A stretch of 33,755 bases of DNA from a virus, in IMG/VR virus record IMGVR_UViG_3300017613_000582, positions 1 through 33,755 of that record, one strand, 5' to 3'. Of the stretch, positions 1-33,755 are shown piece by piece. The position numbers and the translations under genes are program-made. The notes under the pieces are model-generated. The model did not search any database, was not told where the DNA came from, and saw only the letters and a list, made by a program, of their open reading frames with translations. Numbering within the stretch: the first letter of the stretch is position 1; each line of letters starts with the position of its first letter.

Positions 1-2
1 AT

Positions 3-812
3 CATGGAGTTAAAGCCGATTCTTTCACTAGATTTGAATTGGATGATAATGGCAAACGCCGAGACCGGGGGAAACCTGCTAAGATTAGACATGATCTAGC
101 TTCAAAATATGATAAAATAAAAGAAGCCACCGACATGGAATACTCAAAAAATTCAAATGTAATTGGAATTGCTACTGCTCTTGCTGAAATGGCAAAGCGT
201 GACCAGACTGCTGGAGCAACTAGCCATGAAGGTCACAATGATAAGTTTGCAGGTAAAGCAAAAGACTTTGAAAAATTGCACACCCCAGCCACTCCAAGAG
301 AAACAGACATTAATGCTGTTTTAGTAGACAATGCTGCCAATATGCACAATCAAGTAGGGAAGGCTCAACCCCGTCCTAACGATCAGCAAACTGGTGATAA
401 GGCAATGCCTACTGTCAGTAAAGAAGATACTGAAGTTCGGGATGCTAGAAATGCTCTTAATGAAGCCAGAATGTCTGACGAAGATATTGCAGACTATTAC
501 GATTCCCATCCAAACATGACCCTAAGAGAGCTTTCTGCTAAAACTGGAAAGTCTGTGGCACAACTAAAAAAGATTTTGATGCCCGAGGCTGTTGAGGTTG
601 ATGGCACCCTTTCATTAACCGAAATGGATTTGCCTTTGGATTCTTCGGGTGAAGTGGTTGGATGGATTGCTGTATATAACGGCAAAAAACTCGAAATCAG
701 AAAAGGTGCAGATGCAAAAGACTTGTACAGTGCTAAAGTATATGCAATCAAAAAGTTAAATGTTCCTAAATCAAAACAAAGTTTGGTGGCAATTGCACCA
801 GCTAAAAAATGA
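3..812 (+). CDS. Partial conserved phage protein with HTH-like segment (5' end outside window)
   Basis: The reading frame is open to the left edge of the window. The first start-like codon inside it is a TTG at 39 with no ribosome binding site, so I treat the gene as truncated by the window and not as starting there. The visible part is about 270 residues. It is hydrophilic and rich in A, K, D and N in its first half. About two thirds of the way along it has a helix-turn-helix-like stretch (MTLRELSAKTGKSVAQLKKI). The C-terminal block of about 70 residues (WIAVYNGKKLEI, then DLYSAKVYAIKKLNVPKSK) looks like a small folded domain that I associate with marine T4-like phage proteins of unknown function. 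It ends 36 nt before the next gene on the same strand. No catalytic motif is visible. It could be a structural or a DNA-binding protein; the function is unknown. Confidence 0.75.
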   Translation, partial: HGVKADSFTRFELDDNGKRRDRGKPAKIRHDLASKYDKIKEATDMEYSKNSNVIGIATALAEMAKRDQTAGATSHEGHNDKFAGKAKDFEKLHTPATPRETDINAVLVDNAANMHNQVGKAQPRPNDQQTGDKAMPTVSKEDTEVRDARNALNEARMSDEDIADYYDSHPNMTLRELSAKTGKSVAQLKKILMPEAVEVDGTLSLTEMDLPLDSSGEVVGWIAVYNGKKLEIRKGADAKDLYSAKVYAIKKLNVPKSKQSLVAIAPAKK

Positions 813-848
813 TATAAGTAAGAGTGTAACAAACACCAAGAGGTTAAC

Positions 849-1148
849 ATGATAAAAGCACCGAACTGGGCAAGAAATGCAGTTCCTACTGTACGTGGAT
901 GGGAAGACCCTGACACGGGGGAACTGCTTCTATCCCGCCGCCATAGTAATTCAGAAATTCGAGAATACACTGGAACGTCTTCCGAGGCTCCTAAAATGTT
1001 GAGGGAATCTCCGGTAAACGAAAATGATTTTATTCTTGAGCATATGACTAAAACACAATTAGAAGAAATGGGTCGAGAAAACGGAATTGAGTTGGACCGC
1101 CGCCAAAAGAAAACTACTCTAATTGAGACATTAAGAGCTTTCCTATAA
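849..1148 (+). CDS. Small two-module phage protein with SAP/HeH-like C-terminus
   Basis: The 99-residue protein starts at ATG 849 behind an AAGAGG ribosome binding site. The N-terminal module (APNWARNAVPTVRGWEDP, then TGELLLSRR) is a short motif that recurs in marine T4-like phage proteins. Residues about 65-99 (MTKTQLEEMGRENGIELDRR, then KKTTLIETLR) resemble the helix-extended-helix SAP, LEM or Rho-N type fold, which usually binds nucleic acid or protein. A role as a virion or DNA-associated accessory protein is inferred from that fold only. The next gene begins 1 nt after its stop, which suggests co-transcription and translational coupling. Confidence 0.7.
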   Translation: MIKAPNWARNAVPTVRGWEDPDTGELLLSRRHSNSEIREYTGTSSEAPKMLRESPVNENDFILEHMTKTQLEEMGRENGIELDRRQKKTTLIETLRAFL

Positions 1149-1149
1149 T

Positions 1150-1512
1150 ATGGAAATGGTATTGAATGAAGAAAATCTCTTCATCTTTGCTGCCAAACAT
1201 TATTATTCCCCCCTAGGAATTGAGGCAGATGAGTTTCAGAAAGACCTGAAACGATTTAAGTATGTAAAGAGATTGATTAATCGTTATTTGAGTTCAGACA
1301 ATTTATCTGAACGTTTGATTTTAAACCACTTGATTATCATATTTAATGTGTTTGGTGTTGAGCCGGGATTAAAGATTTTGGATTTGAAGATGGATGAAGA
1401 ACACTGGCCTATCATAAAGCCGTTTCTGATTTTTCTGAAATGTATTCGAAATGATCAATATACAAATATAATCATGGACCCCAGTGTAATAGACGCTATA
1501 AGAAAGATTTAA
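1150..1512 (+). CDS. Conserved T4-like marine phage protein of unknown function
   Basis: The 120-residue, mostly helical protein contains NLFIFAAKHYYSP near the N-terminus and DLKRFKYVKRLINRYL followed by ERLILNHLIIIFNVFG in the middle. I recognise this pattern from short conserved proteins of cyanophage-like T4 relatives, where no function has been assigned. The start at 1150 sits just after the preceding stop, and a second Met lies two codons in; neither has a clear ribosome binding site, so translation is probably coupled to the upstream gene. There is no membrane segment and no catalytic motif. Confidence 0.7.
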   Translation: MEMVLNEENLFIFAAKHYYSPLGIEADEFQKDLKRFKYVKRLINRYLSSDNLSERLILNHLIIIFNVFGVEPGLKILDLKMDEEHWPIIKPFLIFLKCIRNDQYTNIIMDPSVIDAIRKI

Positions 1513-1513
1513 C

Positions 1514-2101
1514 ATGGGACTTTTAAAACGATCAGCCGATCTGATATATGCCTTTAGGTTTTTGAAGCTCCTTACAACTTCGTTTAAGGATACTGAAGCT
1601 TATAATCTTGGTATCATAGATGAGAAGGGGACACGGGATAAAAATGTTAAGTTGAATAACCCAGAATTGAGAGATGCCTATACTCCATTTCACAGGTTGG
1701 TCTATAACATAAAACGTCTTATGTCCAAAGTTCCGGGCGGGGGTGGTAAATTAGCATCCTATGCTGCTGCCATATATCTGATTAAAGAAAAATATAATCT
1801 GTCAGATAGCACCTTACAAAAAGCCCTTGATGAATCAGGCTACACCAAAGATGATTGTATCAACGAACAGAACCAATGGTTTTTGATTGAAGGTAATCAG
1901 TTAGCGCCGGGGGTGTACAGGATCAAAAATGAAAAAATTGTAAATTTCTCCTTCGAAGAATTGGTAAACCCCAAAGATAAAATTCGCATTAAGGAAAATG
2001 CAGTTCCTATAGGGGAAGTTTTTGGTATAGATATTTATGAAGCAACACATATAAACACCAACCAGAAAATATACGTTACGGTAGGAGAACTGCTAAAATG
2101 A
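1514..2101 (+). CDS. Conserved T4-like marine phage protein of unknown function
   Basis: The 195-residue protein begins MGLLKRSADLIYAFRFLKLL and contains AYTPFHRLVYNIKRLMSKVP with a glycine-rich turn (GGGGKLASYAAAIYLIKEKY). The C-terminal half looks like a small beta domain (PGVYRIKNEKIVNFSFEELV, then a short strand-rich tail). This organisation is familiar from cyanophage-type T4 relatives, where it follows the preceding conserved small gene. I cannot assign a biochemical role. It begins 1 nt after the preceding stop, and its stop overlaps the next ATG (ATGA), so the run from 849 to 2460 looks like one coupled operon. Confidence 0.7.
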   Translation: MGLLKRSADLIYAFRFLKLLTTSFKDTEAYNLGIIDEKGTRDKNVKLNNPELRDAYTPFHRLVYNIKRLMSKVPGGGGKLASYAAAIYLIKEKYNLSDSTLQKALDESGYTKDDCINEQNQWFLIEGNQLAPGVYRIKNEKIVNFSFEELVNPKDKIRIKENAVPIGEVFGIDIYEATHINTNQKIYVTVGELLK

Positions 2102-2460
2102 TAGAATTCAGACATTACATGATGGAAAAATCATCACGAGATAAAATGGCTACCAAGTATACTGGTAAGTCCATCGATCATTTGGAAAAGATGCTTAAAG
2201 CTCGTAACTATTCCCCTGCTGATAAGAAAGAAATTCAGAAAGAAATAGATAATAGAAATGCTCCTGAGAAGGCTAGAATACCTAAGTTTAGGGGTTGGGG
2301 TAAGAATGTTAATGAAGAAGCTCCTAGCGTGAACACAGGCTCTGCACCGGGCGCTGGATCAGATGCTTCCCTGCACACCAAGAAAGCCAGATTGTTTAAA
2401 CGCATTTACCGTAGACACCACACAACCAAAGAAGACGTAAAGCTGGCTTCAAAGAGATAA
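2098..2460 (+). CDS. Small protein with internal-protein-like N-terminus
   Basis: The 120-residue basic protein starts at an ATGA overlap with the previous gene. Its first ten residues, MIEFRHYMME, fit the spacing of the T4 internal protein III capsid-targeting peptide (MKTYQEFIAE): an aromatic residue at 4, an aromatic at 7, a hydrophobic at 8 and Glu at 10. This suggests gp21-dependent processing after residue 10. The rest is low in hydrophobic residues, with a helical K/E-rich part (residues 25-50), a G/S/A-rich linker (SVNTGSAPGAGSDASLHTKK) and a strongly basic C-terminus (RLFKRIYRRHH). A basic, linker-rich protein would suit a DNA-associated capsid interior protein, but this is inference. 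No enzyme motif is visible. Confidence 0.65.
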   Translation: MIEFRHYMMEKSSRDKMATKYTGKSIDHLEKMLKARNYSPADKKEIQKEIDNRNAPEKARIPKFRGWGKNVNEEAPSVNTGSAPGAGSDASLHTKKARLFKRIYRRHHTTKEDVKLASKR

Positions 2461-2461
2461 T

Positions 2462-2848
2462 ATGTTTAGCTCAATTAAATTATGGATAACACTTGGTATT
2501 ATAGGCATTTTAGGCCTTGCAGGTTGGGCTGCATGGTATTACTATCAGGACACCCAAGACCGACTCGCTATAATGTCTGCTAACCTAGCTACGACTGAGT
2601 TGGTGGTGGAAACCCAAGCGGCAACCATTACAAAGATGGTAGAGACTGCTACTAGAAACCAAATGTTAACCAGAGAGCTACAAGAGGAATTAGCCAACAC
2701 AGAAGATCACAGAAACGATCTTTTGAAAATTTTACAAGACCACGATTTAACCAGATTAGCTGTTGAAAGACCCGGCTTAATCGAAAGAAGAATCAATGAT
2801 GCAACCGATGAAATATTTGATGCTCTTGAGTCTGATACTCTTCGTTAG
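2462..2848 (+). CDS. Inner-membrane spanin (i-spanin, Rz-like)
   Basis: The 128-residue protein has one N-terminal membrane segment (about residues 7-27: ITLGIIGILGLAGWAAWYYY), then a long periplasmic coiled coil (about 35-110). That is the type II membrane layout of Rz-type inner-membrane spanins. Its 3' end overlaps, in another reading frame, the start of a small lipoprotein gene with a lipobox, which is the classic Rz/Rz1 embedded arrangement. Together the two proteins would bridge inner and outer membranes and fuse them at the last step of lysis of a Gram-negative host. The assignment rests on architecture; i-spanins are very diverse in sequence. Confidence 0.82.
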   Translation: MFSSIKLWITLGIIGILGLAGWAAWYYYQDTQDRLAIMSANLATTELVVETQAATITKMVETATRNQMLTRELQEELANTEDHRNDLLKILQDHDLTRLAVERPGLIERRINDATDEIFDALESDTLR

Positions 2849-3143
2849 TGCGTGTGGCACTAAAGAAAAGGTTATCACTCAAACCGAATTTATAGAGAAA
2901 TCTGTACCAATACAACAACACCCCGATCCAGTCAATATGCTGGACGTGGATTTCTTTGTTGTAACCGAAGATAATCTGGATGCATTTATAAAAGAATTCA
3001 AGTCAAACAACTATGAACTGGTCTTCATAGCTCTGACCGTAAAAGATTATGAGAACTTGTCCCTTAATATAGCAGATTTGCGAAGATACATTCAGCAACA
3101 AAAGTTGATCATAGTTTATTACGAAAAGGCTGTAGGTTCGTAA
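2796..3143 (+). CDS. Outer-membrane spanin lipoprotein (o-spanin, Rz1-like)
   Basis: Two Met codons at 2796 and 2799 follow an AAGAAG ribosome binding site. A third at 2808 gives the compact signal peptide MKYLMLLSLILFVSAC. The lipobox is VSAC; the Cys would be lipidated after signal peptidase II cleavage. The mature part (about 95 residues) is unusually long and folded for an Rz1-type protein, which are typically short and Pro-rich. It includes a beta/alpha block (NYELVFIALTVKDYENLSLN) and a C-terminal helix. The gene overlaps the upstream i-spanin gene by 53 nt in a different frame. Pairing with that protein across the periplasm is the expected role. Confidence 0.82.
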   Translation: MMQPMKYLMLLSLILFVSACGTKEKVITQTEFIEKSVPIQQHPDPVNMLDVDFFVVTEDNLDAFIKEFKSNNYELVFIALTVKDYENLSLNIADLRRYIQQQKLIIVYYEKAVGS

Positions 3144-3194
3144 TTAAAACCGCTATATACTAGACTACAACATATATACATAAGGAATACAAGT

Positions 3195-5402
3195 ATGCCA
3201 ACATCTGCTGTTGATACCCGTCAACTTTTGAGCGAAGCTAAATTTTACGAGAGTTATTCTAGATTTAGCGAAGAGAAATTTCGATATGAGACATGGGATG
3301 AAGCAGTAGATCGTGTGATGGGAATGCATGAAGAGTATTATGAGGATAAGTTAGATGGCCGGTTGCAATCTTATATTGATGAAGCTCGGGTAGCCTACAA
3401 AGATCAATTAGTTTTGGGGGCACAAAGAGCCTTACAGTTTGGTGGGCCTCAAATCTTAAAGCATAATATGAAACTCTACAATTGTACCTCTAGTTATGCA
3501 GATCGTGCAGAATTTTTTGGAGAGATATTTTACATCCTTTTATGTGGAGCCGGGGCAGGGTTTTCTGTTCAAAAGCATCATGCCGCAAAACTACCAAAAA
3601 TTGCTCCAAGAAACAAACAAGCCAAAACACATGTAATTGAAGATTCAATTGAAGGATGGGCTAAGGCTGTTGATGTTCTGTTATCATCTTATTTTGTTGG
3701 GGGTGGAAAACATCCTGAGTTTGAAGGACGTAAGGTCTTTTTTGATGCCACTCTTATTAGACCAAAAAATTCCATGATTTCTGGTGGATTTAAAGCGCCG
3801 GGTCCTGATGGTCTCCGTTTGGCCTTAGATCGAATTGAACACCTTCTCCAAACAATGGTTTTATTCAGCAATTCAGATATCCTAAGACCAATCGACATTT
3901 ACGATATTGTAATGCATATTGCCGATGCTGTTCTTTCGGGGGGTGTTCGTAGATCAGCAACGATTTGTTTGTTCTCAATTGATGACATTGAAATGATGAA
4001 TGCAAAAACTGGCAATTGGTGGAAGACTAATCCCCAACGTGGCAGATCAAACAACTCTGCCGTGATTGTACGAGATGAAGTAACCAAAGAACAGTTTGCA
4101 ACTCTTATGAAGTCCACAAGAGAATTTGGAGAACCCGGATTCATATTTGTTGATTCAAAAGAACATACAACTAATCCGTGCGTTGAAATCGGGATGTTCC
4201 CTCAGATAGATGGGGTATCTGGTTGGCAGGGCTGTAACCTTACTGAGATCAATGGAGGGGCCTGTACAAGCGAAGAAGACTTTTTTAGGGCATGTAGGGC
4301 CGGGGCGATCATGGGGACGCTCCAAGCGGGCTATACAGACTTTAAGTTCTTACCAGAAGTTACCCGTGAAATATATGAGAGAGAAGCTTTAATTGGGGTT
4401 TCTATCACAGGTTGGATGACAAATCCTCAAATTCTATTCAATAAGAAAATTCTTCGAAAGGGCGCAGAGATTGTTAAACAGGTTAACTATGATGTGTCTC
4501 GTTTGATTGATATTAATCAGGCCGCACGTTGTACCTGTTCTAAACCATCTGGTAATGCTTCTGTTCTATTACAAACTACATCAGGGGTTAAAGGGGAGCA
4601 TGCCAAGGGGTATATCCGCAATGCTCAAATGAACAAAGAATCCGAAGTTGTTAAGATCATTGCTAAATTGAACCCTTATATGGTTGAGGAATCAGTATCA
4701 TCTGCAAACAACACAGATTTCATCGTCTCGTTTCCAATCATTCCAAATGAGAATGCTTTATTTGATGAAGACTTAAAGGGTATCAAAACACTTGAGAAGG
4801 TGAAATTTATTCAAGAGAATTGGGTTGAAGTTGGGACCAATGTTGAGCTTTGTGCTGATCCGGGGGTTCGACATAACGTATCCAATACAATCATAGTTGA
4901 TGATTGGGATGAGGTTGAAGAATACGTATTCAAAAATAAAAATCATTTTGCCGGTATTTCATTTATGGCTGATACTGGAGACAAGGATTTTAATCAAGCC
5001 CCATTCACTTCAGTTCTTTCTGAGGATGATTTGCTTGAGAAGTATGGTAAAGCTGCAATTTTTGCGTCTGGTTTGATTGTAGATGGGCTTGAAGTGTTTG
5101 ATACTCTTTGGGATGCATGCTCTTCAACAGATGAAGATTTTGTAGTTGATTCAAAAGAGAATGCCATGAAGAGAGATTGGGTCAGACGTTATAAGAACTT
5201 TGCCAAAAATTATCTTGATGGTGATGTTAAAAAGACTGAGTACTGTCTGAAAGATGTGTATCTCTTACACAAATGGACCAAGATTCAAGATAACTATATA
5301 GATATTGATTGGAAGAAATATCTTACGGCTGAAAAGTTGATAGAGATTGATACAATGGGGGCTATGGCGTGTGCTGGTGGTGCCTGTGATATAGACTTTT
5401 AA
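3195..5402 (+). CDS. nrdJ: Adenosylcobalamin-dependent (class II) ribonucleotide reductase
   Basis: The 735-residue length matches monomeric class II ribonucleoside-triphosphate reductases such as the Lactobacillus leichmannii enzyme. Visible features are the N-terminal redox Cys in NCTSSYADR (Cys97), a glycine-rich GAGAGFSVQKHH loop, and the active-site NPCVEIG (thiyl Cys329, Glu331). The partner redox Cys is in GWQGCNLTE (about 347), followed by CSKPSGNASVLLQTTSG and a C-terminal pair of redox-shuttle cysteines in ACAGGACDIDF (Cys726, Cys731). It makes deoxynucleotides using host cobalamin and oxygen-independent radical chemistry, replacing the oxygen-dependent NrdA/NrdB of T4. The start at 3195 follows AAGGAAT with good spacing. 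It is transcribed with the small zinc-ribbon gene downstream. Confidence 0.95.
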   Translation: MPTSAVDTRQLLSEAKFYESYSRFSEEKFRYETWDEAVDRVMGMHEEYYEDKLDGRLQSYIDEARVAYKDQLVLGAQRALQFGGPQILKHNMKLYNCTSSYADRAEFFGEIFYILLCGAGAGFSVQKHHAAKLPKIAPRNKQAKTHVIEDSIEGWAKAVDVLLSSYFVGGGKHPEFEGRKVFFDATLIRPKNSMISGGFKAPGPDGLRLALDRIEHLLQTMVLFSNSDILRPIDIYDIVMHIADAVLSGGVRRSATICLFSIDDIEMMNAKTGNWWKTNPQRGRSNNSAVIVRDEVTKEQFATLMKSTREFGEPGFIFVDSKEHTTNPCVEIGMFPQIDGVSGWQGCNLTEINGGACTSEEDFFRACRAGAIMGTLQAGYTDFKFLPEVTREIYEREALIGVSITGWMTNPQILFNKKILRKGAEIVKQVNYDVSRLIDINQAARCTCSKPSGNASVLLQTTSGVKGEHAKGYIRNAQMNKESEVVKIIAKLNPYMVEESVSSANNTDFIVSFPIIPNENALFDEDLKGIKTLEKVKFIQENWVEVGTNVELCADPGVRHNVSNTIIVDDWDEVEEYVFKNKNHFAGISFMADTGDKDFNQAPFTSVLSEDDLLEKYGKAAIFASGLIVDGLEVFDTLWDACSSTDEDFVVDSKENAMKRDWVRRYKNFAKNYLDGDVKKTEYCLKDVYLLHKWTKIQDNYIDIDWKKYLTAEKLIEIDTMGAMACAGGACDIDF

Positions 5403-5411
5403 GGAATAAAT

Positions 5412-5552
5412 ATGGACAGAAAATATCTAATAGAATGTGTGGAGTGTGATACAGATTGTGAGGTTGTAGTCATTTGTGATGATCATGACGAACCTCCAAT
5501 TTGTTGCCCTTGTTGTGGGTCGGTTTCAGCAGAGGTTGAAGAAGTAGACTAA
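5412..5552 (+). CDS. Small acidic zinc-ribbon protein
   Basis: The 46-residue ORF starts at ATG 5412 behind AAGGA (5401-5405), 9 nt after the nrdJ stop. It has eight Cys: CVEC near the N-terminus (residues 9-12), Cys16, Cys22 and CCPCC at 31-35 followed by Gly, with a His at 25. This fits a compact zinc ribbon or rubredoxin-like knuckle, and the rest is strongly acidic. A good ribosome binding site, tight spacing and the Cys spacing make it a real gene despite its size. Position directly after nrdJ raises the idea of a redox or metal partner, but no direct evidence supports that. Confidence 0.7.
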   Translation: MDRKYLIECVECDTDCEVVVICDDHDEPPICCPCCGSVSAEVEEVD

Positions 5553-5564
5553 CATATATAACAC

Positions 5565-5978
5565 ATGTGGTTATATAACAAAAAAGAATTTACATCTGAG
5601 ATGATTGATGATAACATGGGATTTGTGTATGTCATCACTGAACTGGAGACAGGTAAGAAATATCTGGGCAAGAAATTGTTTGTTAGTACCCGTCGCCTTA
5701 AACCTCTGAAGGGTAAAAAGAGACGTAGAGTTGTTAAGAAGGAATCTGATTGGCAACTATATTACGGGTCTAATGATGCAGTAAAACTGTTGGTGGAAGA
5801 GAAGGGTTCAAACGCCTTTAAGCGTGAGATTATAAAATTGTGTAAAACCAAAGGGGAAATGTCATATTTTGAAGCGAAAGAGCAATTTGATAGAGATGTG
5901 CTATTGACAGATGAATATTACAATGGTATTATCTCCTGTAGAATTAACCATACCCACGTTAACCACTTAAAGAGATAG
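5565..5978 (+). CDS. GIY-YIG (SegE-like) putative endonuclease
   Basis: The 137-residue protein has the GIY-YIG core with GFVYVI at residues 19-24 and KYLGKK at 32-37. Next come a basic patch (LKPLKGKKRRRRVVKK region), SDWQLYYGS, a helix with KREI and the conserved YFEAKEQF containing the likely metal-binding Glu near residue 100. This matches the stand-alone SegE-type GIY-YIG family of T4-like phages. It is not inside an intron or intein here, and nothing suggests recent homing, so it may be a fixed phage gene for DNA processing. The ribosome binding site is weak; TATATAA lies just upstream of the ATG. Confidence 0.8.
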   Translation: MWLYNKKEFTSEMIDDNMGFVYVITELETGKKYLGKKLFVSTRRLKPLKGKKRRRVVKKESDWQLYYGSNDAVKLLVEEKGSNAFKREIIKLCKTKGEMSYFEAKEQFDRDVLLTDEYYNGIISCRINHTHVNHLKR

Positions 5979-5979
5979 T

Positions 5980-6447
5980 ATGATACAATATTCATATGCC
6001 ATTCCTAGAGACATTTCCCCTATAGAATCCTTTTCTGGTAAGTATAGATTTCTGTCTAATTTTTATCCAGCTACTGTGGTGTATGAGGGGTTCGTGTTCC
6101 CTTCTGTCGAGCATGGTTTTGTTGCTGGTAAATATAGATTTGATAAGTTTCAGGTAGACCGTATCAATAAACTGTCTGCTGGGCAGGCGAAACGATATGG
6201 AAGAGAAGCTATATTACCTTCAAGTTGGAACACCAACCGAAATAAAATTATGGTCGATCTGGTAACTGCTAAATTTGAAAGTTCTCTATTAATGGACATG
6301 TTAAGATCAACCGATGAAAAAATCCTAATTGAAGGTAATACTTGGGGGGATACTTACTGGGGAGAATGTCCCATTGGTACAGGAAAGAATCAATTGGGTA
6401 AAATTTTGATGAACATACGAGATGGAGAATTTGATGGTAGACGATAA
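5980..6447 (+). CDS. NADAR-family protein (YbiA-like N-glycosidase)
   Basis: The 155-residue protein carries NADAR signatures in order: YRFLSNFYP (22-30), FPSVEHGFVAGKY (40-52), a Lys/Arg-rich helix, WNTNRNKIM (83-91), LIEGNTWGDTYWG (116-128) and GKNQLGKILMNIR (135-147). The family includes E. coli YbiA and plant COG3236 N-glycosidases that act on riboflavin-pathway intermediates. Some NADAR proteins also remove ADP-ribose from modified guanine in DNA. In a phage, a role in reversing host ADP-ribosylation defence or in NAD-related metabolism is plausible but inferred. It starts 1 nt after the GIY-YIG gene and overlaps the next small gene. Confidence 0.88.
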   Translation: MIQYSYAIPRDISPIESFSGKYRFLSNFYPATVVYEGFVFPSVEHGFVAGKYRFDKFQVDRINKLSAGQAKRYGREAILPSSWNTNRNKIMVDLVTAKFESSLLMDMLRSTDEKILIEGNTWGDTYWGECPIGTGKNQLGKILMNIRDGEFDGRR

Positions 6448-6628
6448 AGTAATTCGCTGGCCAGAAGCCATTTGGTTTTATGAAGAAATAGAAGAAGACG
6501 AATTTACTGAAAAGTGTATTCGGTGTGGCGAATATGACATTTTAGATATAAACGAATATTGTGCTTTTTGCAATGAAGAAATGACACCAACAGAAAGAAG
6601 AAAGGAGAATAGAAATCATACTAATTGA
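6434..6628 (+). CDS. Small CxxC/CxxC zinc-finger protein
   Basis: I place the start at ATG 6434 (MVDDKVIRWPEAIWFYEE), because GGAGA sits 5 nt upstream. An earlier ATG at 6422 is possible. The 64-residue protein has CIRCGEY and, 17 residues later, CAFCNEE, a four-Cys zinc knuckle in a very acidic context. The end of the NADAR gene lies inside its start in another frame. Its 3' end overlaps the likely true start of the RNase H-type gene, so the three are probably translationally coupled. Function unknown; protein-protein contact is more likely than DNA binding given the charge. Confidence 0.65.
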   Translation: MVDDKVIRWPEAIWFYEEIEEDEFTEKCIRCGEYDILDINEYCAFCNEEMTPTERRKENRNHTN

Positions 6629-7472
6629 TTATTCGGGAGTGGCTATTTCAAATATCCTAACCCAAAAACTTGAGTTGAGAGAAGACTTTATTCGCCCCAT
6701 GATTTTAAACTCTATTCGTTTGTACCGTAAAAAGTATATACACGAATATGGAGAGGTCGTAATCGTGGCTGATGCTGGGGGTAATTGGAGAAAAGATGTA
6801 TTTCCAGAATACAAAGCCAAACGAAATGATATTCGAGATGAATCCCCTTTCGATTGGGACGAGGTATATCGAATTCTTAATAAAATACGTGATGAGCTAA
6901 AAGAAAATTTTCCCTACAAAGTAATTGCAATTCCAAGAGTTGAAGCTGATGATATCATTGGTACATTGGTCGAACACACTCAAGAGTTTGGAAATTGGGA
7001 AAAGGTTATGATCATTTCATCTGATAAAGATTTTGGTCAGCTTCAAAAATATGATAATGTATCCCAATATTCATATCGTACCAGAAAACCAATTGTGATA
7101 GAAAATCCCCAGCAATATCTAATAGAACATGTGTTTCGGGGGGACGCAGATGATGGAGTACCAAACGTATTGTCTCATGATAGTATTTTTCTGGAAGTAG
7201 GCACCCGCCAAACCCCCCTTTATCAAACTAAGATAGATGCTTGGGTTGCTTCAGATGAAAGTCAAATGGGCATGGATGACGATACTTATAGAAATTATCT
7301 CAGGAATAAGAAAATGATTGATCTTTCTGAGACACCACTCGAAATCAAAACTGAAATTATTGCTGAATATGAAGGGCAAGATCAATCTAAAAACAAACGA
7401 AAAGTGATGAACTTTCTCATTAAAAATGCATGTGGAAGCTTGCTTGAAAATACTGGAGACTTTATTCGATGA
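6615..7472 (+). CDS. rnh: T4 RNase H-type 5'-3' exonuclease (FEN-1/PIN-like), probable non-AUG start
   Basis: The protein aligns by eye with T4 RNase H, which removes RNA primers from lagging-strand fragments. Visible matches are VIVADAGGNWRKDVFPEYK (metal-binding Asp and DNA-binding basic residues), DWDEVYRILNKIRDELK, VEADDIIGTLV, IISSDKDFGQLQKY and the C-terminal VMNFLIKNACGSLLENTGDF. The first standard start codon is GTG 6639, but T4 RNase H has an N-terminal active-site Asp in LIDFSQ. Here the same-frame codons just upstream encode IILIDYSGVA. I therefore place the start at the ATC 6615 (7 nt after AAAGGAG at 6601-6607), giving about 285 residues. ATA 6618 or ATT 6624 are alternatives. 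The exact start is uncertain. Confidence 0.88.
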   Translation: MILIDYSGVAISNILTQKLELREDFIRPMILNSIRLYRKKYIHEYGEVVIVADAGGNWRKDVFPEYKAKRNDIRDESPFDWDEVYRILNKIRDELKENFPYKVIAIPRVEADDIIGTLVEHTQEFGNWEKVMIISSDKDFGQLQKYDNVSQYSYRTRKPIVIENPQQYLIEHVFRGDADDGVPNVLSHDSIFLEVGTRQTPLYQTKIDAWVASDESQMGMDDDTYRNYLRNKKMIDLSETPLEIKTEIIAEYEGQDQSKNKRKVMNFLIKNACGSLLENTGDFIR

Positions 7473-7885
7473 ACTATGAAGTACATGAAGTACTAGACAA
7501 AACCGCCAAACTGAAAAATAAATCAGAGAGGGTGGAATATCTTAAATCAAACAAAAGTGGGGCCTTGATGGATATTCTTCGGGGGTCTATGGATGATCGT
7601 ATTGTTTGGTTGCTGCCAGAAGGCAAACCCCCTTACGAAGAAAATCAAGAGGGGTCTGTCCCATCTAACTTTATCAAAGAATGTGTGAATCTTGCATATC
7701 TTGTAAAGGGTGGTAAGGGTGATGATCTTTTACCTGTCAAACGAGAACAGATTTTTATCAGACTGTTGGAATCAATCCATCCAAGAGATGCTGAGTTTGT
7801 AATTGATATGATCAACAAAAAAGCACCAAAGAATATATCAAAACCGATTGTTAAGGAAGCCTTTCCGGGTCTCCTACCAGACTAA
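7469..7885 (+). CDS. DUF6433-like conserved T4 phage protein
   Basis: The 138-residue protein begins MNYEVHEVLDKTAKLKNKSE and has the conserved landmarks LMDILRGSMDDRIVWLLPEG, PPYEEN, KREQIFIRLLESIHPRDAEF and the C-terminal VKEAFPGLLPD. I recognise this as the family I know as DUF6433, which is common beside rnh in cyanophage-type T4 relatives. Its ATGA start overlaps the end of rnh, suggesting coupled expression and a replication-related or late accessory role. The biochemical function is unknown. Confidence 0.75.
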   Translation: MNYEVHEVLDKTAKLKNKSERVEYLKSNKSGALMDILRGSMDDRIVWLLPEGKPPYEENQEGSVPSNFIKECVNLAYLVKGGKGDDLLPVKREQIFIRLLESIHPRDAEFVIDMINKKAPKNISKPIVKEAFPGLLPD

Positions 7886-7934
7886 AAGTTATAGGGGGTA
7901 TATATAATCATGAAACAATAATCATGGTGATAAT

Positions 7935-8168
7935 ATGCCCCTATACAATATTAAGAACAAAAAGACCGAAGAAGTAAAAGAGATATTTCTGAAGTCTAAT
8001 GATAGAGAATCTTATTTTGAAGAAAACCCTGATTGGTTTCAGATGCTATCTACCCCAAATTTTATAACTCAGAACGGAAGTACTTTAGCAAAGACCAGTG
8101 ATGGTTTTAAAGACCTTCTCAAAGGTATTAAAAAGGGGTCGGGGCGTGGCAACACAATTAACACATAA
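7935..8168 (+). CDS. Small conserved marine T4-like phage protein
   Basis: The 77-residue protein has MPLYNIKNKKTEEVKEIFLK, a helix with SYFEENPDWFQ, then FITQNGS and DGFKDLLKGIKKGSGRG. The pattern (short beta hairpin, helix, a DGFKdLL motif and a Gly-rich tail) is typical of a short protein found near rnh and DUF6433 genes in cyanophage-like T4 phages. It looks like an FmdB-type regulatory fold that has lost its zinc cysteines; that comparison is tentative. A TATATATAAT box and a 49-nt gap lie upstream. Confidence 0.6.
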   Translation: MPLYNIKNKKTEEVKEIFLKSNDRESYFEENPDWFQMLSTPNFITQNGSTLAKTSDGFKDLLKGIKKGSGRGNTINT

Positions 8169-8176
8169 GGTATAAC

Positions 8177-8749
8177 ATGACACATAAATTAGCAATTGTG
8201 GTAGGCCACAACGAACGAAGCCAAGGGGCAGTAAGACCAGATAATGGCATGTCTGAATATGTTTACAATTCTAAACTTGCAAAGATGATTCGAGATGAAG
8301 CAGATGATTACGACTTGGATGTAAAAGTCTTTTGGCGTAGGTCTGGTGGTGGATACACAACAGAAATTAAGCGTGTATATGCAGAGGTAGATAATTGGCG
8401 ATCAGATGCTTCTATTGAACTTCACTTTAATGCTGCTGGAAATCCTTCTGCATCGGGTACAGAAACCCTAAGTTCTGGATCAAAAAAATCTTTGAAATTG
8501 GCTGAAGAAGTACAGATGGAAATGGTAGAAGAATTGGGTCTACGGGATCGTGGTATTATCATTAGAAACTCTCGTACCAAAGGCAGAGGATATCAATCAT
8601 TGGTATCTGGTAAATGTCCAGCTATTCTAACAGAACCTTTCTTTGCTACATCTTCCAAGGGTCGGGCGGCAACAGATGAAGCATTTGAACAGCTAAAGCT
8701 GGCCCAAGCTATCCTTGAAGGTGCATCCCGAGCGATTAAATCGTTTTAA
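8177..8749 (+). CDS. N-acetylmuramoyl-L-alanine amidase endolysin (Amidase_3 type)
   Basis: The 190-residue single-domain protein carries the zinc ligands and catalytic Glu of the Amidase_3 family in order. They are VVGHNER (His11), the Glu of MSEYVYN (Glu27), SIELHFNA (His83) and ILTEPFF (Glu153). It cleaves the amide bond between N-acetylmuramic acid and L-alanine in peptidoglycan. There is no signal peptide and no separate wall-binding domain, so it would need a holin for access to the wall. The start at 8177 is preceded by AAGG. With the spanins at 2.5-3.1 kb it forms the recognisable lysis set. Confidence 0.92.
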   Translation: MTHKLAIVVGHNERSQGAVRPDNGMSEYVYNSKLAKMIRDEADDYDLDVKVFWRRSGGGYTTEIKRVYAEVDNWRSDASIELHFNAAGNPSASGTETLSSGSKKSLKLAEEVQMEMVEELGLRDRGIIIRNSRTKGRGYQSLVSGKCPAILTEPFFATSSKGRAATDEAFEQLKLAQAILEGASRAIKSF

Positions 8750-8763
8750 TTTAAAAAACACTA

Positions 8764-8791
8764 TTGACTCTTTCCTCAATTCTGCTATGTT
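8764..8791 (+). promoter_or_regulatory. Early-type sigma70 promoter with extended -10
   Basis: TTGACT (8764-8769), a 16-nt spacer and TATGTT (8786-8791) preceded by TGC form an extended -10 promoter. It lies 33 nt before the start of the gene at 8824. The motif TTGACTC-N10-TCTGCTA is repeated exactly at 25794-25817 in front of another small gene. Confidence 0.6.
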
Positions 8792-8823
8792 GTAGATAGA
8801 AATTGAAAATGAAAGGAAGAGAT

Positions 8824-9174
8824 ATGTGGGATAAAGTTTTTGAAGAAGCAGTTGCTGCTGGTAAAAAAGCCGCTGAAGCAGTTACCCCCACGCCAATGGC
8901 GTTCCGTAACACTCTTACTGGAGAAGTCTTCCGGGAAGATGGTGGAGCCTGTGGCTTTGCTTGGGTAACAGTACGCCCTGCCCGTGGACCATTCGTTACT
9001 TGGTGTAAGAAGAATGAGAAGGGGTCCAAACATTGGAATACCGGTTGGTACTTCTGGGGTTCGCACGTATGGGGTGGGCAATCCATAGAGCGCAAAGAGG
9101 CTGGAATGAAGGCCTTTGCTGAAGTCCTAAAGGGCTATGGCTTGAACGCTACTATGGGAAGTCGTTTGGACTAA
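8824..9174 (+). CDS. Early-type small phage protein of unknown function
   Basis: I choose ATG 8824 (MWDKVFEEAVAAGKKAAEAV), which follows AAAGGAAG with good spacing, over an upstream ATG. The protein has about 116 residues: an amphipathic N-terminal helix, then an aromatic- and Gly-rich beta region. That region includes GACGFAWVTVRP, PFVTWCKKN, HWNTGWYFWGSH and WGGQSIERKEAGMKAFAEVL. The last motif looks like a conserved dimer or ligand surface with a closing helix. Its own promoter and strong ribosome binding site suggest abundant early expression. I do not recognise a function. Confidence 0.72.
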   Translation: MWDKVFEEAVAAGKKAAEAVTPTPMAFRNTLTGEVFREDGGACGFAWVTVRPARGPFVTWCKKNEKGSKHWNTGWYFWGSHVWGGQSIERKEAGMKAFAEVLKGYGLNATMGSRLD

Positions 9175-9197
9175 AACTTAATATTATGGAGAGAAAG

Positions 9198-9362
9198 ATG
9201 GCTAAATTCAATCGTTTTGATGCCAACAACAAACGCAACAATCGTCACAAGCAAGTAAGTCGTGATGATGACAATCTCAGAAAAATCCGGCGTAAGAAAA
9301 ATGCCCATCCTAAATGGAAGATGCAGGACTCTGATCTGAGTGAATTTGAACTGGAGGGATAA
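9198..9362 (+). CDS. Very small basic protein
   Basis: The 54-residue ORF starts at ATG 9198, 6 nt after GGAG (9188-9191). It begins MAKFNRFDANNKRNNRHKQV and is rich in Arg, Lys and Asn in its first 40 residues, with an acidic tail (SDLSEFELEG). It lies between two genes on the same strand with 23 and 4 nt gaps. Basic, disordered composition suggests RNA, DNA or ribosome contact, but there is no recognisable family. Confidence 0.6.
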   Translation: MAKFNRFDANNKRNNRHKQVSRDDDNLRKIRRKKNAHPKWKMQDSDLSEFELEG

Positions 9363-9366
9363 ACTC

Positions 9367-9564
9367 ATGACCCATTTATTTGACGAAATCAGACCTGATA
9401 TCAAAGTTTACTACTTCATAGAAGATGGTAATTTGTGCTGGTCCTTGGATGAATACGAACTTACTCGTTCAAAAAGACGAGGATATCCATATAGAGTGGT
9501 TGACTATACCATAGATTCATACTATGGTGAAGATTATAACCAACCTAGTGGAGATGAAATTTGA
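9367..9564 (+). CDS. Small acidic protein of unknown function
   Basis: ATG 9367 (MTHLFDEIRPDIKVYYFIED) has GGAGGG 8 nt upstream, so the longer TTG start at 9340 is unlikely. The 65 residues are rich in Tyr and Asp (YYFIEDGNLCWSLDEYEL, then VVDYTIDSYYGEDYNQ). Its stop overlaps the TTG start of the HAD gene. The tight packing points to an operon. No known family. Confidence 0.6.
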   Translation: MTHLFDEIRPDIKVYYFIEDGNLCWSLDEYELTRSKRRGYPYRVVDYTIDSYYGEDYNQPSGDEI

Positions 9565-10175
9565 ATTACACAAACCATGATATTGATCGTGTTATCCTAA
9601 CTGACATTGATGGCGTAGTCCTAAACTGGGAATACGCCTTCATTACATGGATGAGCGCACGGGGGTTTAACTTACCTCAAAACCGTGAACAATCGTATTA
9701 CATGCACATCCTGTATAGAGATCAGCTATCAAAAGCTGAAGTTAAATCAATGATCCGCACCTTTAATGAATCTGCTGCAATTGGATTTTTACCCCCTCTT
9801 CGGGATGCAATGTATTATATGAAAAAATTACATGAAGAGCATGGGTTTATATTTCATGCAATCACGTCTTTATCTAATGATCAATCAGCCCAGAAATTAC
9901 GAATTCAAAACCTTGAGAAATTGTTTGGTACTACCTTGTTTGACACTCATGTCTTTTTGGACACTGGGGAAGATAAAGATGAAGTGTTGAAAAAATATGC
10001 TGATACGGGTCTTACTTGGATCGAAGATAAAGTTGAAAATGCCATTGTAGGTAAAGACCTTGGATTGAATGCTATGATTATGGAGCATGGGCACAATATG
10101 AACCATGATCTTCCAATACTCGAAGACATTCCATTGGTGAAAAACTGGAAAGAAATTTATGAGGTAATGACATGA
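9561..10175 (+). CDS. HAD-superfamily phosphatase
   Basis: The 204-residue protein uses TTG 9561 as start, 7 nt after GGAG and overlapping the preceding stop. HAD motif I is ILTDIDGVVLNW (nucleophile Asp15, acid/base Asp17). Motif II is the Thr/Ser in HAITSLS (near residue 100). Motif IV is in LTWIEDKVENA. The alpha-helical cap region between motifs I and II is short. The layout resembles phage deoxyribonucleotidase or haloacid dehalogenase-like phosphatases, so a nucleotide substrate is reasonable but unproven. It is followed by an ATGA-overlapping PTH2-like gene. Confidence 0.82.
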   Translation: MNYTNHDIDRVILTDIDGVVLNWEYAFITWMSARGFNLPQNREQSYYMHILYRDQLSKAEVKSMIRTFNESAAIGFLPPLRDAMYYMKKLHEEHGFIFHAITSLSNDQSAQKLRIQNLEKLFGTTLFDTHVFLDTGEDKDEVLKKYADTGLTWIEDKVENAIVGKDLGLNAMIMEHGHNMNHDLPILEDIPLVKNWKEIYEVMT

Positions 10176-10570
10176 CACCAGTACTATACATATTAATGCG
10201 AAACGACATGGACAGTTTGAATCCGGGCAAGGCTATTGCACAGGGCAGTCATGCTACCAATGATTTTGAATATAACATAACATCTGAAACTGATAACATA
10301 ACAGATGCAGTGAAGGCATGGAAAGACGAAGGCTTTGAATCCTTCGGTACATGCATTGTTCTTGGAGCAACTGAAAATCAAATCGGTATGATCGTAGATT
10401 CAGTTGAAACTATATATGGATTAGCGGCGAGCGATATAATTGATCCGACTTATCCGATTACAGACGGTGATACATTACATTTTTTGCCGGTTATGACTTG
10501 TGCTTGGTTATTTGCTGAAGATGCTAAATTAGCACAGCCATATTTATCTCATCTTGATCTATATAAATAG
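10172..10570 (+). CDS. PTH2-like peptidyl-tRNA hydrolase homologue
   Basis: The 132-residue protein begins with the PTH2 pattern LYILMRNDMDSLNPGKAIAQ followed by GSHATNDF. The Gly-Lys (Lys20) and AQ..HA elements match the conserved core of archaeal/eukaryotic peptidyl-tRNA hydrolase 2. The later part (GTCIVLGATENQIGMIVDSV, LHFLPVMTCAWLF) corresponds to the central and last beta strands. PTH2 recycles peptidyl-tRNA; T4-like marine phages often carry this small protein, and it may differ in activity. Its stop lies inside a TATAAATA box that may drive the next genes. Confidence 0.75.
   Translation: MTPVLYILMRNDMDSLNPGKAIAQGSHATNDFEYNITSETDNITDAVKAWKDEGFESFGTCIVLGATENQIGMIVDSVETIYGLAASDIIDPTYPITDGDTLHFLPVMTCAWLFAEDAKLAQPYLSHLDLYK
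10562..10569 (+). promoter_or_regulatory. Candidate T4-type late promoter box, plus strand
   Basis: TATAAATA matches the T4 late-promoter -10 consensus exactly. It overlaps the last codons of the PTH2-like gene and lies just upstream of the next small gene and the EF-hand membrane protein. Because the box also encodes Tyr-Lys, it could be coincidental; three identical boxes precede structural genes on the other strand. Confidence 0.4.
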
Positions 10571-10574
10571 AGGT

Positions 10575-10814
10575 ATGAACAACATTATGAATTTTTTCGA
10601 ACTTCTCAACCTCAGATATGAGTTTAACACCATTGTGTTGAGATACAGGATTCCCCGTGAACGTAAAGATGGTACATTAGACAACCTGCAATATTTTCTA
10701 AACAATGCTAGACACAAAAACAAGTTCAGAACTGGGTTTGGCAGGGCGGAAGAGATTGCCAAAATTATTCTATACGAGGAAAAAAAATGTCGCACAAAGA
10801 AGGCTACGATATAG
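10575..10814 (+). CDS. Small basic protein of unknown function
   Basis: The plausible starts are ATG 10575 and ATG 10587 (MNFFELLNLRYEFNTIVLRY). Both follow AGAGG, with very short and rather long spacing respectively, so the start is uncertain. The 79- or 75-residue product is basic with helical segments (LDNLQYFLNNARHKNKFRTG, AEEIAKIILYEE). The end overlaps the next gene by 28 nt in another frame. Nothing identifies a family. Confidence 0.55.
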   Translation: MNNIMNFFELLNLRYEFNTIVLRYRIPRERKDGTLDNLQYFLNNARHKNKFRTGFGRAEEIAKIILYEEKKCRTKKATI

Positions 10815-11086
10815 ATCATGATGGAAACGTGACAGACGAAGAACTGGTCAAGGTAGAATTAATCTCTGAGTTAGAATCAAAGATTGCAAAGTCTGAGGCA
10901 CAAAAGAAATTGGCATGGGCCGCTCTTCTTTTAATGGCGGTATTTACCCTAGGGATATTTGGTCCATGGGTGCCGTTAGATAGGTTGGTATTATTGGTAG
11001 AATTGTCTGGTATGTTTTACATAGCACAAGCATCTATTGTTGGGGCGTACATGGGCTTTACCTCAATTATGTCGCTTAGAAAGTAA
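10787..11086 (+). CDS. EF-hand membrane protein, possible holin
   Basis: The 99-residue protein starts with a canonical EF-hand calcium loop in GYDIDHDGNVTDEEL. It continues with a helix (about 25-42) and two membrane segments (about 44-64, LAWAALLLMAVFTLGIFGPW, and about 70-92, LLVELSGMFYIAQASIVGAY). Cytoplasmic EF-hand plus two membrane helices is a recurring protein in marine T4-like phages. It is a candidate holin or membrane regulator because the endolysin has no signal peptide, but topology alone cannot prove that. Alternatively it could be a calcium-sensing virion or membrane protein. Confidence 0.72.
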   Translation: MSHKEGYDIDHDGNVTDEELVKVELISELESKIAKSEAQKKLAWAALLLMAVFTLGIFGPWVPLDRLVLLVELSGMFYIAQASIVGAYMGFTSIMSLRK

Positions 11087-11151
11087 TTTTCCAAGCGACC
11101 ATTCTAATGATAATTTTGATATGGATGAAATGATAAAGGCTAGGAAGAGTA

Positions 11152-11937
11152 ATGAATAAGAGCCAATTAATATATCAGGTGTATGTAGGCAAGAAATCAG
11201 CCCTGTACGATCACTGTACTGCCTCAGTACGAGCTTATGCAGAGGCCATGGGGGTAGACTACGTCTGTCAAACAGTACCCAAGCTATTCATCAAGCCAGA
11301 CCCATTCACAACTGGAAGAAGCTGGCAAGCTGTAGAGCGACTGGGATATTTACCTATATTTGAAAAAGAGAATGCATTTGATTACTTTGAAAAGGGTTAT
11401 GATCAAATAGCTATCATCGATTCTGATGTGTATGTAAGACCTGATAGCCCTAACATATTTGATGATCTACCCCCAGAATATGACTTTGGGGCAGTGGTAG
11501 AAAGAGATATGCCCATCACTGATGTGTATAAGAAAAAGATCATCAACTATTCTTACATGCAATATAAATCAATCACCAATGTAGACTTCAAACCAAATGA
11601 TCTCGGATATGAATTTATGAATATGGGTATTATGGTGATGAATAAATCCATTACAAAATATCTGAATGGTCAAACCGCCAAACAGTTTATACAACGCCCA
11701 GAGTTTAAGAACTTTGTGGATGGTGTTGGACCATGGAAATGGTCAACAGACCAGACATTACTAAACACATGGATACGTCATTCAGGAATGAAATATAAGG
11801 GTTTACATTGGAAGTGGAATGGTTTATATTCGGTTAACAAAAAAATCCACGTATGTCATTTCATACATTTCTTTTTGAAAGATAAGCTGCCCAACAGGGG
11901 CGAAAACGTAACACAATTGATGAAGGATATATTGTGA
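11152..11937 (+). CDS. Glycosyltransferase, GT-A/GT8-like
   Basis: The 261-residue protein has a GT-A pattern: an N-terminal beta strand (QLIYQVYVGKKSALYDHC), a helix, then the metal-binding DxD in IAIIDSDVYVRPD (Asp90, Asp92). Further on come FMNMGIMVMNKS and a substrate loop WSTDQTLLNTW. The C-terminal HVCHFIHF contains candidate metal-binding His residues. This fits GT8-type retaining transferases acting on nucleotide sugars. It opens a run of glycan-type genes to about 16.8 kb. Acceptor unknown: candidates are a virion glycan, host LPS or modified DNA. Confidence 0.8.
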   Translation: MNKSQLIYQVYVGKKSALYDHCTASVRAYAEAMGVDYVCQTVPKLFIKPDPFTTGRSWQAVERLGYLPIFEKENAFDYFEKGYDQIAIIDSDVYVRPDSPNIFDDLPPEYDFGAVVERDMPITDVYKKKIINYSYMQYKSITNVDFKPNDLGYEFMNMGIMVMNKSITKYLNGQTAKQFIQRPEFKNFVDGVGPWKWSTDQTLLNTWIRHSGMKYKGLHWKWNGLYSVNKKIHVCHFIHFFLKDKLPNRGENVTQLMKDIL

Positions 11938-11977
11938 TATACAATATTCTATTCAAAATAATGACAGGATAAAGCCA

Positions 11978-12142
11978 ATGAACAAAATTCAATGTAATTG
12001 GTGTGGTAGGTTTATTTCTTATAAGGATTTGGATGAGAATAAGGCTACTACAGAATTTACTCCAGACTCTCATTTTGGACCTGAAGTTATTGAACACACA
12101 TGCAAGAAGTGTAATGAAGAGGATGATAAATTAAATGGATAA
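11978..12142 (+). CDS. Small zinc-finger protein (two CxxC)
   Basis: The 54-residue ORF has MNKIQCNWCGRFISYKDLDE and, near its end, HTCKKCNEEDD. The four Cys (CNWC and CKKC) are separated by about 33 residues and suit a zinc ribbon. It lies in the 214-nt gap between the first glycosyltransferase and the next HAD gene. The ribosome binding site is weak (AGGATAAAG). It resembles the small zinc-knuckle proteins at 5412 and 6434 in size and charge but not in detailed sequence. Confidence 0.6.
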   Translation: MNKIQCNWCGRFISYKDLDENKATTEFTPDSHFGPEVIEHTCKKCNEEDDKLNG

Positions 12143-12151
12143 GGAACTAAC

Positions 12152-12550
12152 ATGAGTGGTTGGATAGGAGTGGACCTTGATGGGACTCTAGCTCATTATG
12201 ATACTTGGAATGGTATTGACGATATTGGAGAACCAATTAAACCTATGTGTGATAGAGTTAGAAAATGGCTGGCACAGGGGAAGACCGTTAAAATTTTTAC
12301 AGCCCGTGTACATGGTATTGGAATGAAATTTTTTGATGAAAGTGAAAAGGTAAGTAATAAGGCAGATGTTCGAAGATACTCTTATAGTGAACAAACCGAA
12401 GAAATGATTAAAGGCCCTATTGAAGAATTTTGTCTAAAAGAATTTGGAATGGTTTTAGAAATCACCAACACCAAAGATTTTGGAATGATTGAACTTTGGG
12501 ATGATAGATGTGTTCAAGTTGTTCCCAATACAGGAGAAAGAATAAGATGA
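12152..12550 (+). CDS. HAD-type phosphatase (PNK-phosphatase-like)
   Basis: The 132-residue protein has motif I GVDLDGTLAHYD (Asp8, Asp10), motif II in KIFTARVHG (Thr near residue 51) and a terminal acidic motif in IELWDDRCVQV. The short form and the sequence around DLDGTLA resemble phosphatase domains related to polynucleotide kinase 3'-phosphatases and small nucleotidases. There is no kinase P-loop, so it would be a phosphatase only. AAGGAACTA precedes the ATG. Its stop overlaps the next start (ATGA). Confidence 0.8.
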   Translation: MSGWIGVDLDGTLAHYDTWNGIDDIGEPIKPMCDRVRKWLAQGKTVKIFTARVHGIGMKFFDESEKVSNKADVRRYSYSEQTEEMIKGPIEEFCLKEFGMVLEITNTKDFGMIELWDDRCVQVVPNTGERIR

Positions 12551-12822
12551 TAAAAGAACAAAAAATGATTGACTGGGCTATAGAACAGTTTCATAAAGCA
12601 AAGCTATGTCATAGAAACGATTTCATTAATTGTGAATTTAGAGATTTGGCTCAATATCATTCTACCCTTGGAAGATCAATTCGAAACGAATTTAAACTTT
12701 GGAAAGGCTCGTGGGAACCAGAACTTGAAGGTAATGTAGATTATTCTACTAACCATCCAGATCAGGTTTCTCAAAGAGTAATTGAGAAGGTCTGGAAGGA
12801 ACTACAAAAGAATGACGGGTAA
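12547..12822 (+). CDS. Conserved small protein, DUF6794-like
   Basis: I choose ATG 12547 (MIKEQKMIDWAIEQFHKAKL) over an upstream start because it overlaps the preceding stop and has AGGAG upstream. The 91-residue helical protein contains LAQYHSTLGRSIRNEFKLWK and HPDQVSQRVIEKVWKEL. This pattern (H..LGR.IRN.F.LW, then HPD.VS) recalls a small family I know as DUF6794, found in bacteria and phages with no known function. The sulfotransferase gene overlaps its 3' end. Confidence 0.65.
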   Translation: MIKEQKMIDWAIEQFHKAKLCHRNDFINCEFRDLAQYHSTLGRSIRNEFKLWKGSWEPELEGNVDYSTNHPDQVSQRVIEKVWKELQKNDG

Positions 12823-13507
12823 AATATTCATTCACATCCCTAAGAATGGGGGGATGACAATACGAAGAAGTCCTGATCTTAGGGATAGGATTGTACCCGC
12901 TGGACCTTTAGTTCATAGAGCTGTTGCATATACCAATAATGTTAAAGCCAAGATGAAAGAGACTAAAGATCATCCGGGCCTAGAGCATGCCAGATGGAAA
13001 GACTTAAAAAGAAACATTGTTCTTGAAGCTGGGTCATTTGCTATTGTTCGTAATCCGTGGGATCGTGTAGTATCACGATATTTCTTTGCAAAGAAGGTTA
13101 TTGAAGTAGAAAAAAAAGTACCAGTATCTTATGCTGACACATCAAGTTTCGAAGCATTTCTTGAAGAGCGTTATAAGTGGGGAAGTGAACCATACATGTG
13201 GCATAGGGCTGTTAGAGGATGGTACCCTGCCTTCGATCACGTCTCTGATGATGAAACAGGTAAGATTGCTAGAAACCTTGATATTCTCAGATTTGAAAGC
13301 TATGATGAAGACTTCAAGGCATATTTCAGACTTCTGACAAATCCAAAACCCCGTAATGTGACTGCCATGAATAAGAAACATTATACCGACATATATACAC
13401 CAGAAACAATCCAGATAGTTGCTGATTGGTATGAGAAAGACATTGAAACTTGGGGATATGATTTTGACACGGGACCTACTAAAAATTGCTTCTTTAAGAA
13501 AGCTTAA
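12812..13507 (+). CDS. Sulfotransferase (Sulfotransfer_2-like)
   Basis: ATG 12812 gives a 231-residue protein beginning MTGKIFIHIPKNGGMTIRRS. The IHIPKNGGMT loop is the 5'-phosphosulfate-binding (PSB) motif, with Lys11. FAIVRNPWDRVVSRYFF (about 76-92) is the 3'-phosphate-binding motif, with Arg80 and Ser88. These define PAPS-dependent sulfotransferases that sulfate carbohydrates, with His/Glu elsewhere likely catalytic. It sits inside the glycosyltransferase cassette, so a sugar substrate is likely. It overlaps the previous gene by 11 nt. Phage-encoded sulfotransferases are uncommon. Confidence 0.85.
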   Translation: MTGKIFIHIPKNGGMTIRRSPDLRDRIVPAGPLVHRAVAYTNNVKAKMKETKDHPGLEHARWKDLKRNIVLEAGSFAIVRNPWDRVVSRYFFAKKVIEVEKKVPVSYADTSSFEAFLEERYKWGSEPYMWHRAVRGWYPAFDHVSDDETGKIARNLDILRFESYDEDFKAYFRLLTNPKPRNVTAMNKKHYTDIYTPETIQIVADWYEKDIETWGYDFDTGPTKNCFFKKA

Positions 13508-13531
13508 TCGCACAATAGAGAGAAAAAAATA

Positions 13532-14158
13532 ATGGACAGTTTAAAAGTATTGTTTGACAAATATGAATGTGATAAGGCGAAGAAACATCGATACCATGAG
13601 GTATATGAACCTCTGTTTATTCCTGATAGGGATCAAGAAATAAACTTCCTTGAGGTTGGGGTATGGAAAGCTGCCAGCACTAAGGCGTTTCATGACTTCT
13701 TTTTCAATGGTAACATTTATGGGGTGGATATATTTACCCGTATAAAAATAAATGATATTGATCTATCCAAACATCCCAGAATCAAATTGATGCAAGGGGA
13801 TAGTATGGATTTTTCTGTTACAGGTAAGGTCAAGAAAGAATTTCCAGTTGAGTTTGATTACATTCTAGATGATGGTGCCCATTGGCCCAAAGCCAACATG
13901 TTAACGTTTCGTCACTTTCACCCCCTGTTAAAATCTGGGGGATTGTATATCATTGAAGATGTATGGCCAATGGAATTGATGACCGGAAAAGAACTTAAAC
14001 ATCCATGGTTGACAAAGCATCCAAATAGGTATAATCCTATTGATAATCATTCGTTCCTTAATGAACTGTTTAAGTCTGATATGACCATAGAACGGTTTGA
14101 TTTAAGGTCTAAGAGTGGAAAACCTGATTCATATATCATTACTTTGAGGAAACCATGA
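13532..14158 (+). CDS. SAM-dependent class I methyltransferase
   Basis: The 208-residue protein has the Rossmann motif I INFLEVGVWKAAST (about 37-50) and an acidic motif II strand (GNIYGVDIFTR). Next come a motif III-like IKLMQGDSMDF, EFDYILDDGAHWP and a motif with GGLYIIEDVW. This is the pattern of O-methyltransferases that modify sugars or antibiotics (TylF/MycE-like, Methyltransf_24). Within the glycan cassette it may methylate a sugar hydroxyl; methylation of another small molecule is also possible. It ends overlapping the first GT25-type gene (ATGA). Confidence 0.82.
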   Translation: MDSLKVLFDKYECDKAKKHRYHEVYEPLFIPDRDQEINFLEVGVWKAASTKAFHDFFFNGNIYGVDIFTRIKINDIDLSKHPRIKLMQGDSMDFSVTGKVKKEFPVEFDYILDDGAHWPKANMLTFRHFHPLLKSGGLYIIEDVWPMELMTGKELKHPWLTKHPNRYNPIDNHSFLNELFKSDMTIERFDLRSKSGKPDSYIITLRKP

Positions 14159-14868
14159 AAGCATATGCAATAGTTGTTAAGGGAAATCCCATCTCGGAAT
14201 GTGGGTTTAAGTTTCTGGTAGCATCTTCAGAAGATGTAGGAAACGATTTTGAAGTTGAACGTTTTGATGCTACTACCCCGGATACAGCACCAGACAAATT
14301 AAAGCACCACCAAATATGGTGGAACTATCCATGGGAAGGTGAGCAAATGGACCTTTCTCTTCTTCTTCTGAAACGTGCTTATCAAACCAAAAATCCTCTT
14401 GCTAGAATTGGATGCTTTATATCTCATTACGAATTGTGGCATAAAGCAGTAGAATTGGATGAACCAATTTTAATCCTTGAACATGATGCCCAGTTCATCA
14501 AACGATTTGATTTGAGTAAATATGAAAATGGAGAATATGCTAACCTAAGAAGTTTCATCATAGGCATTAATAGTCCATTTAGTGCTACTCGAAAATCTAA
14601 CGTCTTCCACGAAAAAATTCAACATAGTAATAAAGAGCTTCAACCCTGTCCCCATGTTGATGATGATATAACAATTCCTCAAGGCCTTGCAGGAAATTCT
14701 GCTTATGTTATAGGACCTGTTGCGGCCAAAGAAATGATTAGAATAACCAAAGATGTTGGGGCTTGGCCTAATGATGCTCTTATGTGTGGGCAGTTGTTCC
14801 CCTACTTGTTTGTCACCAAAGAATACTATACAAGAGTACAGGGATTAAGGAGTACTACTACATCATGA
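14155..14868 (+). CDS. Glycosyltransferase family 25-like
   Basis: The 237-residue protein carries the GT25 block ARIGCFISHYELWHKAVELD followed by EPILILEHDA (about 83-112). The EHDA acid cluster takes the place of a DxD for metal and sugar-nucleotide binding. Further motifs are NSAYVIGPVAAKEMI and PNDALMCGQ. GT25 enzymes include LPS galactosyltransferases and collagen-type transferases. The next gene is a divergent paralogue with the same signature, so a tandem duplication followed by divergence is likely. Overlaps on both sides (ATGA) show tight coupling. Confidence 0.85.
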   Translation: MKAYAIVVKGNPISECGFKFLVASSEDVGNDFEVERFDATTPDTAPDKLKHHQIWWNYPWEGEQMDLSLLLLKRAYQTKNPLARIGCFISHYELWHKAVELDEPILILEHDAQFIKRFDLSKYENGEYANLRSFIIGINSPFSATRKSNVFHEKIQHSNKELQPCPHVDDDITIPQGLAGNSAYVIGPVAAKEMIRITKDVGAWPNDALMCGQLFPYLFVTKEYYTRVQGLRSTTTS

Positions 14869-15512
14869 AAGCCTTTGTTATTACCATAGTAGATAATGAG
14901 AGGTCTGTAGAGGCCGCTAGACGCTGTATAATCTCTGCTGAGAAGCATGGCACCAAGGTCACGACCTACCCTGCCATAACGCCTAAAAACACCGATTTAA
15001 AGGCATATACGAACAAACACAACATTAGTACTCGATTTTTCAACGAGACTTATTCACGTACCGACAATTGTATTGCTGCATTTTGTTCTCACCATTCTCT
15101 ATGGCAGAAGGCTGTTGAGTTGAATGAAGATGTGTTAATCCTTGAACATGATGCAAAGTTTATTCAGCCTCTTCCAGAATTACGATATTATGAAGGTTGT
15201 ATATCTTTTGGTAGACCTTCTTATGGTAAATACTTTTTCCCAAGTTTCATGGGCACAACCAAATTGATTTCAAAACAATACTTCCCCGGTGCCCATGCTT
15301 ACATGGTATCACCAAAAGCTGCTCCGATTTTACTTAACGCTGCTCATTCTCAGGCTTGTCCTACTGATCTATTTTTCCACAATGATAGGTTTAACTTCCT
15401 TCAGGAATACTACCCATGGCCTATCTGGGCAGATGACTCGTTCACCACTATTCAAAACGTTAAGGGATGTGTGGCCAAGCATAACTTTGGTAAAGGATAT
15501 GATATAATATGA
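14865..15512 (+). CDS. Glycosyltransferase family 25-like (second copy)
   Basis: ATG 14865 overlaps the preceding stop and gives a 215-residue protein starting MKAFVITIVDNERSVEAARR. It repeats the GT25 core: CIAAFCSHHSLWQKAVELNE and DVLILEHDAKFI (about 69-100). After it come AHAYMVSPKAAPILL and a TDLFFHNDR loop. Comparison with the upstream gene shows the same order of motifs (SH..LW.KAVEL.E..LILEHDA.FI) but otherwise low identity. The two may add different sugars to one glycan. Confidence 0.85.
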   Translation: MKAFVITIVDNERSVEAARRCIISAEKHGTKVTTYPAITPKNTDLKAYTNKHNISTRFFNETYSRTDNCIAAFCSHHSLWQKAVELNEDVLILEHDAKFIQPLPELRYYEGCISFGRPSYGKYFFPSFMGTTKLISKQYFPGAHAYMVSPKAAPILLNAAHSQACPTDLFFHNDRFNFLQEYYPWPIWADDSFTTIQNVKGCVAKHNFGKGYDII

Positions 15513-16174
15513 TTCCTAATGCCTTTGTCACTGGATGTGACCATAAAACAGAATGGATGTTACCTTGGTTTCTCAGGAATTTTCGTAAATACAACAACTA
15601 TCCTATCTATTTTGCAGATTTTGGGGTTTCAAAATCTATGAGAAAATGGGTTGAAGAGAGCGAAGAGTTTGAAGATATTATAGAATTTGAGGACACATCT
15701 CATAAAAAATGGTATCTGAAACCAGCCGCTCTTATGAAGACCCCTGCCAAGAATAAGGTATGGCTTGATACTGATTGTGAAGTTCGGGCTGGCTTAAACT
15801 CTATTTTCAATTACATTGAAGTTGGAAAACTTGCTGTTGTAGAAGACACCCCATGGTCTAGGCGTAGGGGAGAAACGTGGCACAATTCTGGAGTAGTAGG
15901 AGTTCACAATTCCCCCAAGGTGTTAGACGAATGGCAGTTTAGATGTAAGAATAATGCCGTTGACGGTAACCCTCTTTATGGGGATCAGGATATTCTTCAT
16001 GAAATGTTGAGTGATCCTTTGACCAGATGTATACATATTAACGATCTGCCCAACAAATTCAATTTTTTAAGGCTACAAATACTTGATGGAGAAGACCCCA
16101 AGTTTGCCTATATTATACATTGGACAGGGCAAAAAGGTAAAGATGAAATAAGAAGACAAATGAATGATAATTAA
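15509..16174 (+). CDS. Glycosyltransferase-like protein (GT-A fold)
   Basis: The 221-residue protein contains KKWYLKPAALMKTP, then VWLDTDCEV (Asp87, Asp89), a DxD-type metal site. WHNSGVVGVHNS and YGDQDILHEML follow, and IHWTGQKG lies near the end. These are signature positions of GT8-type and related GT-A transferases, in order. It shares the DQ(D/T)xL segment with the transferase at 11152 but not overall identity. It starts in an ATGA overlap with the second GT25 gene and ends inside the start of the next gene. Confidence 0.78.
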   Translation: MIPNAFVTGCDHKTEWMLPWFLRNFRKYNNYPIYFADFGVSKSMRKWVEESEEFEDIIEFEDTSHKKWYLKPAALMKTPAKNKVWLDTDCEVRAGLNSIFNYIEVGKLAVVEDTPWSRRRGETWHNSGVVGVHNSPKVLDEWQFRCKNNAVDGNPLYGDQDILHEMLSDPLTRCIHINDLPNKFNFLRLQILDGEDPKFAYIIHWTGQKGKDEIRRQMNDN

Positions 16175-16763
16175 AGAAGCTCATGTGATTGGTAATGGTA
16201 GAAGCGCCTATAATTATCAACCTAGCCCCGGCCTAAAAATAACTTGTAATCTACCACCAATGGCAGTGGAAGATGTGTTTGCCACATGTATTGTGGATTT
16301 TAAAATGATGCAGTCCATGACCAAAGGAGAAATTACTGTACCCGGTTCATGGATTTTAGGTATGAGACCTAAACTTTGGATGGAGAAAAATCCGTCTTAC
16401 TATATGAAAGTTGCTTCTCAGATTAAGGAATTTTATCAGGTTCTTCCTTCATATATTCCAGACTATACCAAGTTTTCGTGTGGTCACTTTGCAGTGCATT
16501 ATACCGCCAGCAAACACAGACCCGACATTTTACACATGTATGGATTCGATTCCATATTTGATTTTGACTTAACCTCTTGTTCTGATTATTATCTACACTC
16601 AAATAGAGACAATCAAAACACTACCAGATTAACAAACGATTGGCGTTCGGGTTGGCCGGGTATCTTTAATGAATTTCAAAACACACAATTTGTCTTGCAT
16701 TACAAGCACGATCATGTTAAGTTTCCTATACCAGATAATGTAAAGGTACACATTACAAAATGA
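16164..16763 (+). CDS. Conserved marine phage protein linked to glycan genes
   Basis: The 199-residue protein has a Rossmann-like N-terminus (EAHVIGNGRSAYNYQ), then LKITCNLPPMAVEDVFATCI and VDFKMMQSM. KFSCGHFAVHYTASKHRPDI, LHMYGFDSIFDF and SDYYLHSNRDNQN come later, followed by a WRSGWPGIFNEF block. I recognise the pattern from cyanophage-type genomes, where it has no experimental function. It may be related to DUF115-like Rossmann proteins near glycosyltransferases. Position at the end of the cassette and overlaps with both neighbours suggest a glycan role. No DxD is visible. Confidence 0.65.
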   Translation: MIIKEAHVIGNGRSAYNYQPSPGLKITCNLPPMAVEDVFATCIVDFKMMQSMTKGEITVPGSWILGMRPKLWMEKNPSYYMKVASQIKEFYQVLPSYIPDYTKFSCGHFAVHYTASKHRPDILHMYGFDSIFDFDLTSCSDYYLHSNRDNQNTTRLTNDWRSGWPGIFNEFQNTQFVLHYKHDHVKFPIPDNVKVHITK

Positions 16764-17194
16764 TATATTACATAGACAACCTTCCCAAGAAGTTTGATGA
16801 AGTGTATATGGCAGATGCCATTACTTGGGCAAGTGAATATCTACAGATAAGGTTTTGCCTTTCGTTAGATTTAAATTGGCGGGGGGATATGCAAAAGGAT
16901 TTTGCTGGTTTTGCGGGTATGAGTGAAGAGGTTGAAGAGGAATATGAAATTGAAATTAATTCAAAACTGGGATTGAAAAATACTCTTCTGACACTCTTCC
17001 ACGAATTGACCCACATCAAACAAATAGATGAAGGTCAATTGATGGTTAATGATATTGGAAGACCGTCTCATTGGTTAGGTAAAAAAGTCATTCCAGATTT
17101 GAAAAATGATAGCCCATGGGAACAAGAGGCCTATCGAAATGAAAAGCTGATGTATGAACTTTGGATAGAGATTACAAATGGACAATTACAATAA
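16760..17194 (+). CDS. HExxH zinc metallopeptidase-like protein
   Basis: The 144-residue protein has LLTLFHELTHIKQIDEG (His81, Glu82, His85), a textbook HExxH zinc site. A candidate third ligand is the Glu of PWEQEAYRNE (Glu121 or Glu123) on a later helix. This is the minimal gluzincin/SprT-like layout. There is no secretion signal, so it would act inside the cell or in the virion. Similar short HExxH proteins occur in marine T4-like phages without known substrates. A processing, anti-host or virion role are all possible. Confidence 0.72.
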   Translation: MIYYIDNLPKKFDEVYMADAITWASEYLQIRFCLSLDLNWRGDMQKDFAGFAGMSEEVEEEYEIEINSKLGLKNTLLTLFHELTHIKQIDEGQLMVNDIGRPSHWLGKKVIPDLKNDSPWEQEAYRNEKLMYELWIEITNGQLQ

Positions 17195-17390
17195 ACGTAA
17201 AGCATTTGATGCTGAACAATATGATATCATGAAAGAGATACGCAAGGTTCGTAAGCATCTTGCCAAGGTAATGGATAAGTATGACACCAATCCTGAAGGT
17301 AATACTCATCAAAGGGGATTGACTGTTCAGAAGTTTCAAATTGAACTTGAGCATCTTCTAGAACAAAGAAAGTTTGAAATAGTGTCTTGA
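17178..17390 (+). CDS. Small helical protein of unknown function
   Basis: The 70-residue protein overlaps the end of the metallopeptidase-like gene. It consists of two predicted helices (EQYDIMKEIRKVRKHLAKVM and TVQKFQIELEHLLEQRKFEI) with a polar loop. It is the last gene of the plus-strand unit before the terminator hairpin. A coiled-coil or helix-hairpin partner role is possible; the family is unknown. Confidence 0.6.
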   Translation: MDNYNKRKAFDAEQYDIMKEIRKVRKHLAKVMDKYDTNPEGNTHQRGLTVQKFQIELEHLLEQRKFEIVS

Positions 17391-17414
17391 CAATCCCAAG
17401 ATAGTTACCAAAGA

Positions 17415-17439
17415 AAAGGGGGCCATTACAGCCCCCTTT
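17415..17439. terminator. Strong hairpin terminator between convergent units
   Basis: AAAGGGGGC (17415-17423), a 7-nt CATTACA loop and GCCCCCTTT (17431-17439) form a perfect 9-bp stem. The A/T ends give a U-run in both directions, so it can stop plus-strand transcripts after 17390 and minus-strand transcripts after gp23. Confidence 0.85.
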
Positions 17440-17477
17440 AAGATTCGGTAGGTTAACCCTACTCTTGTTGTTATAGC

Positions 17478-18830
17478 TTACGCTAGGATATTATCCACAC
17501 GGAAGATACGGTAGTACTGGTTAGACTTAGCAGTAGCTAGACCATTGGCTGGTGTAGAACCAACGAATGGGTTAGACACCATACCATAACGGGTTTTGAA
17601 ACCAATTTTTGGTTGGAAGGTGTTTTCGCCAATTGCTTTCATCATTGTAAGCGGTACGTATGGGCAGTAGAACACACCAGCGTCATAAGGATTAGTACCT
17701 TTGTATCCGACTGTTACGTAGTCTACAACCGCATAAGGATCGATATACACTTTGGTACGACCATTAAGCACACCGGCGAAGGTATTGCCTGTGTCATCAA
17801 CTTGTAGGTTAGCAGAGATAGCTGGAGCGTAATCCAACATTCCACCAGCAGCTAGGGCTGTTGCAACATCAGAAGAACAAACTACTACGTTACCTTTACC
17901 TCTACGAGTTTCTTTAGCGATTACGTTTGCTTCACGTTCAAGCTGAACCATAAGGCCCTTGAACTTTTCAACAGACCAGCGACCATCAGCATCAGTACTA
18001 AGATTGAAGATACCGTTGATTGCAGTGTTGCCTTGGAGACAACCAGTCTTAGCTTGGCTGTTGATTGTACGAACAACTTCACGGTTGATTTCAGCAAGAA
18101 GCTCAGTTGACAAGATGTTTGCCAATTCAGTTTCTGCATCAAGTCCGTGGATAGCACGTAGGTCTTGAGCCAATTCGATTGAGTATTCAGCCTTCAGCGC
18201 ACGAGACTCCGCAGTCACAGTGCTTTTTTCGATGGTGAAACCCATTTCTTTGAAAGCATCAGTTGTACCAAGAGCTTCGGCAGAGTCGGTAGTCATACCT
18301 GTACCAAAGATATCAGTGTAACGAGCATCTTCGATGCTTGAGTCAGTAGTACGTACTGGAGGACCAGCAGCAGAGTCATCAGAGATACCTGATAGACCAG
18401 AAGGACCAGCAGAAGCAGAGTCAGCACCAGTACCGTCTTGAGTACCAGACCAGCCTGTACGGGGTTCGTTAAATTGCGCTTCAGTTGAAGACGTTGCACC
18501 AGAGCCATAACGTGCTTTCATTGCAAAGATTAGTCCTGTTGGACCAGTCATAGGCTGAACGCCTGCAATGTCATACGCCATAAGATTAGGCGCAGAACGT
18601 CTAACCAAGCTAATTAGGACAGGGTCCCAGTTAGCAGCCGAGTTGGTGCTGTTTGATGGCGCAGCTTCCGCTAGAAAGTTCATCTGTTCACGCTCTTGAC
18701 CAAGAGCCTTTTCAGTGTTTTCGAGAAGAACAGCAGTTACTGAACGGCGGTGCAGATCAGTAATTTTCCCAGATGTTTCTTCATTAAGAACTGGCGACCA
18801 TTTTTCGATTAGTTTATCATAAGATTCCAT
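17478..18830 (-). CDS. 23: Major capsid protein gp23
   Basis: The 450-residue protein is the T4-type major capsid protein precursor, which forms the hexamers of the head. MESYDKLIEKWSPVLNEETS starts a helical pro-region. A gp21-type cleavage site, LAE before Ala (residues 53-55), lies in QMNFLAEAAP. The mature part begins AAPSNST and continues with NWDPVLISLVRRSAPNLMAY, DIAGVQPMTGPTGLIFAMKA and a long G/S/T-rich insertion region (about 110-170). Later motifs are LKAEYSIELAQDLRAIHGLD, GKGNVVVCSSDVATAL and the C-terminal GFKTRYGMVSNPF. It is the last gene of the late block and precedes the terminator. Confidence 0.97.
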   Translation of the reverse strand: MESYDKLIEKWSPVLNEETSGKITDLHRRSVTAVLLENTEKALGQEREQMNFLAEAAPSNSTNSAANWDPVLISLVRRSAPNLMAYDIAGVQPMTGPTGLIFAMKARYGSGATSSTEAQFNEPRTGWSGTQDGTGADSASAGPSGLSGISDDSAAGPPVRTTDSSIEDARYTDIFGTGMTTDSAEALGTTDAFKEMGFTIEKSTVTAESRALKAEYSIELAQDLRAIHGLDAETELANILSTELLAEINREVVRTINSQAKTGCLQGNTAINGIFNLSTDADGRWSVEKFKGLMVQLEREANVIAKETRRGKGNVVVCSSDVATALAAGGMLDYAPAISANLQVDDTGNTFAGVLNGRTKVYIDPYAVVDYVTVGYKGTNPYDAGVFYCPYVPLTMMKAIGENTFQPKIGFKTRYGMVSNPFVGSTPANGLATAKSNQYYRIFRVDNILA

Positions 18831-18861
18831 TGTTGGACACTCCTTGATTAGTGATTAGTGA

Positions 18862-19923
18862 TTATTGATTGTTTGTTTTCTTTAGGGCTTCAACATAACG
18901 TGACATTGATTCGGTTACTTCAACAGCATCCTCTTCTTCTTCTTCGTCTACGTCATCTAGAATGGATGATTGTGGCTTGCCCTTGGTGAAATAAGATTCT
19001 TTAACGGTTTCCACTTTCATTTTGAAAGATTCTTCGTCATCGAAATCTAGGCTTTCAACAAGATCACGCAATTTATCTACTTGTGTATCAGCAAGACCAT
19101 TTGAAGCTTCAAGCACGATTGATTCACGCTTGTACCCTTCTAGTTCTTCTGTCATACTAATGATCTTACCAGTTTTGCTGTTAAGTTCAGTTTCAAGAGA
19201 TTCGACTTGTACAGAAAGATCGTCTACAAGATCAACCTTTTCTTCAGGAACAGTGATGTAGGATTCAGTAAAGATGCCTTTTAATTTGGTCATGAAATCT
19301 TCACTAATCTCAGTTCTGAGACCAGTTTGAACCGCAACCTTATTGGCGTCCATCCATTCTTCTACAACGAAGTTCAAGTAACTATCGACATTTTCCACGA
19401 GTTCAGACCTCTGTTCTTCAATAGAAACTTCGAAACGATCCTGATAGTCGAGTTCCAATCTGGAAATCTCTTCTTTCAATTTCGATTTGATAGCAGCTTC
19501 AAAAATTACAGTAGACTTTTCTTTAAATTCATCTGACAATGTAGCTTCTGATTCTTGCAATGCTTTCATATCATCGCTGAAATCATAAGAAACATCTTCA
19601 AGTTGATCTTCAACATCATCATTCTCTTCTTCTAGCTCTTCACCAGAAAGAACAGAATGAAGTTTGTCGAGGTCTTCCATTGTCATTTCTGACATTAGAT
19701 CATAAAGTTCTCGTACAATACCAGACTTAGATTTTGGTGCTTTTTTGTCACCACCATCCTTGTCACCTTTACGCTTTTTAGCCTTTGGGCCAGTATCGCC
19801 AGCTTTTTCTACCGATTTGATAGAAGCCGTTTCATCTGGACCCGGATCAGTTTCTTTGCCTTCATCGATTTCATTCTCGTTATCGTGAAGTTCAACATCA
19901 TCCTTGAGTTTGTTTTTAGGCAT
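18862..19923 (-). CDS. 22: Prohead scaffold/core protein gp22
   Basis: The 353-residue protein is extremely acidic and helical. It has a polar, K/D-rich N-terminus (to about residue 70), a long coiled coil (about 100-300) and a terminal segment (VDEEEEEDAVEVTESMSRYV, then EALKKTN). That composition and the place between gp21 and gp23 define the T4 gp22 scaffold, which fills the prohead and is degraded by gp21. Several I/L-x-E sites suit that protease. Sequence conservation in this family is low, so synteny carries much of the call. Confidence 0.9.
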   Translation of the reverse strand: MPKNKLKDDVELHDNENEIDEGKETDPGPDETASIKSVEKAGDTGPKAKKRKGDKDGGDKKAPKSKSGIVRELYDLMSEMTMEDLDKLHSVLSGEELEEENDDVEDQLEDVSYDFSDDMKALQESEATLSDEFKEKSTVIFEAAIKSKLKEEISRLELDYQDRFEVSIEEQRSELVENVDSYLNFVVEEWMDANKVAVQTGLRTEISEDFMTKLKGIFTESYITVPEEKVDLVDDLSVQVESLETELNSKTGKIISMTEELEGYKRESIVLEASNGLADTQVDKLRDLVESLDFDDEESFKMKVETVKESYFTKGKPQSSILDDVDEEEEEDAVEVTESMSRYVEALKKTNNQ

Positions 19924-19933
19924 GTTATACTCC

Positions 19934-20599
19934 TTACATGTTTTTTTTAATTAACGAGAGGAAATTTTTGAATTCTCGGATTTGCACTTCTGGTGCATAT
20001 GTCCGACCAACATTCTTAATTTCAGTCTCCATTTGTTCAATCTCTTGTGCCTCAATGATGCCATTGTTCCACACCCATTCTACTCCTTCCATAATGCCAT
20101 TAACAAAAGCGTTTGGAGCAGAGGGGTCTTGGACAATATCAATGGTATTGAGCATGAAATCTTCACGCACAACCATAGCATCTCCAGACTTAGCAAGAGT
20201 TCCCATTCCACGAGTTGAAACACCTAGTTTAACACCACCATCAAGAAGACCTTTTACAATCTCCCCATTAGGAGTATCTAAAATAGATGCTTTACCCACC
20301 ACTTGTTTATTACCTTCAATTCTTAGATCGGTAATGAGGTGGGATACTTTGTCGAGATTCACGGTAGGACCTTCGGGGTGGTTTAGTTCACCAACAGCCC
20401 GTCCTGTTTTTACCTGATTCTCGTAATATTTGTTTACCGCTTGTTCCATAACAGATTTGGGATATACTCGACCATTTCTGTTTTTCTCATCATATGCAGC
20501 AAAAGAACCTTCGATATAATACTTCTTAGGCACATCTTTAGTGGCCGCTTCAGTAACGAATTCAATATCTTGTTCTGTGTATTCGGTAATTAGTTTCAT
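19934..20599 (-). CDS. 21: Prohead core protease gp21
   Basis: The 221-residue length matches T4 gp21, the serine protease that matures the prohead. The assemblin-like fold signatures are KYYIEGSFAAYDEKNRNGRV, the catalytic His in VGELNHPEGP (His74) and the catalytic Ser in LGVSTRGMGT (Ser128), followed by VREDFMLNTIDIVQDPSAP. N-terminal FVTE before AATKD is a possible self-cleavage point. The start overlaps the end of the upstream small gene (ATGA). It cleaves gp23, gp22 and possibly the internal-protein-like products noted here. Confidence 0.95.
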   Translation of the reverse strand: MKLITEYTEQDIEFVTEAATKDVPKKYYIEGSFAAYDEKNRNGRVYPKSVMEQAVNKYYENQVKTGRAVGELNHPEGPTVNLDKVSHLITDLRIEGNKQVVGKASILDTPNGEIVKGLLDGGVKLGVSTRGMGTLAKSGDAMVVREDFMLNTIDIVQDPSAPNAFVNGIMEGVEWVWNNGIIEAQEIEQMETEIKNVGRTYAPEVQIREFKNFLSLIKKNM

Positions 20600-20847
20600 T
20601 TTTTAATTTTTCCAAACTTGGCTCTAAGTTCGTCGCCCATCATTCGACTAACAGGCTTTTCCTTTTTCGTAGGAAGTTTTTTACCAGTTTTTGCTGATCT
20701 GCCCATTGCTTTTGCATGTGCAGCATCTACTTTACGGGTAGTCTTTAATGGGTCTTCTTTGTGTTTGATTTTAGGAGCCTTATTACGCTCACTAATTTCC
20801 TTTCCAGCCTCTGAAAACCCTTTTCTTATTTCTTTAAACGTTTTCAT
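20596..20847 (-). CDS. Small basic prohead-region protein with internal-protein-like N-terminus
   Basis: The 83-residue protein is very basic (about one third Lys/Arg). It starts MKTFKEIRKGFSEAGKEISE, close to the T4 internal-protein targeting peptide MKTYQEFIAE. FSE before Ala and ISE before Arg are possible gp21 cleavage sites. The remainder (KHKEDPLKTTRKVDAAHAKA, then TGKKLPTKKEK) looks disordered and suits DNA binding in a packed head. It overlaps both neighbours by 4 nt. Equivalent basic proteins occur near gp21 in related phages. Confidence 0.75.
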   Translation of the reverse strand: MKTFKEIRKGFSEAGKEISERNKAPKIKHKEDPLKTTRKVDAAHAKAMGRSAKTGKKLPTKKEKPVSRMMGDELRAKFGKIKK

Positions 20848-21035
20848 TTGCTTAGATCAATATACTCTTTGGCTGATGCAACTGCTTCTTTTTCACTTTT
20901 GTAAGTGTCAATCTTATCCCCATCAACAAATAGAGTATGAGATGATCCAGTTTTCGTCAGCTTCCAAGAAACCCCCTTATATTTACCAGAGTTTGATTCA
21001 ATCAACTCTTGGCGTATTTCCTTAAACGTCTTCAT
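20844..21035 (-). CDS. Small prohead-region protein with internal-protein-like N-terminus
   Basis: The likely start is the ATG at 21035 (MKTFKEIRQELIESNSGKYK), 3 nt after an equally possible ATG and within the end of the core-protein gene. The 63 residues have a short N-terminal helix identical over MKTFKEIR to the next gene. Then comes a small beta/alpha domain (YKGVSWKLTKTGSSHTLFVD, DKIDTYKSEKEAVASAKEYI). LIE before Ser (residue 13) is a candidate gp21 site. After processing a compact 50-residue domain would remain in the head. Function unknown. Confidence 0.72.
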   Translation of the reverse strand: MKTFKEIRQELIESNSGKYKGVSWKLTKTGSSHTLFVDGDKIDTYKSEKEAVASAKEYIDLSK

Positions 21036-21198
21036 CATCAGCAACATCTGGATTGAAGATAGTGTCAGCAACTGCTATCTTTTCTTGATCCATGGCAGCA
21101 GTCAATTTCTCTCCAAGAATACTCTCAAAGGTAGCACCAGCATTTGTAAAGTCTTTATTAGCGACTTGTTGGATCATTGTTTCAATTTCTTCAGACAT
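21022..21198 (-). CDS. Small prohead core protein (gp67/gp68-like)
   Basis: The 58-residue ORF reads MSEEIETMIQQVANKDFTNA, then ATFESILGEKLTAAMDQEKI and ends with an acidic tail (DVADDEDV). This matches the short helical core proteins found between gp20 and gp21 in marine T4-like phages, the position of T4 67/68. Its start lies 27 nt after an exact TATAAATA late box. Core proteins help shape the prohead and are digested by gp21; IFN and ILGE elements could be cleavage points. Its 3' end contains the start of the next gene. Confidence 0.8.
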   Translation of the reverse strand: MSEEIETMIQQVANKDFTNAGATFESILGEKLTAAMDQEKIAVADTIFNPDVADDEDV

Positions 21199-21225
21199 AG
21201 TAACTTTATTCCTCTAATTTGCATT

Positions 21226-21233
21226 TATTTATA
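21226..21233 (-). promoter_or_regulatory. T4-type late promoter box for the gp67/68-gp23 block
   Basis: TATAAATA on the minus strand lies between the gp20 stop and the small core-protein start, 27 nt upstream of that start. It is an exact match to the T4 late consensus and should drive the core, protease, scaffold and capsid genes. Confidence 0.8.
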
Positions 21234-21245
21234 ACATTCTGTCTT

Positions 21246-22901
21246 TTAAGATTTATCGGCTTTTTTCTCGTTTTCAGCCTCTTTTTTCTCATCTTTAGGC
21301 TTAGGATCAGTCTTTTCAGGCTTGGGTTTATCCTCTTTTTCGTCTTCAGGTTCTTCTTGTGGCATACTGCTTCTCATTTGCTTGATTTCCTCATCATCTT
21401 CTAATTCGCCACCATCCAACTCTTTCTTCATCTGCTTTTTCATTTCTTCTATATCTGCATCACTCATTCGAAGAACAGTTTTCATGATCCATTCCTTGGA
21501 GAAGTAAACCCCAACATAAGGTTCTGATTGCTCTAGAGATTGTAGACGTTCCCGAAGAACCTCTGTTTCTTTGAGTTCAGCCCATACAGTGTCTTTAATA
21601 AAATCAACTTGAACATCATTTATGATATTTTCCCAGTCTTCTTCAGTTATGATATTTTTCATAACCAAATGTTTACGAAGTATATCAAGGAACAACGTTT
21701 GGAATCTGGAACGTAAACGATCAATAAACTTTTGGAATTTTAATTCTTCTCGTGTAATCTCAGTTGATCTACCAAGATTAAATGGAGTTTCTTGTTCCAA
21801 ACGAGATACTGGTACATTCAAAGACTTGTAAAGGTTCTTTTGCATGTAAACGATATCATCAATCTGACCTAGGTTTTCACCCCCCGGCAGAGTACTGATT
21901 TCAGTTCCCCGACCACCTTCTCTTCTAGGAAGCCAGAAGTCTTCAAGCATAGACATATGCTTACGATCATCCTTGATTTCCCCGGTAGTAGCATCATACA
22001 CAAGTTTGTTACGATACTTGGCCATGATATCTGTCATGTAAGCTTCAGCTTTACCCCGTGGGAGATTACCAACGTCAATATAGAAAATTCTACGTTCGGG
22101 CGCACGGGCCAAGCGGTAGATAACCAAAGCGTTTTCCATCATTCGCAATTGATTGACAGGTTTTAAGGCTTTGTGTAAATATGAAATAACTTTCTTTCTA
22201 TCAGAATCCAACAGACCAGAAGTCACATAAGATACAGAATCCTTCGAAAGTTTAACACCCGAGTTTTGTACTCCGGGCTTTTCTTGATAAATGAAATATT
22301 CATCTACCTTAACAATAATTTTTGCCCCAGTTACAGGGTCTTTCTTTGCTTGAACTTCCTTGACCTTACGAATTTTTGCAGCATCGATTGGTCGAATGTC
22401 CCGAATACCCAATTTTAAATTAGTATCAGCTACAACTAGGTGATGATAAATTCTACCATCAACATACCATCTTCGAAAAATGTCATGTCCAAGTTCGTTA
22501 AATTTTAATAGAGTGGCAATAAAATCAAATTCATCTACGATCTTTTTCTTGACCCCATCTGAAAGTTCTACCTTGTCTAGATTAATCTCAACTGAAGATT
22601 TTAACTCAGATGTTGAAATAGCTTCATTAACAATATCCTCAATAGCAGCATCGACTTCAGGATGTTGTGCCACCCCTCTATATTTTCTGATTAGTTGAGC
22701 ATTGTTTTTGGATTCATTACCATCAAGGTTAATGTACTGGCCCATATAGGTACCAGCAGCAGTAACATATCCAGCCCCATCTTCATCAGTTGGGGGGACT
22801 ATAGAAGGTAAGTTTTTCTTCTCTTCTGTGCTTTTAGCACTTCGTTTTAGTTCAAAGCCAAAAAGTTTTATAATACTTCTGTCGTTTAGTTCGTCTGCCA
22901 T
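21246..22901 (-). CDS. 20: Portal vertex protein gp20
   Basis: I set the start at 22901 (MADELNDRSIIKLFGFELKR), preceded by AAGG; the frame extends further upstream but without a good start. The 551-residue protein has typical gp20 motifs: NAQLIRKYRGVAQHPEVDAA followed by IEDIVNEAI, then FRRWYVDGRIYHH. RPIDAAKIRKV, RMMENALVIYRLARAPERRI and FYIDVGNLPRGKAEAY follow, as do MLEDFWLPRREGGRGTEIST and LGRSTEITREELKFQKFIDR. The C-terminus is acidic then lysine-rich (about 515-551), which may be disordered. It forms the dodecameric head gate for DNA and docks gp17 and the neck. Confidence 0.97.
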   Translation of the reverse strand: MADELNDRSIIKLFGFELKRSAKSTEEKKNLPSIVPPTDEDGAGYVTAAGTYMGQYINLDGNESKNNAQLIRKYRGVAQHPEVDAAIEDIVNEAISTSELKSSVEINLDKVELSDGVKKKIVDEFDFIATLLKFNELGHDIFRRWYVDGRIYHHLVVADTNLKLGIRDIRPIDAAKIRKVKEVQAKKDPVTGAKIIVKVDEYFIYQEKPGVQNSGVKLSKDSVSYVTSGLLDSDRKKVISYLHKALKPVNQLRMMENALVIYRLARAPERRIFYIDVGNLPRGKAEAYMTDIMAKYRNKLVYDATTGEIKDDRKHMSMLEDFWLPRREGGRGTEISTLPGGENLGQIDDIVYMQKNLYKSLNVPVSRLEQETPFNLGRSTEITREELKFQKFIDRLRSRFQTLFLDILRKHLVMKNIITEEDWENIINDVQVDFIKDTVWAELKETEVLRERLQSLEQSEPYVGVYFSKEWIMKTVLRMSDADIEEMKKQMKKELDGGELEDDEEIKQMRSSMPQEEPEDEKEDKPKPEKTDPKPKDEKKEAENEKKADKS

Positions 22902-22937
22902 GATATACCTTGTTGTTGTTAATGTTATATAGACAAC

Positions 22938-22966
22938 CCCCAAACCCACTTTTTCAGGGCTTGGGG
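22938..22966. terminator. Hairpin between gp19 and gp20
   Basis: CCCCAAACCC (22938-22947), a 9-nt loop and GGGCTTGGGG (22957-22966) form a stem of nine pairs with one mismatch. There is no U-run on the minus-strand side, so it may attenuate or process the gp19-gp20 transcript instead of ending it fully. Confidence 0.5.
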
Positions 22967-22981
22967 ATCGTTTGTGTTACA

Positions 22982-23515
22982 TTAAGCAGCAGTATCGGCT
23001 GTGTTCCAGTACTGGATTGCAAATTCACAATCAAATTCTTCAATCGTACCTGTGGTCTCATAATTGAGTTCGATTGCTCCAACATTCGTTGGAAATGCCC
23101 CTCTAAAGTTATAACGCTTTAGAACGGATTCATCTCTATCCAACTGATCTACCAAAAGGTCTGCCTGATAATCAGCAGGATTTGTAAGACCTGTGTTAGT
23201 AGAGTGGCCATTAATGCCATTCATCCAACGCTCAAGGCTATTACGTACTGCAAAATCAGTATCATTAATGATAGACACAGTCCAAGGTTCAAAGGTTCTA
23301 TCCCCTGAAATTTGGAGTTGTCTTCCTCGGAATGGAACGGCAACCGGTTCAATTACTGAAGCGGGTAGAGACGCCCCTTTACACATGAATGATGTTAATT
23401 CAACATCACCTTGGGCAAAGCCGGGGAAGTTTAAGGTTACTTTGAAAAGATTGGGCCTTGCGCCCCCACCTTTTAGTTTTGCTTTGAAGTCATCGACTCC
23501 CAAAATTCCAGCCAT
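22982..23515 (-). CDS. 19: Tail tube protein gp19
   Basis: The 177-residue protein begins MAGILGVDDFKAKLKGGGAR and has PNLFKVTLNFPG, LTSFMCKGASLPASVIEPV, VPFRGRQLQISGDRTFEPWT and a C-terminal IEEFDCEFAIQYWNT. This is the T4-type tail tube subunit, which polymerises as hexamer rings inside the sheath. It follows gp18 by 12 nt, as in other T4-like genomes. Length is near the family's usual 163-200 residues. Confidence 0.96.
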   Translation of the reverse strand: MAGILGVDDFKAKLKGGGARPNLFKVTLNFPGFAQGDVELTSFMCKGASLPASVIEPVAVPFRGRQLQISGDRTFEPWTVSIINDTDFAVRNSLERWMNGINGHSTNTGLTNPADYQADLLVDQLDRDESVLKRYNFRGAFPTNVGAIELNYETTGTIEEFDCEFAIQYWNTADTAA

Positions 23516-23527
23516 GTTTCTATCTCC

Positions 23528-25255
23528 TTACACAGTGCCCACAACTTCTTCGAACGCTACTCCAGTTCTAACACCCACGAAATTCAATGTAACGTAGTTG
23601 ATGGAACGGGCAGGCTTGATGAAGATGCTGGCAATAAATTCATTACGATCAATCACGGCGGCTGTATTATTGGTTTCATCACATACAACTCTAAAGTCTG
23701 TGATACCTCTACGGCCTTGGATTTCTCTTAAGAATGGTTCGACAATATTTACAAATTCTGCACGGGTAAATTCATCATTGAATTCAAAGATGACACTCTT
23801 TGCAGCATCCGCAATAGCTCTTTCAATGACCAAGAACAAACGTCTAACGTTAATTCTGTCAAAGGCAGAAGGTCTTGCCAATTTAGTTTTGTCACCATAC
23901 AACAGAATACCTTGCCCCGGAATGTTGGCGATTGGGTTAACACCAGCACGGTATAGTGTATCTCTTTCAGCCTTGGTAGGTGAATAAGACAGGGCAGTTA
24001 CCCCAAGGTATTGACCCCGTCTGATACCAGCAGGAGAGAACCATGGTGCCGTATTAAGATCAGATGCAGCCATAACACCAGCAGTGCTAGAAGCAGCCGG
24101 AATGAATACATATTGATCGTTATATTTGTCATACACCTTCAAGAAGTTGTTATCTACAATTAGATAAGAAGAGTTAGTGAAGGTATTTGCCCCAGCAACA
24201 GCATTTGTGACTGGAGTAGAAACCCCAACAACGTCTGCACGGGCTGGAGAGGCCACTACAACACAGTCTTTACGTGTGCTTTGAGCAATGGTAACCAGAT
24301 CATTAACAATAGTCGTTTGATCCGCTCTGGCAGTGACAGGCGGTGGTATTAGGAAGTCGATTTGAACAGTGTCAACGTCTTCAAACTTATCAAATGCAGT
24401 TGCTATTTGACCAGTTGATAACGCTGTTACATCTACACCACCAGACAGGGAAACTGTCTTGGTAGCAGCAGTAACTAGAGCGAAATCATCACCTGAGTCA
24501 GCAGTAGTACCAGCACTTGCTACAGTGTAGTCGGAATCAAATCCACCCCACCAGATGTACTGGGACTTATTGTTGATAACGTTTTTAACGTAGTTTGTTG
24601 ATCCATCATCCGTTTTAGCATCAGATGCCAATGAAACGAATGGGAAGGTTTCAAGAACCGTGCCCCGAGTACCAGTAAAGGCCCCGTCTTCGTCAATAAC
24701 CGCTACATGAAGTTCATCATTTGAAGCGTTTTTGCCGGTAGCATAAGAGCTAGTGCCCGGTGCAGCATCAAATTTAGAAGCATATGTCCAATCATCAAAC
24801 GAGGAATCTCCAACGTCATATGGGCACATGGAAACTTTTAAGGAGTTACCTAGGGTTGCAGGGTATCTTGCTATGAATGTGTGTGCGTCACTGTCTAAAG
24901 CAGTGGATTGATCTGTGAAGTTATCAGCGTTTTTTACAACAGGGGCTGATGATCCTTCGGAAGATGAGTATGCATTTTTTGCATTAGAGTCGATTGCACG
25001 AACGACTTTTAAGTCCCCAGAGTATCGTAGGAAAGCAGCAGCGGATAGAAAATCCACGGCATTGCCTGTGTTTGGGGCACCAAACGTAGCAGCAAGATCA
25101 GCTTCATCAGCTATTTGTGTTACTATGTCTACTTGTCCCCATCTAAAGTCGCCAACCGTTGCACCAGTTGTTGATTGTGCATTTCGCACAATGCTGGTAA
25201 GATCGATTTCTTTTACTACAATAGCAGGAGATTCGGAGGGTGTGAATATTGACAT
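23528..25255 (-). CDS. 18: Contractile tail sheath protein gp18
   Basis: The 575-residue protein is a gp18 homologue. It starts MSIFTPSESPAIVVKEIDLT and contains the conserved RWGQVDIVTQIADEADLAAT and FGAPN. Outer-domain insertions occupy about residues 100-330. The conserved C-terminal core has YLGVTALSYSPTKAERDTLY, GVNPIANIPGQGILLYGDKT, FDRINVRRLFLVIERAIADA and IVEPFLREIQGRRGI. The sheath contracts around gp19 to drive the tube through the host envelope. It has its own late promoter at 25315 and is transcribed divergently from the early-type island. Confidence 0.97.
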   Translation of the reverse strand: MSIFTPSESPAIVVKEIDLTSIVRNAQSTTGATVGDFRWGQVDIVTQIADEADLAATFGAPNTGNAVDFLSAAAFLRYSGDLKVVRAIDSNAKNAYSSSEGSSAPVVKNADNFTDQSTALDSDAHTFIARYPATLGNSLKVSMCPYDVGDSSFDDWTYASKFDAAPGTSSYATGKNASNDELHVAVIDEDGAFTGTRGTVLETFPFVSLASDAKTDDGSTNYVKNVINNKSQYIWWGGFDSDYTVASAGTTADSGDDFALVTAATKTVSLSGGVDVTALSTGQIATAFDKFEDVDTVQIDFLIPPPVTARADQTTIVNDLVTIAQSTRKDCVVVASPARADVVGVSTPVTNAVAGANTFTNSSYLIVDNNFLKVYDKYNDQYVFIPAASSTAGVMAASDLNTAPWFSPAGIRRGQYLGVTALSYSPTKAERDTLYRAGVNPIANIPGQGILLYGDKTKLARPSAFDRINVRRLFLVIERAIADAAKSVIFEFNDEFTRAEFVNIVEPFLREIQGRRGITDFRVVCDETNNTAAVIDRNEFIASIFIKPARSINYVTLNFVGVRTGVAFEEVVGTV

Positions 25256-25314
25256 TTCTCGTTGTCCTTTGAGCTATATGATAAGTTACATGATACGAAT
25301 GTTTTCATTGCCTT

Positions 25315-25322
25315 TATTTATA
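25315..25322 (-). promoter_or_regulatory. T4-type late promoter box for gp18
   Basis: An exact TATAAATA on the minus strand lies 60 nt upstream of the gp18 start, in the divergent region facing the early-type promoter at 25341. Confidence 0.8.
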
Positions 25323-25340
25323 ACAAATTGATTTTAGGTA

Positions 25341-25369
25341 TTTACAAACGAATTCGTTTCATTTATATT
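25341..25369 (+). promoter_or_regulatory. Early-type sigma70 promoter for the 25.4-27.7 kb island
   Basis: TTTACA (25341-25346), a 17-nt spacer and TATATT (25364-25369) make a good sigma70 promoter about 28 nt before the gene at 25398. The spacer holds a perfect 14-nt palindrome. Confidence 0.65.
25346..25359. promoter_or_regulatory. Palindromic operator-like site within the early promoter
   Basis: AAACGAATTCGTTT is a perfect 14-nt inverted repeat. It lies almost entirely between the -35 and -10 elements, where a bound dimer would block polymerase. No repeat of the site was noticed elsewhere in the window. Confidence 0.45.
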
Positions 25370-25375
25370 AAAGAT

Positions 25376-25389
25376 AGAGAGAGAGAGAG
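25376..25389 (+). repeat. GA dinucleotide leader repeat, first copy
   Basis: Seven AG units end in GGAAAC, 5-8 nt before the start at 25398. The tract itself supplies the Shine-Dalgarno sequence. A longer relative lies at 25830. Confidence 0.7.
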
Positions 25390-25397
25390 GAAACAAT

Positions 25398-25775
25398 ATG
25401 ACACGCATTTGCAGAAAAACTCAAAGGGCTGGCAGTAACAACCCTGCCAACACCAACAAGAATGTGTGCGCCTATAAAGTTGCACAGCACCTTGGGGTTC
25501 ACAATGAAGTACGTTATTTGCATGTGATCAATGACACCAAACGTGCGATCCAAAAACAGTACAGCATGCGTAGTGTCAAGAGTATGGTTAAAAGCAACAC
25601 GGTTGGTGGTGCTAGGAAAGCTCTTAATGGTCAACAGGGGGCTACTCATTATGTGGTTCATGTAGATGGTCATGTGCTTCTGTTGGACAACAATGGCAAG
25701 ACCATTGTAGACACTGCCCCCCGTAAAAGGGACCGCCGCAAGCTCTTGGGGATATGGGGTGTGTATCCCAAATGA
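25398..25775 (+). CDS. Early-type protein with possible papain-like layout
   Basis: The 125-residue basic protein starts MTRICRKTQRAGSNNPANTN behind a GA-rich leader and its own promoter. After Asn/Gly-rich residues comes NKNVCAYKVAQHLGV, with Cys24 at the start of a helix. GATHYVVHVDGHVLLLDNNG and TIVDTAPRKRDRR follow. A Cys on the first helix, a later His before a beta strand and a Asp/Asn on the next turn resemble small papain-like or C39-like folds. This is a weak pattern comparison; Cys-His activity is unproven. It heads an island inserted between gp18 and gp17 and is likely expressed early. It could act on host proteins or simply be a structural fold. Confidence 0.7.
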   Translation: MTRICRKTQRAGSNNPANTNKNVCAYKVAQHLGVHNEVRYLHVINDTKRAIQKQYSMRSVKSMVKSNTVGGARKALNGQQGATHYVVHVDGHVLLLDNNGKTIVDTAPRKRDRRKLLGIWGVYPK

Positions 25776-25793
25776 AATAAATTCATTTTGTTC

Positions 25794-25821
25794 TTGACTC
25801 CATGCTAGAATCTGCTAGTAT
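25794..25821 (+). promoter_or_regulatory. Early-type sigma70 promoter with extended -10
   Basis: TTGACT (25794-25799), a 16-nt spacer and TAGTAT (25816-25821) preceded by TGC. It shares TTGACTC-N10-TCTGCTA exactly with the promoter at 8764 and leads into the GA-repeat leader of the gene at 25862. Confidence 0.62.
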
Positions 25822-25829
25822 GTAATTGA

Positions 25830-25853
25830 AGAGAGAGAGAGAGAGAGAGAGAG
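25830..25853 (+). repeat. GA dinucleotide leader repeat, second copy
   Basis: Twelve AG units end in GGAAAC 3 nt before ATG 25862. The tract forms the ribosome-binding region of the gene. Translating it in frame from a TTG at 25826 would give a Arg-Glu run, which I consider an artefact. Confidence 0.75.
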
Positions 25854-25861
25854 GAAACGTC

Positions 25862-26080
25862 ATGAAATTCAAAGAAGCCAGCGAATTTATAAAAACCTTT
25901 GGAGAGGTTAAAGGGGACCTGCTTGAAGGTTGTGAAAAAATGCAGTTGATGATGAGTGCTGCAATGGATCGGGATTGTAACTCAAACGGCGTAGACGCCT
26001 ATGAAGACTGGGAAGAAATCTGGTCATATGAGGTTGAAGCTTACAACACTGTAATAACCGAAATGGCAAAATTGTTCTGA
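25862..26080 (+). CDS. Small acidic early-type protein
   Basis: ATG 25862 follows the GA-rich leader and GAGGAAAC; the upstream TTG frame through the repeat is not the start. The 72-residue protein (MKFKEASEFIKTFGEVKGDL, then CEKMQLMMSAAMDRDCNSNG) is helical and acidic, ending in a WSYEVEAYNTVITEMAKLF helix. Small acidic early phage proteins are often host-factor inhibitors or DNA mimics; nothing here proves that. It is followed 11 nt later by the next island gene. Confidence 0.65.
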   Translation: MKFKEASEFIKTFGEVKGDLLEGCEKMQLMMSAAMDRDCNSNGVDAYEDWEEIWSYEVEAYNTVITEMAKLF

Positions 26081-26091
26081 AAGGAAATGAA

Positions 26092-26463
26092 ATGACTAAG
26101 TTTTTTGATCCGGCAATCTGGAGTGATCTGTATAAGGATGCTTATGGCACCCGGCCACGTTTTTCACTTCGGGATAAAACTCCCGAAGAGTTGGACATGC
26201 TTTGGCATGAAACCTGCTTGGCTCTTGAGAACACCATTCGGGTAAATCGGGACAACGAAGCCCACGCACGGGTTGCATTCTATGATCGTTTGGATGGTAT
26301 GGTTCAAAACTTTAATCTTACTCGTAAAACCGCCTTGCGTTGGATGCTGCAAGCAGATGGGGTTCAACCCGAAGAAATTGAAATGTATGGGTATGAAGCA
26401 GCCTGTTATGAATATGGGTTGAGCTATAGCATGGCCAAAGAGCTAGAGGATATTGCCACCTAA
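26092..26463 (+). CDS. Early-type helical protein of unknown function
   Basis: The 123-residue protein starts MTKFFDPAIWSDLYKDAYGT behind AAAGGAAATG. It has RPRFSLRDKTPEELDMLWHE, AHARVAFYDRLDGMVQNFNL and a C-terminal segment EEIEMYGYEAACYEYGLSYS. It is helix-rich with no zinc or nucleotide motif. The FDPAIW...DAYGTRPRF signature is one I associate with small phage and plasmid proteins of unknown function. The next gene starts within 1 nt of its stop. Confidence 0.65.
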   Translation: MTKFFDPAIWSDLYKDAYGTRPRFSLRDKTPEELDMLWHETCLALENTIRVNRDNEAHARVAFYDRLDGMVQNFNLTRKTALRWMLQADGVQPEEIEMYGYEAACYEYGLSYSMAKELEDIAT

Positions 26464-26927
26464 TGAAACTATCTCATTTTCATAATCGTAAACTTGGCAC
26501 CATCAGAAGCGTTTACCCGGATTTCTCCCATGGTATACCCAGTGCATATGAAAAACCTTCTGGCTTTTGGCTTTCTGATGAATCTAATGGTGATGGATGG
26601 GCAACTTGGTGTGAAGCAGAAGATTTTATCATAGGAGAAAACAAAACTGATTTTGAAGTAGACACATCAAATGTACTTCATCTATCAACAGGTAAAGAGC
26701 TTGAAGATTTTACTACTGATTTTTGGCTAGACAATGGACGTTTTAAGTCTGGTATTGATTGGCAATTGGTTGGCCAGTTATACAAAGGAATCGTTATAAC
26801 TCCCTATATATGGGCAAAGCGAATGAAATTAAATTGGTACTATGGCTGGGACTGTGCTAGTGGGTGTTTTTGGGATACCTCTTGCTTACACAAAATAAAG
26901 GAAGGAAATGAAAATGAAATGTTCTAG
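26463..26927 (+). CDS. Conserved phage/bacterial protein of unknown function (KPxGFW type)
   Basis: The 154-residue protein has SAYEKPSGFWLSDES, DGWATWCEAEDF, LHLSTGKELEDFTTDFW, IDWQLVGQLYKGIVITPYIW and a characteristic WYYGWDCASGCFWDTSC near the end. The pattern (KP.G.W.S, W..WC, YxGI.I.PY, WDCASGC) recurs in phage and bacterial proteins and looks enzymatic. I cannot name a reaction. Its start shares a base with the preceding stop (TAATG), and its end overlaps the next gene, so it belongs to the island operon. Confidence 0.68.
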   Translation: MKLSHFHNRKLGTIRSVYPDFSHGIPSAYEKPSGFWLSDESNGDGWATWCEAEDFIIGENKTDFEVDTSNVLHLSTGKELEDFTTDFWLDNGRFKSGIDWQLVGQLYKGIVITPYIWAKRMKLNWYYGWDCASGCFWDTSCLHKIKEGNENEMF

Positions 26928-27144
26928 AAAAACTGAAGATAAAATCCGAAAGAGTGTCATTAAACTCCTTTGGGGCGTAACATTTTTATTATTTTTGTAT
27001 ACAATTTATACTATTTTCACAACTCCGGGTGGGGTATTGTTCATGTTGTCGTTTTTATCAATTGTTACCACGGCAACCGTACTTTTTGTGTTGATTACAT
27101 CGTGGGTATCGGGCGACACGAATATTTGTAAGAAGGAAGAATGA
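26908..27144 (+). CDS. Small two-helix membrane protein
   Basis: The start is ATG 26908 or 26914, both after AAGGAAG. The 78-residue (or 76-residue) protein has a basic N-terminus (KCSRKTEDKIRKSVIKLL) and two membrane segments (about 22-38, WGVTFLLFLYTIYTIF, and about 45-66, LFMLSFLSIVTTATVLFVLI). A cytoplasmic tail follows. Early placement suggests a membrane effector, such as superinfection exclusion or host-membrane modification; a holin role is less likely because the island looks early. Confidence 0.6.
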   Translation: MKMKCSRKTEDKIRKSVIKLLWGVTFLLFLYTIYTIFTTPGGVLFMLSFLSIVTTATVLFVLITSWVSGDTNICKKEE

Positions 27145-27177
27145 TGGACCATACAAAACTACATAAGGGAAAATGAA

Positions 27178-27384
27178 ATGAGTAATTATAACGTTTTAGA
27201 TTCACTTTGGTTTGGAAAAGTTGGAATTGTGGCTGTAAAAACCGAATATGATGGTATAAAGTTCTACATAGGAACTGGATATGGTATATCTCAAGAGGAA
27301 GACGAACAACACATTGCCGCTTGGGGCACTGGGGTTGATCCTTCAGCTATTACTCATTTCTATGAACAAAATTTAACCCGATGA
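27178..27384 (+). CDS. Small protein of unknown function
   Basis: The 68-residue protein (MSNYNVLDSLWFGKVGIVAV, then YDGIKFYIGTGYG, SQEEDEQHIAAWGTGVDPSA and a terminal helix) follows AAGGGAAAATGAA. The beta-rich middle and a conserved-looking WGTGVDP loop suggest a small folded domain. It looks like the short conserved proteins of large Vibrio-type phages, but I cannot place it. Its stop overlaps the next start. Confidence 0.6.
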   Translation: MSNYNVLDSLWFGKVGIVAVKTEYDGIKFYIGTGYGISQEEDEQHIAAWGTGVDPSAITHFYEQNLTR

Positions 27385-27395
27385 AAGGAAATAAA

Positions 27396-27698
27396 ATGCT
27401 AACTCTTGGCGATATTCTTGAAGACGCCTTAAATTCAATGGAAAGGGAAGACGAAATGGAAAGGGAAGACGAAATGGATAACGAAAACATGGTGAAAATC
27501 TTTGAATATGTACCAAGTCTTACAGAAAAAGCTAGGAATCTTTGCCGTATTCTTGTAAACCTTCATGGCGCAGACAAGAAAATTAGCATGATCAAGGATT
27601 TTCGAGCGGTGACAGGAGCCGGACTAAAAGACTCTAAAGATGCAGTTGAAATGTATATTGAAGAAATTCAAAATCGTCTATGCGAAGATGATTGTTAA
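27396..27698 (+). CDS. Small protein with ribosomal L7/L12 C-terminal-like domain
   Basis: I choose ATG 27396 because AAAGGA sits 6 nt upstream; an ATG at 27381 is possible. Residues 1-40 are acidic with a duplicated EMERED repeat encoded by two perfect 18-nt units. Residues about 60-95 (KKISMIKDFRAVTGAGLKDS, then KDAVEMYIEE) follow the helix-turn-helix pattern of the ribosomal L7/L12 C-terminal domain, which recruits translation factors. A tip like this suggests interference with, or recruitment of, translation factors. It is the last island gene and converges on gp17 with only a 6-nt gap and no terminator. Confidence 0.72.
   Translation: MLTLGDILEDALNSMEREDEMEREDEMDNENMVKIFEYVPSLTEKARNLCRILVNLHGADKKISMIKDFRAVTGAGLKDSKDAVEMYIEEIQNRLCEDDC
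27438..27473 (+). repeat. Perfect 18-nt tandem repeat within a gene
   Basis: Two adjacent copies of an 18-nt unit starting ATGGAAAGGGAAGACGAA encode MEREDE twice. They keep frame, so copy-number change would lengthen or shorten an acidic linker by six residues. Confidence 0.85.
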
Positions 27699-27704
27699 AG
27701 TGCT

Positions 27705-29864
27705 TTAATAATCGCCCCAAGTACCAGACCCCGGCCCATCAAATTCTACCAAAGACCATTGTGGGCTGGGTAACATATCTTCTTCGTCGTGTATGTCTTC
27801 AAACCCATCATTGATGATACCAAACGGTAGAACATCAGCTTCAATCTCTTTCATTCTTTGATCGTATAGCATTTCTCTCATGTTAATGTTAGTCATGTCA
27901 GAGAAGAATCTGGTACCCGTAAAGTAGCCAAACAATACTAGGTTCATTACTAGATCGTCGTGATTACCAGAAGAAGCTTCAAATGAAACACCCTTGGATT
28001 CGAATGTTGAAATTTCTTTGATTGTTAGTTCGTCTACAATTTCTAATTTGCCAGATTCCAGAATATCCTTAAAGCCCGTACATCCAATACGTTTGGATTT
28101 GCGGGTTATTTCCATTCCCAGTTTGTTCTTTACCGCAGATTCAACGTGCATATTTTCATATTCAAGATCATGATACAAACCATTACACACAACAGTACCC
28201 TGATCATTTGATTCAACAATGACATAAGCCTCATTATAAGCCTTGGCATATTTTTCTATAATGTCAGGAAATAAGAGAGGGGATATTTTATTGTTTCGAT
28301 ATACCGCAACCTGTTTAAAAGGAGATGAGGTGATATCAATCACATTGAAGGTTGAGAAGTCCTGAGAGCGTCCCTTAGACACATCTACGGTCATTACGTA
28401 CTCATGTCCCGGAATAGCCTCTTCATACACTGTAGCGTCTCCCTGTACGTACAGAGGGACCTTTGCCCTAAGAGCCATTAGGGTTTCAGCGTCAATCAAA
28501 GTATCCCCAGTACCAAAGAAGGTATTAGAAGATAAAATTTTATCGTCGTGATAAAAAACTGATCCATCATCCACATTTATAGGATCATAGAACCAATCTG
28601 ATTCTTCAATTGTTTCTATTGATGAGACTATCTTTCCAACATTATCATTGACTTGAATATCTTTGGCATATACTTTATCTCCATTTATAATAAATCTATG
28701 GTTCTTAGCAACATCAATATAAGAATCATCAAACCAAATTCTTAGAAAATGATCGTGATAATATCTAGCAATGCCGTCAAATTTCTGAAATCCCGATGGA
28801 GTTAAAATTTGTAAATCATCAATATGCATTAGGTAATTTTTCTGTTCTAGATACGTCTTTCTATCGTGATACCAATGTATTGCTTTGAGTCTGATTTCCT
28901 CGTCAATAGGTAAACCAGATGTTGATCCTCTACTAATACATTCATATAAATCTCCTATTGCTATTTCGGCTACCATTTCGGCTACATGATTATTCATACA
29001 TATAGTGATTCGAGAACTATTTCTCAAGCAATTCCCAAATTCTTGGTCGAATTGAAGTTGTGATGTATTGTTGACAGTAGTTTCTTTCCATTTTTTATCT
29101 CTACCCGGCACGTCCCACCAATCTACTCGAAAGTGTTTAAAGTCGTTTGTGCCCTGCATAGCTCCTTCCCAGATTTTGTGATATTGATTACCAATACCAT
29201 TAGCAGTGGAAGTAATAATAACCTGAGTAGTTTCCCCAGATGTAATAACAGGATAGGTAGAGGTATAGAAAGTAGCAGCATCATTAACAAATGCAAATTC
29301 GTCAAGGTATAGAAGGTTCATGGAGAACCCACGAATGGAGTTGGATGATGTGGATTCTGCTCTAATTTCAGAATTATTTGAAAATAGAACATTACCCTTA
29401 TTAAGAATTTTACAACCCGGTTGCAGAAAGAATGGCAGGTTTTCCAACATCAATGTAATACGAGCCAACATTTCACGGGCAGTACCCCCTTTGTTTGCCA
29501 GAATACCAACCTTCTTATCTGGTTTGAATATGGCATACCAAAGGATATAAGCAACAGACGAAACTGATTTACCAGATTGTCTACAAGCCAAAACAATACT
29601 AAATCGATTGTCAATAAAGTGTTTGAACATATCTTCTTGATATGGATACAGTTCAAAATCAACTAATCCTCTATCAAGGTGAATAACTTTTAGATATTTC
29701 TTACAGAAGTAGACCGGATCGGCAGAACACTTTGCATATTCTGCTATTTCGTAATTAGTATAGGCCTGTATTACCCCATCTCGTTTGACCGCTGGGTTGC
29801 CAAGATAACAATCAAATTTAGTAAATCCCTTTTCATTAAACATTGTACCACTCCCATTTATCAC
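27705..29864 (-). CDS. 17: Terminase large subunit gp17 with intein
   Basis: The 719-residue product is the packaging motor carrying an in-frame intein (residues 279-447), leaving a 550-residue mature protein. The ATPase has Walker A CRQSGKS (94-100), Walker B LLYLDEFAF (184-192) and coupling motif STANG (219-223). The nuclease part has VDVSKGRSQDFS (Asp494), VESNDQG (551-557) and GNHDDLVMN (near 636). It docks gp20 and pumps DNA. The insert splits EFGN from TFFGTGDTLI, joining which restores a normal gp17 path. The C-terminus is acidic. It follows gp16 with a 3-nt gap. Confidence 0.96.
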   Translation of the reverse strand: MINGSGTMFNEKGFTKFDCYLGNPAVKRDGVIQAYTNYEIAEYAKCSADPVYFCKKYLKVIHLDRGLVDFELYPYQEDMFKHFIDNRFSIVLACRQSGKSVSSVAYILWYAIFKPDKKVGILANKGGTAREMLARITLMLENLPFFLQPGCKILNKGNVLFSNNSEIRAESTSSNSIRGFSMNLLYLDEFAFVNDAATFYTSTYPVITSGETTQVIITSTANGIGNQYHKIWEGAMQGTNDFKHFRVDWWDVPGRDKKWKETTVNNTSQLQFDQEFGNCLRNSSRITICMNNHVAEMVAEIAIGDLYECISRGSTSGLPIDEEIRLKAIHWYHDRKTYLEQKNYLMHIDDLQILTPSGFQKFDGIARYYHDHFLRIWFDDSYIDVAKNHRFIINGDKVYAKDIQVNDNVGKIVSSIETIEESDWFYDPINVDDGSVFYHDDKILSSNTFFGTGDTLIDAETLMALRAKVPLYVQGDATVYEEAIPGHEYVMTVDVSKGRSQDFSTFNVIDITSSPFKQVAVYRNNKISPLLFPDIIEKYAKAYNEAYVIVESNDQGTVVCNGLYHDLEYENMHVESAVKNKLGMEITRKSKRIGCTGFKDILESGKLEIVDELTIKEISTFESKGVSFEASSGNHDDLVMNLVLFGYFTGTRFFSDMTNINMREMLYDQRMKEIEADVLPFGIINDGFEDIHDEEDMLPSPQWSLVEFDGPGSGTWGDY
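28524..29030 (-). other. Mini-intein (169 residues) in gp17
   Basis: The insert starts with Cys (CLRNSSRITI) and ends ILSSN before Thr. Its block B-like region is DVAKNHRFIINGDKVYAKDI followed by QVNDNVG, a Hint-fold signature; the usual Thr of TxxH is Ala here. The C-terminal block is WFYDPINVDDGSVFYHDDKI. The penultimate residue is Ser, not His, a tolerated variant. At 169 residues it has no room for a homing endonuclease. Confidence 0.85.
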
Positions 29865-29867
29865 TTT

Positions 29868-30257
29868 TTATTCTGTTATGACAACATCAACCGGTTCGGC
29901 CTTAAGTTCAACCAATTCATCTTTGGCTTCGATTAGCATATGCTGTAGATCAGTAGTTGATCCTGTGAACAAATTATTGGTTATTTGTTGGGGGGCGTTG
30001 TCCCCGCCAGCATCCTTGTAGGTCTTGCGTTCTGTAATTGACTTATGGGTCTTACCAAGTTCTAGAATTTGACTATTGATCTTTGCCACATTAGCCAATA
30101 GACCTGAATAGACTTCAACAGCCCTTGGGTGTTCAGACTCTCTCAATATCGCTTTAGCAAAATCCAAGGCTTCCTTGGCTTCCTCAAGAATTTCATAAAG
30201 AGTACTTCTAGCTCTTTCATAATCTGTGTCTGCAAAATTTTCTTTAGTATCGGTCAT
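29868..30257 (-). CDS. 16: Terminase small subunit gp16
   Basis: The 129-residue helical protein has DYERARSTLYEILEEAKEAL, SEHPRAVEVYSGLLANVAKI and LELGKTHKSITERKTY. These are the landmarks of T4-type gp16, which oligomerises and regulates gp17 cutting and ATPase. It contains an N-terminal helix-turn-helix-like bundle, a central coiled coil and a flexible C-terminus. The start overlaps gp15 (ATGA). Confidence 0.93.
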   Translation of the reverse strand: MTDTKENFADTDYERARSTLYEILEEAKEALDFAKAILRESEHPRAVEVYSGLLANVAKINSQILELGKTHKSITERKTYKDAGGDNAPQQITNNLFTGSTTDLQHMLIEAKDELVELKAEPVDVVITE

Positions 30258-31030
30258 GCGCTATCCACCACTCTGGTTAGGGTTTCTACGAATGTATAAT
30301 CTGAATCTACTGATACTGGGCTTGGGTCAGTTGTTACCACGAGTTGTGAATACTGAATATCAGAATCATCGGTAAAGAAATCGACATAAGCAGTTTCGAT
30401 AATTTTACCTTCAGAAGTTGGTCCATAGAAATCTATTTTCATTTCAAAATCCAAGGTGTATATGATAGTACGTCTGGATTCTACTGCTCCTTCAAAATCA
30501 TCAGAAAAGTTAACTGCTTGAAGGGTTATTGGAACGTCATCCTTGATTAGAGGATAATCATCCAATGGTTTTATTGTTAAGGAATATTGTGGTTTGAAAT
30601 ATGGAACAATTTGTTCCACTAATTGTAGAGCATCATCATGATTTTTTGCATAGATGTTTAGCTGGAAGCCAATGTTATATGGGGTCTTGGCATAAATTCT
30701 GGTTCGGCTTGAAGTATCCCCAGTCACTCCCCCAACAATACAATTATTCATCTTATTGATTTGACGGGTAGGATCATATGTTAATGAAGTTATTTCAAAT
30801 GACATTCTGGGCAGCTTGATAGCCACCACATTCAATTCGTTTAGATCATTCTTATTGTCTTCTTCAAGACGTTCAATAAACTTACGCTTTGGAGCATAAG
30901 ACAACGGTACTTTAATTTGAGAAGTAGAAGCCCCGCCTTTATTCTTACGAATAACATACATGTTGTTGAACAGGGCACCAAAGGAACCAACTGATCTACG
31001 GATACGCTCATGATAGAAATAGCTAAACAT
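30254..31030 (-). CDS. 15: Tail completion and sheath stabiliser gp15
   Basis: The 258-residue protein begins MFSYFYHERIRRSVGSFGAL and has IKVPLSYAPKRKFIERLEED, KLPRMSFEITSLTYDPTRQI and a later YNIGFQLNIYAKNHDDALQL with VEQIVPYFKPQYSLTIKPL. This is the T4 gp15 pattern; gp15 hexamers cap the tail and join it to the neck. Length is close to T4's 272 residues. A small gene sits immediately before it. Confidence 0.94.
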   Translation of the reverse strand: MFSYFYHERIRRSVGSFGALFNNMYVIRKNKGGASTSQIKVPLSYAPKRKFIERLEEDNKNDLNELNVVAIKLPRMSFEITSLTYDPTRQINKMNNCIVGGVTGDTSSRTRIYAKTPYNIGFQLNIYAKNHDDALQLVEQIVPYFKPQYSLTIKPLDDYPLIKDDVPITLQAVNFSDDFEGAVESRRTIIYTLDFEMKIDFYGPTSEGKIIETAYVDFFTDDSDIQYSQLVVTTDPSPVSVDSDYTFVETLTRVVDSA

Positions 31031-31281
31031 TATTCGTACCCATTATCCCCAAGATTAATTGTTTTCAAAATAAAGTATTCTGGCCCAGCAGTGGACTTAA
31101 TCCAATAACCTGTACCTTCTTTTCGTGGTCTACGGTCAGTTCCTATTTCCATTTGAACCCAATTTAAAGCATCTCGTTTAGTATTATAATAACCTTCAAT
31201 ATTCCAACTACCATATGGAGATGAAACCACCGCCCAAGGTTTTCTCTTAGCCTCACTTATATATGTTTTAAACGTAATCAT
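31030..31281 (-). CDS. Small protein with internal-protein-like N-terminus
   Basis: The 83-residue protein starts MITFKTYISEAKRKPWAVVS. Its first ten residues closely follow the T4 internal-protein peptide (MKTYQEFIAE): an aromatic at 4, a Tyr/Phe at 7, Ile at 8 and Glu at 10, followed by Ala. ISE is a good gp21 site. The remainder is a compact beta/alpha domain (YGSWNIEGYYNTKRDALNWV, GTGYWIKSTAGPEYFILKTI). It overlaps gp14 by 4 nt and gp15 by 1 nt, so it is made with late structural genes. Function unknown. Confidence 0.75.
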   Translation of the reverse strand: MITFKTYISEAKRKPWAVVSSPYGSWNIEGYYNTKRDALNWVQMEIGTDRRPRKEGTGYWIKSTAGPEYFILKTINLGDNGYE

Positions 31282-32153
31282 GATGGGTCTCCAAACGGAT
31301 TGGTCTCAGAGAAATCCAAGAAACCAACATCAGAGTCAAAGGCATTATTCTGCCAGTGGAAGTCCCCAAGGTCTTCATCAATAGCTATAATGGTTCGTGT
31401 ATCGGATGTATTGGAATGGGTTATGGTAGAGCCTACCGTGAATAGATGATAATCCCCATCGGTTGATGATACGTGAGCCAAGGATAGAATATCATCTGAA
31501 TCATCCCATGCCGTGATCTTACCAGAAATGACAGTACCATCGGAAAGAGTTTGGGTTACCGTTTCTCCGAGGGTAACAAGGGTATTACCAGCAGAGTCTG
31601 ATACCGTAAGCTTGACTTCATAGCCAAGAGTTTCTATCACATCAATGTTTGCAATTCCTGTATCGATATTTTCATCATTGTATTCGAACAATTCACAATG
31701 TAATTTAAACGTTGGGAAGTTACTCAACTGATAAAATGGTTGCTCATGTTCTGTTCTCATAATTTGAAATAATGATCTGGATAGGGGTAAATAGATCAAA
31801 TCCCCTTCCCTTGGCATAAGGGTATCAATGTCATTATTGTTATCTGTGATAACGTTCTTCCAACGCTTCTTGGCTAGAATAAAAGTTGCTTGATCCCGAA
31901 TTTCAATACCAAATTTCTGGAATAGATCACCTTCTCCTGCAAATCCATCATAGGATTCCACATACATTTCGATCTTATAAGAAGAGGAAAATGTAGAAGG
32001 AATATCATCTCCCAGAATAGTATCTTCGTTGACAATAGTTCTTGGTAGATAGTACACATCATTGCCATACATCTTCAAACTCTCTATGACAAGGTCTTCA
32101 TAAAGGTTCTGTTCACTTTTTACTGCATATGAGAAATACGGGTTAGTTGCCAT
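31278..32153 (-). CDS. 14: Neck protein gp14
   Basis: The 291-residue protein begins MATNPYFSYAVKSEQNLYED and has LVIESLKMYGNDVYYLPRTI, DDIPSTFSSSYKIEMYVESY and EGDLFQKFGIEIRDQATFIL. RPREGDLIYLPLSRSLFQI-type residues follow, then QPFYQLSNFPTFKLHCELFE. Those elements match T4 gp14, which with gp13 closes the filled head and accepts the tail. It is a little longer than T4 gp14 (256) owing to a variable insertion near residues 185-260. It lies between a membrane-anchored gene and a small gene. Confidence 0.94.
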   Translation of the reverse strand: MATNPYFSYAVKSEQNLYEDLVIESLKMYGNDVYYLPRTIVNEDTILGDDIPSTFSSSYKIEMYVESYDGFAGEGDLFQKFGIEIRDQATFILAKKRWKNVITDNNNDIDTLMPREGDLIYLPLSRSLFQIMRTEHEQPFYQLSNFPTFKLHCELFEYNDENIDTGIANIDVIETLGYEVKLTVSDSAGNTLVTLGETVTQTLSDGTVISGKITAWDDSDDILSLAHVSSTDGDYHLFTVGSTITHSNTSDTRTIIAIDEDLGDFHWQNNAFDSDVGFLDFSETNPFGDPS

Positions 32154-32807
32154 TTAGTCCTCTACCAATATGGTTGATTCTGCTATTATGTTAAAAATGA
32201 GATGAAAACTCTCATTCTCTATTACTTCATTATCTATACCTGTTTCACACCCTTCATAACGAAGAAGCAGATAAAATTCTGCTACCCCCAAATTGGCATT
32301 GGAAGGAACAACAAAAGAGGATGATACCACAGTCCATTCATGACTTAATCTCGCAGGGTGCGACAAACTTCCTTGTTTTGGAAAATAAGTAAGACCAGAA
32401 GAATCTACTAAATATCTTGTAGGACTTGGAGTTTTACAGGCTACCCCAGTGGGGGTCCTTCTCACCCTAAAAGAATATTCACATATCGATCCTATAGCAC
32501 AGGTTGAAAAAAGGGTTTTAGATCGTAATTGATCATATTCTGCTACTATAATATCTGGTTCAAGGGATTCTACCCTCAATTCGATATTGTCTACCTTTGC
32601 ATCAATACTTTCTATTACAATCCCTTGTTCTTCGATTGCAACAGTGATGTTTTTATATCCTACAAGGTTTCTTGCGTAATCTTCTACTTCATTCTGCATA
32701 AAAAACCATATTGTGGACAATATAGCTATAAACGCAGTAACCACACCCGCTACTTTGCTGGTGTGCAATAATATACCCCATCCTAATTCTTTTATATTTT
32801 TGGGCAT
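32154..32807 (-). CDS. Membrane-anchored protein of unknown function between gp13 and gp14
   Basis: The 217-residue protein has one N-terminal membrane helix (about 17-37, SKVAGVVTAFIAILSTIWFF), a short coiled coil (about 45-85) and a beta-rich C-terminal domain. That domain (about 95-215) includes TCAIGSICEYSFRVRRTP, SHEWTVVSSSFVVP and a long strand AEFYLLLRYEGCET, with several Cys that could form disulfides. With N-in topology the domain would be periplasmic. T4 has no such gene between 13 and 14. Superinfection exclusion, lysis timing or a host-envelope role are possible; none is shown. Confidence 0.72.
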   Translation of the reverse strand: MPKNIKELGWGILLHTSKVAGVVTAFIAILSTIWFFMQNEVEDYARNLVGYKNITVAIEEQGIVIESIDAKVDNIELRVESLEPDIIVAEYDQLRSKTLFSTCAIGSICEYSFRVRRTPTGVACKTPSPTRYLVDSSGLTYFPKQGSLSHPARLSHEWTVVSSSFVVPSNANLGVAEFYLLLRYEGCETGIDNEVIENESFHLIFNIIAESTILVED

Positions 32808-32849
32808 TTTTTTTACCGTACATTTTGATTTTGTTTTTCGATAATATAA

Positions 32850-33596
32850 TTAACCAATAAGAAAATCTGGGGGAAGCTCTTGCTCCAACCTAATTCTTTC
32901 TTGTAAAACTCGAATTTCTTCGTTTGCTTCAACTAACATGTCTCGACCCGAAATAGTCACTCCACCGGGCAGTTGCATTCCTTCAAACTTGCCCATGTTT
33001 TGTCCCCATTGACGTTTGATCAGGGCAGTTACATAATCCTTTAACATCAAATCATCGTATATTGATGTGTTGGTCACTGGATCGACAATCTGATATACTT
33101 CAACAATGAGATATTCCCCAGCCTTAACATCTGTATCCGCAAAATCTCCATGAAGATAAAGTCTGTTTTTTCTTCTGGTAAATGTAAGTTGGGGAGTACC
33201 ACTAAATTCCATATCTATCAGGGAAAGGTGTTGCTTCATTTGTTCATAATAAGCAATATCCCCCATAAAATTATAGAGGTTAGCCATGTTATTTAAATTG
33301 AATTGATATTCAAAGCTGAACATGCCAGTATTGGCATATGCGCTAATCGGAATTATACGCTTGACAAATATGATATCAGACGCTACAGTGATATATTCGT
33401 TTGTTACATCGGTAGAGGTTACCAAATGTTTTACAAACGCTCTTTCAGTATGATCACCATGAAACTCTTGAAAGTATTGTAGAGCCTCATCTATACGATC
33501 ATCCACTTGATCTGGATCAACGTTTACATGAATAACTGGTTCACCCAAGCGGCGAAGACAGTAATCCTTTAATCCTTGTTTAGTTGTAACGGCCAT
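32850..33596 (-). CDS. 13: Neck protein gp13
   Basis: The 248-residue protein starts MAVTTKQGLKDYCLRRLGEP and has VIHVNVDPDQVDDRIDEALQ, YFQEFHGDH and FSFEYQFNLNNMANLYNFMG. MKQHLSLIDMEFSGTPQLTF and the C-terminal YVTALIKRQWGQNMGKFEGM follow. This is the marine T4-type gp13 neck protein that binds gp14 and seals the portal. Its start lies 20 nt after an exact TATAAATA late box. Confidence 0.95.
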   Translation of the reverse strand: MAVTTKQGLKDYCLRRLGEPVIHVNVDPDQVDDRIDEALQYFQEFHGDHTERAFVKHLVTSTDVTNEYITVASDIIFVKRIIPISAYANTGMFSFEYQFNLNNMANLYNFMGDIAYYEQMKQHLSLIDMEFSGTPQLTFTRRKNRLYLHGDFADTDVKAGEYLIVEVYQIVDPVTNTSIYDDLMLKDYVTALIKRQWGQNMGKFEGMQLPGGVTISGRDMLVEANEEIRVLQERIRLEQELPPDFLIG

Positions 33597-33615
33597 ATCT
33601 AATCCTATTTTCCAC

Positions 33616-33623
33616 TATTTATA
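33616..33623 (-). promoter_or_regulatory. T4-type late promoter box for gp13-gp17
   Basis: An exact TATAAATA on the minus strand lies 20 nt upstream of the gp13 start and overlaps the end of the ORF at the window edge. Confidence 0.8.
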
Positions 33624-33753
33624 ATTGTGAGATCACCCAATTTTTAAATTGTTCAGCAGTAATTTCTGATTTACCTTGAAGCACTCTAATTTTATTCTCT
33701 TGAAGGAATGAAATCTTGAGTAGAACCTTTTGGAAACTTTCAGGTCTGTCCAT
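33619..33753 (-). CDS. Small or partial protein at the right edge
   Basis: A 44-residue reading frame from ATG 33753 (MDRPESFQKVLLKISFLQEN) ends with EITAEQFKNWVISQL. The ATG is 2 nt from the window edge, so I cannot tell whether it is the true start or the tail of a longer gene upstream. It is helical and polar. Its end overlaps the gp13 late promoter. No family can be named. Confidence 0.45.
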   Translation of the reverse strand: MDRPESFQKVLLKISFLQENKIRVLQGKSEITAEQFKNWVISQL

Positions 33754-33755
33754 TG

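Follow-up and report, generated by a model that had tools for sequence, protein, structure and literature searches.

Two adjacent small genes in the head operon of a T4-like marine myovirus encode proteins that open with the same eight residues, MKTFKEIR, and show no similarity beyond them. We propose that this start acts as a capsid-targeting peptide like those of T4, which would make the first protein (ORF1) a core-associated head protein and the second (ORF2) packaged cargo; as a whole, this is the best explanation we have, with a probability of roughly 0.68. The sequences argue strongly for capsid targeting and with moderate force for cleavage of the two peptides, and injection is suggested only by analogy with T4. 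The phage is the source of the 33.7-kb viral record analyzed here, all 33,755 nucleotides of which are referred to as the window.

Organization of the head operon

On the minus strand of the window, the head genes are arranged in the order gp20 (portal), gp67-like, ORF1, ORF2, gp21, gp22, gp23. The gp67-like prohead core protein (21022..21198, 58 aa) was recognized by PHROG 1064 'prohead' (E 5e-5) and showed a weak match to T4 gp67 (25% over 40 aa, E 8e-4). It is followed by ORF1 (20844..21035, 63 aa, pI 8.9), the head-operon protein in the position of gene 68, which starts with MKTFKEIRQELIESNSGK... / MKTFKEIRQELIE..., and by the very basic ORF2 (20596..20847, 83 aa, pI 10.5), which starts with MKTFKEIRKGFSEAGKEISERNKAPK.... 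The prohead protease gp21 (Peptidase_S77; 19934..20599) was identified by Pfam PF03420 (E 8e-35) and PHROG 207, and the head scaffolding core protein gp22 (18862..19923) by PHROG 237 and Pfam PF25623. The names gp20 and gp23 (major capsid protein, 17478..18830) rest on resemblance and gene order, gp23 having been named without a family search. These matches, together with the gene order, confirmed the original prediction that the pair lies beside gp21 and a core protein.

An exact match to the T4 late-promoter core, TATAAATA (21226..21233, minus strand), lies upstream of the gp67-like–ORF1–ORF2–gp21 genes. The ORF1–ORF2 and ORF2–gp21 junctions are ATGA-type overlaps, so the genes are probably co-translated. 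Elsewhere in the window, a run of sugar- or nucleotide-related and glycosyltransferase-like ORFs (11152-16763, plus strand) adjoins the head genes, and the large terminase ORF (27705-29864, minus strand; 719 aa) seems to contain an intein-like insert extending approximately from CLRNSSRITICMNNHVAEM to KILSSNT.

ORF1 and ORF2 share an N-terminus and then diverge

ORF calls, translations and a comparison of the DNA agreed that ORF1 and ORF2 are real and diverge after their common start. Within the 24 nt encoding it, the two genes differ at four positions, all synonymous; only 9 of the following 24 nt and 6 of the 30 nt preceding the start are the same in both genes. Because the DNA similarity does not extend past the eighth codon and the codons up to there show synonymous differences, recent copying of the tag is unlikely.

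When the N-termini in each of 12 phage genomes or contigs were compared with one another, residues 2-8 were fully identical in 10 of about 1.4 million pairs, a rarity that places the identity between ORF1 and ORF2 far beyond chance. The remaining pairs with full identity were mostly overlapping or duplicated ORFs or ORFs derived from repeats in contig G001; in T4, they were IPII/IPIII and Alt/alt.-1. The repeat-rich stretches of G001 (L112:138-1303; L116 near 9300-10400) yield ORFs such as MKSVRNQVEDQV and MHLTPDLIPDLTPDL. A chance match or an annotation artefact could be argued from the frequency of short K- and E-rich peptides at the N-termini of phage proteins; against this stand the 7/7 identity between neighbouring unrelated ORFs and the homologues that each of the two bodies has in other phages. 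The family evidence described below already refutes this explanation, and we give it practically no weight.

The ORF1 family is widespread and keeps the N-terminal motif

The original prediction had called the genes an undescribed pair and recommended a search of related phages for small ORFs with this N-terminus. A family of ORF1-like proteins of about 62-75 aa emerged: 57 of the 75 related contigs with sufficient upstream sequence to be informative encode a member in the interval that precedes gp21. The family is indeed unnamed, but ORF1 itself is no orphan. Its conserved N-terminus reads M-K-x-F-x-x-[IL]-R-E: among distinct sequences, F is present at residue 4 in 42/44 and I/L-R-E at residues 7-9 in 41/44, and R8 is invariant. 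Window ORF1 departs from the family in having IRQ (Q at 9), with LIE at 11-13 instead. In C48C1 (OQ984149, 14434-14628, plus strand), the homologue is annotated as a 46-aa fragment, and a likely GTG start 57 nt upstream would give MRTFKELREA. This was the only match to ORF1 in a tblastn search of phage records, which returned none for ORF2; neither ORF had a significant match in Pfam or PHROG. The gp67–gp21 interval is variable, and in L012 it carries MKFKQFMAEVLGEGVEQIDEL....

The predicted fold of ORF1 consists of a helix, four strands and a second helix, with a mean pLDDT of 77. Its first helix spans residues 4-11 with a pLDDT in the 60s, compared to 82-85 in the core. Foldseek returned no significant match for this fold (the highest structural Z, 6.5, falls in a range common for small folds), and a profile search of PDB sequences gave only hits with E > 0.2. 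Most likely, ORF1 is a minor core protein of this lineage that occupies the T4 gene 68 slot.

In two contigs (L033 and L036), the ORF1 domain (KSFQDIREAKSVVFSKK...), including F-x-x-I-R-E, lies inside a longer protein about 1 kb upstream of gp21; a region of more than 200 aa precedes it in the same reading frame and itself starts with MKIFDEMRHHLKES. Since the motif is here internal, it may be a structural part of ORF1. The F-x-x-I-R-E helix would then be a fixed, never-removed element of a scaffold or core protein, and ORF2 would have obtained a copy by short recombination and would bind the same partner. The invariance of R8, the retention of the motif behind another protein and the adjacency of ORF1 and ORF2 all fit this explanation, whereas the linker behind the motif varies in length or is missing altogether, the DNA similarity breaks off as described above, and the same kind of start occurs on many unrelated proteins far from the head operon. 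On balance, we consider a permanent structural helix unlikely, although it is the most serious competitor of a targeting peptide.

Putative cleavage sites

The prohead protease gp21 cuts according to the rule L/I-x-E (PMC9026906), and the I/L-R-E of the ORF1 family fits this rule. Window ORF1 contains a single L/I-x-E, LIE-13, which would delimit a targeting peptide of residues 1-13 (20997..21035, minus strand). The only L/I-x-E of ORF2 is ISE at 18-20, two residues before the sequence KAPKI. As ISE-20 fits the rule close to the KAPKI module and FSE-13 is off the rule, ORF2 would be cut after residue 20 and not 13, giving a proposed targeting peptide of residues 1-20 (20788..20847, minus strand). 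The original prediction of processing at residue 13 in both proteins may thus stand for ORF1 and has to be revised for ORF2. Cleavage at LIE-13 and ISE-20 is plausible, but a lone L/I-x-E close to the start of a charged protein carries little weight by itself. Two observations count against targeting and cleavage: the L/I-x-E rule does not explain the invariant R8 of the ORF1 family, and E at 9 is missing from ORF1 and ORF2 of the window, with no L/I-x-E in ORF2 before residue 20. The N-terminus of gp23, MESYDKLIEKW, also matches the tag motif used below, and its L-x-E site is NFLAE/AAPS.

ORF2 carries a basic module found in large phage proteins

Residues 6-70 of ORF2 match large cytidylyltransferase/DUF5824 phage proteins with 51-64% identity. 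From about residue 23 onwards, the match is to a module, KAPKI...DAAHAKAMGRSxxTGRKLPKK, within proteins of 913-996 aa; in ORF2 this basic module covers residues 23-61 (20665..20781, minus strand) and reads KAPKI...DAAHAKAMGRSxxTGKKLPxK. In L004-L009 it is preceded by QIDE/KAPKI wherever the upstream part is present, and in G007/L156 by QLDE/KAPKM. Motifs of the type [QKET]-[ILV]-D-E occur four to five times per large protein, compared to 0.2 in shuffled sequences. Two such proteins of 913-978 aa (L006:2697-5438 and L010:3213-6149, both plus strand) have repeated EEVEQ[IV]DE-like linkers, and judging from their sequences they are possibly polyproteins cut by the prohead protease. ORF2 is more likely to be cargo, and may be ejected along with the DNA.

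Similar tags are enriched in related phages

Tags resembling the common start, of the form M-x-x-F-K-x-[FY]-[IL]-x-E, are enriched on many unrelated proteins of related phages. The frequency of a fixed tag motif was compared between N-termini and their own shuffles. Tagged N-termini exceeded the shuffles in T4 (6 v 1.0), C48C1 (8 v 0.6), G002 (8 v 0.3), G004 (4 v 0.3), G007 (5 v 0.1), the Methylophilales phage Melnitz (6 v 0.6) and DLP6 (3 v 0.4). HTVC008M, S-PM2 and Syn1 showed no significant excess. In a pool of 2396 distinct ORFs, the motif was found at the start codon of 318, compared to 35-69 for permuted or shifted motifs, and seven protein families were at least 60% tagged, compared to 0-2; the pooled counts are biased upward because tagged queries (HD, DUF6267) had served to collect part of the contigs. 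The whole-genome tests are less biased, though some genomes were reached via the same families. An early scan with a loose motif gave many chance matches, and our claims rest on the comparisons with shuffled sequences and shifted motifs only.

Of 243 strict cases, 193 have Y/F at position 7, 155 have I/L at position 8 and 184 have E at position 10. Codon use inside the tags is near the gene average, indicating selection on the peptide. This bears on the idea that the common start is a signal at the nucleotide level, for instance an element for translation initiation or coupling in late genes, with the peptide as a by-product. A late-promoter motif within 120 nt is indeed commoner for tagged ORFs (59/239) than for others (222/1974); however, synonymous variation in the tag is ordinary, the four differences between ORF1 and ORF2 are silent, and the conserved positions track residue chemistry (Y/F at 7, I/L at 8). 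We therefore regard such a signal as very improbable.

Within the window, the motif scan revealed two further tag-bearing ORFs. One of 83 aa (31030..31281, minus strand; start MITFKTYISEAKRK) begins MITFKTYISE/AKRKPW and has F4, Y7, I8 and E10, which makes its start the window's closest match to a T4-type targeting peptide, closer than that of the ORF1/ORF2 pair. The other, of 120 aa (2098..2460, plus strand; start MIEFRHYMMEKSS), begins MIEFRHYMME/KSSR.

The tag is modular and occurs on enzymes

In related phages, T4-type targeting N-termini were found on DUF6267 proteins (tag MMLDFKNFITEQ, L107:1824-3047, plus strand), HD_4 hydrolases (MKTFKKFISED, L131:1223-1783, minus strand), Zeta-toxin-like kinases (MIKFKRFFEEG, L280:1952-3004, plus strand), a SAM-lyase-like protein (MQSFKSFLGEH, L226:167-754, plus strand), DUF6321 and a cytidylyltransferase of C48C1, which starts with MIKNFSQYLLEEE. 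The DUF6267 proteins of C48C1, DLP6 and Melnitz bear the tag, whereas their cyanophage orthologues lack it and start at MAKNTHLEHLED. The domain border is identical in tagged and untagged orthologues, indicating that the tag is modular.

These sequences suggest that related marine phages pack and inject tagged unrelated proteins, enzymes included. A broader proposal is that T4-like phages of marine bacteria load varied enzymes with their DNA through a general, exchangeable head-targeting peptide, and that these act on the host upon infection, ORF1 and ORF2 being the prohead-operon end of this system; we judge the odds of this to be about even. Candidate enzymes are the HD-type (p)ppGpp-hydrolase-like, SAM-lyase-like and Zeta-kinase-like proteins, DUF6267, and the cytidylyltransferase/DUF5824 polyproteins, in which I/V-D-E cut sites recur. 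T-even phages are known to package CTS-tagged cargo, and such tagging has already been suggested in a review as a general packaging route for T4-like phages (PMC9026906). The occurrence of the tags on unrelated families of marine T4-like phages, enzymes among them, appears to be new: searches of a literature collection with few subscription papers turned up no previous account of such tags on enzymes of marine phages. Should enzymes of abundant marine phages indeed be addressed by the same peptide, packaged cargo could be predicted from the sequences of uncultured viruses, and many phage enzymes now called 'hypothetical' would be injected and act early.

Model for ORF1 and ORF2

We envisage that ORF1 and ORF2 are synthesized late, from an operon that also encodes core proteins and gp21. 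Their N-terminal peptides would dock them on the prohead core ahead of shell closure, with F4 and I7 forming the contact side. gp21 would then probably cleave at the L/I-x-E sites, LIE-13 in ORF1 and ISE-20 in ORF2, so that a small alpha-beta protein (ORF1) and a strongly basic one (ORF2) stay behind in the head with the DNA. We infer docking, cleavage and packaging from the evidence above; ejection and a function in the host are speculative.

Comparison with known systems

The head proteins of the giant phages SPN3US and 201phi2-1 resemble the proposed sites in that their prohead protease cuts after glutamate, and SPN3US gp53 and gp54 have identical N-termini (PMC5694885). Many of the propeptides there are longer than 100 residues, however, and the lineage differs from that of the window phage.

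The gene order of T4 is 20-67-68-21, then 22 and 23, and ORF1 occupies the gp68 slot between gp67 and gp21. ORF1 family members are shorter (about 62-75 aa) than T4 gp68 (141 aa). Homology to gp68 was sought and not found: hhalign gave a probability of 0.1% for the ORF1 profile and no alignment for ORF2.

A few proteins enter the host together with the DNA of T4 and protect it from restriction or modify the host RNA polymerase. The T4 ORF pairs with at least six of residues 2-8 alike were IPII/IPIII, IPI/gp61.1 and Alt/alt.-1, of which the last carries the annotation of a duplication. Every such pair contains a known packaged protein; only gp61.1 and alt.-1 are not known to be packaged. The hypothetical protein gp61.1 (NC_000866, 18966-19130, minus strand; 54 aa) starts MKTFKEFIKED, which makes it a candidate for an unrecognized internal protein.

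In the T4 peptide, targeting depends on residues 4 and 7, and processing on 8 and 10 (PMC9026906). ORF1 and ORF2 differ from the T4 internal proteins in having R instead of I at residue 8 and in lying inside the head operon, whereas the T4 ip genes lie outside it; no homology between their bodies and those of the T4 internal proteins was found. At the targeting positions they have the aromatic F4 and the large hydrophobic I7 expected of a T4-type capsid-targeting sequence, alike in kind to the residues of IPII and IPIII, which start MKTYQEFIAE, and of IPI, which begins MKTFKEFTSTTTPVSTITE (MKTFKEF) and has six of the same seven leading residues as MKTFKEIR. Together with the location in a prohead operon and the excess of tags in related phages, this upholds the likeness to the T4 sequence on which the original prediction was built. 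ORF1 and ORF2 have a common start of the expected kind (10-19 residues on unrelated proteins), the identical stretch being 8 residues; like IPI, IPII and IPIII of T4, they combine a short common N-terminal peptide with unrelated bodies.

Follow-up and report, generated by a model that had tools for sequence, protein, structure and literature searches.

The N-terminal tag of internal proteins is already known in T-even phages. In the T4 record, ipII and ipIII begin MKTYQEFIAE/A and ipI begins MKTFKEFTSTTTPVSTITE/A (slashes mark where the putative cut would fall), and a further start of the same type, MKTFKEFIKE, is found besides ipII and ipIII at 19101-19130 on the minus strand of NC_000866.4. 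The first ten residues of IPIII are enough to direct it to the head. Within the tag, positions 4 and 7 serve targeting and positions 8 and 10 serve processing, and the protease gp21 cleaves after L/I-X-E (PMC9026906). The proteins behind this leader are diverse: IPI, IPII and IPIII inhibit different GmrSD restriction enzymes and have only the leader in common (PMC12373910), and IPIII without its tag acts in the host cytoplasm (PMC9391042). A review of T4 suggests in general terms that T4-like phages may use the capsid-targeting sequence (CTS) to import proteins of various kinds (PMC9026906). In our literature search this review was the only source in which capsid targeting and cyanophages occurred together, and no description of the tag on cyanophage enzymes was found at the level of titles and abstracts (preprints and most subscription papers lay outside the search). 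What is new here is how widely this known tag is used on enzymes of T4-like phages that are distant from T4, with an 83-residue gene from an uncultivated-virus record as a further member.

An 83-residue reading frame in the neck operon

The window, which is the whole stretch of DNA that we analysed for this genome, comprises one IMG/VR record (33,755 bases). It contains a T4-like late operon that reads, from right to left, gp13, a 217-aa ORF, gp14, an 83-aa ORF, gp15, gp16 and gp17 (Table 1). Among named phages, Phage C48C1 has the closest gp14 and gp15 (46.8% and 50.2% identity). The original prediction had placed a small ORF at this point, giving no strand, with 4- and 1-nt overlaps with its neighbours. 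Such an ORF is present on the minus strand and encodes 83 aa, and as stated it shares 4 nt with gp14 and 1 nt with gp15. It has an ATG start with GGAG upstream, and its product begins MITFKTYISEAKRKPWAVV... (full protein, MITFKTYISEAKRKPWAVVSSPYGSWNIEGYYNTKRDALNWVQMEIGTDRRPRKEGTGYWIKSTAGPEYFILKTINLGDNGYE). Codon log-odds trained on eleven core genes were positive, out of the six frames, in the ORF's own frame only.

Table 1 Features of the window discussed in the text, with strand and basis of assignment.
Feature	Position	Strand	Basis
83-aa ORF, putative tagged internal (head-packaged) protein	31030..31281	-	ORF, codon usage
N-terminal tag of ten residues, MITFKTYISE, resembling a capsid-targeting sequence; cut predicted to follow E10	31252..31281	-	
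Predicted mature domain, 73 residues	31033..31251	-	AlphaFold2 without alignment, low confidence
gp14 neck protein, upstream neighbour	31278..32153	-	PHROG 460 E 2.9e-77; PF11649
gp15 tail sheath stabiliser, downstream neighbour	30254..31030	-	PF16724 E 5.8e-71
gp21 prohead protease, predicted tag-cleaving enzyme	19934..20599	-	PF03420 Peptidase_S77 E 7.9e-35
gp22 scaffold, to which the tag is predicted to dock	18862..19923	-	PF25623 E 2e-60
gp23 major capsid protein	17478..18830	-	PF07068 E 8.5e-144, domain from residue 66
Second strict-tag ORF, MIEFRHYMME/K, 120 aa	2098..2460	+	

The first ten residues carry F4, Y7, I8 and E10 and are followed by A11, so that the tag agrees with T4 at all four functional positions and its end, ISE/A, has the L/I-X-E motif of gp21. 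Two claims made at the outset are borne out here: MITFKTYISE followed by alanine does resemble MKTYQEFIAE, agreeing with ipII and ipIII in its aromatic residues at 4 and 7 and in I8, E10 and A11, and ISE, described as a good gp21 site, fits L/I-X-E. The gp23 of the same phage has LAE/A at residues 53-56, just before its conserved domain, which starts at 66. The window encodes both the gp21 protease (PF03420) and the gp22 scaffold (PF25623). Cleavage after E10 would leave 73 of the 83 residues, the length that had been predicted.

We searched widely for relatives of the body of this protein. None was found among phages by tblastn at E 10, or in IMG/VR or the GTDB genomes; Pfam, PHROGs and PADLOC gave no match, and the best PDB sequence scored E 0.34, none being significant. 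AlphaFold2 without an alignment gave a pLDDT of 47.6 for the whole protein and, for the mature part, a low-confidence beta-beta-alpha-beta-beta-beta model (mean pLDDT 59.6), for which Foldseek returned no fold match at E 0.001. A partial likeness of this fold to T7 Gp2-type RNA polymerase inhibitors (E 0.62, PDB; E 0.32 for a phage RNA polymerase inhibitor) was set aside as too weak to use, and a suspected likeness of the body to DUF2188/AP2-like domains was unsupported in Pfam. Kinship of the body with a conserved small gene between gp20 and gp21, and with SSCSM1_30/SSZBM1_191, was likewise not supported, with hhalign aligning residues 1-15 only (E 0.03) and residues 1-11 only, respectively. 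A body with no relative in all collections searched is what might be expected if the ORF were no gene and the tag match were due to chance; against this stand the tight overlaps on both sides, the GGAG upstream of the start, codon log-odds that are positive in its own frame only and a chance tag count expected to be far under one, and we regard this explanation as having next to no likelihood.

Two other small minus-strand ORFs (20596-20847 and 20844-21035) lie between a prohead-like ORF (PHROG 1064) and gp21 and start MKTFKEIRKGFSE and MKTFKEIRQELIE, with an N-terminal form closer to that of T4 ipI. A family aligned from 12 other stretches was obtained for the second, which is probably a conserved head-cluster gene. 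The original prediction had mentioned further tagged candidates, and these two ORFs may be the ones meant; both start MKTFKEI..., a different and weaker form, so that their assignment to this tag class is not clear-cut.

We next turned to the gp14-gp15 junction, using 79 gp14 loci with gp15 downstream. The gap between the two genes exceeded 60 bases in 26 of these loci and was under 60 in 53, and 22 of the 26 wide gaps held an untagged gene of a single type. This conserved gene (seen among loci L003-L082) is 79-91 aa long, with FDFGFTAVDE near its start and LWPxRL near its end; other gp14-gp15 relatives had no junction gene or different short ORFs. A role in the neck or tail, as a structural part or a chaperone working with gp14 and gp15, with the resemblance to the tag incidental, would suit both the frequency of junction genes (26 of 79 gaps above 60 bases, 22 with the FDFGFTAVDE-type gene) and the overlaps with gp14 and gp15, which suggest translational coupling. 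However, the gap is short in 53 of the 79 relatives and in C48C1, where gp14 directly adjoins gp15, so that a core neck part is not needed at the junction. A homologue of the 83-aa ORF's body occurred at none of the 79 junctions, the ORF matched no neck or tail family in Pfam or PHROGs and had no conserved presence, and the tag also occurs on enzymes encoded apart from the neck genes. We consider a neck role unlikely.

One of the junctions (L013) carries a tagged 97-aa gene beside the FDFGFTAVDE-type gene, and L181 has the same arrangement; five more members of the 97-aa family lie on stretches on which gp14 and gp15 were not both seen. When this family was compared with the window protein by hhalign, residues 1-12 were aligned and nothing beyond (E 4.2e-5), which points directly to a tag that can be exchanged at a single locus. 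We note that a 202-aa HAD-like hydrolase with the strict tag (MKSFYSFITE/A, MESFKSFISE/A) is encoded directly upstream of gp14 at L021:300-908 and L034:9393-10001, so that tagged genes occur at more than one junction of the neck operon.

Tag enrichment at ORF starts and the range of tagged bodies

Lack of genome-wide enrichment among short ORFs had been named in the original prediction as a ground for giving it up; we found instead a strong enrichment of the tag where ORFs begin. We scanned IMG/VR with a DNA pattern for M-I-x-F-x-x-Y-I-x-E (ATGATHANNTTYNNNNNNTAYATHNNNGAR), which fixed residues 1, 2, 4, 7, 8 and 10 and partly 3, and conservation at these positions is therefore by construction. 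At least 123 sites on at least 120 stretches matched. A site counted as an ORF start if the ORF ran for 40 aa or more and was preceded by fewer than 40 open codons. By this rule, 106 of the 122 usable sites among the matches listed were ORF starts; of the others listed, 11 ran into a stop within 40 aa and 5 had a longer upstream open frame. A codon-permuted control, in which the same codons followed ATG in reverse order, gave an ORF start at only 6 of 88 usable sites (complete IMG/VR scan, 90 stretches). A looser pattern had 49 matches in 31 records, versus 4 for the pattern read backwards, a count in which C48C1 enters once, three records had been chosen for a tag already seen and some matches are not gene starts. 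The strict tag stood at an allowed start in 13 of 958 predicted genes (three gp14-selected contigs, phage C48C1 and the window), versus 0.11 expected from its rate inside proteins, the true expectation being somewhat higher because alternative starts within 20 residues were allowed. Within the window, which is a 33.8-kb record and not the whole genome, two of 62 predicted genes are strictly tagged; the second of them (Table 1) gave no family above noise in Pfam or PHROGs.

Positions left free by the search were compared in 76 tags among the matches listed, and the window tag, with K5, S9 and A11, fits this group. K5 occurred in 46 of them and S9 in 15 (tied first), while residue 11 was most often D (16), followed by A (14, second) and G (12). 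Stretches with a C48C1-like gene accounted for 95 of the 106 tag ORFs but for only 3 of 17 other sites among the matches listed, or for 78 of 106 and 1 of 17 after dropping one C48C1 gene that has its own tag variant. A C48C1-like gene was also present on 39 of the 90 control stretches, so T4-like DNA is common in tag and control sets. The shared N terminus might instead be a general phage feature that serves translation start, folding, or docking to a membrane or host factor, and not a head label. The variable residue after the cut is in keeping with this, as is the fact that, in the parts of the literature covered, targeting and cleavage of the tag are tested in T4 only. It is opposed by the few ORF starts that the codon-permuted control yields, by the concentration of listed tag ORFs on stretches with C48C1-like genes and by the detection of tagged proteins in S-CREM2 virions (see below), and we hold it to be very unlikely.

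The tag is joined to many unrelated bodies. Single-linkage clustering by blastp at E 1e-3, in which separate clusters may still share distant homology, placed the 106 tagged bodies among the matches listed in 33 clusters, or 27 when limited to stretches with C48C1-like genes; the body of the window protein is separate and forms a further cluster. Pfam was run on nine representatives. It assigned HD_4 (L147), AAA_33/zeta toxin (L185), DUF5824 (L177), a HicA toxin (L173, on a stretch without C48C1-like genes) and DUF6267 (L145, with a KWDGAP stretch that we read as ligase-like); a cytidylyltransferase-like domain (L142) fell just under the cut-off and a HAD phosphatase (L133) under it, and L160 and L013 matched no Pfam family. 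Tagged bodies thus range from small domains without a known family to enzymes of more than 400 aa. The idea of one modular tag on several different domains stands, and it extends to these large enzymes and beyond the late genes.

In C48C1 (OQ984149.1), tagged genes are clustered within 7 kb at 61.8-68.4 kb and encode a KWDGAPA protein, a basic protein beginning MLSFKQFVSE, a cytidyltransferase, a GTTPQQWG protein and a 105-aa protein. The cytidyltransferase (OQ984149.1 63514; L083:13514) is annotated from MNPPTIGHG, and an in-frame upstream GTG gives MIKNFSQYLLE; start-site annotation may therefore hide tags.

Tagged proteins in published virion proteomes

Tagged proteins other than this one have been detected in virions by published mass spectrometry. 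The study of cyanophage S-CREM2 lists 52 virion proteins identified in this way in its Table 3 (PMC10665884), and such lists may include co-purified contaminants according to their authors (PMC10665884, PMC9602691). Among the 219 CDS of this phage the strict tag occurs on three, all of which (3/3) are among the 52 virion proteins, with none in the 167 undetected genes. These are a SAM hydrolase (S-CREM2 gp6, MKDFDSFLEE), an APH/ChoK-like kinase (S-CREM2 gp14, MKRFDAFLTE) and a cytidylyltransferase (gp154, MKNFSSFLTE), and they are the only three proteins that the table classes as regulatory (PMC10665884). As a test the enrichment is modest (one-sided Fisher p 0.013). Near-tags are found on gp13 (MKDLHSFLTE) and gp136 (MQTFSMFFSE), which were detected, and on gp175 (MNWLKNYLIE), which was undetected; a widened pattern, picked after the strict result, gave 5 of 52 versus 1 of 167 (p 0.003). 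The Cas9-annotated gp12, detected in virions, has LRFASFMAE/A in its first 26 residues, and S-CRM01 and S-N03 have a similar stretch in genes adjoining the kinase. The S-CRM01 kinase, said to be in the virion (PMC10665884), begins MISFDQFLSE, and its S-N03 relative begins MKSLKLFEGQ and is without the strict tag.

Further cases came from other phages. The NMNAT of S-SCSM1, found in virions (PMC9602691), begins MKSFLQFLKE; the cytidylyltransferase of S-SZBM1, detected in virions (PMC9146016), has the near-tag MRFRQFIIE/A, one residue shorter. Family T4-GC190, detected in S-SM1 (PMC3037559), begins MKKFSAFLTE in Syn33 and, in a different form, MKKFSEIIEA in the Melnitz relative. Two tagged sets bore no virion mark: SSCSM1_30 (MKTFKQFMSE, 106 aa) in the portion of the S-SCSM1 data covered, and SSZBM1_191/192 in the part of the S-SZBM1 table covered. 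S-PM2 gave no match to the looser tag pattern.

A putative cargo label and its relation to known systems

We propose, at a probability of roughly 0.8, that the product of the 83-aa ORF is a T4-type internal protein packaged into the head and that its tag is, in T4-like phages of this group, a general cargo label carried by many unrelated domains. For the 83-aa protein itself, we infer packaging, cleavage, injection and function as follows. The first ten residues would act as a capsid-targeting sequence and attach the protein to the core of scaffold within the prohead; gp21 would then cut after ISE (E10) and leave the 73-residue domain in the head; and this mature domain would exit with the DNA and act at once in the new cell. 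The injected domain would most likely work against host defence or for early takeover, a role that is a reasonable guess and should be taken only as such, since the body has no match and its fold model is weak.

For T4-like phages of seas and lakes more broadly, we lean towards the view that one short, exchangeable N-terminal label constitutes a general delivery system. Cargo would enter the head, lose its label to gp21 and reach the host cell together with the phage genome, and neck-gene junctions would be one kind of site at which new cargo genes settle. The cargo would comprise dozens of unrelated effectors and enzymes, among them nucleotidyltransferases, ligase-like and HD-domain proteins, zeta-toxin-like kinases, Cas9-like proteins, APH kinases, SAM hydrolases and small domains of no known family. 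If this is true, the set of injected proteins becomes readable from sequence, and the label would predict which proteins uncultured phages inject. It would also widen the T4 internal-protein idea from small coliphage anti-restriction proteins to a broad delivery system, and would offer a direct route to candidate anti-defence proteins of the first minutes among uncharacterised genes. The authors of the cyanophage studies left undecided whether the virion enzymes are cargo or contamination, and a label that marks them would help to settle the matter.

Three known systems bear comparison. The inner-body proteins of the giant phages phiKZ and SPN3US are carried in the head and have propeptides that a protease resembling gp21 removes, although the cut motif in phiKZ is S/A-X-E (PMC9026906). 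The cyanophage virion enzymes (cytidylyltransferase/NMNAT, APH-like kinase and SAM hydrolase) share the same N-terminal tag class and are reported in virions; they have large bodies, whereas that of the 83-aa ORF is small and without a known family, and the source papers, in the sections covered, name no packaging signal for them. From IPI, IPII and IPIII of T4, to which the window phage is only a distant relative (it is closest to Phage C48C1), the 83-aa ORF differs in that its body matches no Pfam or PHROG family, its gene lies in the neck operon and its packaging is a prediction from sequence. It is like them in carrying an N-terminal tag of ten residues, aromatic at positions 4 and 7 and with I8, E10 and, as in IPII and IPIII, A11, and in its small accessory body, and both phages have gp21 and gp22.
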